Of a DNA stretch of 64,000 nucleotides, positions 1-64,000 are shown in pieces (the stretch's first letter is position 1; each line of letters opens with the position of its first letter). The DNA lies in NCBI RefSeq assembly GCF_000766945.1, contig NZ_ALBT01000078.1, positions 1 through 64,000 on the forward strand, given 5' to 3'. A program made the translations under genes and the position numbers. Under the pieces are notes generated by a model. It made no database searches and was not told the origin of the DNA. It worked only from the letters and a program-made list of their open reading frames with translations. The stretch comes from Cellvibrio mixtus subsp. mixtus J3-8. GTDB taxonomy: Bacteria > Pseudomonadota > Gammaproteobacteria > Pseudomonadales > Cellvibrionaceae.

Positions 1-9
1 GAAGTTAGA

Positions 10-333
10 TTATGAGGCTTTCGGGTGTCTAGTAAAGTCTGGGAAGTCCAGATATTGATAGAATGGCGCCTTGGTAAAAGTGGTAATTAGACATAATGAC
101 GCGGGCTCTTTTTCAAGCTCTTCTAATAATAAGCTGAATGCATGAACCTGATACCGTGAATAGTCAGATTTTTTTGTTAACTCTAATACTCTCATACAGA
201 TTTCAATACAGCCTTGGGTTTGCCGTTCTTCTTTGGATTGATAGATCAAAGTTTCATCTTCGAGATAACACATGAATTCCAGTTTTCCTGGAAAATCATC
301 CAATTTTACTTTTTCGAATTCATATATATTCAT
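10..333 (-). CDS. Integron cassette protein, unknown function
   Basis: A 107-residue soluble protein with no family I recognise. The frame can be extended to a GTG at 366, but that GTG lies inside the attC site, so I place the start at the ATG at 333 (protein begins MNIYEFEKVK). It is acidic, has several Cys residues and no signal peptide or membrane segment. It is the leftmost complete cassette gene. The bases just left of its stop (GTTAGA at 4-9) look like the edge of another attC, so the array probably continues outside the window. Function cannot be assigned. Confidence 0.6.
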   Translation of the reverse strand: MNIYEFEKVKLDDFPGKLEFMCYLEDETLIYQSKEERQTQGCIEICMRVLELTKKSDYSRYQVHAFSLLLEELEKEPASLCLITTFTKAPFYQYLDFPDFTRHPKAS

Positions 334-350
334 ATGTTTTTTCTGAGAAT

Positions 351-482
351 ACTTAACGCCGCGCACAACGGCAGTTTGTAAATCGTGGCTTTATGGGTTA
401 TTTTTGCGCAGCAAAACCACAAGGCCGCGACTTACAAACTGTCCAGCTCACAAAGTGAGCGTGTTGCAGCACTTTGTTAGAG
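351..482 (-). repeat. attC recombination site 1
   Basis: Read on the minus strand it runs from CTCTAACAAAGTGC to GCGCGGCGTTAAGT. The right core box GTTAAGT fits the GTTRRRY consensus. The inside is a long imperfect palindrome (CAGTTTGTAAGTCG against CGATTTACAAACTG on the same strand, with GTGGTTTTGCTGCGC in the middle), as expected of a folded bottom-strand attC. The stop codon of the neighbouring cassette lies in its left core box. It closely resembles the sites at 929, 1445, 1973 and 42087. Confidence 0.85.
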
Positions 483-923
483 ATGCTGAGATGTATATAT
501 AGTTTGTTTTATTGTGATTTCTTCACCCAAGTAAGCTAAGTCATTATAGGGTATAGAATAAACTTCTTTTTTATTCCATATAAACTTCAACGTGTACACC
601 GGCGCAGAACAAACTCCGACCTTTTTAATATATAAATTTGTGCAGCTGCCACCGAACTCAAGAGCCCGCTTGCTGATATGTGCGAACGTCATAATGCCTT
701 GAGTGTTGCTAATGATGCTAGATCCGGCACTAAATTGATTTATTGGATAGTTAAAAGATTCTTTACCCTCACTATCTAACACCTTTAGCACGACGCCTTG
801 TATTGGTTTTCCACCACCGTCCACGAATACGTATGTAATTTTGGTTTCTGGGAAAGCACCGTCCCAGTTGTAACCAACACAACCTGTGAATAGAAAACAA
901 AATAGAAAGATGTATTTTTTCAT
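477..923 (-). CDS. Cassette-encoded lipoprotein, unknown function
   Basis: A 148-residue protein with an N-terminal hydrophobic stretch ending in the lipobox FTGC (Cys15), so it is probably a lipoprotein of the cell envelope. The mature part is beta-rich and contains a stretch (residues 30-50, YVFVDGGGKPIQGVVLKV) that resembles carboxypeptidase-regulatory or Ig-like folds of the form 'G.PI.G..V.V.D'. The TAA stop overlaps the attC left core box, typical of a cassette. I do not recognise a named family. Confidence 0.7.
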   Translation of the reverse strand: MKKYIFLFCFLFTGCVGYNWDGAFPETKITYVFVDGGGKPIQGVVLKVLDSEGKESFNYPINQFSAGSSIISNTQGIMTFAHISKRALEFGGSCTNLYIKKVGVCSAPVYTLKFIWNKKEVYSIPYNDLAYLGEEITIKQTIYTSQHL

Positions 924-928
924 GATTT

Positions 929-1059
929 CTCTAACACCGTGCTCAACGGCAGTTTGTAAGTCGTGGTTTTGTGGATTACTTTGCGCAGCAAAACCACAAC
1001 ACTGCGACTTTCAAACTATCCAGCACATACAATGCGTGCGTTGCTACACTTTGTTATGC
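929..1059 (-). repeat. attC recombination site 2
   Basis: About 131 bp. On the minus strand it runs from GCATAACAAAGTG to GCACGGTGTTAGAG. Its arms repeat the family pattern: CAGTTTGTAAGTCG near one end and its partner GACTTTCAAACT near the other, with the GTGGTTTTG...CAAAACCAC inner stem. The right core box GTTAGAG deviates from GTTRRRY at its last base. The stop of the gene at 1054-1434 lies inside the left box. Confidence 0.85.
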
Positions 1060-1434
1060 TTTATAAACACTTAACGCAACGTAAGATAGCAAGACAATAA
1101 GCCCCATGCATAAAATTACAGTAGCAACCCTGCTAAAAAATACGCTTGAGCTATTATAAAAAGCAGCCTTTGCTTCTGACTCAATTGCCTCCATTTGCTC
1201 GTCAGATAAACCGCTTTGTATTACCGCGTTTGGATTTTTAAGCAATAGCATTGCATCAGAATACTGATTACTCAAATGAACCCAGATTCCTTGTTTGATT
1301 GCTCTTGCCGCATGACCATAGCGTGGAATATTTGCATAGTCATTAGTACTGCTAACTAATATGCCTTTACTTCTTAAAAGTGCAACAGAATCAGCGATAT
1401 TGCCCTGTATATATTCACTAGTAATTAATTTCAT
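1054..1434 (-). CDS. Cassette protein with C-terminal membrane anchor, DUF2007-like
   Basis: 126 residues. The N-terminal ~70 residues (ADSVALLRSKGILVSST, then GIWVHLSNQYSDAMLLL) resemble the small alpha/beta DUF2007 'putative signal-transducing' fold, which usually appears as a short N-terminal domain. The C-terminus (about residues 100-122, VATVILCMGLIVLLSYVALS) is one transmembrane helix, so the protein should be tail-anchored with its domain in the cytoplasm. Family assignment is by eye and moderate. It sits between two attC sites as a single-gene cassette. Confidence 0.6.
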   Translation of the reverse strand: MKLITSEYIQGNIADSVALLRSKGILVSSTNDYANIPRYGHAARAIKQGIWVHLSNQYSDAMLLLKNPNAVIQSGLSDEQMEAIESEAKAAFYNSSSVFFSRVATVILCMGLIVLLSYVALSVYKA

Positions 1435-1444
1435 AATTAACGAT

Positions 1445-1576
1445 GCATAACCCCGTGCTCAACTACAGTTTGTAAGTCATGGTTTTGTGGATTACTTTTG
1501 CGCAGCAAAACCACAAAACTGCGACTTACAAACTATCCTGCGCACGTAGTGCGCGTGTTACTACGCCTTGTTAGTT
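1445..1576 (-). repeat. attC recombination site 3
   Basis: About 132 bp, minus strand, from AACTAACAAGGCG to GCACGGGGTTATGC. Same arms and same inner stem (GTGGTTTTG/CAAAACCAC) as the other array 1 sites. The core box GTTATGC is the variant also seen in Vibrio-type repeats. The TAA stop of the next cassette gene is at its outer edge. Confidence 0.85.
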
Positions 1577-1965
1577 TATTGGTGTTCCATGTGCGATGCC
1601 TTAGACATAGTATTAACTACCAATTTATAAAGTTGTTTTGGAAGTTTGTGATATTCATTTTGAAGCGTTTCAAGCATGTGTGCCGCAGAATTTGATATGT
1701 CAGTTCCCGCCATAATAGATAAAGCAATGATGAGATGACAAATTGCAAACTCCCTTTCATGCCCTTCTTTGCATGACCAGCGATTCAGCTCTACAACCTC
1801 ATACGGATACCAATACTGCCCCTTTTGCACAATTCCGTTTTGTAAAAAAATTAGGTCATTGAGAGCATTTTTATGTTGATCAGTATCCCTGCCATAATCA
1901 GCGGCAGCTATATAATTAAGCTCTGCTTCCGTAATACTTTCAATAAAACTCAATACTTCATCCAT
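1576..1965 (-). CDS. Cassette protein, unknown function
   Basis: 129 residues, predicted all-helical and soluble, with an ATG start (MDEVLSFIES). It contains a Trp/Tyr-rich centre (GQYWYPYEVVELNRWSCKEGHEREFA) that looks like a conserved core of a small cassette-borne family, but I cannot name the family. No signal peptide or membrane segment. It is the first cassette in transcription order that can still be seen, since no integrase or further cassette lies to its right. Confidence 0.65.
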   Translation of the reverse strand: MDEVLSFIESITEAELNYIAAADYGRDTDQHKNALNDLIFLQNGIVQKGQYWYPYEVVELNRWSCKEGHEREFAICHLIIALSIMAGTDISNSAAHMLETLQNEYHKLPKQLYKLVVNTMSKASHMEHQ

Positions 1966-1972
1966 AGATATA

Positions 1973-2107
1973 AACTAACGTTATGTTCAGCCGCAGCTTG
2001 TAAGCAGCGCATTACGATAAACTTTGCGCAGCAATTCCCTAAATGCGTTACTTACAAACTGTCGAGTGTAAGCGCGAATCGTTGGAGCGGTGTTGCAACC
2101 GTTTGTC
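1973..2107 (-). repeat. attC recombination site 4 (degenerate left box)
   Basis: Last site of array 1. The right core box is GTTAGTT, and the arms GCTTGTAAGC and CTTACAAACTG keep the family pattern. On the outer side the core that should read GTTA is GTCA (TTTGTCATATG), so this end may no longer recombine. No cassette gene follows it on the right. Confidence 0.65.
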
Positions 2108-2512
2108 ATATGTGTTTAATGAAGCTTTATACCAATTTAAACAAAAAGTGATACGCAACAATGTCAAAGCCATTTCAAGATAAAATTTATGTGCCTTATG
2201 GCGCACTACATTTGAGTCAAGGTGTACACATTTGCAATTTTCTTTATTTGCATGAGCAATGATGTTTTTTATTAGCCTTGCCCCATACCCCTTTGACCTT
2301 CGGAAGTAATAAGATCATAAACGTATAGCGCTTAATATGCGCAATAACATTCCAGGATATCAACCAACTAACTTCATGGCAGGGGATTGTTTTATTTGCG
2401 GAAAGATTAATCCGCATTATAAAAACGAATATTGAGTTGGGATTAATGGTTTAAAAGCATAGGCCATATTTCAGGAGATTAAAATAACGCCATATTTCAT
2501 TTTTTGCCTACA
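2108..2512. other. Non-coding stretch between cassette array 1 and the C4-like RNA
   Basis: About 405 bases, AT-rich, with no open frame of plausible codon use and no attC-like palindrome. In a normal integron with cassettes in this orientation, the attI site and the integrase gene would lie here or just to the right; I see neither. Nothing in it matches the corresponding spacer at 43149-43476. Confidence 0.6.
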
Positions 2513-2541
2513 TTGACAAGCCTTACCCCATCCCCTAACCT
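2513..2541 (+). promoter_or_regulatory. Sigma-70 promoter of the C4-like RNA, copy 1
   Basis: TTGACA at 2513-2518, a 17-base spacer and TAACCT at 2536-2541. The copy at 43477-43505 has the same two boxes and the same 17-base spacing although the spacer bases differ, which supports a functional promoter. Transcription would begin near 2548. Confidence 0.75.
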
Positions 2542-2547
2542 GCCCGC

Positions 2548-2735
2548 GCTGCGGTAAATCCCGTGGCCGGGACTCTCACCCCCGATTTATTCCCAATTCG
2601 GCACAAGGCACGTCGCGGTGTTTTGTGTCCTCGCACAGTTATGCCTGTTGATATGGCGGCTGGGCGGGGCCGCCTTCGGGCGGGCCGGTGTTGAATTGGG
2701 ACCGGTGGTGAGACCCCTGCTCAGTCCGCCCCCAT
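2548..2735 (+). ncRNA. C4-like antisense RNA, copy 1 (candidate)
   Basis: A structured leader upstream of the gene at 2787. Visible elements: a hairpin TCCCG-TGGC-CGGGA; a GGCCGCC-TTCG-GGCGGGCC hairpin near 2670-2686; segment TCTCACC (2574-2580) complementary to GGTGAGA (2707-2713); segment CCCAATTC (2592-2599) complementary to GAATTGGG (2693-2700). Downstream, TCTCACC recurs at 2739-2745 and CCCAATTCAAC at 2765-2775, so the same two antisense segments can also pair with the region before the start codon. That two-box layout is the one known for the C4 antisense RNAs of phages P1/P7, which block an antirepressor gene. The C4 family name is by resemblance only. Confidence 0.65.
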
Positions 2736-2786
2736 AAATCTCACCTTATGGGGTTGGTTAAAAACCCAATTCAACGAGATTTTATT

Positions 2787-3086
2787 ATGGATAATGTAAC
2801 CTCTCCCTCCACCTGTGTAATCAAGCTCGATAAATTTCAATACGCTGCTTACCGACAATCGCGCCTGGAAATTCATACATCGCGAGGTCAATTTCTTACC
2901 AGAATTTCTCCGAGTATAAAAATTACGAATGACGATGATGCAATTTTTCAGTTGTGGTGCCAGGCAACCCTGCTGGAAGTGTTGTTCGATCAGATCCAAA
3001 TAAAATTACCACCGAAAACAATCAACAGCATTGTGAGGATTGTCGACAGACTTGATGTACATATTAAAAATCAGTTGTCGATGTAA
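2787..3086 (+). CDS. Small protein under C4-like RNA control, copy 1
   Basis: 99 residues. The frame is open from an ATG at 2748, but that start lies inside the predicted RNA target region, while the ATG at 2787 has an ACGAGA ribosome-binding-like stretch and matches the start of the paralogue at 43744 (MDN in both). Soluble, mixed alpha/beta; shared residues include a DD-A-x-x-QLW motif, LLE-LFDQI and a C-terminal KxQLSM. No known domain recognised; a DUF3077-type family is possible. In C4 systems the controlled gene is an antirepressor, but there is no direct evidence here. Confidence 0.75.
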   Translation: MDNVTSPSTCVIKLDKFQYAAYRQSRLEIHTSRGQFLTRISPSIKITNDDDAIFQLWCQATLLEVLFDQIQIKLPPKTINSIVRIVDRLDVHIKNQLSM

Positions 3087-3107
3087 ATTGCAAGCGAATG
3101 AAAACAG

Positions 3108-3136
3108 ATGGGCGATTAAATATCGCCCATATTTTA
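3108..3136 (+). terminator. Intrinsic terminator after the small protein, copy 1
   Basis: Stem ATGGGCGAT / ATCGCCCAT with a 5-base loop, followed by ATTTTAA. It ends the C4-like RNA / small protein transcript. Confidence 0.75.
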
Positions 3137-3292
3137 ACTTACATACATTTTTCCGATATTTTCTGCTGTTAATCAATTCAGGTAAGTTGTCGCTCAAATT
3201 AATCTAATCGTAACAATCGATTCTGATACTAGGCGCCGTGTTCGGTTTCCCCTTGAAGCCGGGAGCAGTAAACCTAGAAACAGGATTCCCCC

Positions 3293-4870
3293 ATGAAACG
3301 ATTAACAGTGACGGTGACGGGACTGACGCTGGCCATGGCATTGGCTGGCTGCGGTAGTGACAACGACAAAAAAAATAATTCGAGCAAATCCAGCAGCAGC
3401 GTTAGCGTTGCCAGTAGCGCTCTCGCTTCCAGTAGCACACCGGCTACATCCAGCAGCGCTGCGTCCAGTAGCATTAAAAGCTCTAGCAGTGCCCCAAGTT
3501 CCAGTAGCAGTAGCGCCGCGCCGGTAGCAAAAAAGAACGTGTTGTTTTTCCTCGGCGACGGCATGGGTATCACCACCTTGACCGCGATGCGTATTTACGA
3601 AGTGGGCGAAGCAGGCAGCATTACTATCGATACCTTGCCTGAATCCGCATTTGTGCGTACCTATTCTGAAGATGGCCAGGTGACTGATAGTGCGCCCTCT
3701 ATGGCGGCTTATATGACCGGCGTCAAAATGAAAAACGAAGTCATTTCCATGTCGGCTGGCACTAACGCCTATCGCCCGGACGGCTCACAATTTGTTGATG
3801 CCAGCGGCAACAGCACCTGCGAAGCCGGTAATGGCAAGGCCGTTCCAACCCTGCTCGAATTGATGAAGGCAAAAGGTTATGCCACTGGCGTAGTAAGCAC
3901 CACGCGTATCACTCACGCAACACCGGCAACTACCTATTCCCACGTCTGTAATCGCAACGGTGAAAACACTATTGCTGCGCAAATGGTTCCTAACGGCGCA
4001 GGCTTTAACGCGGCTCTCGGCAATGGTATCGATGTCGTATTAGGCGGTGGTTTGCGTCACTTCTTACCGAGCACTGTAAGCGGTGGCCGTCGCACCGACA
4101 GCCGGAATCTGGTTGAAGAAATGAAGGCCGCTGGTTACACCTACGCAACCAATACAGGTGAACTGTTAGCCGCATCAAATGCCACTAACAAGTTGCTCGG
4201 CCTGTTCCATAGCAGCGACATGAGCTACGAGCTGGATCGCAATCCAATAGCAGAACCAAGCCTGTCGGAAATGACCGGTAAAGCGATCGACATCCTGAGC
4301 CAACGCGATAAAGGCTTTTTCCTGATGGTAGAAGGTGGCCGTATTGACCACGCACTCCACGCCAGTAATGCCAAGCGTGCGTTGGTTGACGGCATCGCGT
4401 TTGATAATGCCATCAAGCTTGCGCTGCAAAAAATGGAAGCCGTAGATCCAGGTTTGAAAAACACGCTGGTAGTCGTCACCGCTGACCATGACCACACCCT
4501 GGTGATTAACGGTTACGCCGAGCGCACTGGCAAAACCACGGATAACCATGCCGGAGTATTGGGCCTGGTAAAAAGCTATGCCAATGGCCCCGGCAAAGGC
4601 CAGCCAACCACCGACGTAAACGGCAACCCTTACACCATCCTCGCCTTCGGTAACGGCCCTAATCGTCCTGCTACCCGCATCGCGCTGGATGAAACAACCA
4701 CCAGCGGCAAAGACTATCTGCAAGAAGCGGTTATCCAGTTGGACAGTGAAACCCACGGCGGTGGCGATGTATTCCTGGGTGCAAAAGGATTGGGCGCAGA
4801 AAATTTTCACGGTGTGATCGACAACGTCGAAGTTTTCGGTCTGATCAAAAAAGCCATCAACCTGGAATAA
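3293..4870 (+). CDS. Alkaline phosphatase, lipoprotein with poly-serine linker
   Basis: 525 residues, PhoA-family phosphomonoesterase acting outside the inner membrane. Lipobox LAGC puts the lipidated Cys at 20. Residues 30-77 are a Ser/Ala linker of the kind common in Cellvibrio surface enzymes, then the catalytic domain: FFLGDGMG (metal-ligand Asp89), TDSAPS (nucleophile Ser133), EGGRIDHA, TADHDH and ETHGGGD supply the remaining zinc ligands in family order. It should release phosphate from organic esters. Start ATG 3293 follows a purine-rich AGGA. The paralogue at 4896 starts 25 bases after its stop, so they are probably co-transcribed. No clear Pho box was found. Confidence 0.93.
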   Translation: MKRLTVTVTGLTLAMALAGCGSDNDKKNNSSKSSSSVSVASSALASSSTPATSSSAASSSIKSSSSAPSSSSSSAAPVAKKNVLFFLGDGMGITTLTAMRIYEVGEAGSITIDTLPESAFVRTYSEDGQVTDSAPSMAAYMTGVKMKNEVISMSAGTNAYRPDGSQFVDASGNSTCEAGNGKAVPTLLELMKAKGYATGVVSTTRITHATPATTYSHVCNRNGENTIAAQMVPNGAGFNAALGNGIDVVLGGGLRHFLPSTVSGGRRTDSRNLVEEMKAAGYTYATNTGELLAASNATNKLLGLFHSSDMSYELDRNPIAEPSLSEMTGKAIDILSQRDKGFFLMVEGGRIDHALHASNAKRALVDGIAFDNAIKLALQKMEAVDPGLKNTLVVVTADHDHTLVINGYAERTGKTTDNHAGVLGLVKSYANGPGKGQPTTDVNGNPYTILAFGNGPNRPATRIALDETTTSGKDYLQEAVIQLDSETHGGGDVFLGAKGLGAENFHGVIDNVEVFGLIKKAINLE

Positions 4871-4895
4871 CCCGCACCTTAAATAGGAGAATGCT

Positions 4896-6308
4896 ATGAA
4901 ACGATCTTTTTTAAGTGGCGCCATTTTAAGTTGTGCTGCCGCAATGACTATTAACACTGTTGCCGCTGCCGAAGCTAAAAATATTATTTTCTTCCTGGGC
5001 GATGGTATGGGCCCGGTAACACAAACTGCTGCGCGTATTTACGCGGGCGAAAAAGCCGGGTTGGCAGTCCCTGAAACCCATAAGCTGGCAATGGAAAAAC
5101 TGGGTTACGCCGCGCGCATCAAAACCTATTCCGAAGATGCGCAAACTACCGACAGCGCCCCGGGTATGGCGAGCTATATCACCGGTTCGAAATCCAAGAA
5201 CGAAGTGATTTCCATGACGCCGGATACCAATCCGAACGATGCGTCAGGCAATGCCTATCAAGTCAATGGCGACAGCACTTGCCCTGCTACTGGCAATGGC
5301 CAGGCGGTAGAAACCTTGCTGGAAACCCTGAAGGCGAAAAGCTATGGCACCGGTATCGTGAGTACCACTCGTATCACTCACGCCACTCCCGCTACTACCT
5401 ACGCTCACATTTGTAATCGCAATGCCGAAAATACCATCGCTGCACAAATGGTCCCGAACGGCGCAGGTTACAACACGAAGCTGGGCACCGATGGTATGGA
5501 CGTTGTACTCGGCGGTGGCCGTCGTCACTTTTTACCAACCACGGTTAGCGGCGGCCGTCGCACTGACAGCCGTAACCTGGTTGAAGAAATGAAAACTGCC
5601 GGTTACACCTATGTCAGCACTGGCACCGAGTTAAGCGCGGTTAACCTGGCGAACACCAATAAGTTACTCGGCCTCTTTAATGCCAGCGACCTCAACTACG
5701 ATCTGGATCGCGTGAAAAGCAGCATCAATGAACCAAGCCTGGCTGATATGACCAAGGCAGCCATCCAGGTTCTGTCGCGCAACCAGAAAGGTTATTTCCT
5801 GATGGTGGAAGGTGGCCGTATCGATCACGCACTGCACGGCACCAATGCCAAGCGCGCGCTGGAAGATACACTTGCGTTTGATGCCGCCATTAAAGCCGCT
5901 GTTGAATCAGTTGACCTGAGCAATACCCTGATCATCGTGACCGCCGACCACGACCACGTAATGGCTTTTAACGGTTACTCCAAAATTGGCAACCCGATCC
6001 TTGGCCTGATGCGCGACTACGTCAGCGGTAATCCCACCAAAGATAAACAAGGCAAGCCGTTCACTACGCTGGTATTCGGCAACGGTGGTGGCCCACGTGA
6101 AGCGACTCGCGCGGAACTCCTTGAAGCCGACGTACTGGCTGACGATTACCTTCAGGAAGTGGGTGTGAAACTGGGCAGCGCCGGTTCAGAAACCCACGGC
6201 GGTGGCGATGTCCGCCTGACCGCCGGTGGTGCTGGTAGCCAGCGCTTCAAAGGCACCCTTAACAACACCGACATACATGGTTTGATCAAGCAAGCAATGG
6301 GTTTGTAA
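4896..6308 (+). CDS. Alkaline phosphatase, periplasmic paralogue
   Basis: 470 residues. Same family and motif order as the preceding gene (Asp36 in FFLGDGMG, Ser87 in TDSAPG, EGGRIDHALH, TADHDH, ETHGGGD), but with an ordinary Sec signal peptide ending near AAA-EA instead of a lipobox, and no poly-Ser linker. It is therefore likely free in the periplasm or secreted. Long identical stretches with the upstream copy show a tandem duplication. RBS AGGAGA lies just before ATG 4896. Confidence 0.93.
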   Translation: MKRSFLSGAILSCAAAMTINTVAAAEAKNIIFFLGDGMGPVTQTAARIYAGEKAGLAVPETHKLAMEKLGYAARIKTYSEDAQTTDSAPGMASYITGSKSKNEVISMTPDTNPNDASGNAYQVNGDSTCPATGNGQAVETLLETLKAKSYGTGIVSTTRITHATPATTYAHICNRNAENTIAAQMVPNGAGYNTKLGTDGMDVVLGGGRRHFLPTTVSGGRRTDSRNLVEEMKTAGYTYVSTGTELSAVNLANTNKLLGLFNASDLNYDLDRVKSSINEPSLADMTKAAIQVLSRNQKGYFLMVEGGRIDHALHGTNAKRALEDTLAFDAAIKAAVESVDLSNTLIIVTADHDHVMAFNGYSKIGNPILGLMRDYVSGNPTKDKQGKPFTTLVFGNGGGPREATRAELLEADVLADDYLQEVGVKLGSAGSETHGGGDVRLTAGGAGSQRFKGTLNNTDIHGLIKQAMGL

Positions 6309-6347
6309 TTTCGCTCTTCCAGCCCTTTTTCAAAATGCGGGAAACCA

Positions 6348-6384
6348 CTCAGCACCAAAGAGAGGTCTTCTCTTTGGTGCTGAG
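6348..6384. other. Perfect 16-bp inverted repeat
   Basis: Stem CTCAGCACCAAAGAGA against its complement, loop GGTCT. On the plus strand it is followed by an A-run, not a T-run, so it does not look like a standard terminator for the phosphatase operon. It could stabilise the 3' end of that mRNA. Confidence 0.55.
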
Positions 6385-6472
6385 AAAAAAGCTCCTCCCT
6401 GGCTACACGCCCCGCTTAAAAAGGGGACAGGGAGGGATTTAGTTTTTATTGCTTCAACACGAGTTTCAAAAG

Positions 6473-7156
6473 ATGAAAAAAACAGGTTTTGGTTTACTGG
6501 TTTTGTTGCTGCCTTTGTTCGTGATTACCCACCAGGTCCAGGCTGCCCCCGCCGATGCATTACGCGTGGACTATCACCAATGGAAACTGGGCAAAGATGG
6601 GATACGCCAGGAAATGTCCTATTCCGAATTGCTCTACCGCAAACCCGATTCACTTTGGATCGAACGCGAAATTCCCGAAGCCGCCCAACATTCACACGAC
6701 GATCACCATCACGGTGGACTTGGCCATAAACATGCCGATGTTACTGGTGCTCCGCTATGGATTGTGCGCGATCCGCAAGGAAAACTGGATGTAAAACTGA
6801 TCGATCGCCACGAACAACGCATGATCGAAATAGCAGAAGCTTATTACAGCAATGTAGGGTTTGATGGGCACTGGGTAGAAAGCTGGAGCCTGGCCGATCC
6901 GGAAACCTTACAAAAACTCAAGCCGACAAAAATCAGTGAAAATGGATTGGAAACGTACGAAATCCAACGCGGCACACAACAGATAACGTTAGTGTGGAAC
7001 CCTGAAGGACAATACGCTCAATCCATTACTGCCAAAGACTCACAAGGTTTATCCGGCCGCACTATCAGAGCAAGCGAAATAACCGCACCTAAAACACTGC
7101 CATGGACCCAGCTTGGCAATTACCTTTCACGCGACTATTCCGATCTGCTGGATTAA
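6473..7156 (+). CDS. Exported His-rich protein, unknown function
   Basis: 227 residues from ATG 6473 (MKKTGFG); a TTG at 6449 is in frame but less likely. Signal peptide up to about VQA-AP. A cluster near residues 73-88 (HSHDDHHHGGLGHKH) is a likely metal-binding loop, possibly zinc. The rest is beta-rich with repeated W/E pairs and resembles an outer-membrane-lipoprotein-sorting-like sheet. It follows the two alkaline phosphatases, which need zinc, so a metal-handling role is possible (inference). No family is recognised with certainty. Confidence 0.7.
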   Translation: MKKTGFGLLVLLLPLFVITHQVQAAPADALRVDYHQWKLGKDGIRQEMSYSELLYRKPDSLWIEREIPEAAQHSHDDHHHGGLGHKHADVTGAPLWIVRDPQGKLDVKLIDRHEQRMIEIAEAYYSNVGFDGHWVESWSLADPETLQKLKPTKISENGLETYEIQRGTQQITLVWNPEGQYAQSITAKDSQGLSGRTIRASEITAPKTLPWTQLGNYLSRDYSDLLD

Positions 7157-7172
7157 TTCACGCAAGTATCAG

Positions 7173-7215
7173 AAAAAAGCCGTTGCAAAATAAAATTGCA
7201 GCGGCTTTTTTATTT
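7173..7215 (+). terminator. Intrinsic terminator
   Basis: AAAAAGCCG...TTGCAA and TTGCAG...CGGCTTTTTT form a long stem followed by TTTTTTATTTT. Ends the phosphatase/His-rich protein unit; the A-run on the left may let it work in both directions. Confidence 0.85.
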
Positions 7216-7360
7216 TGCCTTTAACGTGCGTTATTAGACAATCGCCCAACATGGGCTGGTTGCTTTATTAACCAACCTGTAAATCAGGATTTGCAGTGGT
7301 TTCAGGGGAATTTTTCATGCATCATAAACCTTCAAAAAATTAAGGCGCGGAAAACGAAAC

Positions 7361-8449
7361 ATGGGCACTTACTGGCTAAGAATTGTCGTTGCACTATTGA
7401 TCTTGATGGTATCAGTAGCAATTCATGCACAAGCACTATTTACAGCGCCCCTGGAGTTCAAAATAAACAAATCTTGCAATGCCTACGACTCCATAAAAAA
7501 AGAAAACAACCCGGTCACACTACAAATCGGGAACACATATATTTCATTTGGTGAAAATAAAGCCACAGGCGCAACCCATTCCTACATTGAAATTGAAGGT
7601 AGAAAGAAATGGGTAAAACTGGAGTGCGGCTCCTACATAAATAATAAACCTGACTTTAAACATCCTGCTCAAACCAGAAGCAAGAACCCGGCAGGAAATA
7701 AAAGCAGCACCGCATGTTTAAAATTTTTTGACAATGAAATTAATCCGGTAAAAACAAGCCAGGGGTTTAAAGATATTACCCCACCGGCACCACCACTTAA
7801 CAAGTTTGACAAAGATGTCTTAAATTTCTGCGGTGCCCCCGGCAAGGTAACGACGGCAGAGGGCTTTAAATCACTTATGAACGCCAACCCGGCAGTGTTG
7901 AAAAATATTTTTGATTTTACCGCCGGGAAGGTTTTCCAGGAAAAGAAAAAACATACCGATATAAACACTTATCTCAATGACCTGGCTAGCGCCTGGTACT
8001 CCCTGCATGCTTTTGATCATATTTTTTGCGGTGAAAAAAATGGTCGCAGCATTGGGGGCCTGCATTTTTACGGGCGCTATCAGCAACTGGAGGGCACCGG
8101 TGAAATATGCAGAATGAATAATTTTGGTAGCAATGAAGTTATCGAAGGCACCATTTATTCAATGGGCGTAGAAATGAAGTTAGGCAATAATGAAACAATC
8201 AGGCACTCAATAAAGGGATATGGCCTCACACTTAATGCAAGCGATATCCTGCTGAGCGCCACAAAAGCGTTTTCTGAAAACCACACAAACAGCAACAAAA
8301 GCGAGCATTGCATCCTGAGATTGAATGACGGTGATGCTATGTACGATATGGTTTTTGTGCGTCGCAATAATGGTATAAGAACCTATTATCCCGATGCGAC
8401 ACCAGACAAAAATCAGCCATGTAAAAAGGCAATTTCGTTAAACCAATAA
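7361..8449 (+). CDS. Secreted EndoU-like endoribonuclease (probable)
   Basis: 362 residues with a signal peptide (hydrophobic 7-22, ending IHA-QA). The C-terminal half contains AFDHIFCGEKNGRSIGG then LHF: two His residues (220 and 235) spaced as in the EndoU/XendoU RNase domain, whose usual form is HxFxGE...GxH. The end (YDMVFVRRNNGIRTYYP) matches the last strands of that fold. Residues 1-200 form a separate Cys-containing N-terminal region. EndoU enzymes cut RNA 3' of U with a His-His-Lys centre. It might be a nutrient-scavenging or competitive RNase; no immunity-type gene is adjacent. Family assignment is by motif only. Confidence 0.6.
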   Translation: MGTYWLRIVVALLILMVSVAIHAQALFTAPLEFKINKSCNAYDSIKKENNPVTLQIGNTYISFGENKATGATHSYIEIEGRKKWVKLECGSYINNKPDFKHPAQTRSKNPAGNKSSTACLKFFDNEINPVKTSQGFKDITPPAPPLNKFDKDVLNFCGAPGKVTTAEGFKSLMNANPAVLKNIFDFTAGKVFQEKKKHTDINTYLNDLASAWYSLHAFDHIFCGEKNGRSIGGLHFYGRYQQLEGTGEICRMNNFGSNEVIEGTIYSMGVEMKLGNNETIRHSIKGYGLTLNASDILLSATKAFSENHTNSNKSEHCILRLNDGDAMYDMVFVRRNNGIRTYYPDATPDKNQPCKKAISLNQ

Positions 8450-8513
8450 AAGCATACAGAGCCGTTAATGCCACCCCAACGAGGAGTAAACCATCCAAAG
8501 ACGCTTTTACACG

Positions 8514-9407
8514 TTAGCCAAATATAAAATCAATTTCTCCGGACATCTTCTTTGTAAAGAAACGCTCCAGAGCTGCCCCAACCTTTTTCTTCTCCTTCGT
8601 TTGCTTTTGGTGCAACACTGCAATTAACCCACATAATGATTTCGACATCTCCAGCCGGCTATCATCAACATATTCTTTCAAAAGCATTATTTGTGTTGAA
8701 TAATCATTAAAGTCGCCCAACACTGTTTGTATTTTTTTAACGTTTTCCATTAAACCTGACAAACGTTTTTTCGGGAAAAACCCGGAAAACAGGTCAATCA
8801 AATAACGAAACTTTTTAAACTCAATACGCAACCCATGAATATCCGAATCTGCTGAACCCGCATTAATCCCTGCGCTAATCTTTAGGATTTTTTGATACCG
8901 ATTGAGCAACAATTTTTTGACAACCTTTAAAATTGGTTTGGCTGCCGAACGGGTTTCATAAACAGGAGGAGCAGATAATTTTTTGGAACAAGCCGCGATA
9001 TCAAGGGCATAGCTCCTGGATGAAAAATAACGCGCAACCTTTCGCTGTTCTTCCTTTCTTTGTTTTCTTATCAAAGTATAGAGCTCGGACAAACCATCCT
9101 TAAAACCCTCCGGCAGCATTTCACGATACCGTTCTTCTTCCAATAAAAAAACATCGAGATTACGCAACACATTTGTTCTCCGAAAAACCAGCGAAAACCT
9201 GGCCTTTAATAAAGCCATTGTTTTCTCCGGTAATGTAGTTTTCAACAAACTGATTAACGATCTCAACTTTCTGAAATTTACCCTGTATTGATGTAAAAAT
9301 TCTGCATCCAGATCGTTTACCGTACCGTCAACATATGATTCAACAATATTAAGTATTTCCAGGGCCATTATTCGGACCGCGTCTTCCGCAGGCATATCTG
9401 CATTCAT
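8514..9407 (-). CDS. CHAD domain protein
   Basis: 297 residues. CHAD domains are helical bundles rich in conserved His and basic residues that bind polyphosphate. Two half-repeats are visible: LHQYRVNFRKLRSLI near the N-terminus and IHGLRIEFKKFRYLIDLF in the second half, followed by LGDFNDYSTQ. The start is the ATG at 9407, preceded by GAGG; the upstream in-frame ATG at 9464 has no ribosome site. No attached CYTH domain. It lies alone, convergent with the EndoU gene. Co-location with two phosphatases may reflect phosphate storage (inference). Confidence 0.88.
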   Translation of the reverse strand: MNADMPAEDAVRIMALEILNIVESYVDGTVNDLDAEFLHQYRVNFRKLRSLISLLKTTLPEKTMALLKARFSLVFRRTNVLRNLDVFLLEEERYREMLPEGFKDGLSELYTLIRKQRKEEQRKVARYFSSRSYALDIAACSKKLSAPPVYETRSAAKPILKVVKKLLLNRYQKILKISAGINAGSADSDIHGLRIEFKKFRYLIDLFSGFFPKKRLSGLMENVKKIQTVLGDFNDYSTQIMLLKEYVDDSRLEMSKSLCGLIAVLHQKQTKEKKKVGAALERFFTKKMSGEIDFIFG

Positions 9408-9569
9408 AGGGTGAACCTCAATATTTCTATAGTTGATACCCTGGCAATAACTATTCCGCTGCAAATGCCAGGTTCACCGTAACCGCCAACAGACCGTTCG
9501 TAATACCCATTTTTTAACCACACCATCCCCGGAATCACTCCTGTAGTTTGATCGGTATAAACCGCACCA

Positions 9570-9602
9570 CACAAAACCATGAATTAAATTCATGGTTTTG
9601 TG
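9570..9602. other. 33-base palindrome in the divergent CHAD / mesX gap
   Basis: CACAAAACCATGAATT, one A, then its exact complement. The gap 9408-9822 has no gene. The palindrome has no T-run on either strand, so an operator or mRNA hairpin is more likely than a terminator. It lies just upstream of a plausible -10 (TATAAA, 9638-9643) for the mes operon. Confidence 0.5.
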
Positions 9603-9673
9603 AAATAAAGTCATTTTTATTCATGTAACTATTCGGGTATAAAACGCACCATGCCCTTAATTATGGACAACAT

Positions 9674-9778
9674 TCCGGTTGGCTCTTAATAGGCTATAGG
9701 GCCACAGGCATACATCAACAGGCACTGTGAACTGCCTGGGGAAATAAGCGCAGAAAACCGGATCTCCTATTTAAGAGC
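9674..9778 (+). promoter_or_regulatory. Structured 5' leader of the methionine synthase operon
   Basis: Three pairings are visible: TCCGGTT (9674-9680) with AACCGGA (9756-9762); GCTCTTAATAGG (9682-9693) with CCTATTTAAGAGC (9766-9778, one bulge); CAGGCA at 9705 or its repeat at 9719 with TGCCTG (9733-9738). The first two cross, so together they would form a pseudoknot. Two identical CAGGCA segments compete for one partner, which suggests a switch. It lies 45 bases before mesX. It does not match the SAM-II, SAH or cobalamin riboswitch consensus that I remember. Confidence 0.45.
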
Positions 9779-9822
9779 ACAACATACATTCAGGCTTTCA
9801 ACCATCAGGTTTCAAGATCACC

Positions 9823-10809
9823 ATGAATAAAGATTTTGCATTTACCATCAAAAGCATTCGTTTCGATGAAAATTATCGTCCCTCACACAATACCCGCACC
9901 ACTACCAATTTTGCTAATTTGGCGAGGGGAGCGAATCGCCAGGAGAATTTGCGCAATGCGTTAACGATGATTGACAATCGTTTCAATGCCCTGGCGTCTT
10001 GGGATAACCCCAAGGGTGATCGTTATTCTGTCGAACTCGAAATCATTTCGGTTGAGATGGATCTTGATGTTGAAGGTAATGGCGAAGCCTTTCCAATGAT
10101 TGAAATATTGAAAACCAATATTATTGATCACAGCACCAACAAACGCATTGACGGCATCGTGGGGAATAATTTCTCATCTTATGTGCGCGACTATGATTTC
10201 AGCGTGCTATTACTGGAACATAATAAGAATCAATCCAAATTTAGCATTCCGGATAATTATGGCGATTTACACGGAAAGCTTTTTAAGAGTTTTGTAAATT
10301 CCAATGTTTACCAACAGAATTTTATTAAACCACCCGTTATATGCTTGAGCGTTTCGGATAATAAAATCTATCAGCAGACTAAAAACCGGCATCCCGTATT
10401 GGGTATTGAGTACCAGCCTAATGAATCGTCGTTGACTGAGCAATATTTCAAAAAAATGGGCTTGCAGGTTCGCTATTTTATGCCGCCAAATAGCGTTGCA
10501 CCCTTGGCTTTTTATTTTTTTGGCGATTTGCTGAGTGATTATACGAACCTTGAACTTATCAGTACCATCAGCACGATGGAAACCTTTCAAAAGATTTACC
10601 GCCCTGAAATTTATAATGCGAATTCTGCAGCAGGAACATACTATCAACCCAATTTAAAGCATCAAGATTATTCACTAACGCGAATTGTTTATGATCGGGA
10701 AGAGCGCAATCGCCTGGCGATTGAGCAGGGAAAATTTGCCGAGGAAAATTTCATCAAACCATACCAGGCTACGCTGGAGCGATGGTCTGCTAATTACGCC
10801 CTTAATTAA
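9823..10809 (+). CDS. mesX: MesX (DUF1852), partner of folate-independent methionine synthase
   Basis: 328 residues, soluble, no signal peptide; DUF1852 family, recognised from overall sequence (start MNKDFAFTIKSIRFDENYRPS) and from its place directly before the core methionine synthase. In the known MesD/MesX systems of aerobic bacteria, MesX is required together with MesD for methionine synthesis without methylfolate. The exact reaction of MesX is not known to me. ATG 9823 is preceded by AAGATCACC, a weak ribosome site. Gap to mesD is 56 bases. Confidence 0.85.
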   Translation: MNKDFAFTIKSIRFDENYRPSHNTRTTTNFANLARGANRQENLRNALTMIDNRFNALASWDNPKGDRYSVELEIISVEMDLDVEGNGEAFPMIEILKTNIIDHSTNKRIDGIVGNNFSSYVRDYDFSVLLLEHNKNQSKFSIPDNYGDLHGKLFKSFVNSNVYQQNFIKPPVICLSVSDNKIYQQTKNRHPVLGIEYQPNESSLTEQYFKKMGLQVRYFMPPNSVAPLAFYFFGDLLSDYTNLELISTISTMETFQKIYRPEIYNANSAAGTYYQPNLKHQDYSLTRIVYDREERNRLAIEQGKFAEENFIKPYQATLERWSANYALN

Positions 10810-10865
10810 CCTGCTTATATAAGAGTATTTATATAAGACCATTTATTTAGCCACGATTATTTATT

Positions 10866-11894
10866 ATGAAAAAATTATTACCTACCTCAACAGCAGGCAG
10901 TTTGCCTAAACCTTCCTGGCTTGCACAACCAGAGACACTTTGGTCCCCCTGGAAATTGCAAGATCAGGAATTAGTTGATGGCAAGCAAGATGCCTTGCGT
11001 TTGTCATTGCAAGAGCAGCAACAAGCAGGTATCGATATTGTTGGTGATGGCGAGCAATCACGCCAACACTTTGTCACCACGTTTATTGAACATCTCGACG
11101 GCGTTGATTTTGCAAAACGCGAGACAGTTAGAATTCGCGATCGCTATGATGCAAGTGTACCGACAGTGGTAGGGGCTGTTTCTCGCCAAAAGCCGGTTTT
11201 TGTTGAAGATGCCAGGTTTTTGCGCCAGCAAACCAATCAACCCATAAAATGGGCCCTGCCCGGCCCCATGACTATGATCGATACACTTTATGATGCGCAT
11301 TATAAAAGCCGTGAAAAACTGGCATGGGAATTTGCCAAAATCCTCAATCAGGAAGCCAAAGAATTGGAGGCCGCCGGTGTTGATATTATTCAATTTGATG
11401 AGCCTGCATTTAATGTATTTTTTGATGAGGTAAATGATTGGGGAATTGCTACTTTAGAAAGGGCAATCGAAGGACTGAAATGTGAAACTGCTGTGCATAT
11501 TTGCTACGGCTACGGTATCAAGGCTAATACAGAGTGGAAAAAAACCTTGGGGGCGGAATGGCGGCAATACGAAGAGATTTTTCCCAAGCTGCAAAAATCC
11601 AATATCGATATGATCTCACTGGAATGCCACAACTCTCGTGTCCCCATGGAGTTACTTGAGCTCGTTCGCGGTAAAAAAGTCATGGTGGGGGCTATTGATG
11701 TTGCAACCAACACCATTGAAACAGCGGAGGAAGTTGCCAATACCCTGCGAAAAGCACTTAAGTTTGTTGATGCCGACAAACTCTGCCCTTGCACTAACTG
11801 CGGTATGGCACCTTTATCCCGTCAAGTAGCAAGGGGCAAGTTAAATGCGTTGAGCGCCGGAGCGGAAATCATCCGCAAAGAGTTATCTATTTAA
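10866..11894 (+). CDS. mesD: MesD-type core methionine synthase
   Basis: 342 residues, about the size of the C-terminal catalytic half of MetE, with no N-terminal folate-binding half. Methyl transfer to homocysteine is supported by zinc-site elements: the His of VHICYG, the Cys in SLECHNSR and the C-terminal CPCTNCGMAP. IQFDEPAF is the usual core motif. The MesX gene upstream points to the MesD class rather than the corrinoid-dependent MesA-C classes. Start ATG 10866. The reading frame ends inside a run of short AT-rich repeats. Confidence 0.88.
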   Translation: MKKLLPTSTAGSLPKPSWLAQPETLWSPWKLQDQELVDGKQDALRLSLQEQQQAGIDIVGDGEQSRQHFVTTFIEHLDGVDFAKRETVRIRDRYDASVPTVVGAVSRQKPVFVEDARFLRQQTNQPIKWALPGPMTMIDTLYDAHYKSREKLAWEFAKILNQEAKELEAAGVDIIQFDEPAFNVFFDEVNDWGIATLERAIEGLKCETAVHICYGYGIKANTEWKKTLGAEWRQYEEIFPKLQKSNIDMISLECHNSRVPMELLELVRGKKVMVGAIDVATNTIETAEEVANTLRKALKFVDADKLCPCTNCGMAPLSRQVARGKLNALSAGAEIIRKELSI

Positions 11895-11939
11895 GTAACA
11901 CTATTTAAGAGCGCTATTTAAAGAACGTTTTTTAAATAG
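11887..11939 (+). repeat. Short tandem repeats with a hairpin in the mesD-flavin reductase gap
   Basis: CTATTTAAG occurs at 11887, 11901 and (with one change) 11914. The 12-mer CTATTTAAGAGC at 11901-11912 also forms the 3' arm of the leader stem at 9767-9778. CTATTTAAA (11914-11922) pairs with TTTAAATAG (11931-11939). The first repeat contains the mesD stop codon. Confidence 0.6.
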
Positions 11940-11996
11940 CTCTCGCCAGTGTTCACCGCCATAGTGAAACGCAGGGTTCAACACAGGAGCAAGGTG

Positions 11997-12488
11997 ATGA
12001 TTGAAGCAACAGACTTTAGAAATGCGATGTCTTTATTAACAAGTGCAGTTAACGTTGTTACCACAATAGGGGCATCTGGTCGTTACGGATTCACAGCATC
12101 GGCTGTCTGCAGTGTCACCGATAACCCTGCGACATTATTAGTCTGTATGAATAAAGGATCTTACCTGCATTCCTATTTTGTGGAACATAAAATTTTGGCC
12201 GTAAATGTATTAAGTGCGCATCATCAGCTCATTTCAAATGTATTTTCATCCAAAATGAATTCAACAGAGCGGTTTAAACATGGTGTTTGGACAACATTAA
12301 AAACCGGTGCACCCGTTTTAGCAGATTCTTTAGCGAGTTTTGATTGCCAAATTGAGCAAATCCAGGCGGTCGGCACACATGATATTTTCATTTGCCGGGT
12401 AATAGCGATTCAACAAAACCGGCAGGATCACAGTTTGGTTTATTTTAATCGCGCTTATCATCACGTAGGGCAAGCGGCTGCTGTTTAA
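11997..12488 (+). CDS. Flavin reductase-like FMN-binding protein
   Basis: 163 residues, flavin-reductase-like split barrel (HpaC/RutF type): GFTASAVCSVTDNPATLLVCMNKGS is the flavin-binding signature, with the NVL..HH motif after it. It would reduce FMN with NAD(P)H. The ATG at 11997 follows CAGGAGCAAGGTG, a good ribosome site; the GTG at 11949 is rejected. Located 103 bases after mesD, it may supply reduced flavin to MesX/MesD, which need oxygen (inference from context). Confidence 0.85.
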   Translation: MIEATDFRNAMSLLTSAVNVVTTIGASGRYGFTASAVCSVTDNPATLLVCMNKGSYLHSYFVEHKILAVNVLSAHHQLISNVFSSKMNSTERFKHGVWTTLKTGAPVLADSLASFDCQIEQIQAVGTHDIFICRVIAIQQNRQDHSLVYFNRAYHHVGQAAAV

Positions 12489-12532
12489 AACGCCTTTTGA
12501 TTAAAGTAAAAGGTGCTTAAACCGATATTTAA

Positions 12533-12582
12533 TTAGCATCAAACTTTTAGTTAACATCAACCTTTTTATTTAACCTCAAACC
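12533..12582 (+). repeat. Three degenerate ~18-base repeats before the permease gene
   Basis: TTAGCATCAAACTTTT, TTAACATCAACCTTTTT and TTAACCTCAAACC follow one another between 12533 and 12582. Direct tandem repeats at this spacing could be regulator sites or simple slippage. Confidence 0.4.
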
Positions 12583-12598
12583 ATCAAGTAAGCATGTC

Positions 12599-13399
12599 GT
12601 GGAATTAATAATTTTTTTAGCAATAGGTGCATTAGCGGGATTTACGGCAGGGATTTTTGGTATTGGTGGTGGCTTGATTATAGTCCCCCTGTTGTTTGTG
12701 GTCTTTACGCAAATGGGTTATGAGCCTGAAGTTATCATGCATATGGCTCTGGGAACGTCGTTAGCAACAATCATTGTGACTTCTTTTAGTTCATCAATTG
12801 CACACCATAAAAATGGTGCGGTTATGTGGCCCGTATTCAGAAACCTGACACCGGGACTGGTGATAGGATCTTTTTTGGGCGCAGGCATTGCAGGATTGCT
12901 TTCTGGTACAAATTTGCAACTGATCATCGGAATTTTTGTAATCTGGGTTGCGTATAGGATGATGATGGGCACCAGACAGGTAGTAGATCAGCATGCCGTT
13001 TTACCGACAGCTTTTAAGCAATTTTGTGCAGGCACAGGAATAGGAATTGCCTCTGCGATATTCGGGATTGGAGGCGGAAGCCTAACTGTGCCTTACCTGA
13101 ATCATTACGGGGTAGTAATGCAAAGAGCCGTTGGAACATCAGCCGCCTGTGGTTTACCTATAGCGACGGCGGGTGCGATTGGATTTATCGTTTTTGGTAT
13201 GAAGGAGCAAGTCAGTATTCCCAATAGTGTTGGCTTTGTGCATATTTATGCGTTCTTAGGGATTAGCATAATGAGTTTTTTTACCGCAAAGTCAGGTGCT
13301 AGAACAGCACACGCATTATCCCCGGCAATGCTTAAAAAATGTTTTGCCGTATTGTTATTTGCCGTAGGATGTTTTTTCCTTGTTAAGGGATTACGCTGA
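12599..13399 (+). CDS. TauE/SafE family membrane permease
   Basis: 266 residues with about eight membrane helices and the two-fold family signature: GFTAGIFGIGGGLIIVPLL near the N-terminus and IGIASAIFGIGGGSLTVPYL in the second half. The family exports or imports sulfur-containing or organosulfonate anions. Start is GTG 12599 with no strong ribosome site. It follows the methionine synthase genes in the same direction, so a role in sulfur compound exchange is likely (inference). Confidence 0.88.
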   Translation: MELIIFLAIGALAGFTAGIFGIGGGLIIVPLLFVVFTQMGYEPEVIMHMALGTSLATIIVTSFSSSIAHHKNGAVMWPVFRNLTPGLVIGSFLGAGIAGLLSGTNLQLIIGIFVIWVAYRMMMGTRQVVDQHAVLPTAFKQFCAGTGIGIASAIFGIGGGSLTVPYLNHYGVVMQRAVGTSAACGLPIATAGAIGFIVFGMKEQVSIPNSVGFVHIYAFLGISIMSFFTAKSGARTAHALSPAMLKKCFAVLLFAVGCFFLVKGLR

Positions 13400-13422
13400 G
13401 CCAGGGTACGCCTCACATTAAA

Positions 13423-13435
13423 AATTACCTTGCAC
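13423..13435 (+). promoter_or_regulatory. Ada-box-like site upstream of alkB
   Basis: AAT-TACCTT-GCAC, one base away from the E. coli Ada box (AAT-N6-GCAA). It lies 76 bases before the alkB start. Support is weak alone and better in light of the exact copy at 14170. Confidence 0.35.
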
Positions 13436-13510
13436 GCCTGGAATCTACCAATACTTCTCGAAGAGTTAGCGCTACATCCTGGGTATCATCGTTCATGACA
13501 TGAGATAAGC

Positions 13511-14161
13511 ATGCAATCGCTCGAACTATTTGAAGCCATCGAACAAAATTCATGTCAGCGCCTGGGGCCGGCGACAATGGTGCTGCGAGGGTTCGCAGTG
13601 CCCTATGTTCGTGAACTGATCCCCTGCATTCAAGTGATCACTGCCATATCACCATTCCGGCAGATGGTGACGCCTGGTGGTTTTACCATGTCAGTAGCTT
13701 TAACTAACTGCGGTGCGCTGGGTTGGACAACAGATCGGCGTGGTTACCGTTATACCTCGATTGACCCCGATACTGGCAAACCCTGGCCTTCCATGCCGAA
13801 AGTATTTGCCCAACTGGCAAACGCGGCTGCAACAGCAGCCGGATTCGATAACTTCCAACCCGATGCCTGCCTGGTTAATCGCTACGCCCCCGGCGCACGA
13901 CTTTCGCTACACCAGGATAAGAACGAACGGGATTACGACGAACCTATAGTGTCAGTTTCGTTAGGCATGACCGCAACCTTTATGTTTGGCGGCCATGAAC
14001 GTAACGATCCAACGGTCAAAGTGCAATTGAACCATGGAGACGTGATGGTATGGGGCGGTGTTGATCGCCTGCGCTACCATGGCGTAATGCCACTCAAAGA
14101 TAATCCCCATTCGCTGCTCGGTAGCCAACGCATCAATTTTACTTTTCGAAAAGCGGGATGA
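13511..14161 (+). CDS. alkB: AlkB-type DNA dealkylation dioxygenase
   Basis: 216 residues, Fe(II)/2-oxoglutarate dioxygenase that removes 1-methyladenine and 3-methylcytosine damage. Iron ligands: LHQDKNE (His134, Asp136) and RYHGV (His190). SQRINFTFR carries the 2-oxoglutarate-binding arginines. NRYAPGARLSLHQD and VSLGMTATFMFGG are typical of bacterial AlkB. Length matches E. coli AlkB. It is followed 91 bases later by ada on the same strand, so the two form an adaptive-response pair. Confidence 0.95.
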   Translation: MQSLELFEAIEQNSCQRLGPATMVLRGFAVPYVRELIPCIQVITAISPFRQMVTPGGFTMSVALTNCGALGWTTDRRGYRYTSIDPDTGKPWPSMPKVFAQLANAAATAAGFDNFQPDACLVNRYAPGARLSLHQDKNERDYDEPIVSVSLGMTATFMFGGHERNDPTVKVQLNHGDVMVWGGVDRLRYHGVMPLKDNPHSLLGSQRINFTFRKAG

Positions 14162-14169
14162 ATTCCCTG

Positions 14170-14204
14170 AATTCAACCGCAAGAATCGGAGTGCTTGCGA
14201 TTGA
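14170..14204 (+). promoter_or_regulatory. Ada box and overlapping inverted repeat before ada
   Basis: AAT-TCAACC-GCAA (14170-14182) matches the Ada-binding consensus AAT-N6-GCAA exactly. It overlaps an inverted repeat, TCAACCGCAAG (14173-14183) against CTTGCGATTGA (14194-14204), 10 of 11 positions. The ada ATG is 49 bases further on, leaving room for a promoter. Confidence 0.55.
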
Positions 14205-14252
14205 AACCTTGCATATTGTTGATGATGAGATTGATGTTGACGGATTCTTGCC

Positions 14253-15317
14253 ATGACTACGACCATTACCTACCAAACCGAAGAGGATCGCTGGACTGCC
14301 GTTCAAGCGCGAGATGCCGCTGCTGATGGCCATTTTGTCTATGCTGTGCGCACCACCGGTGTGTATTGCCAGCCGAGTTCGCCAGCCCGGCGACCCAAAC
14401 GCGAGAACGTAGAATTTTTTGATACCGCCAACGCCGCCGAAGCCGCGGGCTATCGCAGCAGCCGGCGTACGCGTGGAAACCAAAGTAATGCAGCTACCGA
14501 GCGCGCCACGCTAGTGGCACGCGCTTGCCGGCTGATCGAAGCTTCCGAAATACCACCCTCGCTGGATGACCTGGCAGCTGAGGTAGGTATAAGCTCCTTC
14601 CACTTCCATCGTTTGTTTAAGGCCGAAACCGGCCTGACCCCCAAGGCTTACAGCTCAGCTTATCGTGCTCGCAAATTACGTGAGGAGTTAAGTAGCTCAA
14701 GTGTCTCTATTACCGATGCCATTTATGGTGCAGGCTTCAATTCCAACAGCCGGTTTTATGAAACCGCCGATAATTTACTAGGGATGCGCGCCCGTGATTA
14801 CCGGGCGGGTGGCAACGGTGCAGTCATCCGTTTTGCCGTGGGGCAATGCTCACTCGGCGCTATTCTGGTCGCTCAAAGCCAGCGAGGTATCTGCGCCATT
14901 TTGTTGGGCGATGATCCGGATTTGCTGGTGCGCGACCTGCAAGACCAGTTTCCCAAGGCTGAAATCATCGGCTGCGACAATGAGTTCGAACAACTGATCG
15001 CCCAGGTCGTAGGATTTATCGAAGTCCCTGCTATCGGGTTTCACTTGCCACTGGATGTACAGGGCACCGCCTTTCAGGAACGTGTCTGGCAAGCATTACG
15101 CGAGATCCCGCCGGGCACAACCGCGAGTTACTCGGACATCGCCAACCGCGTCGGTTCACCCAAAGCAGTGCGCGCTGTAGCGCAAGCCTGTGCGGCAAAT
15201 CGCCTTGCCGTGGCCATTCCCTGTCATCGTGTTGTGCGTCGCGATGGTGATATTTCCGGCTATCGCTGGGGAGTGGAGCGCAAACGGGAACTGCTGCGCC
15301 GCGAAACCAATGTGTGA
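14253..15317 (+). CDS. ada: Ada regulator / O6-alkylguanine-DNA methyltransferase, zinc site damaged
   Basis: 354 residues: N-terminal Ada sensor domain (about 1-75), AraC-type helix-turn-helix (about 85-175, SSFHFHRLFKAETGLTPKAY), then an Ogt-like methyltransferase with active-site PCHRV (Cys324). In E. coli Ada, zinc is held by Cys38, 42, 69 and 72. Here only the first remains (Cys39 in GVYCQPSS); the others are Ser43, Ser70 and Thr73 (YRSSRRT). The methyl-phosphotriester sensor should therefore not bind zinc normally, while the repair domain looks intact. Start ATG 14253. Confidence 0.93.
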   Translation: MTTTITYQTEEDRWTAVQARDAAADGHFVYAVRTTGVYCQPSSPARRPKRENVEFFDTANAAEAAGYRSSRRTRGNQSNAATERATLVARACRLIEASEIPPSLDDLAAEVGISSFHFHRLFKAETGLTPKAYSSAYRARKLREELSSSSVSITDAIYGAGFNSNSRFYETADNLLGMRARDYRAGGNGAVIRFAVGQCSLGAILVAQSQRGICAILLGDDPDLLVRDLQDQFPKAEIIGCDNEFEQLIAQVVGFIEVPAIGFHLPLDVQGTAFQERVWQALREIPPGTTASYSDIANRVGSPKAVRAVAQACAANRLAVAIPCHRVVRRDGDISGYRWGVERKRELLRRETNV

Positions 15318-15423
15318 CCGGAAAGGTTGGCTCCATCCAACACCACGATTGGTCATCTGGAGATGAGCCACAACCCAAAAGTCCATAAAGGCGTAGTGGC
15401 TGTTTCCAGTAGCAGCCAATCCA

Positions 15424-15621
15424 TTATTTATTGTGATGTAAATCCAGTTTACGAGAACGATCAGCGTGGACCACATGTGCGCGGTCGAGCCGTAACTGCT
15501 GCTCTTGTTCAAAAGATTGCTTTACCAACTTGAGGTACGATATCGCCAGGACTGCCCATATAAAAATAAATGCAGTCAAAGAAAGCAAAAGCGTAGCTTC
15601 CTGATTCACTAACACCGACAC
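15424..15621 (-). CDS. Small single-pass membrane protein
   Basis: 65 residues from GTG 15621, which has a good ribosome site (AAGGAG, 8 bases upstream). Residues 9-30 (ATLLLSLTAFIFIWAVLAISYL) form one membrane helix; the rest is basic and charged (KQSFEQEQQLRLDRAHVVHADRS). No known family. It is divergent from the coiled-coil gene at 15934, and the two share the repeat-rich gap. Confidence 0.5.
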   Translation of the reverse strand: MSVLVNQEATLLLSLTAFIFIWAVLAISYLKLVKQSFEQEQQLRLDRAHVVHADRSRKLDLHHNK

Positions 15622-15653
15622 GTTCGGCTCCTTTAGTTTGCTGGTGGGATAAA

Positions 15654-15725
15654 TACCTTGAAGCCCGGGCTAAGTATCCTGAAGTGTGGATAGATATCCC
15701 GAAGCTTGGATAGATACCTTGAAGC
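15654..15725 (+). repeat. Four ~20-base tandem repeats
   Basis: The core TAYCYYGAAGY occurs at 15654, 15675, 15695 and 15715 (TACCTTGAAGC, TATCCTGAAGT, TATCCCGAAGC, TACCTTGAAGC). The 20-21 base period is close to two helical turns, so a protein could bind all copies on one face. It lies in the divergent promoter region of 15621 (minus) and 15934 (plus). Confidence 0.7.
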
Positions 15726-15823
15726 ATAGTTACACGACAGCAATCTTCCAAATTTCACGATATTACACCAACCCTCCAGATGAGCGACTGCTGGAAACAA
15801 TACATGCTTATCCAATCCCCTAT

Positions 15824-15857
15824 TCCGGGTACAACTCATCTCCGGGTACAACTCATC
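15824..15857 (+). repeat. Exact 17-bp tandem duplication
   Basis: TCCGGGTACAACTCATC is present twice without spacer, about 77 bases before the start at 15934. Confidence 0.8.
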
Positions 15858-15933
15858 GCTCTTTTGCTTTACTGGAGGAAACCCGGCCTGATGCTAGGAT
15901 TTATGTATTCCTGACTCTTAATTTCACAAAACT

Positions 15934-17901
15934 ATGGATATCTACACTCGCCTATCAGTATTAATTCCGGGAGAAGCCATTTTTGCACTCCTGTTACTGT
16001 TATTTTTCACCATCCACAAAATCATAAAACAACGCAAGCAAATCCAGAAACTATTGGCCAAATTCAATGAAATGAAATCTGCGCTCCAACAAAGCGATGG
16101 CACCTCTTTTTATAGCCATGAATCCACTCCAGAAAATAAGGATGTTATTAAAGAGTATTTCGAACACGCTTTGAATGACTCGCTGCTACGTTATAAAAAA
16201 TTCACAGCGTCAGAGATCCCGCATATCAATCCGGACTATCCATACAGTGGAAAAATTGCGGCTTTGCGAAGCATCTATTTGGCTGCCGAGAAAGAAGTAT
16301 ATGAGGAAATGGGAATTACTCATGCTGCCTGGGGTACCTTTGAAAAACGATTAGCAGAATTGATTAAGCATAAAAACACTTCCCAACAGGAACATGACGA
16401 TACTGATGTGAAGTCGCTACAAGACGAAATATCCCGCCTTAAAAAATATCAGGCAGAATTGGAGCAATACCAGCTGGAAAGCCAGCGAATGATCAATAGC
16501 TTGCAGAGTATGTTAGCGTCCGTAAAAAAATTACATACCAGCCCGGATTCAGATCAGCAAGAAGCCGTTGCCCCATTGTGGGATACACAGTCAATTAATC
16601 AATTGGCAGACAGCGCCGAAAATCGAAATAAAAAAATGTTTGATTTATTGCAAGAGTTGAAAGGATACCCCTCACAATTTACCCCCACGGCAAGAAAAAA
16701 ACTGGAGGGTCAATTAAACATCCTGGAAATTGAACTGATGAAATCAGATCAATATATTAATAACTTAAAAAAAGAACTAAAAGAGGCGCAATCACACGTT
16801 ATTAATTACGCATTAAAACAATATGATAACAATACTGAAAACACATCCAACAACACAGCCAACCCTAGAGCCAATGATCAACAAAATATCATTAATGAAA
16901 TACAACTATTAAGAAAAAACAATAAACAACAACATTTCATTATCAGCGAGTTGGAAAGGGAAATTCAGCTGCTAAAAGCCTCGCTGGATTCAACCTCAGA
17001 GACTGAAGCTAACATTAAAAGAGAAGAAATACATAATCTGGAACGCCTGGTCAGAGAAGGCCAGGCATGCATACACATTCTTGAAAGCGAAGTTGATAAC
17101 CTTTACGAACAATTAAAAGGTAAAATCTCCGAACAAAACGAGCCAGAAGTCACAAGGGATTCTGTAGACGTAAACGATGAAATAAACATGATAACCCGAG
17201 AACTCGAAAAAACAGTTGCACACTACCAACAACTCCATGCAATTAACTATGTAATCATAGAGCTGATCACGTCCAATTCAATCGAAGATATTGCCAAACA
17301 ATTGATACAATTTATCAAAAGTTTTCAACTTCCTGTCGGTTTTAGCATCAAATCCCTACTGGGAAAAGCCGAGTATTTACCCGTAAGCCAATTTAATGAA
17401 TCAATTAAGAAACTGCTTAAAGATTCGAATTACACGGATCCGATTACGCACCTGGAGGAGGGAACACTTTTTGTAAATTCCAAATTGCGCGCAATACTGC
17501 TTACCCAGGCGGCCGGTCATCCCATTTTGGAAACGAGCCTGGTCAATCTGATTAGTGCAACGGAAGAAAGCATCAAACGACTGGAATATGAAAAGATAAA
17601 CAGGATGAACAATAGCGGTACCCATGAATGGGTTGATTTAGCCAAAAACCTGCTCTCCAATTTAGATATTCAATACGCTTATCAACTGGAAGAGAATCGA
17701 AAAACCTTTAATCATTTCATCAGCGAATTGCGGCGCGCTTACCATCTGCTTGATTTACAAGGACCAGGCGCCATAGTCCTTGACAATTCAATCACTGAAT
17801 TTGAAGAACGCATTAACGCGTTAACACATAGTAGCGAGGTTATTGACAAGGACATCTCCCAACTGTTGGAACACATGAAAAAATTAGGCACCCAAACATA
17901 A
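15934..17901 (+). CDS. Membrane-anchored long coiled-coil protein, unknown function
   Basis: 655 residues. One N-terminal membrane helix (about 12-30, GEAIFALLLLLFFTIHKII), then mostly long charged helices with heptad patterns (roughly 140-430) and Asn-rich breaks (NNTENTSNNTANPRAND). The C-terminal third (about 440-560) looks globular, with a GAF-like or regulatory feel (AINYVIIELITSNSIEDIAKQLIQFI). The body would be cytoplasmic. It could be a structural or signalling scaffold. No known family recognised, no operon partner. Confidence 0.7.
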   Translation: MDIYTRLSVLIPGEAIFALLLLLFFTIHKIIKQRKQIQKLLAKFNEMKSALQQSDGTSFYSHESTPENKDVIKEYFEHALNDSLLRYKKFTASEIPHINPDYPYSGKIAALRSIYLAAEKEVYEEMGITHAAWGTFEKRLAELIKHKNTSQQEHDDTDVKSLQDEISRLKKYQAELEQYQLESQRMINSLQSMLASVKKLHTSPDSDQQEAVAPLWDTQSINQLADSAENRNKKMFDLLQELKGYPSQFTPTARKKLEGQLNILEIELMKSDQYINNLKKELKEAQSHVINYALKQYDNNTENTSNNTANPRANDQQNIINEIQLLRKNNKQQHFIISELEREIQLLKASLDSTSETEANIKREEIHNLERLVREGQACIHILESEVDNLYEQLKGKISEQNEPEVTRDSVDVNDEINMITRELEKTVAHYQQLHAINYVIIELITSNSIEDIAKQLIQFIKSFQLPVGFSIKSLLGKAEYLPVSQFNESIKKLLKDSNYTDPITHLEEGTLFVNSKLRAILLTQAAGHPILETSLVNLISATEESIKRLEYEKINRMNNSGTHEWVDLAKNLLSNLDIQYAYQLEENRKTFNHFISELRRAYHLLDLQGPGAIVLDNSITEFEERINALTHSSEVIDKDISQLLEHMKKLGTQT

Positions 17902-17980
17902 ACTGCCCATCAATTTTGCCCAAATATCCCCCCCCCGATCGTCACACCAGGAAAAACCAACCCACAAACATTAGAAAAAC

Positions 17981-18020
17981 TTAAATTAGAAATTGCTAAT
18001 TTAAAATAAACTAATATACT
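17981..18020 (+). promoter_or_regulatory. Promoter and operator of the persulfide operon
   Basis: A perfect 9-bp inverted repeat TTAAATTAG-N6-CTAATTTAA (17981-18004) overlaps the -35 region of a promoter (TTGCTA 17993, 16-base spacer, TATACT 18015-18020). AT-rich palindromes of this kind are the known targets of BigR-type repressors, so the first gene of the operon probably controls itself. Confidence 0.65.
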
Positions 18021-18049
18021 GGGGACATCCTCGTGAGAAGAAGCAAACC

Positions 18050-18373
18050 ATGAACAACCGAAAAACAGATCACAAGGGTTTGGAAGCCCTGCAGCAGCAT
18101 GCCCAATCAGCCGCAGCACTACTCAAAGTACTGGCAAACGAGAACCGCCTAATGATTTTGTGCACCTTGCTTGACGGTGAGCTTTCCGTGGGGGAGCTGA
18201 ATGCACGGGTTCCTTTGAGCCAATCGGCGCTGTCGCAGCATTTGGCCAGCCTGCGTGAGGCTGGCTTAGTAAGCACCCGTAAAGAAGCTCAAACCGTTTA
18301 TTACCGCGTACAGGGTGACGAAGCCTCCAAAGTCATCGCGGTATTGCAATCTATTTATTGTCCAAGCGCATGA
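18050..18373 (+). CDS. ArsR-family persulfide-responsive repressor, BigR/SqrR type
   Basis: 107 residues, winged helix: LANENRLMILCTLL, then SQSALSQHLASLREAGLVSTRKEAQTVYYRV (recognition helix and wing). It has just two Cys, at 38 (in helix 2) and 104 (C-terminal), the positions used by BigR and SqrR to form a disulfide or polysulfide link in response to reactive sulfur. No metal-site motif of arsenic or zinc sensors (no CVC or DxH pair). First gene of a four-gene operon with sulfur genes. ATG 18050. Confidence 0.88.
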   Translation: MNNRKTDHKGLEALQQHAQSAAALLKVLANENRLMILCTLLDGELSVGELNARVPLSQSALSQHLASLREAGLVSTRKEAQTVYYRVQGDEASKVIAVLQSIYCPSA

Positions 18374-18382
18374 GGTAACACG

Positions 18383-18913
18383 ATGAGTCATAAACGTATT
18401 CACCCGATTGATTTAATGGCTAACAAAACCGCCGACATGTGCATCCTGGATGTGCGCACCGCCGCCGAAGTGAAGGCCAGCGGATTGCCGGATTGTTTAC
18501 ACATTCCATTGCATGATTTAACGCCCGAGCGCCTGCAAGCCGAGATTCGCAAAAGCGGTAAAAATGCTACTCCTATTTACCTCCTTTGCCAGGGCGGCAA
18601 GCGTGCTGAAATGGCTGCGGAGCAATTAACAGGCAAGCTTGATGCTGAATTGGTCGTTATTGAGGGCGGCATGAATGCCGTGAAGCAATCAAACATTCCT
18701 GTTATCGCGCGCGGCAACAATGTCATTTCACCGGAACGACAACTGCGTATCGCAGCGGGACTATTAATCATCATCGGTGCCGCACTGGGTACCTGGGTAA
18801 ATCCCGGTTTTTTTGGACTCTGTGCCTTTGTGGGCGCTGGCCTCACCTTTGCGGGCATTACCGATATTTGCCCAATGGGTATGTTGATCGCCAAAGCACC
18901 CTGGAATAAATGA
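18383..18913 (+). CDS. Rhodanese with C-terminal DUF2892 membrane domain
   Basis: 176 residues. N-terminal rhodanese fold with active-site loop CQGGKR (catalytic Cys near 69) moves sulfane sulfur between thiols. The C-terminal ~55 residues (RQLRIAAGLLIIIGAALGTWV, then GLCAFVGAGLTFAGITDICPM) form two membrane helices of the DUF2892 type. Ribosome site GAGG before ATG 18383, 9 bases after the repressor stop. Works with the dioxygenase at 19795 in persulfide clearing. Confidence 0.92.
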   Translation: MSHKRIHPIDLMANKTADMCILDVRTAAEVKASGLPDCLHIPLHDLTPERLQAEIRKSGKNATPIYLLCQGGKRAEMAAEQLTGKLDAELVVIEGGMNAVKQSNIPVIARGNNVISPERQLRIAAGLLIIIGAALGTWVNPGFFGLCAFVGAGLTFAGITDICPMGMLIAKAPWNK

Positions 18914-18973
18914 AACACCATATTAGGAAGTAACCAGGGCGGCATTTTTGTGACCTAACGCGAGAAATAAAAC

Positions 18974-19798
18974 GTGCTACTGCTGATTGGCTTACTGATT
19001 GGTTTGATACTCGGCCTCACCGGTGCAGGCGGCTCGGTATTCGCAGTACCACTACTGATATTGTTCGGTGGAATGTCGATGACCGATGCAACTGGCATGT
19101 CGCTCGGCGCGGTAGCTACAACCACACTTTATGCGAGCCTGCGTAATTATTTTTCACGCAGTGCGCCAAGCGTGCTCTGGAAGCCCGGGCTGATATTAGC
19201 TTTCAGCGGGGCATTAACTGCACCTTTGGGTAAATGGTTAGGGCTACAGATGAATGCAATATGGCTAATCACTGGATTCGGTTTGTTAGCCATCGTGATT
19301 GCCGGGCGCATGTGGCTGGGTGCACAAAAAAATCCCGCCGCTGCACAAATTGTTCGCGCTGGAAACTTTTCCAATACACCGCCGCTCGAACATTTATGCA
19401 ATCTGAATCCCAACGGTCAATTTGAATTGCGCATACGTTGCGTGAGCGGATTGATAATTGGTGGTTTGGCCGTCGGAATTTTATCGGGTTTATTTGGTGT
19501 CGGTGGCGGATTCTTAATTGTCCCGCTGTTACTGGCACTCAGCGCAGTCAACATGGCGCAAGCCGTAAGCACATCATTGCTAATTATTGCCATGATCAGC
19601 AGCTCCGGATTTATTAGTCATTTAGCCATGGATGATTCAATAAAATGGAATTGGCTGTTATTGATCGCCACCGGAGGAACCATTGGCATGATGATCGGAC
19701 AAGCTGTCAGCCACAAAATTGCAAGTGCGGCGCTACAAAAATTGTTTGCGTTGAGTTTATTAATTATTGCAACTGTGATTATCGCGAGGCAATTATGA
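18974..19798 (+). CDS. TauE/SafE permease of the persulfide operon
   Basis: 274 residues, eight or so membrane helices with the duplicated signature LGLTGAGGSVFAVPLLI and GLFGVGGGFLIVPLLL. Start GTG 18974. In persulfide operons such permeases are thought to export sulfite or thiosulfate, the product of persulfide oxidation. The stop TGA overlaps the next gene's ATG (ATGA), which shows translational coupling. It is a distant relative of the permease at 12599. Confidence 0.9.
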   Translation: MLLLIGLLIGLILGLTGAGGSVFAVPLLILFGGMSMTDATGMSLGAVATTTLYASLRNYFSRSAPSVLWKPGLILAFSGALTAPLGKWLGLQMNAIWLITGFGLLAIVIAGRMWLGAQKNPAAAQIVRAGNFSNTPPLEHLCNLNPNGQFELRIRCVSGLIIGGLAVGILSGLFGVGGGFLIVPLLLALSAVNMAQAVSTSLLIIAMISSSGFISHLAMDDSIKWNWLLLIATGGTIGMMIGQAVSHKIASAALQKLFALSLLIIATVIIARQL

Positions 19799-20490
19799 TT
19801 TTTCGTCAACTGTTTGAACAAGAGTCCTCCACCTACACTTATCTCATCGCCTGTGAAGAAACTCGCAAAGCAGCATTAATTGATACGGTGAAGTCCGAAG
19901 TCTCGCAGTACATACAATTGCTGCACGAATTAAATCTTACCCTCGCATATACGCTCGACACACACACCCACGCCGACCATATTACCGGCGCGGGTGAGCT
20001 GCGTGATTTAACCGGTTGCACTACCCTGCTCGGGGAGGAAGCACATTCAGCGTGTGTTTCCCAGGCACTGCACGACGGTGAAAAAATTTCCGTCGGTAAA
20101 CTTACACTCACTGCACTGTACACACCGGGCCACACCGATGATTCCTATACATTTCATTTAATCGATGGTATCGAACAATATTTATTTACCGGCGACACAC
20201 TGTTGATTCGCGGCACGGGCCGCACAGATTTTCAAAACGGTAGCGCGCAGGATCAATATCAAAGCCTGTTTGGAAAATTATTGCTCTTGCCGGAAACCAC
20301 CTGGGTTTACCCTGGCCATGATTACAAAGGGTGGACACGCAGCACCATTGGTGAAGAAAAAGCACATAACCCGCGCTTGCAAGTCAAGCACATGCAGGCT
20401 TATGTGGACTTAATGAATAACCTGAAATTACCCAATCCGACATTGATGGATATAGCGGTACCAGCCAATCGCGCTTGCGGACAGAACTAA
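19795..20490 (+). CDS. Persulfide dioxygenase, metallo-beta-lactamase fold
   Basis: 231 residues from ATG 19795 (MIFRQLFEQES), with GAGG just upstream and a 4-base overlap with the permease gene. Motifs: THTHADH (metal site), PGHTDDS, FTGDTLLIRGTGRTDFQ and YPGHDYKGW, all as in ETHE1/Blh persulfide dioxygenases that oxidise glutathione persulfide to sulfite with one iron. Last gene of the bigR-type operon, and the enzyme that explains the operon's role. Confidence 0.92.
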   Translation: MIFRQLFEQESSTYTYLIACEETRKAALIDTVKSEVSQYIQLLHELNLTLAYTLDTHTHADHITGAGELRDLTGCTTLLGEEAHSACVSQALHDGEKISVGKLTLTALYTPGHTDDSYTFHLIDGIEQYLFTGDTLLIRGTGRTDFQNGSAQDQYQSLFGKLLLLPETTWVYPGHDYKGWTRSTIGEEKAHNPRLQVKHMQAYVDLMNNLKLPNPTLMDIAVPANRACGQN

Positions 20491-20655
20491 CATTGTATAA
20501 ACGCTACATTTAGTAACAAATCAATTTCCGCCCAAAGGAAAAGTTAAATTTTTGTTAATCAATCAAGCAGCAGAATAGTAGTTGGCACATAATTGTCTGA
20601 CAATATCAATAATTGTTACCCAATTTATAATCGCCAACAAAGTAGAAAAAAAGTG

Positions 20656-22671
20656 ATGAAAAATATTCGCGCCGCACTTAAAACCATTTCATTTTTTTCT
20701 GTATTTTCGTTGTGCTCGACTCCGTCAGTTGCACAAGAAAATATTCCATTAGATGTGGATCTCACAGCATCAGCTAATATCCAGCCCACCATGTATGGCA
20801 TCTTTTTTGAGGACATTAACTTTTCTGCGGATGGGGGACTCTACGCGGAGCTGGTGAAAAATCGCTCATTTGAATTTGAGCAACCCATGATGGGATGGAG
20901 CCAACCTGCGACAGACCCATACGCTACCAATGAAAATTCGGGCATCGCGAACACGTTGCATTTTGCCGACAACAAAACCAATAAAAATGTACTGCGCATT
21001 AATGTTTTTAATGATCAACATTACAGCCTTGTTAATGAAGGTTTTCGCGGAATGGGTATTCACAACGGCGAGGGTTACCTACTCTCCTTTTATGCGAACA
21101 ACCCGAATCGAACTATTAAAAACGTCGTCGCCCAATTAATTGATGCAAAAGGAGAGATCATTGCTTCAACCAAAGTGTCGCTGGCGCATGCTGATTGGCA
21201 TAAATATGAAAGCAGGCTGGTGGCAAAACGTACCGAAGAAAAAGCATCGCTACGAATTTCATTTGAAGGCACGGGCACCCTGGATATGGATATGGTTTCG
21301 CTCTTTCCAAATAATACATGGAAGGGGCGGGAAAAAGGCTTGCGCAAAGATTTGGTGCAATTATTGGCAGATTTAAAACCGGGATTTTTACGTTTTCCCG
21401 GCGGATGCATTATTGAGGGACGTACCCTCGCCCAACGTTATCAATGGAAAAATACCCTTGGCCAAACTGACAGTCGCCCTACCATGGTCAGTCGCTGGAA
21501 TACGGAATTCAAACACAAACTTACGCCCGATTATTTTCAAAGTTTCGGGCTGGGTTTTTACGAGTATTTCCAACTTGCCGAAGATTTGGGTGCGGAACCA
21601 ATTCCCGTACTTAGTTGCGGCATCGCTTGCCAATTCAATACCGGTGAATTGGTGCCGGTTTCTGAATTGGACCCTTACATCCAGGATGCGCTTGATTTGA
21701 TTGAATTTGCCAACGGAACTGCCGATTCACCCTGGGGCAAGGTGCGCGTAGAAATGGGACACCCGAAACCTTTCAACTTGAAATATATCGGCATTGGTAA
21801 CGAGCAATGGGGCCCGCAATACATAGAGCGCTACAAAATTTTCCAAACCGTATTAAAGAAAAAATATCCCGATATTATTTTGGTTTCCGGTTCAGGCCCC
21901 TTTGCTGAAGGCCAGATGTTTGACTACGCCCATCGCGAACTGAAAAAACTGGGCGCCGATATTATCGATGAGCACTATTACAAAGACATCGCCTGGTTTA
22001 AAAACAACGCGACACGCTATGACGATTATGATCGCAATGGCCCGAAAATTTTTGCAGGCGAGTATGCAGCGCAAAGCGTTGCGGTGGTGAGCCCGGATAA
22101 TAAAAACTCCTGGGAAACTGCACTCGCTGAAGCCGCTTTTATGACCGGACTGGAACGCAATGCTGATCTGGTACATATGACTTCCTACGCTCCCTTGATG
22201 GCACACACCGAGGCCTGGCAATGGTCACCTAATATGATCTGGTTTAATAACTTACAGGCCCTTGCCACTGCCAATTACCAGGTACAAAAATTATTTTCCA
22301 ATAATAAAGGCACCGAACTTGTGCGTATCACGCATGATGGAAAACCATTAACAGGCCAGGATGGACTCTATGCTTCTGCGGTTACTGATAAGCAGAACAA
22401 ATCGCTGACCCTGAAATTGGTAAACACAAATGCACAAGCGCTTAACATCCAGTTAAACATGCCTGCCGGCGTGATGAAGGGAAAAGCCACAGTGACCTTG
22501 CTCAGCGCCAATAATTTGCAAGCTGAAAACAGTTTTGCATCGCCTTCCGTGATCACCCCCATAACACACACGGAAAAATTCAATAATGTGGCAACCTACA
22601 AGGCACCACCACATTCGGTATCAGTCATTAGTATTCCTGTAATGCAAAAAAATATTTCTGTTAAACAATAA
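20656..22671 (+). CDS. Exported alpha-L-arabinofuranosidase, GH51
   Basis: 671 residues from ATG 20656; earlier TTG or GTG starts are less likely. Signal peptide ends near SVA-QE. Releases arabinose side chains from arabinoxylan and arabinan. Catalytic pair: acid/base Glu383 in GIGNEQWG and nucleophile Glu469 in FAGEYAAQS. The N-terminal part (YGIFFEDINFSADGGLYAELVKN) and FLRFPGGCIIEG are typical of the family, and a carbohydrate-binding-like beta domain sits around residues 80-210. Followed 26 bases later by the cellulase gene, in one plant cell wall operon. Confidence 0.93.
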   Translation: MKNIRAALKTISFFSVFSLCSTPSVAQENIPLDVDLTASANIQPTMYGIFFEDINFSADGGLYAELVKNRSFEFEQPMMGWSQPATDPYATNENSGIANTLHFADNKTNKNVLRINVFNDQHYSLVNEGFRGMGIHNGEGYLLSFYANNPNRTIKNVVAQLIDAKGEIIASTKVSLAHADWHKYESRLVAKRTEEKASLRISFEGTGTLDMDMVSLFPNNTWKGREKGLRKDLVQLLADLKPGFLRFPGGCIIEGRTLAQRYQWKNTLGQTDSRPTMVSRWNTEFKHKLTPDYFQSFGLGFYEYFQLAEDLGAEPIPVLSCGIACQFNTGELVPVSELDPYIQDALDLIEFANGTADSPWGKVRVEMGHPKPFNLKYIGIGNEQWGPQYIERYKIFQTVLKKKYPDIILVSGSGPFAEGQMFDYAHRELKKLGADIIDEHYYKDIAWFKNNATRYDDYDRNGPKIFAGEYAAQSVAVVSPDNKNSWETALAEAAFMTGLERNADLVHMTSYAPLMAHTEAWQWSPNMIWFNNLQALATANYQVQKLFSNNKGTELVRITHDGKPLTGQDGLYASAVTDKQNKSLTLKLVNTNAQALNIQLNMPAGVMKGKATVTLLSANNLQAENSFASPSVITPITHTEKFNNVATYKAPPHSVSVISIPVMQKNISVKQ

Positions 22672-22697
22672 AAAAATACACGATCTGGAGAACTAAA

Positions 22698-24557
22698 ATG
22701 AAAAGAATCCGCGCACTTAGCGTGTTAATGTGTTGCCTCGCCGGCGTTTCCTGTGGAGATGGTGGAGGTGGCGGTTCAAAACCCGCTTCCAGCACAGCCG
22801 CAACATCCACAACAACCAGTTCAAGTAGCAGCAAGTCGAGCGCTGCTGTGAGCTCCAATATCTCATCGAGCACGGCAACAACAAGCTCCAGCGACGCAGC
22901 TGTTACCCAGGTACTGATTAAAATAAATCAACTGGGTTTTAAACCCAACGCCCAAAAACTCGCCGTTGTTCCAGCCATTGCGGCAACCACTTTTCGTGTG
23001 ATCGATACGTCTGATAACAGTACCGCGCTGACTGGCACGCTCGGCGCTGCAGCAACCTGGGCGCCATCACAGGAATCTGTAAAGCTCGCGGATGTTTCCG
23101 CTATCACTAAACCCGGTACCTATGAGCTACTGGTTGATGGTGTAGAAAAAGCCGCCGAATTCACCGTATCGAATTCGGCTTACGATGCTTTGAACGCGGG
23201 TGCGATAAAAGCATTTTATTTCAATCGCGCCTCAACCGAATTACTCGAAACACATGCGGGAGCCTACAAACGCGCCGCCGGGCACATGGATGATAAAGTG
23301 CTCATCCATGCCAGCGCCAGGAGCATCCAGCGCCCCGAAGGTACAATCATTTCCGCCCCCAAGGGTTGGTATGATGCCGGTGATTACAATCTTTATGTCG
23401 TTAACTCAGGCATTTCCACTTACACACTTCTGGCGGCCTACGAAAGTTTTTCCGATTACTTTAAAAACCAAAACCTGAATATTCCCGAGAGCGGTGACGC
23501 AGTGCCGGATTTATTGAATGAGGCACTGTGGAACCTGGAATGGATGTTGGCGATGCAAGATCCCAACGATGGTGGCGTTTACCATAAACTCACCAGCAAA
23601 TCCTTCAGTGGTTTCGTGATGCCGGCGAATGATATTTCTGATCGTTATGTGGTGCAAAAAACAACTGCAGCTGCGCTCGATTTTGCCGCGACCATGGCAG
23701 CAGCCAGCCGCATCTACGCGAATTACGAGGCGCAACTCCCTGGCCTTGCCACCAAAATGCTCAACGCGGCGCAAGCGGCGTATGCCTGGGCTAAAGCCAA
23801 CCCCAAGGTGTATTACTCACAACCCTCAGACATTTCTACCGGAGAATACGGTGATGGCGATGTCAGTGATGAATTTGCCTGGGCCTCCACCGAGCTTTAC
23901 ATCACAACCAAAACTGACAGTTACTATACAGAGGCAAACCTGGCCAATATGACACCTGACGCTCCCTGGTGGGGTGGTGTAAAAACACTGGGGTTTTTCT
24001 CGCTCGTTCGCCACAGTGGTAATCTCACCACAGCAGCAGACACAACCTTAATCAAGAGCAAACTGGATAACCTGGCCAAGGCTATCGAAACGAAAGCGAA
24101 TGGTTCTGCCTATGCGGTGGCGATTAACAACCGTGACTTTAACTGGGGTAGCAACTCAGGCATTCTGAATCAAGCATGGGTATTGTTGGAGGCCTATCAG
24201 GCTGACACGTCAAAAACCGGTTATCTATCTGCTGCACAATCCCTGCTGGATTATGTCCTTGGCCGCAATGCCACTGACTATTCATTTGTGACCGGCTTCG
24301 GTAAAAAAACACCCCAAAATATCCATCATCGCCCCTCAGCGGCCGATGGTATCCCTGGTGCTATCCCTGGCTTCCTCGCGGGTGGTTCGAATGCCGGGCA
24401 AGAAGACAAATTGAATTGCAGCAAACCTTATCCATCTACATTACCAGCCAAATCCTACCTGGATGATGAGTGCAGTTACGCGAGTAATGAAATCGCCATT
24501 AACTGGAATGCACCTTTGGTTTATGTAACGGCAGCTATTCAAGTTTTAACAAAATGA
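22698..24557 (+). CDS. Lipoprotein endoglucanase, GH9 with N-terminal Ig-like domain
   Basis: 619 residues. Lipobox GVSC places the lipidated Cys at about 19, then a Gly run and a Ser/Thr linker (28-70), then an Ig-like CelD_N domain (about 73-160) and the GH9 (alpha/alpha)6 barrel. GWYDAGDYNLY gives the catalytic base (Asp226/Asp229); PQNIHHRPS and SNEIAINWNAP (acid Glu598) follow in family order. Anchored to the cell surface, it should cut beta-1,4-glucan. Ribosome site CTGGAG before ATG 22698. Resembles the GH9 cellulases of Cellvibrio. Confidence 0.93.
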   Translation: MKRIRALSVLMCCLAGVSCGDGGGGGSKPASSTAATSTTTSSSSSKSSAAVSSNISSSTATTSSSDAAVTQVLIKINQLGFKPNAQKLAVVPAIAATTFRVIDTSDNSTALTGTLGAAATWAPSQESVKLADVSAITKPGTYELLVDGVEKAAEFTVSNSAYDALNAGAIKAFYFNRASTELLETHAGAYKRAAGHMDDKVLIHASARSIQRPEGTIISAPKGWYDAGDYNLYVVNSGISTYTLLAAYESFSDYFKNQNLNIPESGDAVPDLLNEALWNLEWMLAMQDPNDGGVYHKLTSKSFSGFVMPANDISDRYVVQKTTAAALDFAATMAAASRIYANYEAQLPGLATKMLNAAQAAYAWAKANPKVYYSQPSDISTGEYGDGDVSDEFAWASTELYITTKTDSYYTEANLANMTPDAPWWGGVKTLGFFSLVRHSGNLTTAADTTLIKSKLDNLAKAIETKANGSAYAVAINNRDFNWGSNSGILNQAWVLLEAYQADTSKTGYLSAAQSLLDYVLGRNATDYSFVTGFGKKTPQNIHHRPSAADGIPGAIPGFLAGGSNAGQEDKLNCSKPYPSTLPAKSYLDDECSYASNEIAINWNAPLVYVTAAIQVLTK

Positions 24558-24564
24558 TAACAAC

Positions 24565-24595
24565 AGTAGCAGTCATGCGTTGCATGGCTGCTACT
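24565..24595 (+). terminator. Hairpin after the cellulase gene
   Basis: AGTAGCAG...CATGC, loop GTT, GCATG...CTGCTACT. Strong stem, but only a short TTG follows, so terminator function is uncertain. Confidence 0.5.
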
Positions 24596-24696
24596 TGAAA
24601 TCAGCCAGCCAGTTAATAATCCTGTGAACAACTGGCCTCACCAGATGAACGTCAAATTCCGCCTCGACGGATTGAACATTCAGGTTACCGATTGGA

Positions 24697-25041
24697 TTAC
24701 GCTTTTTTCACAAATTCCGATTTCAGCATCATCGGGCCAATGCCTTCAATACGACAGTCAATGTCATGATCGCCATCCACCAAACGCAATATTTTTACCT
24801 TGGTGCCTACTTTCACCACCGATGAAGAGCCTTTAATTTTTAAATCCTTGATGACAGTAACGAAGTCACCCTCGGCAAGCGGGTTGCCGTTGGCATCACG
24901 AACTTGTTTGGCGATGTCGGTCTCGTCGCTGGCTTGCGCTTGTGGTGACCATTCGTGGGCGCACTCGGGGCAAATCAGGAGATTTTGATCCTGATAGGTG
25001 TATTGCGAGTTGCACTTCGGGCAGGGTGGAAGTTGAGTCAT
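24697..25041 (-). CDS. PhnA/YjdM-like zinc ribbon protein
   Basis: 114 residues. N-terminal zinc ribbon with CPKC and CPEC pairs, then a beta-barrel-like domain ([25 protein letters not shown] and [22 protein letters not shown]). This is the PhnA/YjdM family, named after alkylphosphonate use though its function is not established. It lies 36 bases after a TRIC-type channel gene on the same strand, in an apparent three-gene unit headed by the ribbon-helix-helix gene at 25886. Confidence 0.92.
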
Positions 25042-25077
25042 TGATGAATCTCCGGCGAGAGCTAAAAATAAAATGTT

Positions 25078-25701
25078 TCATTTTTCGAGTACAAAAGAAG
25101 GCAGTGCCCATTGCGCTTTTACCGCCCAGAGCCGCAACACCAACACGCAGGACATGCTGATGAGTGTGTTTGCAACTATGGCGAATTGCAGTGCGTCGAG
25201 GATGCAGTAAACAATTCCACCCAGCGCACTGGCGGTTGCGTAAATTTCACGTTTCAAAATGAGTGGAATATCATTGCAAATGATGTCACGTATGGCGCCG
25301 CCCGCCGTACCGGTGACGACTCCCATCATGATTGCAACCGGTGCGGATACAGCTTGATGCAGCGCCACTTGCACACCAATTACCGTAAATACCGCCAAAC
25401 CAAACGCATCTGACACCAGCATGATGCGCTGGTCAAAACGGTGCGTGATACGTTGCCCCATCAGCGTTAGCACTACCGCAATGGTCACCAGCAATAAGTA
25501 CACGGGATTACCGATCCAGCTTACCGGGTGAATACCCAACACCAAATCACGTAAAGTACCGCCTCCCAATGCCGTGATAAATGCGATGACCAGCACCCCG
25601 AAAATATCCATCGAGCGACGCCCGGCAGCGAGTGCACCGCTCACGGCGAACACCAGTACCCCCAAACAATCGCTCATGTAGAGCCAATTAATCACACTCA
25701 T
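25078..25701 (-). CDS. UPF0126 / TRIC-type channel protein
   Basis: 207 residues, seven predicted helices with two internal repeats, each with a conserved Gly-rich bend: ITALGGGTLRDLVLG and VTGTAGGAIRDIICN. Bacterial TRIC homologues form trimeric cation channels in the inner membrane; others in the family are described as glycine transporters. Its start overlaps the upstream stop by 4 bases (ATGA). Confidence 0.88.
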   Translation of the reverse strand: MSVINWLYMSDCLGVLVFAVSGALAAGRRSMDIFGVLVIAFITALGGGTLRDLVLGIHPVSWIGNPVYLLLVTIAVVLTLMGQRITHRFDQRIMLVSDAFGLAVFTVIGVQVALHQAVSAPVAIMMGVVTGTAGGAIRDIICNDIPLILKREIYATASALGGIVYCILDALQFAIVANTLISMSCVLVLRLWAVKAQWALPSFVLEK

Positions 25702-25886
25702 TCATTCGTGCCATTGGGGTTTTGCGCCTGGTTAGCGTAGGTGATTCCATGCTTATCCAGGTATTCACGAATTAATTGGCGGACTACTTGTGACGGGGTC
25801 ACATCCTGGATTGCGCACAGCTGTTCAAAGGCATCTTTCTTGGTGGGATCGATCAGCACTGTAAGGCGCGCCGTTTTTTGCTCCAT
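25698..25886 (-). CDS. Small ribbon-helix-helix protein, copy 1
   Basis: 62 residues from ATG 25886 (MEQKTARLTVLIDP). The frame is open further to 26036, but the paralogue at 29294 aligns only from here. Beta strand ARLTVLID, then two helices (KKDAFEQLCAIQ, TPSQVVRQLIREYLDKHG), as in CopG/Arc-type regulators. Heads the unit with the TRIC-type and PhnA-like genes and overlaps the first by 4 bases. Probably binds the AT-rich site at 26046. Confidence 0.8.
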   Translation of the reverse strand: MEQKTARLTVLIDPTKKDAFEQLCAIQDVTPSQVVRQLIREYLDKHGITYANQAQNPNGTNE

Positions 25887-26045
25887 ATCCACGCTCTCAT
25901 CGTCAAAGGTTTTATAAGGGGGGATTGAACGGTGCGAATGCAGCTTGCAAAACAGTAATCGCCCCCGTTTCCTGTGCCGCAACCTGGTAGCCCTAAGTAC
26001 CATGACTCTCATGTCATCCAAACCCCACATACGCATATCGCAATA

Positions 26046-26064
26046 ATGATAACATAATTATAAT
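26046..26064. promoter_or_regulatory. Candidate operator of the ribbon-helix-helix regulators, site 1
   Basis: ATGATAACATAATTATAAT. It differs by one base from the 19-mer at 29148-29166, and each copy lies upstream of one of two nearly identical small regulators. Further ATGATAA half sites follow at 26079. Confidence 0.5.
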
Positions 26065-26309
26065 AAAATTAGCATTGAATGATAATGGTCGTTATACTGA
26101 TAACAATACACCGGGGTATGCCGCACAAACTCATTCCTTTTCCTTTCGCAGAGCACGACGGAACAACTGGCAAAAACCCCACCCATCCAACCTAAAACCA
26201 ACAAAGCCTGGCGGTGACGCATTTCGTTAGCCTTGCGCGCTGGCGATGTACAGCAGTTACTGATCAATCGTCTACCGCTCATCAGGCGCATTTATGAAAT
26301 GTTATTGAC

Positions 26310-26540
26310 ATGAAAATATCTGAAGTAAAAGAAAAAATTCTTGCTAACGAAACTATTGCGATTGAAATGATGCGCAACCCGGCCGAGTTATCGGAATGGG
26401 TTATCTGGATTCGCGAAGGGGACGGAAAAAGTTTTCTGCTAATGGATGAATTTGACGGGGTAATGACCACTACGGACGCGAATCAAGCATTACTGCTATT
26501 ACGTTCAATGGGCATTAAACAAGCCAATGTCGTTCTTTAA
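26310..26540 (+). CDS. Small protein, unknown function
   Basis: 76 residues (MKISEVKEKILANETIAIEMMRNPAEL), helical N-terminus then WVIWIREGDGKSFLLMDE and a helical end, no membrane segment. Its 3' end overlaps the spermidine synthase-like gene by 14 bases, which suggests co-translation. I do not recognise the family. Confidence 0.6.
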   Translation: MKISEVKEKILANETIAIEMMRNPAELSEWVIWIREGDGKSFLLMDEFDGVMTTTDANQALLLLRSMGIKQANVVL

Positions 26541-27330
26541 AGATACATCCATGAAATTGAAATGTTTGTTAACGGGCGCCTCCACAATGGCCGATGGAAA
26601 AGTTGTACACCGCACCAGTGATGCTTACGGCAATATTCTGGTGGTTGATTACCCTCGCTACCGCGTACTCAGCTTTGATTCCATTTATGAACAGAGCGGT
26701 TTTTATGTAGAGAAGCCCTACGCGCTGGTGCATGAATACACACGCATCATGATGCTGGTGCTGGGGTTTATGGAACCACGCCACACTACACTGCTGGGAT
26801 TGGGTGGCGGCAGTTTATTACGCAGCTTGCACCACTATTTATCGCACTGCGATTTTCATGTGGTGGAATTGCGCCCTAAAGTTTATGAAATCGCCAGGGA
26901 GTATTTTGATATCCCCGATGATGAACGTGTATGGGTATCAATCGAAGATGCCAAGCTAAAAATGAAATCCAGCAAGGACGCCAGTACCGATATTATTTTT
27001 GCCGACATGTACGACGCTTATCACATGAGCCCAATCCAGGGGCAAAAACAATTTATACAGGAATGCTATCGGACCTTAAGCAAAAATGGCTGGCTGGTGA
27101 TTAATTACCATTTATTGCCGGATCCCAACTCGCCATTTTTTGAATGCCTTATTGATCATTTCAGCACTCTCATGGTGTGCTCGGGCGCATACGGAAATCA
27201 TATTTTGTTTGCCGGAAAATCCTCCAGTGTCGATTACGAGCAAGCACCGGTTAAGCTGAGAAAAATGGAGAAAATATTAAATGAAACATTTATGCCTTTG
27301 TTCCAGCGCCTTGAGCATCTGACTGCATAA
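26527..27330 (+). CDS. Spermidine synthase-like methyltransferase-fold protein
   Basis: 267 residues; an in-frame ATG at 26551 (MKLKCLL) is an alternative start. Rossmann-type fold: TLLGLGGGSLLRSLHHYL (ligand loop), FHVVELRPKVYEIAREYFDIP (acidic end of strand 2), VSIEDAKLKM and DIIFADMYDAYHMSPIQGQ. This follows spermidine synthase family order, but the aminopropyl acceptor pocket was not checked, so the true substrate is open. Confidence 0.85.
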   Translation: MSFFKDTSMKLKCLLTGASTMADGKVVHRTSDAYGNILVVDYPRYRVLSFDSIYEQSGFYVEKPYALVHEYTRIMMLVLGFMEPRHTTLLGLGGGSLLRSLHHYLSHCDFHVVELRPKVYEIAREYFDIPDDERVWVSIEDAKLKMKSSKDASTDIIFADMYDAYHMSPIQGQKQFIQECYRTLSKNGWLVINYHLLPDPNSPFFECLIDHFSTLMVCSGAYGNHILFAGKSSSVDYEQAPVKLRKMEKILNETFMPLFQRLEHLTA

Positions 27331-27361
27331 TTACATTAATACCTAGCCGTATCACTTTGCT

Positions 27362-29101
27362 TCATCGATTAGATTCGTTGTGAGGATCAATTATATTCAG
27401 CGCATCGCGCAAGCATGGATACAGGTTGAACACTCCCGTAATAGGCTTCACCTGCGCTTTCGCGAGTGTCTTTAGCGGCTGGAACTGAATATCAGTCAGA
27501 ATTAACTGTGCGTTTGCATGTTCACAATGAGAGATCAGCTTCGTGAGCGCAGCAACACCTCCCGCATCAAGCACCGTGGCGTTATCGAGATAAAGAATCA
27601 CCCCCCTGCCCGCAGTACAGTAACGCGTTAACTCGCTAAATATTTTGTCGGCGGCAGCAAAAAATAGCGGGCCAGTTACTTTGAACACTCGCCAATTTTC
27701 CGGAAGCGGTTTACTCAAATATTGATTATTTCCAGAGATATCAATAAGGCGGGTCATATCGGCAATCGTTTTCATAAACAGTATTGCCGCCAGCAAAATG
27801 CCCGCCGTAATCGCAATCACCATATCAACCATAACGGTTAATGCAAAACACGTAAGAAATATCCAGCGGTCACCTGGTTGCGATGTTTTTAATAAATGCA
27901 AACTTTTTGGTGCCTCACTCATGTTCCAGGCTACTACCAATAACAACGCAGCCATTACTGGCATAGGCAGGTAACCCAGCAATGTTGTAAGGCCAACCAA
28001 TCCCAGGAGAATAACCAATGCATGAACCATCGCTGCCACCGGGGATTCAGCGCCTGCTTTGTAATTTGCAGTCGAGCGCGCGATTGCAGCCGTTGCAGTG
28101 ATGCCACCAAAAAACGGGGCGATAAGGTTGCCAATCCCTTGCCCGAGCAACTCACTGTTCGCGCTATGTCGCTTACCGGTCATCCCATCCATGATGACCG
28201 CACACAAAAGGGACTCAATAGCCCCCAGCATCGCAATGGCAAACGCGGCGGGCAATAAATCGCGCACCACTCCCCATCCCAATGTCAATGACTCCCCGTC
28301 ACCTCCCGGCTGTGTCCATGGCCATTGGAACACCGGAAGCATGGGTGGAATACCGTGCCCCACACTTCCCCCTGCTGTGGTGTACTGAAACCGTGAAGCT
28401 ATCGTCTCCACACCCAAGCCAGTATTGTTTAACCAGAGTGCCACCATGCTGCCAGCGAATAACGCGGGCAAATGGGCAGGCACCGGCGCCCTCAACAATG
28501 GCCATAACAACATAATTGCAAAGGTAATTGCCGCAACCAGGAGACTGGGCCAATGTGTGTCCGGTATTAGTCTGGCGAGCAAGATAAGCTTATCCCAATA
28601 ATGCTCAGGCATGGATTCAACTGATAACCCCAGGAAATCCTTGATTTGCATAGTCGCAATAACCACGCCTATACCACTGGTAAACCCCAGGGTAACCGGC
28701 TCGGGAATATATTCGATAAATCGACCAACCCGGAATAAAGCCATGGCAATCAAGATAATGCCAGCCATCACACTAGCCAGCAGCAGGCCGCCAAGACCGT
28801 ACTTTTGGGTAATTGGATAAAGGATTACAACGAAGGCCGCCGTGGGGCCGGAAATACTGAAACGGGAACCTCCCGTCAAGGCAATAAAAAAACCGGCAAT
28901 AGCAGCGGTATACAACCCGTATTGCGGCGCAACACCGCTGGCAATTGCCAGGGCCATAGCCAGGGGGATAGCAATAACGCCTACGGTCAACCCGGCAATC
29001 AGATCTTTCCCGAATCTCCGTCCACTGTAAGGTTCAGTGATGCAGCTTTCCCGCACTGCATGTCCAATACGTAGCGAGAACAAATGAGTTCTATGTGGCA
29101 T
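27362..29101 (-). CDS. SulP-family anion transporter with STAS domain
   Basis: 579 residues: a SulP membrane domain (about 30-440, signature SGPTAAFVVILYPI and GVIAIPLAMALAIASGVAPQYGLYT) and a C-terminal STAS domain (about 455-565, LFFAAADKIF...LDNATVLDAGGVAAL). Substrate may be sulfate, bicarbonate or a dicarboxylate. The gene is divergent from the ribbon-helix-helix gene at 29294, with the shared operator-like 19-mer in between. Confidence 0.93.
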   Translation of the reverse strand: MPHRTHLFSLRIGHAVRESCITEPYSGRRFGKDLIAGLTVGVIAIPLAMALAIASGVAPQYGLYTAAIAGFFIALTGGSRFSISGPTAAFVVILYPITQKYGLGGLLLASVMAGIILIAMALFRVGRFIEYIPEPVTLGFTSGIGVVIATMQIKDFLGLSVESMPEHYWDKLILLARLIPDTHWPSLLVAAITFAIMLLWPLLRAPVPAHLPALFAGSMVALWLNNTGLGVETIASRFQYTTAGGSVGHGIPPMLPVFQWPWTQPGGDGESLTLGWGVVRDLLPAAFAIAMLGAIESLLCAVIMDGMTGKRHSANSELLGQGIGNLIAPFFGGITATAAIARSTANYKAGAESPVAAMVHALVILLGLVGLTTLLGYLPMPVMAALLLVVAWNMSEAPKSLHLLKTSQPGDRWIFLTCFALTVMVDMVIAITAGILLAAILFMKTIADMTRLIDISGNNQYLSKPLPENWRVFKVTGPLFFAAADKIFSELTRYCTAGRGVILYLDNATVLDAGGVAALTKLISHCEHANAQLILTDIQFQPLKTLAKAQVKPITGVFNLYPCLRDALNIIDPHNESNR

Positions 29102-29147
29102 GCATCCCTCGTAATGGTTTTAACAATGCGAAAATAATTACCATCAA

Positions 29148-29166
29148 ATGATAACAAAATTATAAT
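29148..29166. promoter_or_regulatory. Candidate operator of the ribbon-helix-helix regulators, site 2
   Basis: ATGATAACAAAATTATAAT, 18 of 19 bases identical to 26046-26064. It lies between the SulP gene (minus) and the regulator gene (plus), about 47 bases before the SulP start. Confidence 0.5.
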
Positions 29167-29293
29167 TCTATTATCGATTAATGCTTAACCATCAGCAAAA
29201 AAATAACCGAAAGATGTAAACCTCCCTGCCTGGAAGCCGTTAAAATGCGCTCCCTATCCCTGCTATTTATTGCACAACCAAACCCGCTGAGAA

Positions 29294-29476
29294 ATGGAAA
29301 CAATGGAACAGAAGACCGCCCGCCTGACGATACTGATTGATCCGACCAAAAAAGATGCCTTTGAACAACTGTGTGCAACCCAGGATGTTACCCCCTCACA
29401 AGTCGTTCGCCAGCTTATCCGCGAATACCTGGAAAAACATGGGGTAACCTATGCAAATCAAAATCTGGAGAAATGA
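29294..29476 (+). CDS. Small ribbon-helix-helix protein, copy 2
   Basis: 60 residues; ATG at 29294 or at 29303 (MEQKTARLT). Nearly identical to the protein at 25886 over its first 54 residues, differing by only a few conservative changes (V/I, I/T, D/E). This points to a recent duplication and a shared DNA target. Convergent with chrA, 24 bases apart. Confidence 0.8.
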   Translation: METMEQKTARLTILIDPTKKDAFEQLCATQDVTPSQVVRQLIREYLEKHGVTYANQNLEK

Positions 29477-29499
29477 TCCATCGGCTGCGCCAATTTGCA

Positions 29500-30867
29500 T
29501 TAAACACCGGCAAGCGTGAAAGCAAGCCCCACCAGCGCACTGGCAGCAATCACTTTGATAACGCCGACTTTGTAACGAAATAGCGCGATACCAGCGCCCA
29601 GCGCAATGAGCGCAGATGGCCATTCAAAAGTGCCCGCGAATCCCTGTGGCCAGAGCACGTGGTAACCAAAAAACATCGCAAGGTTCAGGATTACGCCGAC
29701 GACCGCAGCAGTGATTGCGAGTAATGGTGCGGTGAATTTCAAATCGTTATGGGTAGTTTCAATAAACGGAGCGCCCGCAAAAATAAAAATAAACGAGGGC
29801 AAAAAAGTAAACCAGGTAACGATAGTAGCGGCAACGGCACCGGCAACAAATAATAAATCCGGACCAAACACCGCTTTCACATAACCCCCCACAAAACCGA
29901 CAAACGCTACCACCATAATGAGCGGCCCCGGTGTGGTTTCACCCAGTGCGAGACCATCGATCATTTGCGTGGGCGTCAACCAGCCGTAATGACTGACTGA
30001 ACCTTGATAAACATACGGCAGTACCGCATAAGCACCACCAAAGGTAAGCAATGCCGCTTTGGTAAAAAACCAGGCCATTTGTGTGAGCGTGTGATCCCAG
30101 CCGTAGTAACCCCAGAGCGCCGCGAGCGGAATTGCCCACAACACAACACCGGAAATTAAAATCAGTGCCAGACGTGACCAGCGAAAAACCGCGTGCGCCG
30201 GTGTGGGTGTGTGATCATCAATCAGTGCAACACCGAAGGATTTATTCGCTTTACCGTGACCACCACCGCCGGTGAAATAATCCGGTGCAAAACGTCCACC
30301 CAGATAACCAATCAGTGCGGCTGCAACCACGATGTAAGGGAACGGCACATTGAGCGCAAAAACCGCCACAAACGCGGCAGCAGCAATAGCCCACATCACA
30401 TTATTTTTCAGTGCGCGCGAACCAATGCGATGCGCGGCTTGCACCACAATGGCAGTGACCGCCGGTTTAATACCGTAGAACAAACCGGCTACCCAACTCA
30501 CATCGCCGTAAGCGATATAAATCCAGGAAAGCGCGATTAAAATAAATAATGACGGCAATACAAAAAGCACACCGGCAATAATTCCGCCCCATGTGCGATG
30601 CATCAACCAGCCAATGTAAGTCGCCAGTTGTTGTGCTTCCGGACCGGGCAATACCATGCAGTAATTCAACGCATGCAAAAACCGCGTTTCGCTGATCCAG
30701 CGACGGCGTTCCACCAACTCCTGGTGCATGATGGCAATTTGCCCGGCGGGTCCACCAAAACTGATAAAGCCTAATTTAAGCCAGAAACGAAAAGCTTCCC
30801 AAAAACTTACTGGTGCCGGTGCTTCCAGTTTTTGTTCCGGTGTTAATTCAGTAGCTGTGGAATTCAT
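29500..30867 (-). CDS. chrA: Chromate transporter ChrA
   Basis: 455 residues, CHR family with two homologous halves: FWLKLGFISFGGPAGQIAIMHQELVERRRWISE in the first and FFTKAALLTFGGAYAVLPYVYQ in the second, each with the G-G-P/A motif. About ten or eleven membrane helices. Exports chromate, giving resistance. Its start overlaps chrB by 4 bases. ATG 30867. Confidence 0.94.
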   Translation of the reverse strand: MNSTATELTPEQKLEAPAPVSFWEAFRFWLKLGFISFGGPAGQIAIMHQELVERRRWISETRFLHALNYCMVLPGPEAQQLATYIGWLMHRTWGGIIAGVLFVLPSLFILIALSWIYIAYGDVSWVAGLFYGIKPAVTAIVVQAAHRIGSRALKNNVMWAIAAAAFVAVFALNVPFPYIVVAAALIGYLGGRFAPDYFTGGGGHGKANKSFGVALIDDHTPTPAHAVFRWSRLALILISGVVLWAIPLAALWGYYGWDHTLTQMAWFFTKAALLTFGGAYAVLPYVYQGSVSHYGWLTPTQMIDGLALGETTPGPLIMVVAFVGFVGGYVKAVFGPDLLFVAGAVAATIVTWFTFLPSFIFIFAGAPFIETTHNDLKFTAPLLAITAAVVGVILNLAMFFGYHVLWPQGFAGTFEWPSALIALGAGIALFRYKVGVIKVIAASALVGLAFTLAGV

Positions 30868-31799
30868 ACTTTTTCCTTATGGGTAAACGCGGCGAGCAAC
30901 GCATCAAAGACACCTTCAGCGGCCGCAATCAAGTTGTCATCGTCGGGAATGCTGTTGCGCAATCCCCACAGGATTTGTTCAAGCCCACTGGCTTCAAGGG
31001 GTTGTACGCCACCAACATCAAGGTAATGAACAAGCGCCCCCATGCGGATTAATCCGGGTTGATTCAAATCGAAACTTGCCAGTAATACTTCGAAAGAAAC
31101 GCGATTATCGACATGGGTGAATTCCGCACCATCGAAATCAAAACCCAGGGCATCAGCCGGGCATACGTCAGGTGATTCCAGCCACAGGAAGCGCGCGTTG
31201 GGATCGATAAATTTTTTTATTAACCATGCGCTGGCAAGGCGATCAACCCACGGGCGCTTGCGGGTTGCCCATACCCGGTTTTGGTAGTCCAGGGGGTTGC
31301 GGCGGGCAATATCGCCAGAGGCAAATCCGGGCTCATTGGGCGAGAGCTGACGATTGATTTGCAATTCCAGAGCCTGGATAGCGTCCTGGGTTTGGGTTTG
31401 CAATTCCCCCGGGAAAAAATCAATCGCCGTCAGTGAGGCGAAACTCTTGCGCAGCTTTCGCAATTGTTTGAGCGCATCCTGTGTGCCATTCACCCCCGGT
31501 TGGCTTGCCAATTGTTGCAGCTCTGCCTGGAGGGCCAGGTACTCCTCACGGCGATCAAACAACTCGCCAAGGTCTCCAACATCGGCCGTCCCGGTGGGGA
31601 AAATGTAGGCAGAGCCATCATTAGCAATGACATCACGGCTGACCTCTTCAAAAGCAGCGGTATGGGCCTCGCTAGCAGGAATCAGGTAAACCCCGTCACG
31701 CAAAACAGCTGCTCCCACCCCTTTCAAGTTCCTCCACGCACGCATGCGGGCCGCCGTGTTATTGGTCGGTAGCGATAAAATCAATAATAGCCACTTCAT
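30864..31799 (-). CDS. chrB: ChrB-type chromate resistance protein
   Basis: 311 residues from ATG 31799 (MKWLLLILSLP). The N-terminal domain (to about 170) has the ChrB pattern SLPTNNTAARMRAWRNLKGVGAAVLRDGVYLIP, and the C-terminal domain has RPWVDRLASAWLIKKFIDPNARFLW. ChrB is a chromate-responsive regulator or accessory. No ribosome site stands out before the ATG. The frame stays open for a further 90 codons upstream to 32069, but I do not think they belong to the protein. Confidence 0.9.
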   Translation of the reverse strand: MKWLLLILSLPTNNTAARMRAWRNLKGVGAAVLRDGVYLIPASEAHTAAFEEVSRDVIANDGSAYIFPTGTADVGDLGELFDRREEYLALQAELQQLASQPGVNGTQDALKQLRKLRKSFASLTAIDFFPGELQTQTQDAIQALELQINRQLSPNEPGFASGDIARRNPLDYQNRVWATRKRPWVDRLASAWLIKKFIDPNARFLWLESPDVCPADALGFDFDGAEFTHVDNRVSFEVLLASFDLNQPGLIRMGALVHYLDVGGVQPLEASGLEQILWGLRNSIPDDDNLIAAAEGVFDALLAAFTHKEKV

Positions 31800-32142
31800 A
31801 ATATGTAGAATACTCAATAAATTTGTTATGGATTCTACATTATTAATATATTTATCCAACCCTCCAACAGCATTACCAGCCGCCGATGTCTGCCAACCCC
31901 ATCGATATTGCATGAAGTATTTACGGTCGCCTGGAGGGAACGGATGTTCGCAGATAATCCCTTGTCCTCTTAAATGGTAGTAATAGCGGTATTTACCTGA
32001 GCGCATATAAGAGCGGATCAAAGGGACAACATTGTAGATGGGATGTTTTTGAATAATTTGCCGATGCAAGCTGCTTTAAGCGAATAATTTATTATGATGG
32101 AACAACGATTTAAAAAAGGAATGTCCACAGAATGGAACATAA
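31800..32142 (-). other. Gap upstream of chrB
   Basis: 343 bases. An open frame continuous with chrB runs through most of it (to 32069) and its translation, with GKYRYYYHLRGQGIICEHP, does not resemble ChrB. It may be chance or a remnant. The promoter of chrBA should lie within the AT-rich first 60 bases; I cannot place its boxes firmly. Confidence 0.4.
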
Positions 32143-32364
32143 CTACTCTTTTTTTAATTGAATGGTGATGCGTGTGCCATCACGTTGTATTAATACATCA
32201 CCTTCCAAATGCCCTAGCACTTCGTTTTCATCAATTAATTCTCCTTTATCATTTAGAAATCCAACGCATGTACTGGTCCTATACTCATACAAGCGATTAT
32301 CAAGAAAATACCCTAGTGGAATTCCATCTGGTCCGTAGACTTCATATTGCTTATCTTTTTCCAT
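32143..32364 (-). CDS. Small protein, unknown function
   Basis: 73 residues with a good ribosome site (GGAGATCAATA before ATG 32364). Charged and beta-rich, with a repeated shape: GPDGIPLGYFLDNRLYEY and LNDKGELIDENEVLGHLEGDVLIQRDG. The 'G.L.DENEVLGHLEGD' part looks like a 4-fold-beta-type motif. No named family. It is alone on the minus strand. Confidence 0.7.
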   Translation of the reverse strand: MEKDKQYEVYGPDGIPLGYFLDNRLYEYRTSTCVGFLNDKGELIDENEVLGHLEGDVLIQRDGTRITIQLKKE

Positions 32365-32537
32365 TATTGATCTCCATATGAAAAAAATTAAAACAGTATT
32401 AACTCTCTACTAAGGTGTGACCCATATATTCCACATCAGTTTCCTGGCAACAGGTATTGAAACTTTTTAAAAAATGCATATTCAAAATTTACAATCGCAT
32501 ATTACGTACTAAAATAAAAATAACGCAGGAGGTATTT

Positions 32538-32762
32538 ATGAAAACAATAATTTCCAGCAACGATCTCTTTAAAATCATCCTGGTTGAAGATGAGAATATT
32601 GACGGCGTCCATAGCTCCCACTATGAGCTGATAGAAACACCAAATACTTCCGGCCAAACATTCGAGTCCCTATCCACAGCAGAACAAGTGATGCGACAAA
32701 AAACAGAGTTTTGGAAATCAATCATTCGAAAACTCTATTTCGAGGTGTGTTTCATTGCATAG
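32538..32762 (+). CDS. Small protein, unknown function, related to 32885
   Basis: 74 residues from ATG 32538, chosen over 32457 because AGGAGG sits 6 bases before it. Predicted strands (FKIILVEDENI, HYELIETP) then a helix. The downstream protein at 32885 has the same outline (FQLNLVECKDN, FHFEVINT, helix), so the two look like distant paralogues. No family name. Confidence 0.65.
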   Translation: MKTIISSNDLFKIILVEDENIDGVHSSHYELIETPNTSGQTFESLSTAEQVMRQKTEFWKSIIRKLYFEVCFIA

Positions 32763-32777
32763 TAATTATGGCTCGCG

Positions 32778-32798
32778 GGGGCACAATGCCCCATATTT
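32778..32798 (+). terminator. Possible weak terminator
   Basis: GGGGC-ACAAT-GCCCC followed by ATATTTT, just after the gene ending at 32762. Confidence 0.5.
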
Positions 32799-32884
32799 TC
32801 AACCTGATTATTTGCCATCGCTTTATCACCGCCTATGATTAACTTACGTTTACTGATGCAGCGATATACATCGCGGTGATAATT

Positions 32885-33103
32885 ATGATCTCGACGACAC
32901 CTATCCTTTGCGACGGCAATTTTCAATTAAATCTCGTAGAGTGCAAAGACAATCGAGGCTTTGCAGTGAGTTTTCATTTTGAAGTCATCAATACCAGAAA
33001 CGGAAAATGCATGGGGATATATGATCATTTAACGGAAGGACGAACTGCTGTAGAAAAACTCACAAGTGAAATCAGGGCTAACAAAATAAGGTCGCAATAC
33101 TGA
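32885..33103 (+). CDS. Small protein, unknown function, related to 32538
   Basis: 72 residues; the ATG at 32885 (MISTTPIL) is preferred to the GTG at 32876. Strand pair FQLNLVECKDN and SFHFEVINTRNGKCMGIYDH, then a helix (EGRTAVEKLTSEIRANK). A ferredoxin-like or double-stranded-RNA-like fold would fit, but this is only a guess. It may be a duplicate of the gene at 32538. Confidence 0.6.
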   Translation: MISTTPILCDGNFQLNLVECKDNRGFAVSFHFEVINTRNGKCMGIYDHLTEGRTAVEKLTSEIRANKIRSQY

Positions 33104-33176
33104 CATATTTGGTATAACCATTAGAAAAGACCCAATTCCCACATGAGCTAATAGAGGTCATGCTAACGTCCAAACA

Positions 33177-33569
33177 TTATTTTGTCTGCACGCCGCTATG
33201 GTTAATCCTCCAGGAAATTTTTGTCCAGCGTATTATGGATGTGTGTTGCGGCACTCGAGGGCTGATTATTATTGTCTGGCATATCTGCTTTGCCTCCAAA
33301 TCTTGCTCAGCCTCAGCTGCACAAACAAGAATTTTATAAGATCCAATAGCCATTTGATTAAAGGTATGCAGTGCTAATACACCTTTTACCGGCTCATCAC
33401 TTACCACCATTCCCGATACATTTTGTGCAGCTGCAACTATAGTCCCGGCAACATTTTTCAAGGTTGACGTACTCGTACCTAACTCTTCAATTCGTCGGGA
33501 TAGTAACCGGTTAACCATACCCACCGCGAGGCAGGTATGGGAGCGAGTGTCAATTAAAGGAATTCTCAA
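33177..33569 (-). pseudogene. Decayed DUF892 (ferritin-like stress protein) gene
   Basis: The middle of this frame (IEELGTSTSTLKNVAG, then SDEPVKGVLALHTFNQMAIGSYKILVCAAEAEQDLEAKQICQTI) is recognisably the DUF892/YciF-type helical bundle. The first ~30 and last ~30 residues do not fit the family. A reading in another frame after QTI gives a plausible family-like end (THIHNTLDKNFLED), so I infer a frameshift near 33275 and another near the N-terminus. Intact family members are usually about 160 residues. The KGG gene just upstream is a usual partner. Confidence 0.5.
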
Positions 33570-33578
33570 GATATTGCA

Positions 33579-33890
33579 CTACTCTTCCTGATCATTCTTA
33601 TGACTATTTTGTCCGCCTTTTCGTCCAGCTTCAGCGGCACGTTCCGGATCATTTTTAAAGTTACCTCCACTTACCTGACCACCCTTGTGACCCGCTTCAG
33701 CGGCTCGCTCCGGGTCATTTTTGAAATTGCCTCCACTCACCTGACCACCTTTCTGGCCGGCTTCAGAAGCACGTTCCGGATCGTTTTTAAAATTACCACC
33801 GCTTTCCTGCCCACCTTTACGCCCTGCTTCTGCTGCGCGTTCAGGATCATTTGCAAAACCGCGATTTTCTGATTTCTGTGATTGTGCCAT
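33579..33890 (-). CDS. KGG-repeat general stress protein
   Basis: 103 residues made of four repeats of the form GNFKNDPERAAEAGRKGGQ, the KGG motif of Con-10/GsiB-like stress proteins. Disordered and very hydrophilic. Such proteins are induced by desiccation, salt or stationary phase, usually through the general stress response. Ribosome site AGAGGTAACTTAAA is 5-10 bases before ATG 33890. It precedes the damaged DUF892 gene and is divergent from a second small KGG gene at 34544. Confidence 0.95.
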   Translation of the reverse strand: MAQSQKSENRGFANDPERAAEAGRKGGQESGGNFKNDPERASEAGQKGGQVSGGNFKNDPERAAEAGHKGGQVSGGNFKNDPERAAEAGRKGGQNSHKNDQEE

Positions 33891-33903
33891 TTTAAGTTAC
33901 CTC

Positions 33904-34543
33904 TTGATGATTAATTTCCGCTTCGCAATTGCGATAGCGTAAGTAATAGGGCTCAAGATTATTCAAAAGTTCTAAAAAATTTAAAATTTTTAATTACCAC
34001 GTTTCGCTTCGTTTTGTTAGTTAACAATTAATTTGGAAGCCAACCCAACAAAAATATCAACAGGTGCTTATTTAAAATAAAATCGCATTAAAATCGGATA
34101 AAAGTCGCTTATTACAACCGAAAAAATTACCGAAAAAATTATAACGATCAACATTAAAATTAATCTCATAAAAAAACCCACCACTACCAAGTGGTGGGTT
34201 AACAGAGGCGCTACCAACATCAAAGATGTCGAAGCCATATTGCTCCCATTGACTATCAATGTAAACATAAACGGACGACACAACAGTAATTTCATTATTA
34301 ATATAAAAATATTTTAAAAAAAATAATCGAAGCGAAGCGGAGAAAATTTCATAAAACAATTTCAATGTAAAAACTTAAAAAAATCAAAACAATATAAAAT
34401 AAAAATTTCACCACAAAACCAAGGCAGTAAAAAAATATGAGATTGGCCCCCATATTGCAAACACCAAATAGCCAGGTTAAAAAATTTAAAAATCTGGCTT
34501 ATAAATTTGTTAATAGTTAACCATTTCATTTCGGAGAAATATC
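33904..34543. other. AT-rich gap holding a minus-strand terminator
   Basis: About 640 bases, very AT-rich. Open frames at 34068-34365 on the minus strand are crossed by an intrinsic terminator at 34175-34200, so I do not treat them as genes. A short transcript starting near 34300 is possible. Confidence 0.4.
34170..34200 (-). terminator. Intrinsic terminator, minus strand
   Basis: On the minus strand AACCCACCAC, loop TTGGTA, GTGGTGGGTT, then TTTTT. Ten-bp stem with a strong T-run. No obvious gene ends here. Confidence 0.8.
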
Positions 34544-34702
34544 ATGGCAAAAATTCAACGGGAAAAATCCCACAGTAAAACTGGAAACACCAAAACCTCT
34601 GGCAAGGGCAATAGTGGCAATTTTAAAGACAACCCTGAAAAAGCGGCTGAAGCAGGTCGCAAAGGCGGGACTCACAGTCATGGTGGTGGCCGCAAATCCT
34701 AA
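34544..34702 (+). CDS. Small KGG-motif stress protein
   Basis: 52 residues, shorter than most annotation cut-offs. Start ATG 34544, ribosome site CGGAG 7 bases upstream, stop TAA 34700-34702. One KGG repeat (GNFKDNPEKAAEAGRKGG) after a Lys/Ser/Gly-rich N-terminus and a His/Gly-rich end (THSHGGGRKS). It is the single-repeat counterpart of the four-repeat protein on the other strand at 33890. Confidence 0.9.
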   Translation: MAKIQREKSHSKTGNTKTSGKGNSGNFKDNPEKAAEAGRKGGTHSHGGGRKS

Positions 34703-34758
34703 TCAGGATTAGTAGAAATTTACACACAGAAATATGTAGGAATATATTGGAGATTTTT

Positions 34759-35076
34759 ATGAAAACAACATTATTGTTAATTGCCGCATCGACAATGGTA
34801 ATGTCATCATTAACCTTGGCAAACCCGGCTAATACTGGCACTACCCGTCAGGGAGCCAATGCCAGCTCGGCATCCAGTCAGTATGACAAGACCAACCACA
34901 GCGCAACCCGACAAAACAATACTAACGGACAAGGCACAACCAATGGACAGGGAACACAGCTACCCGATCGGGACCGCACGAACACCAATGGAAACAGTGG
35001 TAATAATACTGATCACAACCACACTGATGGGACTGATAACGGTGGACGATCAAATGGTGGCCGGTCGAATCAATAG
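34759..35076 (+). CDS. Exported Asn/Gly/Thr-rich protein, unknown function
   Basis: 105 residues from ATG 34759 (MKTTLLLIAASTMVMSSLTLA), with ribosome site TTGGAG upstream. A signal peptide followed by a low-complexity region of Asn, Gly, Thr, Ser, Asp and His (TNGQGTTNGQGTQ, NGGRSNGGRSNQ). It is expected to be disordered in the periplasm, perhaps with osmotic or desiccation protection in mind given the KGG neighbours. No domain found. Confidence 0.65.
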   Translation: MKTTLLLIAASTMVMSSLTLANPANTGTTRQGANASSASSQYDKTNHSATRQNNTNGQGTTNGQGTQLPDRDRTNTNGNSGNNTDHNHTDGTDNGGRSNGGRSNQ

Positions 35077-35528
35077 TCAATCCTGTCACAATGCATCAAT
35101 GACCTGGCCGTTAAAATTGAACGACGTTTTTCTAACAGGCTGGTCATTTTTGCATTTTTACAAGCACTATAATAATGGACTTCGGGTTTTCTTAACAACG
35201 GCGAAAACGCATCGAAAGATTTTTGAAAAAGTTACAAAACCAAAAATAATAAATTACAAAATCATCTTGTTTATACGCTTTTTAATACCCATCCAGATGA
35301 AAAAAACGCGAAAAATTATTAAAAACTTTATTTGCACCTGCCTGCACCTGATTGAAACCATAAGCCAGATTTCAATATAGAAATTATCATTTCAATCGGC
35401 CTTGCATATTATTGTCATCTTTATTAATAATTACCCGTTAACTTGCGGCCCCATAATTACCTGGGAAATATTAGATCCGGCCGCATTGAATATATGTAAC
35501 AAATTACTGGTGCGCCCTGAGATAGATT
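35077..35528. other. Gap without recognisable gene
   Basis: About 450 bases. Open frames here (for instance one shadowing the previous gene to 35380) have low-quality composition. The promoter for the RsbQ-like operon should lie in the last 100 bases; I cannot identify its boxes with confidence. Confidence 0.4.
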
Positions 35529-36332
35529 ATGAATGTCCGCCTGCGAAACAATGTCCGCGTTATTGGTAATGGCCCAACAGCAATCGTGTTTGCCCACGGA
35601 TTTGGCTGTGATCAGAATATGTGGCGCTATTTGGCCCCTGTATTTGAAGATCGCTATACCGTAGTGCTATTTGATTTGGTCGGTAGCGGGCAATCGGATA
35701 TTTCATTCTATGATTTTAACCGGTACGGATCGCTGCAAGCTTATGCGGATGATTTGATTGAAATCATTGATGATGTAACCACATCACCTGTGGTTTTTGT
35801 AGGGCATTCGGTTAGTGCGGTTATCGGATTACTAGCATCGGTGGCTGCTCCGGATAAATTCCAATGCCAGGTGATGATTGGCCCCTCCCCGTGTTACATC
35901 AATGATGAAAATTATATTGGCGGATTCTCGCGTAGCGATATTGAAGAATTGTGTAACACCATCGATAGCAATTACCTGGGCTGGTCCAGCACCATGGCAC
36001 CAGCCATTATGGGTGCACCGCGCCAACCGGAACTGGGCATTGAATTAACCAACAGTTTTTGCAGGACTGACCCTGAAATCGCCAAACATTTTGCGCGGGT
36101 AACTTTCCTCTCTGATCACCGGGATGCGCTGCCAAAATCCATTACACCAACATTGATACTCCAATGCAGCGATGATTTTATTGCACCCTTAACAGTGGGC
36201 GAATATATGCAAAAAACCATGCCCAATGCTGAGTTGTGCATTATTGATAACGTCGGCCATTGTCCACACTTGAGCGCCCCGGATGCAAGCACCCTGGCGA
36301 TTGAGAAATACCTGAAAAAATATTTTTATTAA
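35529..36332 (+). CDS. RsbQ-like alpha/beta hydrolase
   Basis: 267 residues of the RsbQ/KAI2/DAD2 group: oxyanion part AHGFGCDQNMWR, nucleophile elbow GHSVSA, acid in QCSDDFIAP and catalytic His in GHCPHLSAP. In Bacillus RsbQ is needed for the PAS phosphatase RsbP to sense energy stress, probably by supplying or handling a small ligand. Here the partner gene 10 bases downstream carries a PAS domain fused to a histidine kinase, so the pair probably forms a ligand-hydrolase/sensor unit. Confidence 0.88.
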   Translation: MNVRLRNNVRVIGNGPTAIVFAHGFGCDQNMWRYLAPVFEDRYTVVLFDLVGSGQSDISFYDFNRYGSLQAYADDLIEIIDDVTTSPVVFVGHSVSAVIGLLASVAAPDKFQCQVMIGPSPCYINDENYIGGFSRSDIEELCNTIDSNYLGWSSTMAPAIMGAPRQPELGIELTNSFCRTDPEIAKHFARVTFLSDHRDALPKSITPTLILQCSDDFIAPLTVGEYMQKTMPNAELCIIDNVGHCPHLSAPDASTLAIEKYLKKYFY

Positions 36333-36342
36333 AACGTTAGTC

Positions 36343-38322
36343 ATGCACACGCTCCCTGATCTTGCATTCACTTATGAACACGCTGCCTGTGGTTTGGTGA
36401 CCACAGAAATAAACGGTACCATTCGCAGGGCCAATGCCACCTTCTGCAAATGGCTCGGTTATGCAGCGAGTGAAATGATCGGCAAAAAACGGATCCAGGA
36501 ATTATTTACCGTTGGTGGCCGCTTTTTTCATCACACCCACTTAGCGCCACTATTGCAAATGCAAGGTTCGGTTGCAGAAATTCAAATAGACCTTATCGGC
36601 CACAACGGTATCGCGATACCGATGCTGATCAATGCAATTCGGCATAAACAAGGCGAACAACGTTTTGATGAATTCGCGTTTATGGTAGCAACGGATCGAA
36701 AGGTGTATGAACGCGAGCTTATTTCCGCGCGAAAAACTGCCGAGGAAACCCTGCAATCCTTATACGAAGCCCAGAAAGAACTGCACGAAAGCAGGGATAT
36801 ATTGAGCATCGCCATTCAAAGTGCGCGCATGGGAGTGTGGTCAGAAAATTTGCAAACCCATGAAGTATGGTGGAGCCTGGAGCTTGAGCAACTAACGGGC
36901 TTTATCAGTGAAAAAAAATTTGGTGAAAGCCGGGATGATTTTTATGCGTTGATTCATCCTGAAGACAGGATTACTTTCGCTAATGAATTAAAAAAAGCTG
37001 TCGATACGCGTTCGAATTATGAAGTGCAATTTCGCCTGCAACATGCCGACGGAAACTGGCTTACCATGGAAGGTCGCGGCCACGCGGTCTATTCGGAAAA
37101 AAGCGAAGCCCTTTCTATTTTTGGCCTTGTTATTGATATCTCTGACCGCAAAGCGGCGGAACAACAATTACATGAACTGAATAAACAACTATCCATTTCT
37201 GATCGCCGCAAGGATGAATTCCTGGCCACCCTCGCCCATGAATTACGCAATCCGCTTGCCCCCATGCGCAATGTGCTGGAGATAATGCGATTTAAAGAAA
37301 AAGATAATCCATTCATACATTGGTCGCGCGATATCATAGAGCGCCACGTCTCGCAGATGACCCATTTGGTTGATGACCTGATGGAAGCAGCACGTATTTC
37401 CCAAGGGCGTTTGGAGCTTCGCAAAAAACACATTGATATGTGCGAGGTAACGCTGCATGCCGTTGAAACATCCCAGGCGTTAATACTCGAATCGAAACAT
37501 AATTTTAAAATGAGCACACCGGACTCGCCACTCATCGTTGATGCTGATTCAACGCGCATCGTACAAATTATTTCCAATTTACTTACCAACGCGGCGAAAT
37601 ACACCCCGGCAGGCGGCGATATTTATTTAAACCTTTTCCAGGATGACAACGAAGCAGTTTTGTCCGTGCGCGATACAGGCATAGGCATACCACCCGAACA
37701 ACTTTCCACTATATTCACCATGTTTTCCCAACTCAAACCTGCACTGGAACGTTCGCAAGGCGGGCTGGGCATAGGGCTTTCATTAGTAAGGGGATTAGTT
37801 GAACTTCATGGCGGCAGCATAGTTGCATTAAGTGAAGGCGATGGCAAAGGCAGCGAATTTATCGTGCGACTCCCCATTTCCCTTACTCAAGAAGACGTAG
37901 TGCGTACGAAAACGTCCGGGGTGCTTGCAGGGCCTGAAACAACCACAACTAACAGTAAACGTATTTTAGTCGTGGACGATAATGTAGATGCTGCCGAGAG
38001 CCTGGCCTTGCTGCTGGAAATGAGTGGCCACATCACCAGGAGTGTCCATGACGGCACAACAGGCCTGACCGCTGCCGAAGAGTTTCGCCCCGATGTGATA
38101 CTGCTCGATATCGGCCTTCCCGATATCAATGGTTATGAAGTCGCACGCCTTCTGCGGCAAAAACCCTGGGGCAATAATATTCTTTTAATTGCCGCTACCG
38201 GCTGGGGCCAGGATAAAGATAAAGCCCTCGCTAAAGCAGCGGGTTTTGATAAACATTTAACCAAACCGATTGATTATCAAAAATTAAATCGGTTGCTGGA
38301 CAAAACAACATCCCAAGCGTAG
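36343..38322 (+). CDS. PAS-PAS hybrid histidine kinase with receiver domain
   Basis: 659 residues, no membrane segment. Order: PAS 1 (about 8-120; GGRFFHHTHLAPLLQMQGSV is like RsbP-type PAS), short coiled coil, PAS 2 with PAC (about 155-270), HisKA with FLATLAHELRNP, HATPase (NLLTNAAKYTP; DTGIGIP; GGLGIGLSL), and a C-terminal receiver (VVDDNVDAAESL, DIGLPD as phospho-acceptor, Lys in TKPI). Soluble sensor that phosphorylates its own receiver. The ligand is unknown but likely comes from the hydrolase encoded just upstream. No output regulator is next door. Confidence 0.92.
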   Translation: MHTLPDLAFTYEHAACGLVTTEINGTIRRANATFCKWLGYAASEMIGKKRIQELFTVGGRFFHHTHLAPLLQMQGSVAEIQIDLIGHNGIAIPMLINAIRHKQGEQRFDEFAFMVATDRKVYERELISARKTAEETLQSLYEAQKELHESRDILSIAIQSARMGVWSENLQTHEVWWSLELEQLTGFISEKKFGESRDDFYALIHPEDRITFANELKKAVDTRSNYEVQFRLQHADGNWLTMEGRGHAVYSEKSEALSIFGLVIDISDRKAAEQQLHELNKQLSISDRRKDEFLATLAHELRNPLAPMRNVLEIMRFKEKDNPFIHWSRDIIERHVSQMTHLVDDLMEAARISQGRLELRKKHIDMCEVTLHAVETSQALILESKHNFKMSTPDSPLIVDADSTRIVQIISNLLTNAAKYTPAGGDIYLNLFQDDNEAVLSVRDTGIGIPPEQLSTIFTMFSQLKPALERSQGGLGIGLSLVRGLVELHGGSIVALSEGDGKGSEFIVRLPISLTQEDVVRTKTSGVLAGPETTTTNSKRILVVDDNVDAAESLALLLEMSGHITRSVHDGTTGLTAAEEFRPDVILLDIGLPDINGYEVARLLRQKPWGNNILLIAATGWGQDKDKALAKAAGFDKHLTKPIDYQKLNRLLDKTTSQA

Positions 38323-38398
38323 ATATATCCGCCCTTCTATTTTGACCCGTATAAATTTAACGCTCCTTCATTTTGAATCCTACTCACATGCACCAGGA

Positions 38399-38815
38399 TT
38401 AAATTATCCTCTTGAAGGTTTCCAGGAATTCCAATGCCCTATAGGGATTTTTTTGATAAACAGAAAAATTAAAATCATCAGTTAAGAATGAGTTAAGCAG
38501 TTCAGGCTTCGTTTCTTTTAATTTTTCGATATTTTTAAAACCCATCGTCCAATTGCTAAAATTCCTGTGAGTGATCGGCTCCCTCAATAAGAGCTTCACT
38601 TCGGTATGACGGCGATCTTTTTCAATTTTTTTGTATAACGCATCTACTGTCGAATCTTCGCCTTCCAACAGTTGCATAAAATTGCCGCTATTGAAGAGCA
38701 TTACTCCGGTTAACCCGTTTTTTTCGTTGTTAATCCGGGAATCTTCTACAATGTTTATTATTTCACTGTGAGTTAAGCCAAGTTTTGCAGAGCTAATATA
38801 AACAACACAAATCAT
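38399..38815 (-). CDS. BLUF-domain blue-light photoreceptor
   Basis: 138 residues, one BLUF domain (about 1-95) plus a C-terminal helical cap. The key residues for flavin light chemistry are present: Tyr6 (CVVYISSA), Asn in RINNEKNGLTG and Gln in NFMQLLEGE. A Trp occurs in NWTMGF. It is a short stand-alone BLUF, so it must act on another protein. Convergent with the hybrid kinase gene (76 bases apart), which could be its partner (inference). Confidence 0.93.
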   Translation of the reverse strand: MICVVYISSAKLGLTHSEIINIVEDSRINNEKNGLTGVMLFNSGNFMQLLEGEDSTVDALYKKIEKDRRHTEVKLLLREPITHRNFSNWTMGFKNIEKLKETKPELLNSFLTDDFNFSVYQKNPYRALEFLETFKRII

Positions 38816-38899
38816 TTGATTACCCCTTATGTCATTACAAGCTTTCAGTTCCAGCCACCGCGCGCATGCGGCGTTAGAGAGTGGTACTAATTTAAAACG

Positions 38900-39877
38900 T
38901 TACAGTTTTACAACAATTCGGCCTCTGACCTTTCCATCTAAGATGTCAGCCGCAACCCCCAAGGTATCCGCTAAAGAAATTTCAGTTATCAGGGCGTCCA
39001 ATTTAATTTTATCTAATTCAGTAGCCAACCGCTCCCATGCTTGTTTCCTTAAATCGAGCGGTGCCATCACGCTATCAATTCCATATAGCGTAATTCCTCT
39101 CAAAATAAATGGAGCCACCGTTGCGGAAAAATCCATTCCACCCGCCAAGCCACACGCAGCGACAGCGCCGCGATATTTTGTTGAGGCGCATGCGTTGGCT
39201 AAAGTATGACTGCCAACGGTATCAATCACACCCGCCCAAATTTCTTTGCCCAGCGGTTTTCCGGGTGAAGATAATTCAGTACGATTTATAACTTCACTCG
39301 CACCTAACCGGGTTAAATATTCTGACTCTTGAGTGCGGCCAGTTGAAGCGGTAACTTGATAACCAAGATGACTTAATATAATTATGGCGATATTGCCCAC
39401 ACCACCATTTGCACCTGTCACTAAAATTTTTCCATCATTTGGCTTTACTCCATGCTGTTGCAAAGCCATGACACACAGCATAGCTGTATAACCTGCCGTG
39501 CCAATTGCCATTGTTTCTTTAAAAGAAAATTCGGCAGGTTTCCGGATGAGCCAATCACCTGAAACAATCGCTTGCTCAGCCAATCCTCCAGAATATTTTT
39601 CACCTACACCCCAACCATTCAAAAGTACTTCGTCTCCCGCTTTCCATACCGGGTGTTTTGATTCAATCACAACGCCTGAAAAATCAATGCCCGGTGTCAG
39701 CGGAAAGTTACGCACAACCGGAGCACGCCCCGTAATGGCTAACGCATCTTTATAGTTTACAGTTGAATATTTCACCTCAACCGAAACTTCTCCTTCTTGC
39801 AAAGGTTTTGATGCAATCTCTGCGATATTTGACATGTATCCATTATCATCGTTAGTGACAACAATACTTTTATACAT
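38900..39877 (-). CDS. AcuI/YhdH-family quinone oxidoreductase (acryloyl-CoA reductase)
   Basis: 325 residues from ATG 39877 (MYKSIVV), chosen over 39922, which lies next to an attC half. MDR family without the zinc-binding Cys set; NADPH-binding ILVTGANGGVGNIAIIILSHLGYQVTASTGR. YhdH/AcuI reduces acrylyl-CoA to propionyl-CoA. Family members have PGIDFSGVV and LNGWGVGEKYSGGLAEQA, all seen here. It directly follows, in transcription order, the left end of cassette array 2, so it may be the last cassette or the flanking chromosome gene. Confidence 0.88.
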   Translation of the reverse strand: MYKSIVVTNDDNGYMSNIAEIASKPLQEGEVSVEVKYSTVNYKDALAITGRAPVVRNFPLTPGIDFSGVVIESKHPVWKAGDEVLLNGWGVGEKYSGGLAEQAIVSGDWLIRKPAEFSFKETMAIGTAGYTAMLCVMALQQHGVKPNDGKILVTGANGGVGNIAIIILSHLGYQVTASTGRTQESEYLTRLGASEVINRTELSSPGKPLGKEIWAGVIDTVGSHTLANACASTKYRGAVAACGLAGGMDFSATVAPFILRGITLYGIDSVMAPLDLRKQAWERLATELDKIKLDALITEISLADTLGVAADILDGKVRGRIVVKL

Positions 39878-39904
39878 AAACCATTCTCTCAGTGTAATTA
39901 GGTT

Positions 39905-39928
39905 GCTTAACGCCGCGCACAACGGCAG
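39905..39928 (-). repeat. Half attC site
   Basis: CTTAACGCCGCGCACAACGG (39906-39925), as in the array 1 site at 351, but after this the family sequence breaks off. It looks like one arm of a deleted site, directly before the AcuI/YhdH gene start. Confidence 0.6.
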
Positions 39929-39953
39929 TTAATTTGATTCATAGTCATATTTT

Positions 39954-40024
39954 ACCTAACGCTTGAATCAGGTGCACGTGACGCGACCTTATCTCGGTAC
40001 GCCCCCAGGAATGATTGGTTAGGC
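39954..40024 (-). repeat. attC recombination site 5 (short type)
   Basis: 71 bp with both core boxes matching consensus on the minus strand: GCCTAAC and GTTAGGT. The inside is a shorter palindrome (CCTGATTCAAGCG against AATCATTCCTGG) than in the 130-bp sites, so it has a different origin. The stop codon of the 56-residue gene at 40019 is in its left core. Confidence 0.75.
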
Positions 40025-40189
40025 ACCAGGCGTTTGTTTATGTGTGTCAATAAATTTGAGAACTGATTTAGGAATTGGACGGCATTCACACACTTGCGCG
40101 TGCGCAAGATGCCATTCTACACGCTGCTGGATAGTCGGGTTTTTTGGCATTTTATTCTCTTCATGCCAAAGCTTATTTGTCTTGCCCAT
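40019..40189 (-). CDS. 56-residue protein overlapping the CMD gene
   Basis: ATG 40189 to TAA 40019-40021, starting inside the last codons of the CMD-family gene (17-base overlap) and ending in the attC core box. The product MGKTNKLWHEENKMPKNPT... has a CxC (VCECRPIP) and several His (RVEWHLAHA), which would allow metal binding. Small and soluble. The overlap suggests coupled translation with CMD, in a two-gene cassette. No family recognised. Confidence 0.6.
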   Translation of the reverse strand: MGKTNKLWHEENKMPKNPTIQQRVEWHLAHAQVCECRPIPKSVLKFIDTHKQTPGA

Positions 40190-40487
40190 CGTAAGCCTCC
40201 AGAGCTAAAGGAACTGCACCAATAACCACAGCACCAGCGGCAGGCAATCCGAGCAAAATAGCGCTCAAGACTTCCTGCCTTGATGCACCATGCGACTTGG
40301 CGGAAAGCACATGGAATGGAATTCCCGAAGTATTTCCGGTAGCTGCGAGGACTGCAAGATAAGCCAACTCCTCGGTCTTTTTATCCAAAGCGCTAGCAGC
40401 CTCAAGCGCTTTCGCAGCCTGCATCCACGCTTCGGCATGAGCAGGTGCTTCCTGCATAAACATAGAAAATGATTTTGAAACACTCAT
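40173..40487 (-). CDS. Carboxymuconolactone decarboxylase-family protein
   Basis: 104 residues of the AhpD/CMD fold: KTEELAYLAVLAATGNTSGIPFHVLSAKSHGASRQEVLSAILLGLPAAG. In peroxide-reducing AhpD members this region reads C-x-x-C-x-x-H; here the Cys positions are N, T, S, G (TGNTSGIPFH), so the dithiol site is missing and only His is kept. That favours a non-redox or lost-function role. Ribosome site AGGAG lies just before ATG 40487. Confidence 0.85.
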   Translation of the reverse strand: MSVSKSFSMFMQEAPAHAEAWMQAAKALEAASALDKKTEELAYLAVLAATGNTSGIPFHVLSAKSHGASRQEVLSAILLGLPAAGAVVIGAVPLALEAYDGQDK

Positions 40488-40503
40488 GGATGACTCCTTT
40501 AGT

Positions 40504-40635
40504 GCCTAACGAGTTTAGTGACAGTGTTTAAGTGTGGTTTTACGAAATACTTTTTACGCAGCAGAAATAAGAAGCCGCAGCTTACATTCCGCCCGGTGGA
40601 ACCAAGCGAAACGAGTTTGATTTGCTTTGTTACGT
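40504..40635 (-). repeat. attC recombination site 6 (long type)
   Basis: 132 bp; right core GTTAGGC fits GTTRRRY exactly, left core ACGTAAC nearly. The inner stem (CTGCGTAAAAAG / GTAAAACCACAC) is related to but diverged from the array 1 family. The stop codon of the PIN-like gene is inside the left core. Confidence 0.8.
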
Positions 40636-41202
40636 GCTTACATTACGAAGCCACTTTTTTTTAGATTTTTCATGCCGTTTTACTTTTCCTGCCTTAATTA
40701 GAACATTAAAAGAAGCAGTAAATTCAGATTGCGAAGCATTTAGTTTTTGCTGAATTTCAACAACGGTAATGGGTTGAACCATTAACTTTAATATTCTTTG
40801 CTCTAAAGGAGACTGAACTGGAGCTGGAGCTGGAGCTGGAAAAACACTTATTTGCGCCTCAATAACGAGGTTAGGTGCGCTAGACTTAACACCAGCAAGA
40901 TAGCATTGGAATTCAAATGCCTTCCAGAGATTTTGGTCTTTTGAGCAAAGTAAAAATTCAATTGCCTTTTTTTCAGCTTTTGATAAATGAGCAAGTATAT
41001 TTGAAAGGTGGGCGATAATATAAAAGTCAGCTTGATTCTGCCCGTTTGGATAACCGCTTACACATGTAACAAGCGCATTAGTGCAGGCGGACCTCAAATG
41101 TTCTGAATTTGTGAAGACAAAAACTCTGTCCAATACTGAAATGGTCAGTTCTTCCAGAGCGCTCAAGCCTATGTTTTCAGCATCTACATAATATATTTTC
41201 AA
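40630..41202 (-). CDS. PIN/NYN-like nuclease-fold protein with C-terminal helical domain
   Basis: 190 residues from TTG 41202, which has a strong AGGAGG ribosome site; the ATG at 41262 has none. Residues 1-130: KIYYVDAENIGLSAL (Asp-x-Glu-Asn, the first acidic motif of NYN/PIN-like RNases), VFVFTNSEHL, YPNGQNQADFYIIAHLS (acidic second site) and LLCSKDQNLWKAFEF. C-terminal ~50 residues (PLEQRILKLMVQPITVVEIQQKLNASQSEF) look like a winged helix. A possible RNase with a nucleic acid-binding tail in an integron cassette. Confidence 0.6.
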   Translation of the reverse strand: MKIYYVDAENIGLSALEELTISVLDRVFVFTNSEHLRSACTNALVTCVSGYPNGQNQADFYIIAHLSNILAHLSKAEKKAIEFLLCSKDQNLWKAFEFQCYLAGVKSSAPNLVIEAQISVFPAPAPAPVQSPLEQRILKLMVQPITVVEIQQKLNASQSEFTASFNVLIKAGKVKRHEKSKKKWLRNVST

Positions 41203-41424
41203 GGTAAATCTATCTCCTCCTGATACATGACACCGAGCTAACCGACAAATTGATACTCTCACCTTACGGGATCACCGCTTTCGGCTTCTCTCTTGACATC
41301 AGCATGACAGCCTTACGAGTTTCACACTTGGGTGGTTTGCATTTTCCTACCGCAAAGCGATGCGGTGGGCCTCATGCAGCTCTTCGGGCGCGTAGTCATA
41401 GAGGATATGGATAGTTTCATTTTC
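41203..41424 (-). other. 5' part of the PIN-like cassette, no clear gene
   Basis: 222 bases. On the minus strand one frame has 31 codons ending in EETIHILYDYAPEELHEAHRIALR-like sequence but without a start codon; it may be a remnant of a lost cassette gene. Nothing else recognised. Confidence 0.35.
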
Positions 41425-41534
41425 ACCTAACGCCTAATAAGCGGTGGTTTATTGAGACACTTAAACCATTAAAATGAGCGTAGCAAATAGTTGATGTGCA
41501 CATATAAACCATCCGCTTGATACATTCGTTAAAC
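41425..41534 (-). repeat. attC recombination site 7 (110 bp)
   Basis: Core boxes GTTTAAC and GTTAGGT, both perfect. Arms GCGGTGGTTTAT and ATAAACCATCCGC form a long imperfect palindrome. A type unlike either array 1 or site 5. Confidence 0.8.
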
Positions 41535-41572
41535 TTATATCTAAGATTTTCTACAACAGTTTCTTGTTAAAT

Positions 41573-42070
41573 TCAAAATATAATGCGCGATATGTTGTTT
41601 ATATAAGTTGCATTAGAGTGTGGAAAGTGTTTACCTGATAATCTCTTAACTTCCACACATAATTCTGATAATTCTTTCGTATTTTCAAGCTTTATTGATG
41701 CTGAATCGTTATACCCAGGATCTACAATGAATGCATATAGTTCGGTAAATCCATTATTTTTGGCAGCTCGAAAGATACTCATATAGTCAGGTCTAAGTCT
41801 TGATTTTCCTGTTGCCTGCATAGCTACGACCATGCCTCTGCAGCCTACTTTCTTATGAGCGGACTGCATTGTTTCTTCAATTGCGGCCAAGTCAAATTTA
41901 CGACCTGATACAAACCTCTTTTCTTGAGGTGATGCACAACATATATATACTGATTGATTAGAAAATCCATCCATATAATCCCTGAAAGATGAATTTCCAC
42001 ATCCCGATAGAGATTTTATTATCGTCGATTTTCCTGAATTCCTATTTCCGATTATTCCGACAAAAATCAT
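41573..42070 (-). CDS. P-loop NTPase in an integron cassette
   Basis: 165 residues. Walker A at the N-terminus: GIIGNRNSGKST (residues 5-16), followed by a strand-loop-helix pattern and a possible Walker-B-like strand (GCRGMVVAMQAT). About the size of a minimal G domain, but NKxD and other GTPase motifs are not seen. Function unknown; single-domain P-loop proteins occur in anti-phage cassettes, though nothing here proves that. Single gene between two attC sites, ATG 42070. Confidence 0.7.
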   Translation of the reverse strand: MIFVGIIGNRNSGKSTIIKSLSGCGNSSFRDYMDGFSNQSVYICCASPQEKRFVSGRKFDLAAIEETMQSAHKKVGCRGMVVAMQATGKSRLRPDYMSIFRAAKNNGFTELYAFIVDPGYNDSASIKLENTKELSELCVEVKRLSGKHFPHSNATYINNISRIIF

Positions 42071-42086
42071 TTTCCCTCCGATTGCA

Positions 42087-42219
42087 ATTTAACGCCGAGC
42101 TAAGCGGCAGTTTTTAAGTTGCGGTTTTGTGGAACACTTTTGCGCAGCAAAACCGCAAAACTGCGACTTCAAAACTGTCCAGCGCACGTAGTGCGCGGTG
42201 CTTGAGCGACTTGTTAGAA
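42087..42219 (-). repeat. attC recombination site 8 (array 1 type)
   Basis: 133 bp; right core GTTAAAT fits consensus. Arms and inner stem (GCGGTTTTGTGGAACACTTTT, TTGCGCAGCAAAACCGC) are almost those of the array 1 sites, showing that both arrays share one attC family. Confidence 0.85.
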
Positions 42220-42223
42220 CACT

Positions 42224-42739
42224 TTATTTGAACACGCTTGCCATTTCATTAAGCGTAGAAGCAAACTCATTGGCTTCAGTGATATTTAACCCGCCGGTCT
42301 TAACTTTTTCTATTAAATTTTTGCAAGATTCTATTTTTTTCTTTTTGCTTCCAACAATTTTATTATCTACAAATGAATTGCCTGTCTTCTCAAATTCTCG
42401 GCGAATCGTTTCTTGAAAAAAGGAGTAGCTTTCAGCCCCCTTTGTGTCCAAGATATTCACTGATAACTCCGTAAAATAGTTTATTGATGTTGTGTAATAT
42501 ATGGCGTTCTGAGACTGCCACATTTCAGCTAAAGATTTTGCGAAGCCACCTGACTCACCAAGAATTGGGGCGCAAGTTGAACCTAGGCGGCCTATACTGA
42601 AATTTATTGACCCAACAAAAGTTGCAGCTGCACTTCTGGGCTCCGAAAATTTTGGTGGGGCTGACGGAGCATCTGCTGCAAAACTACTCGTGACTATTGC
42701 AGCTGAGGCCAATAATGATAAATATAGATTTTGGAGCAT
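42224..42739 (-). CDS. Exported cassette protein, unknown function
   Basis: 171 residues with a Sec signal peptide (LYLSLLASAAIVTSSFAADA, cleaved after FAA or SFA). The mature protein is mostly helical with two conserved-looking Cys (STCAPILG, ESCKNLIEKV). Ribosome site GAGGAAAAAC precedes ATG 42739. Its stop lies near the attC site 8. I do not recognise a family. Confidence 0.7.
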   Translation of the reverse strand: MLQNLYLSLLASAAIVTSSFAADAPSAPPKFSEPRSAAATFVGSINFSIGRLGSTCAPILGESGGFAKSLAEMWQSQNAIYYTTSINYFTELSVNILDTKGAESYSFFQETIRREFEKTGNSFVDNKIVGSKKKKIESCKNLIEKVKTGGLNITEANEFASTLNEMASVFK

Positions 42740-42757
42740 GTTTTTCCTCTACTTAAA

Positions 42758-42807
42758 TTCTGTCCAGTGGAGCGAAGTGGAACGATGTTTGACCGCTTTG
42801 TTAAATG
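42758..42807 (-). repeat. Partial attC site
   Basis: Left core ATTTAAC, fitting RYYYAAC, and the arm region TTCCACTTCGCTCCACTGGAC, but the right half is missing. A one-base uncertainty in coordinates is possible. The stop codon of the next gene overlaps it. Confidence 0.55.
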
Positions 42808-43148
42808 CCCCACTCAACACCACTAACTGAATTTATGTTCCCAACTATTCTTTCAACTATAACTTTAGCTTGTTGTTCCGGCTTTTTACTAACCTTTCCG
42901 AATATTCGTTTCAAGAGTGGGATGCTTTGCTCTGGCCATATTTGCCATAGAGTAGGATTTGACGGTTCGTCATTTTTACCCATATAGAACACTATTGATT
43001 CATTTTCTATAGTGGTACTAATGATGCACATAAAATCTTCATGCACTGGCTCGGATGGATTCAAACCCAGCGAAGCGAATTCATTGAACATGTAACGTGC
43101 CAGTTCTTTATTTGAATTAAAATTTGAAGATTTAAAGTAGAGATTCAA
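42801..43148 (-). CDS. Cassette protein, unknown function
   Basis: 115 residues from TTG 43148 (an ATG two codons earlier leads to a stop). Soluble, alpha/beta (NFNSNKELARYMFNEFASLGLNPSEPVHEDFMCIISTTIENESIVFYMGKNDEPSNPTLWQIWPEQ), ends in GVEWGI. Its conserved WQIWPEQSIPLLKRIFG segment hints at a real protein. No family found. It is the first cassette in array 2 in transcription order. Confidence 0.6.
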   Translation of the reverse strand: MNLYFKSSNFNSNKELARYMFNEFASLGLNPSEPVHEDFMCIISTTIENESIVFYMGKNDEPSNPTLWQIWPEQSIPLLKRIFGKVSKKPEQQAKVIVERIVGNINSVSGVEWGI

Positions 43149-43476
43149 TTCATTATTACCTGCTTAGAGAATCTAGCCATTGAGACCATTTAACAATGTT
43201 ATTAGCCGGAAAGTTTCCGCCTTTCAAACCGGAAGCTTTCCGTCTAAGTTTTTGATTGGTGATTTATAGCATACCCACCAATTACGCGCCATTACAGGCT
43301 CTAAGGGACTTTCATCCAGATTGGCCACTGGATGAAAGACGGAAAATTTCCTTGCTAATTCTTTTGTGGAGTCGATATTCGCACAGTGCAGATCAGGTGG
43401 TCGCTACAAATGTTAAAAAGTCAACGCTAGGTATTTATTTCGCCTATTAATCTGGTTTTTTTACTCAGCGTGCGCG
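43149..43476. other. Gap between array 2 and the second C4-like RNA
   Basis: 328 bases without a credible gene. Holds a 10-bp inverted repeat CTTTCATCCA (43309-43318) and TGGATGAAAG (43329-43338) and, at 43206-43243, two short palindromes, GGAAAGTTTCC and GGAAGCTTTCC. No integrase or attI is seen, as in the matching gap of array 1. Confidence 0.5.
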
Positions 43477-43505
43477 TTGACAACACTACCCTCATCCCCT
43501 AACCT
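43477..43505 (+). promoter_or_regulatory. Sigma-70 promoter of the C4-like RNA, copy 2
   Basis: TTGACA at 43477-43482, 17 bases, TAACCT at 43500-43505. Same boxes and spacing as 2513-2541, though the spacer bases differ. Confidence 0.75.
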
Positions 43506-43511
43506 GCCCGC

Positions 43512-43695
43512 GCTGCGGTAAATCCCGCAGTCGGGATTACGACCCCCGACAACAGATCGGCACTAAATACGTGAGTATTTTGTGTCCTCGCACAGCTTTG
43601 CCTGTTTGTTATGGCGGCTGGGTGGGGCCACCTTCGGGTGGGCCGGTGTGATCTGTTGCCGGTGGTCGTAACCCTGCTCAGTCCGCCCCCATGAA
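43512..43695 (+). ncRNA. C4-like antisense RNA, copy 2 (candidate)
   Basis: Same structure as copy 1 with paired changes. TTACGACC (43537-43544) matches GGTCGTAA (43664-43671); AACAGATC (43551-43558) matches GATCTGTT (43650-43657). The hairpin has become GGCCACC-TTCG-GGTGGGCC. Downstream targets TTACGACC (43696-43703) and AACAGATCA (43721-43729) again repeat the 5' segments and lie before the start codon. Every segment differs from copy 1, yet all complementarity is kept. Conserved unpaired parts are CTGCTCAGTCCGCCCCCAT and TTTTGTGTCCTCGCACAG. Confidence 0.65.
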
Positions 43696-43743
43696 TTACG
43701 ACCTCATGTGGCGGTTTACAAACAGATCAAAGAGATTTTTATT

Positions 43744-44061
43744 ATGGATAATACCGTTCTTCCTCCCCCGTTCCCCACGTCCCTTGTTATTAAACTCGAT
43801 CAACTTCAATACACGTTTTATCAACAATCCCGGCTGGAAATTCATTCGCCTGCTGGCAAAGTGCTTACTGTTATTAGCAAACCATTACCCGCAAATACAG
43901 AAGATGATGCGCTTTACCAGTTGTGGGCGCAGGCGTGTTTACTGGAGATATTGTTTGATCAAATTAACGAGCGAATGAAATTACCGCAGCGGGCGATTAA
44001 TAGTATCGCGCATGTAATTAACAGGATTGATGGGCATCTTAAGAAACAGTTATCAATGTAG
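43744..44061 (+). CDS. Small protein under C4-like RNA control, copy 2
   Basis: 105 residues from ATG 43744 (MDNTVLPPPFP); the ATG at 43708 lies in the RNA target region and is rejected. Clearly paralogous to the protein at 2787: IKLDQLQYTFYQQSRLEIHSP, AxxEDDALYQLWAQACLLEILFDQI and the end INRIDGHLKKQLSM. The first ten residues and the middle (GKVLTVISKPLPANT) diverge. Function unknown. AAAGAGATTTTTATT is the ribosome-binding region, next to the antisense target. Confidence 0.75.
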   Translation: MDNTVLPPPFPTSLVIKLDQLQYTFYQQSRLEIHSPAGKVLTVISKPLPANTEDDALYQLWAQACLLEILFDQINERMKLPQRAINSIAHVINRIDGHLKKQLSM

Positions 44062-44067
44062 AAAAAA

Positions 44068-44098
44068 CAAAGGCGGCAGCGCCGCCTTTGTGATCAAT
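44068..44098. terminator. Intrinsic terminator, shared by convergent genes
   Basis: CAAAGGCGGC, loop AGC, GCCGCCTTTG (10-bp perfect stem) then ATCAATTTTTATTTTCC. Ends the small protein gene at 44061 and, from the other side, may serve the amidase gene ending at 44094. Confidence 0.85.
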
Positions 44099-45059
44099 TT
44101 TTATTTTCCGGATTGTCCGTCAACCAGATAACTTTTTGCTCTGATACATGTTGTTGCCCGATTATCTCCCGATACAATTCCGGCTTGCGCGCCTGTTTAT
44201 AGCGAGTGCCACCTGCCTGGGCCAATTTTTCAGGATGCAGCGTAGCGATTGCAAATCCTTCATCCAGACGCGGGCATTCAGCAATGACATCACCGAAAGG
44301 ATCGATGATCATTGAGCAGCCATTTTTTAATTGATCATCGTCCATTCCAATCGGATTCGAAAACACAACATAGATTCCGTTATCGTACGCCCGTGCCGGA
44401 AGCCATTTCATAAGCCAGGCCCTGCCCTTCAGCCCTTCAAATTCCGCACGGAGTGATGTTGGGTCCGCATCCCGGTTTTTCCACAATTCGGGATCAACAA
44501 AGCCAGCTCCCGGCCGCGTTGATGGAGTACACATAGTCACATGCGGCATAAATATAACCTGCGCACCCAACAGCGTCGTTGCTCTGACATTTTCAATGAC
44601 ATTATTGTCGTAGCAAATCAATATTCCACACTTCCAGCCTTCAATATCAAAAACGATATATTCATTGCCGGGCGATAAATGCGGATTAATAAACGGATGG
44701 ATTTTCCGATACTTTCCAACAATACCGTTTGGTCCAACACAAATATAAGCTTTATAAAGCTTGTCATCCTCACCCAATTCAAAAAGGCCCGCTAGCACAT
44801 AAATATCCAGTTTTTTTGCTATGTCTATTAACCTTGATGTGCTCTCCCCTGAGGGAATGCTTTCGGATAGCTTCACCAATTGGTCACGGGATAATTTTCT
44901 GGCAAAGGTGTAACCGGTAATCGAACATTCGTGGAAAGCAACGACTTTCGCCCCGGCAGCAGCGGCTCGTTCGCAGAAATCCTGTATACGCCCCAGGTTA
45001 AATTTTTTATCCCCGCTCGCGTTTTCAAACTGAACGGTTGCAATTTTTAATGAATTCAT
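44094..45059 (-). CDS. Carbon-nitrogen hydrolase (nitrilase superfamily)
   Basis: 321 residues, soluble. Catalytic triad Glu (FHECSITGY), Lys (YRKIHPF) and Cys (GILICYDNNV) of the nitrilase/amidase fold, in the expected order and spacing. RAYDNGIYVVFSNPIG and GDVIAECP complete the family pattern. It should hydrolyse a small amide or nitrile; the substrate is unclear. Divergent from the flavin-dependent gene at 45218, so the two may share a promoter region and a pathway. Confidence 0.9.
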   Translation of the reverse strand: MNSLKIATVQFENASGDKKFNLGRIQDFCERAAAAGAKVVAFHECSITGYTFARKLSRDQLVKLSESIPSGESTSRLIDIAKKLDIYVLAGLFELGEDDKLYKAYICVGPNGIVGKYRKIHPFINPHLSPGNEYIVFDIEGWKCGILICYDNNVIENVRATTLLGAQVIFMPHVTMCTPSTRPGAGFVDPELWKNRDADPTSLRAEFEGLKGRAWLMKWLPARAYDNGIYVVFSNPIGMDDDQLKNGCSMIIDPFGDVIAECPRLDEGFAIATLHPEKLAQAGGTRYKQARKPELYREIIGQQHVSEQKVIWLTDNPENKN

Positions 45060-45217
45060 TTTCTCTCGAACTCTTCTCTCTTATTGAATGTCAAAGGTAA
45101 CTGATTTTAATCCGCCCACCGATAATCGCAAAAGGTGTGATATATCGCTTTTCTTGCCAGGTCGAACCGGAAGCGGATCATCTGTTTTTTTACGGAAGGC
45201 AGCATAACGACTTATAC

Positions 45218-46195
45218 ATGACTATGAAATTAATTTCCTATCAAGCATCTCACGAACAATTTTCTCCCAGCGATTTGCTGAGGTTTATTAAATTGGCCGA
45301 ACAGGCAGGTTTCACATCTTGCCATTCCTCCGACCATTTTCATCCGTGGAGTGCGCGCCAGGGCCATAGTGGCCATGTTTATAGTTGGCTTGGCGCCGCG
45401 TTGGAGGCAACACGATTTCCGGTTTATTTTATTACCACGCCCGGGCAACGTTATCACCCGGCAGTGGTCGCGCAGGCGATTGCAACGCTTGAGGAAATGT
45501 ATCCCGGTAGACTGGGAGTATCCCTCGGTAGCGGAGAAGCATTGAACGAGCACATAACCGGTGCGCCATGGCCAGAAAAAACTCTTCGCAATGAACGGTT
45601 GCGGGAATGTGCCACGGTTATTCGTAATTTACTTAAGGGCGACAAAGTAAATCATTGGGGTTTGGTAAACGTTCATGAAGCAAAACTTTATACACTTCCA
45701 AAAAGAATCCCGCCATTGAATTGTGCTGCCCTCTCACAGGAAACGGCGAAATGGGCAGCAAGCTGGGCTGATGGGCTGTTAACAATTCATCGTCCATCGC
45801 CGCAGCTGCAAGCAATCATACAAGCGTTCAGGAGCAATGGTGGTGAAGGAAAACCTATCCATGTTAAATTAACCTTCGCTTATGATCGTGATTTATCCAT
45901 CGCAAAAGAACACGCGTTTGATCAATGGCGAACCAACTGCCTGGACACTCGTCTGCTTGCTACGATTCAAACGGTTGAGGAATTTGATGCAGCGAGCGAA
46001 CAATGCACTCTGGAAACGATATTACGACATATACCGGTAAGCTCACAGCCCGCCGATTTTATCCATATCATCAAAGAAATTTTCGCGCTCGGTGTTGATC
46101 ATGTAATCCTGCACAATGTCGGTAAAAACCAGGAATTATTTATTGAGGATTTTGCAATACATGTACTGCCGTCGTTAAAGCAGGATTGCACCTGA
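45218..46195 (+). CDS. LLM-class flavin-dependent oxidoreductase
   Basis: 325 residues from ATG 45218 (MTMKLISYQASHEQFSPSDLLRFIKLAEQAGFTSCHSSDHFHPW); the earlier ATG 45137 adds 27 unusual residues. Luciferase-like monooxygenase fold resembling the F420-dependent glucose-6-phosphate dehydrogenase subgroup (SDHFHPW; EALNEHITGAPWPE; RNERLRECATVIRNLLKG). This group uses FMN or F420. Whether this organism has F420 is unknown. Confidence 0.85.
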   Translation: MTMKLISYQASHEQFSPSDLLRFIKLAEQAGFTSCHSSDHFHPWSARQGHSGHVYSWLGAALEATRFPVYFITTPGQRYHPAVVAQAIATLEEMYPGRLGVSLGSGEALNEHITGAPWPEKTLRNERLRECATVIRNLLKGDKVNHWGLVNVHEAKLYTLPKRIPPLNCAALSQETAKWAASWADGLLTIHRPSPQLQAIIQAFRSNGGEGKPIHVKLTFAYDRDLSIAKEHAFDQWRTNCLDTRLLATIQTVEEFDAASEQCTLETILRHIPVSSQPADFIHIIKEIFALGVDHVILHNVGKNQELFIEDFAIHVLPSLKQDCT

Positions 46196-46210
46196 CCAAC
46201 AATGTTAAAT

Positions 46211-46236
46211 AAAAAGGGACTTTCGTCCCTTTTTTG
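46211..46236. terminator. Intrinsic terminator
   Basis: AAAAAGGGAC, loop TTTC, GTCCCTTTTTT. Works for both the oxidoreductase (plus) and hemerythrin (minus) genes, whose ends meet here. Confidence 0.88.
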
Positions 46237-46241
46237 AAACA

Positions 46242-46724
46242 CTACTCTAATGCAGCCTTCAGCTCTTCTTTGCGAGCCTCCAGTTGCGCGCCCAGCTCAA
46301 TTAAATCGAGCCGGGATTCCTTAACTTTCGGGAAGATCTCATTTTGCTCTTCCTTAACATGGTGCTTAACATACTCGGACAATACCTTCACTTTAGCGTC
46401 GTATAGCTCGCTACCCGGTTCCTCGCTTTGTATTTGCGCGATCAGGTACTTTAACGTTTCATGCTCAACCTTCGCTTCAGGTACTAAAGATTTATCTTTT
46501 AGTACTTTTTGGACCGCAGGATAAAAGATCTCCTCTTCAATCTGCGCATGGATGGTCAACTCCTGGCATATTTCCAGTGCGAGCGCTTGTTTCTTGTCAG
46601 CGGAACGAGTCGACTCGAATTTTTCAAACAGATCATTAACCAGCTTATGGTCTGCACGCAATAAACGCGTAGCTTCCTGGGCTTTACCGGCAAGTGGAAT
46701 AACTTTCTTGGCTGAATTGGGCAT
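46242..46724 (-). CDS. Hemerythrin HHE-domain protein
   Basis: 160 residues. Hemerythrin-like helical bundle: LLRADHKLVNDLFEKFE, LTIHAQIEEEIFYP, HETLKYLIAQI and YVKHHVKEEQNEIFPKV supply the His/Glu ligands of a di-iron site (H..., HxxxEEE..., H..., HHxxEE). Such proteins bind oxygen or act in stress. RBS GGAGAAAGCATT before ATG 46724. It starts a stress-gene block. Confidence 0.93.
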   Translation of the reverse strand: MPNSAKKVIPLAGKAQEATRLLRADHKLVNDLFEKFESTRSADKKQALALEICQELTIHAQIEEEIFYPAVQKVLKDKSLVPEAKVEHETLKYLIAQIQSEEPGSELYDAKVKVLSEYVKHHVKEEQNEIFPKVKESRLDLIELGAQLEARKEELKAALE

Positions 46725-47241
46725 AATGCTTTCTCCAAAATTTGAAACACGGTGAAAATAAAAATTATGCGTACGAAAAATTCATTAATTTTTATACCAT
46801 CATTAAAAATGCAATATGGATACCAATCCCTCTATTTTGACACCGATGACAACGTTCCTGGCAATATCAAACGTGATTATTAACTTCACAAAAATTTTTA
46901 TAGCGTGATTTTGAAGTATTTACATGAAGGTGATGAATATTTTTCTACTGAAACCAATCCCGGGATAGAGAAATAATACGAACAATTAAACCGGTAAAAA
47001 TTTTTAGCTGACTTGTACAATTAATTTTTATTTAAATATTTTGCAATTTATTCAACACTCACGTAAATAAATTGCATCCATGTCATTGAAACTATCATTT
47101 CTTTACTAATTTCGCGCCAAAACAGCTCCATATGACGCCAAACCTGAAACCGGTATTCAATTTGCATTAAGAGAGGCTCCCCTGCATGCGAGAGAAAATT
47201 ACTCTCGTGCCCTTTTCTTCCGTTAAATAGGGAGACATTCG
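46725..47241. other. Gap with the hemerythrin and dehydrogenase promoters
   Basis: About 517 bases without a gene. One hairpin CGAGAG (47189-47194) / CTCTCG (47202-47207) followed by TGCCCTTTTCTT lies 35 bases before the dehydrogenase ATG. No clear promoter boxes for either gene. Confidence 0.4.
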
Positions 47242-48462
47242 ATGAAAGCTATAGTATTCCATGATATTGGCGATATACGCCTCGAAGATGTACCTGAACC
47301 TAAAATTGAACAACCTACCGATGCTATTGTGCGAATCACTACATCCGCAATATGCGGAACCGATTTACATTTTGTGCGTGGCACCCTGGGTGGAATGAAA
47401 AAAGGAATCATCCTCGGCCATGAAGCGGTGGGAATTGTTGAAGCCCTCGGTGATGATGTCAGAAACCTTCAAATCGGGGATCGCGTAGTAGTGCCCTCCA
47501 CTATCGCCTGCGGTAATTGTTCGTATTGCCGCGCTGGCTACTACGCCCAGTGTGACAATTCAAATCCCCATGGAAAATCCTCAGGCACTGCATTTTTTAG
47601 CGGACCTGAAAATAGCGGATCGTTTAATGGATTGCAGGCGGAAAAAGCGCGTATTCCATTCGCACATATTGGTTTAATTAAATTGCCAATTGAGATTACC
47701 GATGATCAAGCAATTTTACTTTCCGATATTTTCCCCACCGGTTATTTCGGCGCTGAAATGGCTGAGATTACACCCGGTGACACGGTTGCGGTATTTGGTT
47801 GCGGTCCGGTAGGTCAATTTGCGATTGCCAGTGCAAAACTTATGGGCGCATCACGCGTCTTTGCCATTGATAAACACAAAGATCGCCTTACCATGGCGCA
47901 GGCACAAGGTGCGGAAGTTATTAATTTTGAACAGGAAGATCCCGTTAGCACATTGCAACGTATGACCAACGGTATCGGTGTTGACCGTGCGATTGATGCT
48001 GTTGGTGTTGATGCAGAACATTCGCATCATCATGGCAAGGATAAGGAAACCAAAGAAAAAATTAAAAAATTTGAACAAGAAGTAAAGGAACTTGCACCGG
48101 TCACTGCACCGGATGGGAAAAACTGGATTCCCGGTGATGGCCCAAGCCAGGCATTACACTGGGCTGTTAATGCGCTTGCAAAAGCAGGAACATTATCAAT
48201 TATCGGGGTGTATTCTGAAAAGTCCGACGTATTTCCAATTGGCCTTGCAATGAATAAAAACCTGACGATCAACATGGGCAATTGCCACCATCGCAAATAT
48301 ATCCCCACACTGATTGAGCTGGTTGTCAGCGGAAGAATTGATCCCAGTAAAATCTTAACCAATGTTGAACCCATCGCGAATGCAATAGAGGCATTTAAGG
48401 CATTTGACAGACGTGATAACGGTTGGATAAAAGTGGAACTGCGGGCGCAAGAGGCTGAATAA
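47242..48462 (+). CDS. Zinc-dependent alcohol dehydrogenase, glutathione-independent formaldehyde dehydrogenase-like
   Basis: 406 residues. Catalytic zinc: CGTDLH and GHEAVG; structural zinc: CGNCSYCRAGYYAQC; NAD-binding VFGCGPVGQFAIASAKLMGASRVFAIDK. About 25 extra residues after HSHHHGKDKETKEKIKKFEQEV enlarge the substrate-binding domain, as in the formaldehyde dehydrogenase/dismutase group. Reduces or oxidises an aldehyde or alcohol with NAD. Ribosome site GGGAGACATTCG precedes ATG 47242. Confidence 0.93.
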   Translation: MKAIVFHDIGDIRLEDVPEPKIEQPTDAIVRITTSAICGTDLHFVRGTLGGMKKGIILGHEAVGIVEALGDDVRNLQIGDRVVVPSTIACGNCSYCRAGYYAQCDNSNPHGKSSGTAFFSGPENSGSFNGLQAEKARIPFAHIGLIKLPIEITDDQAILLSDIFPTGYFGAEMAEITPGDTVAVFGCGPVGQFAIASAKLMGASRVFAIDKHKDRLTMAQAQGAEVINFEQEDPVSTLQRMTNGIGVDRAIDAVGVDAEHSHHHGKDKETKEKIKKFEQEVKELAPVTAPDGKNWIPGDGPSQALHWAVNALAKAGTLSIIGVYSEKSDVFPIGLAMNKNLTINMGNCHHRKYIPTLIELVVSGRIDPSKILTNVEPIANAIEAFKAFDRRDNGWIKVELRAQEAE

Positions 48463-48516
48463 TATGCCAATGAAGCTGACCCATAACGTGAACGGGATTA
48501 ACGACACCCGTCTAAC

Positions 48517-49272
48517 GTGGACTTGGTTTTGATATACATCGGCACTAGCGGGATAGTGTTGCCCGGCAATAAAGAAAATTTTCCGGATGAATTCAAATCG
48601 GGGACGCGATTGCAATATTACAGCACCCTATTCAATTCGTTGGAAATAAACAGTTCATTCTATAAAACACCACAGCCGCAAACATTTTCAAAATGGGAAC
48701 ATGAAGTTAACAACGACTTCAGGTTCACCGTTAAAATGTCACGCGATATTACGCACAGCAAGAAACTTGATTTCCATCCTGAAGACCTTGAAAAATTTAT
48801 GGATGCTGCACGTCATATAGAGAGTAAAAAAGGAGCGTTGCTTATTCAATTCCCGGCCAGTATTACTGCGGATTATTGTTTTAAAATTGAAGATTTAATC
48901 AAGCAGACGCAATCATTACAAGGAGCATCAAAATGGGATATTGCAATTGAGGTTAGGCATAACAGCTGGCATAACATGGCTACCTACAACATGCTTACCC
49001 GACATGGAGCATCGATGGTTTTTCACGATATGCCAACGTCAAAAACGCCATTAGACCAGTCCGCAACAAACATTATTTACATCCGCTTTCACGGGGCCGC
49101 CGGCGACTACAAGGGAAGTTACCGCATTGACGATATGGAAAAATATATCGAATTAATAATCCATTCTTACAAAATCGGAAAGACCATATTCGTATATTTT
49201 AACAATATTATTGGAAATGCCTACGAAAACGCTTTATCGCTGCAACATTACATTCGTGAACATATTGGATAA
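48517..49272 (+). CDS. DUF72 family protein
   Basis: 251 residues from GTG 48517; TTG 48529 (LIYIGTSG) is also possible. TIM-barrel-like DUF72/YecE: IGTSGIVLPGNKENFP, YYSTLFNSLEINSSFYKTPQPQTFSKWE, FRFTVKMSRDITHSKKL, LLIQFP and EVRHNSWH. Function not known; it is found in stress clusters with dehydrogenases and catalases. Confidence 0.85.
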   Translation: MDLVLIYIGTSGIVLPGNKENFPDEFKSGTRLQYYSTLFNSLEINSSFYKTPQPQTFSKWEHEVNNDFRFTVKMSRDITHSKKLDFHPEDLEKFMDAARHIESKKGALLIQFPASITADYCFKIEDLIKQTQSLQGASKWDIAIEVRHNSWHNMATYNMLTRHGASMVFHDMPTSKTPLDQSATNIIYIRFHGAAGDYKGSYRIDDMEKYIELIIHSYKIGKTIFVYFNNIIGNAYENALSLQHYIREHIG

Positions 49273-49440
49273 ATGCAGCATCAGTTAAATACCTGTCTTT
49301 AACTCATCAAAGATTTAAATAATGTCTCCTAACGCCTGCTCCATATCGAACTACAGTTGATATGGAATGTCCCTTTTAAATGCAGCGAAAAACCGGCCGT
49401 GAGCCGAGCCATCTTCATTTAAATTCCAAAGGGGAAATCT

Positions 49441-50607
49441 ATGCGTGCATTAACTTATCACGGTAGTCACGATGTACGGGTTGATACCATGCCTGATCCA
49501 AAAATTCAGGAGCCAGACGACATCATTTTAAAAGTTACAGCAACAGCCATTTGCGGATCGGATTTGCATCTTTATCGCGGGAAAATTCCCAATACCGAGG
49601 AAGGTGATATTTTTGGCCATGAATTTATGGGAATTGTTGAAGATACGGGAGCCAATGTTACTGCTGTCAACAAAGGTGATCGCGTTGTGATTCCTTTTGT
49701 TATCGCTTGTGGTAGCTGTTTCTTTTGTTCACTCAATTTGCATTCCGCGTGTGAAACGACAAATACCGGACGAGGTGCGATCTTAAATAAAAAGCAAATT
49801 CCTCCAGGCGCAGCGCTTTTCGGCTTTAGTCATTTATACGGAGGAATTCCCGGTGGGCAGGCTGAATATGTGCGGGTACCAAAAGCCAACATTGGCCCAT
49901 TTAAGATTCCGGAAGGCCTTGATGATGAAAAGGTACTTTTCCTATCTGACATTTTGCCAACAGGATATCAAGCGGTAGTGAATGCGGGAGTAACGACAGG
50001 AAGCACACTGGTTATTTATGGCGCTGGGCCGGTCGGCCTTATGGCTGCCGCTTGCGCTCGACTTTTGGGTGCTACGCAAATTTTTATGGTGGACCACCAC
50101 CAATATCGATTAGATTTTGCGGCAAAAACCTACGGTGTTATCCCTGTTAACTTTGATGAGGTTGATGATCCTGCGGAAGCAATTATCGAGCACACAGCGG
50201 GGCATCGAGGTGTTGATGCGGTCATAGATGCAGTGGGTTTTGAAGCTAAAGGCAGCAAAATAGAAACGGTACTCACCAATTTAAAAATGGAAGGCAGCAG
50301 CGGCGCCGCGCTAAGACAATGTATTGCCGCCGTGCGACGCGGGGGAATTATTAGCGTTCCAGGAGTCTATGCCGGTTTTATCCACGGATTTCTATTTGGC
50401 GATATTTTTGAAAAAGGATTGGCAATTCGCACCGGACAAACCCATGTACAAGCACACCTTCCCAATCTTATTGAACACATTCTTCGCGGTGAGTTGCATC
50501 CTGACATTATTATTTCACATCGCCTAAGCCTCGAAGAAGCTGCGGACGGTTATCGAATTTTCGATAAGAAGGAAGATGATTGTAGAAAGGTGATACTTCG
50601 CCCTTAA
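49441..50607 (+). CDS. Zinc-dependent alcohol dehydrogenase, second copy
   Basis: 388 residues, same subfamily as the gene at 47242 ([55 protein letters not shown]). It has a shorter insertion after the NAD domain and an [16 protein letters not shown] loop. Likely isoenzymes with different substrates. Ribosome site AAGGGG precedes ATG 49441. Confidence 0.93.
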
Positions 50608-50647
50608 AAAAAATATCTCATCAACCAGCGTAAATTTTCCATCGGGA

Positions 50648-50671
50648 AGTCATGCCTCCACAGGCATGACT
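50648..50671 (+). terminator. Hairpin after the dehydrogenase gene
   Basis: AGTCATGCCT, loop CCAC, AGGCATGACT. Perfect 10-bp stem without a T-run, so weak as a terminator. Confidence 0.5.
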
Positions 50672-50872
50672 GTTAGCAAATACGTAATCAATTGCAATAG
50701 CCCTGTAAAATTTTCATGGATTTTTACTTTTAAAAATTACACAGCACTTAATAATGTCGTCTCTTTCAAATAATTGTCACTAGCATCATCCGATATACCT
50801 CATTTGCCAGTAATTAATAATTGGCTCATTTCTTGAAGTAATTTCTCCACCTTAATTTTTTAAGAAATCACT

Positions 50873-51517
50873 ATGAAACATTCTTTTTTTAAAAGAAATG
50901 GACTTTTAATTGTGTTTCTAACATTTACCTTACTAGCACTTGCGGGGCAAAGTTATACCGGGTGGCAGGTTCATAATGAAGAGAGAATTGAGCAGGGATT
51001 TCCTACTTATGATTTCAGCCAATATTTAACATCTGGCCATTTTCTCCAAACTACTTTTGAAAATTGGGAGAGCGAATTCTTACAAATGGGAATGTATGTG
51101 GTGATGACAGTATTTTTGTTTCAACAAGGTTCAGCAGAATCCAAAAGCCTTGATGAGCCTGAAGAGGTCGATAGAACACCGCAACCCCATAAGGATGCTC
51201 CCTGGCCAGTCAAACAGGGAGGGATAATATTAACAATTTATCAAAATTCGTTAAGCCTTGTTTTCATCCTCCTATTTGTATCTTCATTTCTATTGCACGC
51301 CCACGGGACGATGCTGCAAATAAATGAAGACGATGGAAAAACGCTAACCCTGTTTGAAGTTATGGCTGAGCAACGATTTTGGTTTGAATCATTCCAGAAT
51401 TGGCAAAGTGAGTTTCTATCTGTTGCTGCTATTGTCTTCTTTTCTATTTACCTGCGCCAAAGAGGTTCACCCGAATCAAAACCGGTAGATGCTCCCCATG
51501 GGGAGACCGGCGGTTAG
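50873..51517 (+). CDS. DUF6766-like membrane protein
   Basis: 214 residues. Two halves with the same outline: helix, FxNWxSEFLQMG, helix (residues 60-85 and 175-200: FENWESEFLQMG and FQNWQSEFLSVA), so an internal duplication. About four membrane helices and charged linkers (ESKSLDEPEEVDRTPQPHK). Related proteins stand next to catalase and other stress genes. Function unknown. ATG 50873. Confidence 0.8.
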   Translation: MKHSFFKRNGLLIVFLTFTLLALAGQSYTGWQVHNEERIEQGFPTYDFSQYLTSGHFLQTTFENWESEFLQMGMYVVMTVFLFQQGSAESKSLDEPEEVDRTPQPHKDAPWPVKQGGIILTIYQNSLSLVFILLFVSSFLLHAHGTMLQINEDDGKTLTLFEVMAEQRFWFESFQNWQSEFLSVAAIVFFSIYLRQRGSPESKPVDAPHGETGG

Positions 51518-51585
51518 CCACCTTATCGTTTACAAAACTGGTCTTTCTTAAACTTCATAAATTATTTTGCTGCGGAGAGAAAATC

Positions 51586-53994
51586 ATGACAAAAAAAGAT
51601 AACGACACAACAGGCGGTGCTGGCGGTGTACTCACCAGCGTATCGGGAGCATCCTCCACCAAACTTCCCGACAACCTGGGTTTGGAGACAGAAGTTTCCG
51701 AAGCATTGATTGAAAAAGTATCCGGCCAACAAGCGCTGGCACAACAGATACCAGCGAATCCTAATAAATCCGGAGAATATGGTGATGAAGCGCGTTGCCC
51801 AATGATGGGTTATACACAAGAACCTCCCTCACTTGCAGCGACTGCCAGTACCTCATCAGAATTAATTGCTTCTGAAAAAGTTGGCGACGGAAAAATTGAG
51901 CCCGGCATAAATGCTACGATTGATTCGCTGGACCGCGTGCGAGTGGACAGTGGCAACCAGGTGCTTACGACCAACCAGGGCGTTCCGGTTGCCAACAATC
52001 AACATTCATTAAAGCTCGGCTTGCGCGGCCCTACATTACTTGAAGATTTTATTTTGCGTGAAAAAATTACGCATTTCGATCATGAACGAATTCCTGAGCG
52101 CGTAGTGCATGCACGCGGCTCTGCTGCGCACGGTTATTTTGAAGCCTATAAAGATCTTGGCGATGTAACAATGGCCGCTCCATTTCGCGAGGCAGGTAAG
52201 CGCACGCCGGTTTTTGTACGCTTCTCTACCGTTGCAGGTGAACGCGGCTCGACGGACACAGCACGTGATGTGCGCGGGTTTGCAGTCAAGTTTTATACAG
52301 AGGATGGCAATTGGGATTTGGTGGGAAATAACATCCCTGTATTTTTTATCCAGGATGCAATGAAATTTCCGGATTTGGTCCACGCGGTAAAACCGGAACC
52401 ACATCATGCCATGCCGCAAGCATCGAGCGCCCATGACACCTTTTGGGACTTCGTATCCTTGATGCCTGAATCCGCGCATATGTTGTTGTGGCAAATGTCT
52501 GACCGGGCTATTCCCCGCTCCTACCGGACAATGCAAGGATTTGGTGTTCATACGTTTCGCCTCGTGAATGAGGATGGCATCGCAGTTTTTTGCAAATTCC
52601 ATTGGACACCACTGGCAGGCGCGCATTCGCTCGTATGGGATGAGGCAGTAAAAATCAGCGGCGCTGATCCCGATTTCCATCGCCGCGATTTATGGGAGGC
52701 AATTGAGGCGGGTGCATTTCCGGAGTGGGAATTAGGATTGCAAATTTTTACTGAGGAAGAAGCACAAACATTCCCCTTCGATATTCTGGACCCGACAAAA
52801 ATCGTTCCCGAAGAATTGGTTCCGCTGACTCCGGTGGGAAAATTGGTGTTAAACCGTAATCCGGATAATTTTTTCGCTGAAACCGAACAAGTTGCATTCT
52901 GTACCGCACATATAATTCCCGGTATTGATTTCTCCAATGATCCATTATTACAAGGCAGGATTCATTCTTACGTTGATACTCAACTAACGCGCCTTGGAGG
53001 TCCAAATTTTCATGAGATCCCAATCAACGCACCCATTGCGCAGGTTCATAACAATCAGCGGGATGGGTTTCATCGGCAGGCGATACATCGCGGCCGCGTA
53101 AATTACGAACCAAATTCGCTAGGGGGTGGCTGCCCATTCCAGGCTGGTGCGACAGGTTTCCGCAGTTTCCCCGAACACATAACGGAAGATAAAGTTCGCG
53201 GTAACCCGGTGTTATTTGCAGACCATTATTCGCAAGCACGGTTGTTTTGGCAGAGCCAATCCCCGGCCGAGCAAGCACACATTATTGCTGCATTTCGCTT
53301 CGAATTATCGCGTGTGCAAATAGTAGGGATTCGTCAACGCGTGCTCGCATTGTTGGCAAATGTGGATGCTGTATTAGCGCAAAACGTAGCGCAAGGTTTG
53401 GGGCTGGAATTGCCACCGCCGCTACCCCTGGCAACCGACCTGCCTGCGCCTGAATATGCCCCCTCTCCCGCGTTATCCTTACTTTCATATCCGGGCAAAA
53501 CCGGCATTCAAACCCGCCGCGTTGCAATTCTTGTGGCTCAGGGTGTGAATACTGTATCCACGCGATTTATTTATACCGCATTGTTGACCAAGGGCGCTGT
53601 GCCGCGATTTGTTTCAACGCGTCTTGGTTCAATATCGAGCGATACCGGTGAAGCACTGGAGGTGGATATTTCATTAGAAGCCGGGCCATCCGTATTGTAT
53701 GACGGCGTAGTCATTCCAGATGGTGACGGGTCTGTGACCAAATTGTTACGTGATGCCCATGCGCTCGATTTTGTGCGAGAACAATATCGCCATTGCAAAC
53801 CCATATTGACCGTTGGCGACGGAGTTAATTTGTTGCTAAACGCCGATATACCGCTAACCCTGCCCAGCGGCGAACCTGATGGTGCAGTAATCGAAGCGGA
53901 AACAGGTGGAATACCGGATGCATTAGTGCTATTTGAACAAAAATTGGCAGGACATCGTGAATTTTTGCGCGAGACTGAACCACCAATTGTTTAG
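51586..53994 (+). CDS. katE: Large-subunit catalase, KatE (HPII) type
   Basis: 802 residues. Clade II catalase: N-terminal extension (1-130), catalase core with His175 ([15 protein letters not shown]), [19 protein letters not shown] and heme-ligand Tyr462 ([22 protein letters not shown]), then a linker and a C-terminal flavodoxin-like/GATase-type domain (about 620-790). Decomposes hydrogen peroxide. The N-terminal 80 residues hold an unusual low-complexity stretch with [16 protein letters not shown], unlike E. coli. Typically under stationary-phase control. Confidence 0.95.
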
Positions 53995-54011
53995 CGAATA
54001 CCTCATCCGGA

Positions 54012-54050
54012 AAAACGTTCGTAGCTTATGGCTACGAACGTTTTGTATTT
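54012..54050. terminator. Strong intrinsic terminator after katE
   Basis: AAAACGTTCGTAGC, loop TTATG, GCTACGAACGTTTT, then GTATTTT. Fourteen-bp stem, T-rich on both sides. Confidence 0.9.
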
Positions 54051-54329
54051 TCCGCCTCGAAAATATAATGTGAACTATTGTGTAACTCAAATAGTGAAAC
54101 ATTATCCTGACAACCAATAATCCATTCATTTCAACGATAGAAGCGATGAATTACCGCCACAATAATTTTTAAAATTTCAGGAAGAAATAATAAAAATTCA
54201 TATATTAATTATGCGTGAACTTTAACCAGCTGCTGCGCTCAGATTATCACTACCTACTTATTAATAAGCCCGAACGAATGAAAGCCTGAAAAGCTCTTAA
54301 TCGAAATAAGGCGAGGAATAGGAGGAACT
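54051..54329. other. Gap before the iron enzyme gene
   Basis: About 280 bases, AT-rich, no gene seen. It must hold the promoter of the operon starting at 54330. Confidence 0.4.
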
Positions 54330-55256
54330 ATGTTTCTGTCCAGTGTTGGAATCGAACCGCAAAAATTTCATACCAAACTTGCTAATTTCAATAGATTACG
54401 TACAGCAATTGGTATTCCTTCCGCTGATTGGGAAGCAGCTGAAAGGGATAGCCTGAACATGCGCATTTTGGAAGGCAGGTTTTTAGAAGGACTGCGCACT
54501 TCCATTGCTCCATTGACAACAGATGCCCCACAGAATCCGGATCATTTTATTACCTGGTTTGAGTCCTTGCAGGAATGGGGACCAGGTCAATATCATCCAT
54601 TATTTGATTGGTTAGCCAATCGCGCTTCGGCAGATCAACTGAAATGGTTTCTCACACAAGAAGCTGCAGGCGAAGCAGGCTTTGAGGATCTCGTTGCCTA
54701 TACCCAGGTTAAATTACCTGCGCAAGTCAAACTCGAATGCGCTCGTAATTATTGGGACGAAATGGGGCGCGGCAAATATAAAGCAATGCACGGGCCTCTG
54801 CTGGAATCGATGGTAAAAGAATTGGGCCTGACCCCCACCATCGACACTACAGTGTGGGAATCGCTCGCACTCGCAAACACTATGCTTGGATTAGCTACGT
54901 CGCGCCGGCATACCTATCATTCATTGGGAGCATTGGGAGTCATTGAACTGACAGCACCATGGCGGGCAGCAAAAGTATCGCTCGCGATGCAGCGGCTTAA
55001 TTTTCCAAGGAGGTCGCGACGCTATTTTGATTTGCATGCAAAAATTGATGTTCTCCATGCACGTGAATGGATCAATGAAATCATAAAGCCGCTCATTTCT
55101 GCAAATCCTGGTTGCGCAATTTTTATTGCTGAAGGTGCGCTCATGCGTTTGCGTTGTGGCGAACTTTGTTTCGATAGATACAGCAAAGAAATGAAGATCG
55201 ATTTACTCCATAATCTCAATGCACGGACCCTGCCCGCCGAGTCACTCTATGCATGA
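54330..55256 (+). CDS. Heme-oxygenase-like iron-containing redox enzyme
   Basis: 308 residues with a strong ribosome site (AGGAGGAACT before ATG). All helical, TENA/heme-oxygenase-like fold of the iron-containing redox enzyme group: FLTQEAAGEAGFEDLVAYTQ, ARNYWDEMGRGKYKAMHGPLL and DLHAKIDVLHAREW carry Glu/His residues in the order used as di-iron ligands. Such oxidases cleave or desaturate small molecules (undecenoate- or amino-acid-type substrates are known). The methyltransferase 21 bases downstream suggests a two-step modification, inferred from context only. Confidence 0.8.
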   Translation: MFLSSVGIEPQKFHTKLANFNRLRTAIGIPSADWEAAERDSLNMRILEGRFLEGLRTSIAPLTTDAPQNPDHFITWFESLQEWGPGQYHPLFDWLANRASADQLKWFLTQEAAGEAGFEDLVAYTQVKLPAQVKLECARNYWDEMGRGKYKAMHGPLLESMVKELGLTPTIDTTVWESLALANTMLGLATSRRHTYHSLGALGVIELTAPWRAAKVSLAMQRLNFPRRSRRYFDLHAKIDVLHAREWINEIIKPLISANPGCAIFIAEGALMRLRCGELCFDRYSKEMKIDLLHNLNARTLPAESLYA

Positions 55257-55277
55257 CCATCAGCGTGAATCCGTGCA

Positions 55278-56282
55278 ATGCCCAGGTTGGATGAAATCCA
55301 TATGCAAAAAAATAATACAGATCACCAACAAATTTTATTATTGCAGGAATTGCTTCGTACAGTTGCGTTACAAGGATATAGGTTTATTACAGTTACACCG
55401 GTGACACATCAGCGTTTTTTTGCAAATTCGAATGGTATTGCCAAAAATATGCGCGATATTTTTGGTTGGAACCTGCTGTTTAAAAGTAACCTGCTCCCGC
55501 CCCTGATATTCGAATTGATGTCGCAAGCAGATCTCTTGATCACCCTCGATGGGTATTGCCAAAGTAAAATCCGGATATCTTCATTAAACGATGATTTGTT
55601 TTTGCACTCTCGCTTTCCGACGGACGATGTACGCTCTGTTTTCTTCGGTCCGGATACCTATCGATTTGCCCGTTTCATCCAACAATCCCTTAAAGTTTTA
55701 CAATTTGAACCAGGATTTTCGCCACATAGCCCATTACGAATATTGGACGTAGGCTGTGGCAGTGGCGCCGGGGGAATCGCAGCGATTCGCGCCATACAAA
55801 ACCAACATCAATATTTATTAACATTAAATGATTTAAATCCCGTAGCGTTAGACTATGCCACTGCTTGCGCACAGGTAGCTGCTATAAATGCGACTCTGCT
55901 ACCCGGTGATTTTTTTAACGTTCAGCACATGCAATTCGACTTGATCCTGTGCAACCCACCTTACATTCACGACCCGGCGGCGCGCCTCTATCGCGATGGC
56001 GGTTCGCTCTTTGGATTGGAACTCAGCGTGCGAATTGCAAAACACGCACTTGCCCTGCTATCACCTGGTGGTCGTTTACTTCTATACACCGGGGTTGCTA
56101 TGACCAGTGATGAAAAAAACCCGCTCCTTGCCGAATTAATTCCACATTTTTCCAGTGGAAAATTTCGTTGGTGTTATGAAGAAATTGACCCCGATATTTT
56201 TAGTGAAGAAATTGAAAAACCCGGATACCAGGGAGTCAACCGTATTGCCGCAGTAGGTTTGACTATCGAGCGGATGCGATAA
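55278..56282 (+). CDS. Class I SAM-dependent methyltransferase, PrmC-like
   Basis: 334 residues from ATG 55278; an in-frame ATG at 55302 is an alternative. A ~140-residue N-terminal domain of unknown fold is followed by the Rossmann domain: motif I LDVGCGSGAGGIAAI, LNDLNPVALDYA and, at motif IV, ILCNPPYIHDPAARLYRDGG. NPPY is the catalytic signature of N-methyltransferases acting on a Gln or adenine side chain. GGRLLLYTGVA follows. The N-terminal part is unlike HemK, so the substrate is unknown. Possible partner of the gene at 54330. Confidence 0.85.
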   Translation: MPRLDEIHMQKNNTDHQQILLLQELLRTVALQGYRFITVTPVTHQRFFANSNGIAKNMRDIFGWNLLFKSNLLPPLIFELMSQADLLITLDGYCQSKIRISSLNDDLFLHSRFPTDDVRSVFFGPDTYRFARFIQQSLKVLQFEPGFSPHSPLRILDVGCGSGAGGIAAIRAIQNQHQYLLTLNDLNPVALDYATACAQVAAINATLLPGDFFNVQHMQFDLILCNPPYIHDPAARLYRDGGSLFGLELSVRIAKHALALLSPGGRLLLYTGVAMTSDEKNPLLAELIPHFSSGKFRWCYEEIDPDIFSEEIEKPGYQGVNRIAAVGLTIERMR

Positions 56283-56445
56283 ATTAAGGCTCTGAATTAA
56301 ACGCCCTGCAATAATCCAACCTATTCAAATGCAAGGATGCATTAGGACATTAATCCAAATTTTATTAATTATCCCCGTATTTTTATAACGTTTTTATACA
56401 CAACACATTACCTTTAACGGGTGGCAATAACCCAATAGGTAATTT

Positions 56446-56835
56446 ATGGAAACCTCACGATCAAGCAGTAATTATCCAACTCGTACAAAACGATCTTACT
56501 GGTTGGAAAACACCTCGGTAATTCACAAGGCATCAAATAAAACCTCTGCATCACTTTTCCTGGCTACGCATACGCTGGACCAAAAATCACCCGCCATTGA
56601 TTCATTATTCGAAGTACGAATCACCATCGATACTGACCATATTGCTGATCTGCGCCAGGTAGCGAGCGAAACCTGTGGCAGGCAAATGGATTCATTTTTG
56701 ATAGAGCCCACCAAAAAGCCTTCACAAAAATTAATTCGTTTGCGTTGTGTTGGTAAAGCGGTAATTACCCAACTCATGGTTGCCGTCATCGCGAAGCTGG
56801 AGTCTGCTGAATTTGGTCGCGTCTGTCGGGTATAG
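56446..56835 (+). CDS. Small protein, unknown function
   Basis: 129 residues, ATG 56446. N-terminal ~45 residues are Ser/Thr/Lys-rich and probably disordered. The rest (LFEVRITIDTDHIADLRQVASETC, KLIRLRCVGKAVITQLMVAVIAKLES) reads as an alternating strand-helix fold like an ACT or ferredoxin-like domain. It ends 14 bases before dapA, so co-transcription is possible. No family name. Confidence 0.55.
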   Translation: METSRSSSNYPTRTKRSYWLENTSVIHKASNKTSASLFLATHTLDQKSPAIDSLFEVRITIDTDHIADLRQVASETCGRQMDSFLIEPTKKPSQKLIRLRCVGKAVITQLMVAVIAKLESAEFGRVCRV

Positions 56836-56849
56836 GCCAGGTGAACCTT

Positions 56850-57749
56850 ATGAATTCATTTGAAGGTATTTGGGTACCACTGGTCACGCCGTTCAAACAT
56901 GGAAAAATTGATGTAAACGCAGTACAGGAATTGGCAAATTATTTGGTTTATTCCGGTGTGCAAGGATTGGTTATTGGTGGCACTACTGGTGAAGGTTGTG
57001 CGCTGGATAAAAATGAGCAGCAGTTGTTATTAGCCGCTGTGCATGAGGCCGTTGGCAATTATTGTCCATTGCTATTCGGCTTGAGCGGGATTAACACGCG
57101 CGAATTTGTGGATAAGGTAAAGCGCTTGAAGCCGGATTTACTGAGTGGTTTTTTGGTATCAACACCCGCGTATATTCGTCCATCGCAAGAAGGCCTGCGC
57201 TTGCATTTTTCGGCAATTGCCGCCGCCACCGAACTACCGCTGGTGTTATACAACGTTCCGGCGCGCACCGGCGTTAATATGAATGTCGATACTGTTATTG
57301 AGCTTGCACAGAGCCGGCAATTTGCTGCTATAAAAGAATGCAGCGAGCAAACCCGCGATTTAGTCGCGCGTACGCGCATGCCTGTTTTATGCGGCAATGA
57401 TGAAACCTTGTTAAACGATCTGTGTTTGGGCGCGAGTGGTGCCATATCCGCCGCTGCACATATTCGCCCGGATTTATTTGTGCATTTGTACAAACTGGTT
57501 AGCGCTGGGCATATTAACCAGGCTCATCGTTTGTTCGAGCAATTACTGCCGATGATTACATTATTATTTTCCGAACCCAACCCGGCTCCGGTAAAAGCGG
57601 CACTCGCTGTACAAGGTTTTATAACGGATTCACTGCGCTCGCCAATGACCTGTATGTCAGCGTTGGGCAAGGCCGCGTTATTCAAGGAAGTGGAGCGCGT
57701 AATGAATATTGTGGCAGGCTACAACCAGCCTGCTTTTTTGAATCGATAA
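56850..57749 (+). CDS. dapA: DapA-family aldolase (4-hydroxy-tetrahydrodipicolinate synthase)
   Basis: 299 residues from ATG 56850 (CCAGGTGAAC is the ribosome site; GTG 56841 rejected). (beta/alpha)8 barrel: GGTTGEGCAL, YNVPARTGVNM (catalytic Tyr) and AAIKECSEQTRD (Schiff-base Lys). The usual family sequence is GGTTGES; here Cys follows Gly-Glu-Gly. Condenses pyruvate and aspartate semialdehyde in lysine and cell-wall synthesis. The last residues are encoded across a terminator (57714-57739), so this C-terminus may be non-native. Confidence 0.9.
   Translation: MNSFEGIWVPLVTPFKHGKIDVNAVQELANYLVYSGVQGLVIGGTTGEGCALDKNEQQLLLAAVHEAVGNYCPLLFGLSGINTREFVDKVKRLKPDLLSGFLVSTPAYIRPSQEGLRLHFSAIAAATELPLVLYNVPARTGVNMNVDTVIELAQSRQFAAIKECSEQTRDLVARTRMPVLCGNDETLLNDLCLGASGAISAAAHIRPDLFVHLYKLVSAGHINQAHRLFEQLLPMITLLFSEPNPAPVKAALAVQGFITDSLRSPMTCMSALGKAALFKEVERVMNIVAGYNQPAFLNR
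57714..57739 (+). terminator. Intrinsic terminator inside the 3' end of dapA
   Basis: GCAGGCT (57714-57720), loop ACAACC, AGCCTGC (57727-57733), then TTTTTT (57734-57739). The stop codon comes 8 bases later. Confidence 0.8.
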
Positions 57750-58072
57750 AATAAATAACTACAGACAACTGTGATGGCGGCGACTTCACCGATGGACAGT
57801 TGCCCACCCGCCACATCAATTAATGGTAAGACAGCGAAAAGACTTTCACCATATTCCTCTATTTTGGGTGACTGATGGCCGTTGATAACATCCGCAACAG
57901 CCAATTCATGCAAACCAAAAACGGATTGCAATTGCGTTAATTCATCTATAGGAGAATCACGCAATGCAACCCACACAAAATGATCTGGCAGGCGGAGGTA
58001 ATCACCCGGTTTTTCCATCGCAATATCGCCCGGTTTTTCACCCCGGCAATACACCATGCAATTCACCAGCAT
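57719..58072 (-). pseudogene. Truncated CorA-type magnesium transporter
   Basis: Frame from ATG 58072 (MLVNCMVYCRGEKPGDIAMEKPGDYL) to 57719. The first ~95 residues match the N-terminal domain of CorA (FVWVALRDSPIDELTQLQSVFGLHELAVADVINGHQSPKIEEYGESLFAVLP), then it runs into antisense sequence of dapA. The membrane domain with the GMN motif is absent. A deletion next to dapA explains this best. An upstream ATG at 58087 is also in frame. Confidence 0.8.
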
Positions 58073-58093
58073 AATTAACCTCCGCAATGACGA

Positions 58094-58834
58094 TTAAAAA
58101 ATTTTGCTGAGTGTTACCACTACCGCATCTTTACCCAGGAATTTTCCATTGGCAGGTGATGCATAGGCAGCTTCATCCGCATTGGTGCCTATTGCCGCAA
58201 GCGCCAGTGTGCAAATACCAAAATCCCTGGTCACACCAACTTTCCAATCGTCATAGCTGGCGATGGAATTGTTTTCTACTTTCTGGTGACCGGCATGCAA
58301 ATTGAGTATGAAATTATTACCCAGTGAAATAGTTGCGCCCAGATCGATATAGCCGCTGTTTTCACTGTCAACAAAACCAAATAAATTGGTTACCGCATGG
58401 GAGTATTTCAGGTACGCAACACCGTAACTCAATTGCCCATACACTTCGGTGGTATCCGCGTTATCAAAACCGGCAACTTCGTCCATGTCGTTATTGGGAT
58501 AAACATAGGTGAGCACACCCACATCATAGGAAAATGATTCCGTAATATTTCCGCGTTTGCCCGCATAAATATCGAGTTCAACATTGGCATCGCCACCAGC
58601 ATCGTCAATCCATTTAATACTCGATGCCCAGGCTCCCACATAAAAACCGTTATCGCTGTGGGTGTAATCCACACCACCCTGGATGGCGGGATCGAGGCGC
58701 GTTTGGGAAATGCCGCGATAGCGATAATCGGATGTGACCGCCGCGTTAAAAGCCAGGTTATCCGTTTGTGCCAATGCCGGCAGGCTGGTGCTGGCAACCA
58801 TTGAAGCAAGCAGTGAAAGCATCATTTTTTTCAT
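58094..58834 (-). CDS. TorF-family putative porin
   Basis: 246 residues with signal peptide (MKKMMLSLLASMVASTSLPALAQ). TorF/Gcw_chp family outer-membrane barrel: AAVTSDYRYRGISQTRLDPAIQGGVDYTH, WASSIKWIDD, ELDIYAG, GVLTYVYPN and the C-terminal VVVTLSKIF strand with terminal Phe, as recognised by the outer-membrane insertion system. Lies directly before kdpE in the same direction. Substrate unknown. Confidence 0.92.
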   Translation of the reverse strand: MKKMMLSLLASMVASTSLPALAQTDNLAFNAAVTSDYRYRGISQTRLDPAIQGGVDYTHSDNGFYVGAWASSIKWIDDAGGDANVELDIYAGKRGNITESFSYDVGVLTYVYPNNDMDEVAGFDNADTTEVYGQLSYGVAYLKYSHAVTNLFGFVDSENSGYIDLGATISLGNNFILNLHAGHQKVENNSIASYDDWKVGVTRDFGICTLALAAIGTNADEAAYASPANGKFLGKDAVVVTLSKIF

Positions 58835-58954
58835 GGACTAACTCCTCAATAAATCGACATGAATTGTCGATGGTAAAAACGTCGGGCAATAGGAATCCTG
58901 ACCGGGCAACATGAAGCAATCCGGGTGGGAAATTGATCGACGGGTTAAATCAAA

Positions 58955-59653
58955 TCAAACGGGAATCAGCAGGCGATAGCCCACCGCTGTCTCCGTTAGC
59001 AGGAAGCGCGGTTGCGCGGGAATATCCTCCAGCTTTTGCCGCAAATGCCCCATATACACGCGCAGATATTGGCTACTTTCAGAGTGGGATGGCCCCCAGA
59101 CTTCGCGCAGCAATTGCGGGTTGGTCACTACCTTGCCGGCGTTGGCGATGAGTACACCTAACAAACGGTATTCAATCGGTGTGAGGTGAACGGGCTGCCC
59201 CGCTTTGGTGATGACCCGTGCTTGCAAATCTACATTTACATCGCCGAATTGAATATTGCTGCTATTGCTATTTACAGGCTGGCGAATACGGCGGAGTGTG
59301 GAGCGCACCCGCGCCAGCAATTCACCAACACCAAAAGGTTTGCTCAGGTAATCATCGGCGCCCGCGTCCAACGCACGAATTTTGTCGGCTTCGTTGCTGC
59401 GCGCCGAGAGCACAATAATCGGTACTGGCGACCAGTTGCGCACATCCGCAATAAAATCCACACCATCACCATCCGGCAAACCGAGGTCCAGGATGATCAA
59501 ATCCGGCTTGCGGGTACCGGCATCTATCAACCCGCGTTTTACATTTTCAGCTTCAAATACCTGCCAGCCTTCTTCTTCCAATGCACTGCGCACAAAGCGC
59601 CGGATTTGTGGCTCGTCTTCCACCAGTAGCGCGGTGACCGTGGGTTCTGTCAT
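58955..59653 (-). CDS. kdpE: KdpE potassium-response regulator
   Basis: 232 residues, OmpR class. Receiver with phospho-acceptor Asp in IILDLGLPDGDG, then a winged helix (VHLTPIEYRLLGVLIANAGKVVTN, SQYLRVYMGHLRQKLE). Activates the kdp operon under potassium limitation. The gene lies 9 bases after kdpD, and so is the last gene of the kdp unit as visible here. ATG 59653. Confidence 0.97.
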   Translation of the reverse strand: MTEPTVTALLVEDEPQIRRFVRSALEEEGWQVFEAENVKRGLIDAGTRKPDLIILDLGLPDGDGVDFIADVRNWSPVPIIVLSARSNEADKIRALDAGADDYLSKPFGVGELLARVRSTLRRIRQPVNSNSSNIQFGDVNVDLQARVITKAGQPVHLTPIEYRLLGVLIANAGKVVTNPQLLREVWGPSHSESSQYLRVYMGHLRQKLEDIPAQPRFLLTETAVGYRLLIPV

Positions 59654-59662
59654 AGAAATACC

Positions 59663-62359
59663 TTACTCATTAATGTCGTCCGGCAATGCGGGCGGCGTGC
59701 CCAACGGAAGCGAAAATACTATAGCAGCACCGCCTTCGGGCGCTTTACCCGCACGGATTTTTCCACCGTGTGCTTGCACAATGGCTTTGCAAATCGCCAA
59801 CCCCAATCCCACACCGGGCGTGGTGGATTCTTTTTCGCCGCGCGTGAATTTTTCAAACAGGCTATCTTCCTTGCCGCTGGGAAGTCCGGGGCCATTATCG
59901 CGCACACTGATATCGAGCATATGGCCATTGACTTCTGCCACGATAACGATGTGCGCACCCGGCGGCGTGTATTTGGTTGCGTTCTCCAACAAATTGCACA
60001 ACACGCGTTCAATCAACACCGAATCGATTTGGATCAACGGCAAATCCGCTGCAATTGTTGTTTTTACGGAATGCTGGCCGAGAAACGCGGTACTCGCATG
60101 CAATGCACTGCCAACAACTTCTTCCAACGGTTGCCATTCGAGATTCAGTTTTACTTCACCACTTTGGATACGCGCCATATCGAGCAGGTTCACCACCAGG
60201 TTGCTCATGCGTAAGGCTTCATTGTGCAATGCCCGGGCGACAGATAATTGCGCAGCGGGCAGCGTTGGTTTTGCGCGCGTAAGTGATTCCGATAACCCCA
60301 CCAGCGATGTCAGCGGCGTGCGCAAATCGTGCGACAGTGCAGCGAGCAATGAATTGCGCAAACGCTCCGATTCAATTCCCACCAACGCCTTCTGCGCCAC
60401 TTCAATGTAGTGAACACGTTCCAGTGCGATAGCGGCAAGCGCAGCAAAGGTATCCAGTTGCTGGCGCTGTTCGGGAATTAAAATCCAGCGGCGTCCTTCA
60501 GGCTGGAGCACTAACACGCCGCGGGTACGCATGGGTGCAATTAATGGCAAATAAAAGAAATCGCTAGTCGGTAAGGTGTCTGTACCAATCCCGGCGGGAG
60601 TGGCGCGATCAAAAGACCACTGCGCAATGGCGATATCCAGCGCATCGGAAACTTGCCCGGTTGGCGGTTGCAAGCGGCCTTCGTTATCCGGCAACAGCAA
60701 TAATACTTTTGCGCGAAAGGTTCGCTCCAGGTGGCTGCGTGTAGTTTCAAAAATTTGTTCTGTCGCCAATACACCCGATAATGCACGTGCAAATTCATAC
60801 AGCGCACGTGAGCGCGATTCGCGATGCATAGATACCCGCGCTTGAAAGCGCAACCCCGCGGTTAATTGGCCGATGACCAACCCGACAATCAGCATCACAG
60901 CAAAGGTAATTAAATATTGGACATCACTGACGGCAAATGAAAAACGTGGAGGCACAAAAAAGAAATCAAACGCGATCACGCTGATAATTGCCGATACCAC
61001 TGCCGGGCCGCGACCAAATCGAACAGCAACCAATACGACCGTCAGTAAAAACAGCATGACAATGTTGGCAAGATCCAGCCAATGAATTAACGGCGTTGTC
61101 ACCACTGCAGTTAACAAACTTGCGCCACTTGCCCACAGATAATGCCAGCGCGATCCGTAAACTATTTTTTCTTGCGAAGTTTCGCGCAAGGGACCAAATT
61201 GTTCGCCCTCACCCTGACCGATTTCAATCAAATCCATAGCAGGTGCGAAACGGCTGATGCGCTTACTGTGTGGCGTTAGCCAGGGCCAGGTTCTATGACC
61301 GCGACCAACCACAATTTTCGATAAATTTTTAGTGCGGGCGTAATGCACAATTTCCTGTGCAATATCGCTACCGGTAAGAATTGCCGTAGTCGCTCCCAAT
61401 TCTTCCGCCAGTTTTACTGTTTTCAGAATTCGCTCGCGTTGTGACGAAGGCAAACGTTGCAGTTGCGGTGTCTCTACGTAAACCAAAAACCAATCGGTGT
61501 TCAATTGGTTAGCTAACCGCGCGCACGAACGCACTATGTGTTCAGCGCCCGCGCGTGGGCCAATGCATGCAAGCAAAGCGGCATCGGTTTTCCAAACTTT
61601 GCTGATGGATTGTTCGATGCGATAAACCTGCACATCGTTTTCCACACGATCTGCGGTGCGCCGCAAGGCCAATTCGCGCAGCGCAATTAAATTGCCTTTA
61701 CGAAAAAAATTGCGCGCAGCGCGTTCTGCCTGTGTGGCTTTATACACTTTTCCGGCGTTGAGCCGCGCCAGCAGTTCATCCGCAGGCACATCCACCAATA
61801 CCACTTCATCGGCGTTATCGAACACACGGTCAGGCAAGGTTTCGGACACCCGGATGCTGGTAATGCCACCGACGACATCATTCAAACTTTCCAGATGTTG
61901 CACATTCAAGGTAGTGAATACATCGATACCGGCATCGAGCAATTCTTCAACATCTTGCCAGCGTTTGGGGTGGCGCGAACCCGGTGCATTGGAGTGAGCC
62001 AGCTCGTCGATGAGGATCAGCGGCGGTTTGCGCTCCAACGCCGCATCAATATCAAACTCCGCCAGCGACTTGCCCCGATACTCAACCTGTTTACGCGGTA
62101 AAACCTCCAGGCCGTCAAGCATTGCCTGGGTATCGGCGCGGCCATGGGTTTCCACTACGCCGACCAGTACTGACTTCCCCTCATTGACTAATTTGCGCGC
62201 GGCGCTGAGCATGGCGCAGGTTTTTCCTACACCCGCCGAGGCACCAAAATAAATACGCAACTTGCCGCGTGCAGCGCGTTGTTCACGCGCCTGCATTTGT
62301 GCCAGTAATGCATCGGGGTCCGGGCGTTCGCGCGGTGATTCAAAATCGGTTGGATACAT
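59663..62359 (-). CDS. kdpD: KdpD potassium-sensor histidine kinase
   Basis: 898 residues from ATG 62359 (MYPTDFES). N-terminal KdpD domain with Walker A GASAGVGKTCAM and LIDELAHSNAPGSRHPKRWQDVEELLDAGIDVFTTLNVQHLESLNDVVGGIT, then a USP-like domain, four membrane helices (about 405-500), GAF, HisKA (LLAALSHDLRTPLTSLVG) and HATPase (NLLENATKYTPPG, DNGPGLP, GLGLAICK). Full length compared with E. coli KdpD. Phosphorylates KdpE. Confidence 0.97.
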   Translation of the reverse strand: MYPTDFESPRERPDPDALLAQMQAREQRAARGKLRIYFGASAGVGKTCAMLSAARKLVNEGKSVLVGVVETHGRADTQAMLDGLEVLPRKQVEYRGKSLAEFDIDAALERKPPLILIDELAHSNAPGSRHPKRWQDVEELLDAGIDVFTTLNVQHLESLNDVVGGITSIRVSETLPDRVFDNADEVVLVDVPADELLARLNAGKVYKATQAERAARNFFRKGNLIALRELALRRTADRVENDVQVYRIEQSISKVWKTDAALLACIGPRAGAEHIVRSCARLANQLNTDWFLVYVETPQLQRLPSSQRERILKTVKLAEELGATTAILTGSDIAQEIVHYARTKNLSKIVVGRGHRTWPWLTPHSKRISRFAPAMDLIEIGQGEGEQFGPLRETSQEKIVYGSRWHYLWASGASLLTAVVTTPLIHWLDLANIVMLFLLTVVLVAVRFGRGPAVVSAIISVIAFDFFFVPPRFSFAVSDVQYLITFAVMLIVGLVIGQLTAGLRFQARVSMHRESRSRALYEFARALSGVLATEQIFETTRSHLERTFRAKVLLLLPDNEGRLQPPTGQVSDALDIAIAQWSFDRATPAGIGTDTLPTSDFFYLPLIAPMRTRGVLVLQPEGRRWILIPEQRQQLDTFAALAAIALERVHYIEVAQKALVGIESERLRNSLLAALSHDLRTPLTSLVGLSESLTRAKPTLPAAQLSVARALHNEALRMSNLVVNLLDMARIQSGEVKLNLEWQPLEEVVGSALHASTAFLGQHSVKTTIAADLPLIQIDSVLIERVLCNLLENATKYTPPGAHIVIVAEVNGHMLDISVRDNGPGLPSGKEDSLFEKFTRGEKESTTPGVGLGLAICKAIVQAHGGKIRAGKAPEGGAAIVFSLPLGTPPALPDDINE

Positions 62360-62389
62360 AATCAATAGTCAGATTGCGCCTACGCCAGC

Positions 62390-62962
62390 TTAGTTTTTCA
62401 ATTCGTCCAACGCCAGATTCAGCGCTAACACATTCACGCGCGGCTCTCCCAAAAAACCTAACCAGGGTTGCTGCTGGTGAGCCTCGATCAACTGCTGCAC
62501 ACGGCTTTCATCAAGCTCACGCGCGCGGGCAATACGATGGATTTGGTAGTGCGCTGCCGCGAGGCTGATGTCCGGGTCAAGGCCACTGGCGGATGCGGTA
62601 ACCAGATCAACCGGTATTGGCAATGTATTGCCCGGATCAACCGCACGCAATGTTTCAATCCGGCGGGTAACTGCATCAATCAATGCCGGGTTCAACGGCC
62701 CCTGGTTGGAGCCGCTGGAGGCACCGGCATTATTCGCCATTGGGCCGGTAGCCGAAGGACGCCCCCAAAAATAGTGGGGCGATGTAAAGGATTGACCAAT
62801 CAATGCAGAACCAACCACCTTGCCATCGCGATTTACCAAACTGCCTTGCGACTGATTGGAAAATGCGAGCTGGCCGACACCGGTAATCAAATAGGGATAA
62901 ACACCACCACAGAGTAACGTCAGCAGAAAAAATAGCGCCAGGGTTGGACGTAATACACTCAT
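62390..62962 (-). CDS. kdpC: KdpC subunit of the potassium-transporting ATPase
   Basis: 190 residues: one N-terminal membrane helix (LALFFLLTLLCGGVYPYLITGVGQLAF) and soluble domain (GSALIGQSFTSPHYFWGRPSATG, LVTASASGLDPDISLAAAHYQIHRIARAR, ALNLALDELK). Assembly and lid subunit of KdpFABC. The gap to kdpB is 8 bases. Confidence 0.97.
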   Translation of the reverse strand: MSVLRPTLALFFLLTLLCGGVYPYLITGVGQLAFSNQSQGSLVNRDGKVVGSALIGQSFTSPHYFWGRPSATGPMANNAGASSGSNQGPLNPALIDAVTRRIETLRAVDPGNTLPIPVDLVTASASGLDPDISLAAAHYQIHRIARARELDESRVQQLIEAHQQQPWLGFLGEPRVNVLALNLALDELKN

Positions 62963-62970
62963 AAAAACTC

Positions 62971-64000
62971 CTATACCAGATTCAGGGCAGTCAGGATCAG
63001 GTCGATCAACTTAATGCCGACAAAAGGCACCAGGATTCCACCCAAACCGTAGATCAACAAATTGCGGCGCAATAATATTGCCGCACCGAGCGGGCGATAC
63101 TTCACACCTTTGAGTGCCAGCGGGATAAGCACCACAATAATCAACGCATTGAAAATCACCGCCGACATAATGGCCGACGTCGGGCTGGTTAAATTCATGA
63201 TATCCAGCGCTTTCAATTGCGGATAAGTTGCGACAAATGCAGCGGGGATAATCGCGAAATATTTCGCAATGTCATTGGCGATAGAAAACGTGGTAAGCGA
63301 GCCGCGCGTCATCAGCAGTTGTTTACCGATCTCCACAATCTCCAGCAGCTTGGTGGGATTGGAATCCAGGTCCACCATATTGCCCGCCTCTTTCGCAGCC
63401 TGGGTACCTGAATTCATCGCAACCGCCACGTCAGCTTGCGCGAGCGCCGGCGCATCGTTGGTGCCATCACCGGTCATGGCGACCAGGCGACCACCAGCCT
63501 GATAGTGACGAATCAACTTCAACTTGTCTTCCGGTGTCGCCTCTGCAAGAAAATCGTCCACACCCGCTTCCGCTGCAATTGCAGCGGCGGTGAGTTTGTT
63601 ATCGCCCGTGATCATCACCGTTTTAATGCCCATATGGCGCAATTCAGCAAAGCGTTCCTTGATGCCGCCTTTCACAATATCTTTCAATTCAACGGTGCCC
63701 ATTACCGTGCCGTCATCAACCACCACCAACGGGGTACCACCACGGCGAGCGATATCCTGCACTACCTGACTAACCTCATCCGGAAACGGACGCCCAAGCG
63801 ATTCCACAAAACGCTTCATGGTTTCCGCCGCACCTTTACGCACAGCTCGGTTGCCAATATCAATCCCGCTCATGCGCGTTTGCGCCGTAAAGGGAACAAA
63901 GCTGGCATTGAGCGATGCCATTTCGCGCGCGCGAATATTAAATTTTTGTTTGGCCAATACCGCAATGCTACGACCTTCCGGCGTTTCATCTGCTAAGGAT
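62971..64000 (-). CDS. kdpB: KdpB, C-terminal part (5' end outside the window)
   Basis: The frame is open to the right edge; about 343 residues are visible. P-type ATPase: [44 protein letters not shown] (hinge motif), [31 protein letters not shown] and the C-terminal helices ([18 protein letters not shown]). At the edge [21 protein letters not shown] is the nucleotide-domain sequence expected before residue 400. kdpA and the N-terminal half of kdpB must lie right of the window. Confidence 0.97.

Follow-up and report, generated by a model that had tools for sequence, protein, structure and literature searches.

C4-type antisense RNA modules with individually matched target boxes form a multi-copy family in the genus Cellvibrio

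The C4 antisense RNA of P1 and P7 is cut out by RNase P, and of its two pairing segments a′ gives specificity, while b′ lies partly over the ribosome site (PMC5320573, available part). The heteroimmunity of P1 and P7 rests on this RNA (PMC12197685), and the immI operon of P1 is the subject of PMC8198154. In P4 CI, with its seqA and seqC, and in IsrK, an antisense RNA is cut from a leader and finds complementary sequences on both sides (PMC4825925); the motifs C4 and c4-a1b1 were described in PMC2864571. Outside these systems, Acinetobacter baumannii carries a group (group 1) of 21 similar C4-like sRNAs whose a′ varies and whose precursors are apparently longer transcripts, and for which a role on bacterial targets has been proposed (PMC5320573).

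The 64,000-nucleotide stretch of Cellvibrio mixtus DNA analyzed here (the window) contains two copies of a module with the identity and architecture of C4, and across the genus such modules display three-way covariation and predicted specificity for their own targets. Both copies match the C4 covariance model (Rfam RF01695) above its gathering score, so an undescribed RNA family was rejected. The layout is the same in both: an upstream pair of boxes (a1/b1), the C4 RNA with a′ and b′, a downstream pair of boxes (a2/b2), and the start of a gene of 99 or 105 amino acids. The segments are as follows.

43477..43505, + strand, copy 2 promoter-like site: TTGACA, 17 bases, TAACCT
43537..43544, + strand, copy 2 a1 box, TTACGACC, in a hairpin loop of the isolated-leader fold
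43550..43558, + strand, copy 2 b1 box, CAACAGATC
43607..43693, + strand, copy 2 C4 antisense RNA, RF01695, 58.7 bits (gathering 45), three-stem fold
43650..43658, + strand, copy 2 b′ box, GATCTGTTG, in the loop of P3
43664..43671, + strand, copy 2 a′ box, GGTCGTAA, between P3 and the 3′ strand of P1
43696..43703, + strand, copy 2 a2 target box, TTACGACC, in a predicted hairpin loop
43721..43729, + strand, copy 2 b2 target box, AACAGATCA, start codon 14 bases past the end of the box
43744..44061, + strand, copy 2 controlled gene, 105-residue orphan protein of the MDN family
44068..44090, + strand, copy 2 inverted repeat past the stop codon, CAAAGGCGGC / GCCGCCTTTG, terminator-like by eye
2513..2541, + strand, copy 1 promoter-like site: TTGACA, 17 bases, TAACCT
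2574..2580, + strand, copy 1 a1 box, TCTCACC
2591..2599, + strand, copy 1 b1 box, TCCCAATTC
2649..2736, + strand, copy 1 C4 antisense RNA, RF01695, 57.3 bits, with predicted fold
2690-2700, + strand, copy 1 b′ box within C4, with GAATTGGGA at 2693
2707-2713, + strand, copy 1 a′ box, GGTGAGA, within C4
2739..2745, + strand, copy 1 a2 target box, TCTCACC
2765..2775, + strand, copy 1 b2 target box, CCCAATTCAAC
2787..3086, + strand, copy 1 gene, 99-residue protein of the MDN family

The preliminary description of this DNA had placed a 5′, an antisense and a 3′ segment in each copy and had claimed that complementarity is kept despite the changed bases. All the segments are there, and complementarity is preserved for the a set and the b set in both copies; the covariation described for the TTCG hairpin could be traced to one compensated pair, G-C in one copy and A-U in the other. 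Folded alone, the C4 stretch of either copy gives the stems P1, P2 (with the TTCG loop) and P3, a GG stands at the position expected for the RNase P cut at the 5′ end of P1, and, as in C4 RNAs, a′ and b′ are complementary to the target ahead of the start codon. In isolated folds of copy 2, a1 lies in a hairpin loop of the leader and a2 in a hairpin loop of the downstream stretch. In a 248-nt single-strand fold a1b1 pairs with a′b′ instead, and the uncut leader may therefore hide its own antisense. The leader of copy 2 scores 35.3 bits against c4-a1b1 (RF03163, at 43499-43552; gathering 46.7) and 38.2 bits against the isrK model (gathering 50). Although the RF03163 score is below gathering, a1 and a′ do pair, and the upstream box has the role described for a1/b1, which resembles that of P4 seqA. 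Repeats like the terminator-like one of copy 2 stand 3′ of many other copies, as judged by eye, and the next ORF after copy 2 (44094-45059) is on the opposite strand.

Like the C4 of P1 and P7, these RNAs have three stems, b′ in the loop of P3 with a′ adjoining it, targets right in front of the start codon, and, as in heteroimmunity, relatives of differing type. Unlike them, the Cellvibrio modules have no recognizable ant or icd gene but one orphan protein each, and the copies in the window lie outside any recognizable prophage, in a genome with seven copies that are predicted to be mutually orthogonal. The c4-icd-ant order of the immI-type operon belongs to phages and prophages, a setting of which the 40 window ORFs scanned give no sign, although two relatives (L165 and L167) do lie amid phage head genes. 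With P4 CI and IsrK of Gifsy-1, the modules share an antisense RNA within a leader and complementary boxes on each side, but no replication or antiterminator gene follows. The A. baumannii group 1 is alike in its many C4-like RNAs per genome; the available part of PMC5320573, however, mentions neither an own downstream target, nor matched a2/b2 sets, nor mutual orthogonality. Multi-copy C4-like RNAs are already published, in Acinetobacter (PMC5320573). None of ten papers listed in an open-access search contains the word Cellvibrio, and, as far as such searches reach, the Cellvibrio family is new, as are the matched target that every module has, the covariation across three segments, and the mutual exclusion of equal specificities inside a genome.

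Seven C4 matches are present in the C. mixtus genome, six of them ahead of a gene of the MDN family, a name used only here and taken from the family's first residues. The genus as a whole yields 54 matches (three under the gathering score) in nine of 21 genomes, with 18 in G009 and 13 in G016, and the wider class has C4 in 24 of 369 genomes. By the rule adopted here, 51 of the 54 have a downstream ORF, and 42 of these 51 ORFs belong to the single family MDN. The common unit runs, in most copies among the matches listed, from about 130-190 bases 5′ of C4 to just beyond the stop codon. Within 160 bases upstream, 44 of 54 C4 copies have a TTGACA-like site followed after 16-18 bases by TAnnnT, compared with 23 of 1080 shuffled upstreams. 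Among 25 C4 cores chosen by hand from the 54, two-sided changes occur at nine of 25 stem pairs. The a′ and b′ boxes are readable in 52 of the 54 copies, the exceptions being L088 and L090; in L088 (G009:C11:57584), C4 lacks b′ and part of P3, and the downstream ORF is intact.

Covariation of the boxes was counted in 37 MDN modules, among which is the frameshifted L084 (left out of the MDN alignment and tree). At positions 4, 5 and 6 of a′, there are four, three and three Watson-Crick pair types, respectively, and pairing with a2 is kept in 111 of 111 cells; the same pair types are seen against a1, with 109 of 111 cells paired. Over all positions, a′ and a2 form 287 of 296 standard pairs compared with at most 245 in 2000 reassignments, and a′ and a1 form 283 of 296 compared with at most 239, counts in which the own totals, and those of a1 more so, are lifted because the best of four offsets (a2) or of 35 (a1) was taken for each copy, a choice that in two modules plainly landed on a segment other than a1. 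The claim of the preliminary description that RNA pairing, target included, is under selection is in this way supported by a set far larger than its two copies.

Specificity for the own target was predicted from box duplexes, not from models of the whole interaction, in the 49 of the 54 copies with a usable downstream start (L031, L035, L074, L088 and L090 are out). The mean a′b′-a2b2 duplex energy is −22.8 kcal/mol for own pairs and −11.7 kcal/mol for other pairs, and none of 20,000 random reassignments reached the own mean. Chance complementarity was rejected on this result and on the 37-module pairing, which exceeds all 2000 reassignments; in these tests of specificity and covariation, the control is label reassignment, which ignores phylogeny. 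The own C4 is the best or tied for the own target in 46 of 49 copies, and for the own a1b1 in 34 of 49. Within five genomes, each tested singly, the own C4 is strictly best in 7/7, 15/16, 10/11, 3/3 and 3/3 cases. The two window RNAs had been expected to act on their own gene only, an expectation that stands as predicted pairing: in C. mixtus each of the seven C4s is strictly best for its own target, and none of the 42 off-diagonal pairs comes within 2 kcal/mol of the cognate one (8/240 in G009 and 1/110 in G016). The RNAs are thus predicted to act on their own gene and hardly ever on sister copies.

Among the 49 copies there are 17 different a′ and 27 different b′ strings, which are mixed into 33 combinations, one a′ occurring with up to six b′. 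Boxes that vary independently had been named in advance as an observation that would speak against selected pairing; a and b do vary independently of each other, but each box still fits its own partners, so that selected pairing is not refuted. The same a′/b′ combination never occurs twice in one genome (0 pairs, where label shuffling predicts 3.4; P 0.018, n=48), and predicted cross-talk among the 37 standalone MDN modules concerns 1.2% of same-genome pairs and 5.0% of different-genome pairs (P 0.014), P values that are uncorrected, come from label shuffles and belong to tests conceived after the data had been seen. When the copies with other protein families are added, for a total of 47, the figures are 2.1% and 3.4%, which is not significant (P 0.18, of the same kind). 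The orthologous twins L017 and L024 were removed from the same-combination and cross-talk tests, and L088, which has no readable type, from the cross-talk and covariation tests. Diffusible RNAs, together with selection against cross-silencing, would lead one to expect specificities that differ within a genome. Twelve combinations recur across genomes, also across species borders; in two of them copies share outer flanks over the fetched stretch, and in the rest they do not. A copy has the same combination as its nearest protein relative in only three of 37 cases (a count that, like the tree, includes L088), and specificity therefore seems to change faster than the protein.

Several C4 copies are also found in two other Gammaproteobacteria, ten in G294 (L211-L220) and six in G387 (L221-L226), most of them preceding lineage-specific small ORFs of similar look, as judged by eye. 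By a crude measure, own and other downstream regions differ there by 0.6 (−21.9 and −21.3) and 0.9 kcal/mol, respectively, compared with 7.2 kcal/mol (−24.4 and −17.2) for the 37 Cellvibrio modules by the same measure. For the upstream box the differences are 10.9 in G294, 7.1 in G387 and 11.5 kcal/mol in Cellvibrio. The own downstream region is strictly best in 2/10, 1/6 and 8/37 cases, respectively, the Cellvibrio genomes being pooled so that recurring types tie. In G294 and G387, then, C4 fits own and foreign downstream regions about equally, and own upstream boxes better.

The controlled protein is an orphan, in our searches confined to the genus Cellvibrio. Of 144 genomes from the taxonomic family the MDN profile matches 11, every one of them in the genus (G004, G005 and G010 with fragments only), and its one match among the 369 class genomes is the C. 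mixtus genome itself. One member used as query has no match in 50,697 phage records or in a plasmid collection, and three members have none among viral contigs, in scans that find close relatives only. At E values up to 1, MDN matches nothing in Pfam, PHROGs, NCBIfam or PADLOC, so that the gene 3′ of C4 is not recognizable as the antirepressor of an immI-type operon; weak family matches far under the cut-off, including PADLOC REase_II at 16.3 bits, were treated as chance. A sequence search of the PDB gave no meaningful match. The AlphaFold2 model (pLDDT 81.9, pTM 0.47) is fair locally and poor globally, and no structural relative of it is present in the PDB or BFVD at E <= 0.001. Homology with a second C4-linked family (the L001 type) was rejected at an hhalign probability of 0.6%. 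The gene is under purifying selection: of 861 pairs, the 200 whose dS is < 1 have a median dN/dS of 0.29, and no value among them is 1 or more.

Each copy is quite probably a self-silencing module of the C4 type, in which an RNase P-matured C4 would most likely block translation of its own gene. By analogy with P1/P7 C4 and P4 CI, one promoter would give a leader carrying a1/b1, C4 and a2/b2, from which the host RNase P would free a C4 of about 80 nt. The b′ loop and the a′ strand would then pair with a2/b2, and with a1/b1, of transcripts from the same module, covering the stretch right before the start codon, and translation, perhaps also transcription, would stop. The module family appears to have multiplied in the genus while its specificity varied from copy to copy inside a genome. 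A phage immunity RNA is here multiplied into a gene family that ends in a conserved orphan protein, and the dozens of RNA regulator-target pairs, up to 18 per genome and with a readable two-box code, form a natural series in which one can directly test what governs RNA specificity and how cross-talk is avoided.

As to what is silenced, we tentatively favor an effector that is linked to phages and costly when produced at the wrong time. In the protein tree, 37 standalone rows split from five others (100/99), at a point where long branches meet and with a root drawn at the midpoint. The main clade is found at scattered sites and the sister clade partly in prophages. In the neighbor scan, which covered four of the five sister-clade loci (leaving out L085, as also L168 and L170), PHROG matches to portal, terminase, scaffold, major head and tail sheath surround L165, and matches to portal, terminase and major head surround L167. 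We take both head regions to be P2-like. The vicinity of L166 has tail and baseplate matches, and that of L169 one protein matching a phage family of unknown function and a second without a match. The prophage-borne sister clade implies no direction of transfer between phage and chromosome. In L165 (11567-12250), C4 is followed by a two-gene unit amid the head genes, an unrelated small ORF and then the MDN-family gene.

It is possible, if on balance doubtful, that C4 is the antitoxin or guard of dispersed chromosomal modules, kept as one copy per specificity, and that the protein, once released, halts growth, a phage or a rival prophage. The boxes are shuffled between protein lineages, and a type recurs in loci of other species and never twice per genome, as this reading would have it; if true, it would define an RNA antitoxin or immunity class made by RNase P with a combinatorial a × b code. 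More narrowly, and with a similar degree of reserve, the modules may be addiction or abortive-defense elements whose protein inhibits growth, with C4 serving as RNA antitoxin. If C4 were lost, through gene loss or through phage shut-off of host transcription, the protein would be released, and orthogonality would stop modules from covering for one another. The orthogonal types, with no combination twice per genome, agree with such elements. An antisense RNA and its predicted pairing to the mRNA are present, which would amount to type I toxin-antitoxin control only if the protein were a toxin. The MDN protein, on the other hand, is not known to be toxic, and its fold is unmatched.

The neighborhoods of the modules bear on the same point. 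When 144 of 145 neighbor ORFs at 20 standalone sites were compared with 133 of 134 ORFs from sites 100 kb off (the two omitted are a very long ORF and one of the MDN family), 118 PADLOC models were matched by the neighbors and 25 by the controls (21 of the 25 being one group, E1-E2), a difference to be read with the facts that one protein can match many models, that the first 25 of the 118 are those listed, that the controls are unmatched for accessory regions, and that the sites number 20. Two of the 20 modules lie near the only ZorA (Zorya) match in six genomes (G007, 0.9 kb) and the only bSEFIR match in the six (G014, 2.0 kb), respectively. Matches to AriA were not counted as evidence of defense, as the model matches in 12 of 14 control genomes. 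The defense genes near modules are suggestive only, because accessory regions gather many things.

Loci that have lost C4 were also read. Full-length ORFs are present in eight of 13 MDN loci without a C4 match, so C4 is not strictly required for the gene to persist; ten of the 13 were scanned for a promoter. L098 runs off its contig and has by eye the 3′ part of a C4, and L104 keeps promoter, leader and an intact ORF together with a diverged C4-like stretch seen by eye. L099 has a broken C4-like stretch (by eye) and no promoter match, L091, L092 and L103 have neither promoter match nor leader, and in L095 the leader is absent and the single promoter match, a poor one, lies 41 bases ahead of the start. 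L096 keeps promoter and leader with C4 cut and the start of the ORF lost. In L102 promoter and leader are kept and C4 is absent, and the protein lacks a nearly invariant glycine, which weakly favors a toxic product; intact ORFs without C4 could equally mean a harmless one. Taken together, this small, mixed and post hoc set gives hints that expression without C4 is costly. In L102 (G001:C11:298615), the stretch between a1 and a2 is missing, which looks like a loss between these two direct repeats, and promoter and leader run directly into the target box.

Rather unlikely, in our estimation, is that the small proteins are domesticated regulators of cell physiology whose level is set by C4, comparable to the Acinetobacter C4-like sRNAs. 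The modules are multi-copy and retained within the genus, and a role on bacterial targets has been proposed for those sRNAs (PMC5320573, available part). Their distribution is patchy, however, with profile matches in 11 of 21 genus genomes (three of them fragments only) and in none of the 123 other genomes of the family, and just one neighbor family is common to at least three of the 20 sampled sites.

That chromosomal C4s serve superinfection immunity, silencing incoming phages or satellites with the same C4-controlled gene while the protein is a passenger, is a very improbable reading. The heteroimmunity of P1 and P7 is its precedent (PMC12197685, available part), and the MDN sister clade is partly prophage-borne. 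The purifying selection on MDN speaks against a passenger, the a′/b′ combinations of L020, L038, L039, L075 and L085 are absent from all standalone copies, and MDN is absent from the phage records and from three viral-contig scans, the latter sensitive to close relatives only. Equally poor are the chances of leftover immunity cassettes of prophages with no present use, for which one could cite the many fragments and broken copies and, among 29 C4 loci from other genomes, roughly six whose downstream ORF by eye resembles a phage antirepressor (with L113 read at a wrong position), but against which stand the dN/dS of 0.29, the joint retention of promoter, boxes and ORF in dozens of copies, and a window in which 40 scanned ORFs name no structural phage family. 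A plain prophage remnant at the window was rejected on that last result.

Some features of the surroundings were also noted. A palindromic region lies 5′ of copy 2 (window 43195-43370), with TATTAGCCGGAAAGTTTCCG at 43200-43219 and further parts recognized by eye, and five copies of G009 and G016 have a similar region ahead of them; a dispersed repeat was rejected, as the pattern occurs once in the C. mixtus genome. One module of G009 is adjoined by a tyrosine-recombinase-like ORF (L179, 8316-9284), presumably an integron integrase. Among the 40 window ORFs scanned, one matches the bacterial EndoU nuclease family (PF14436, 1.3e-21).
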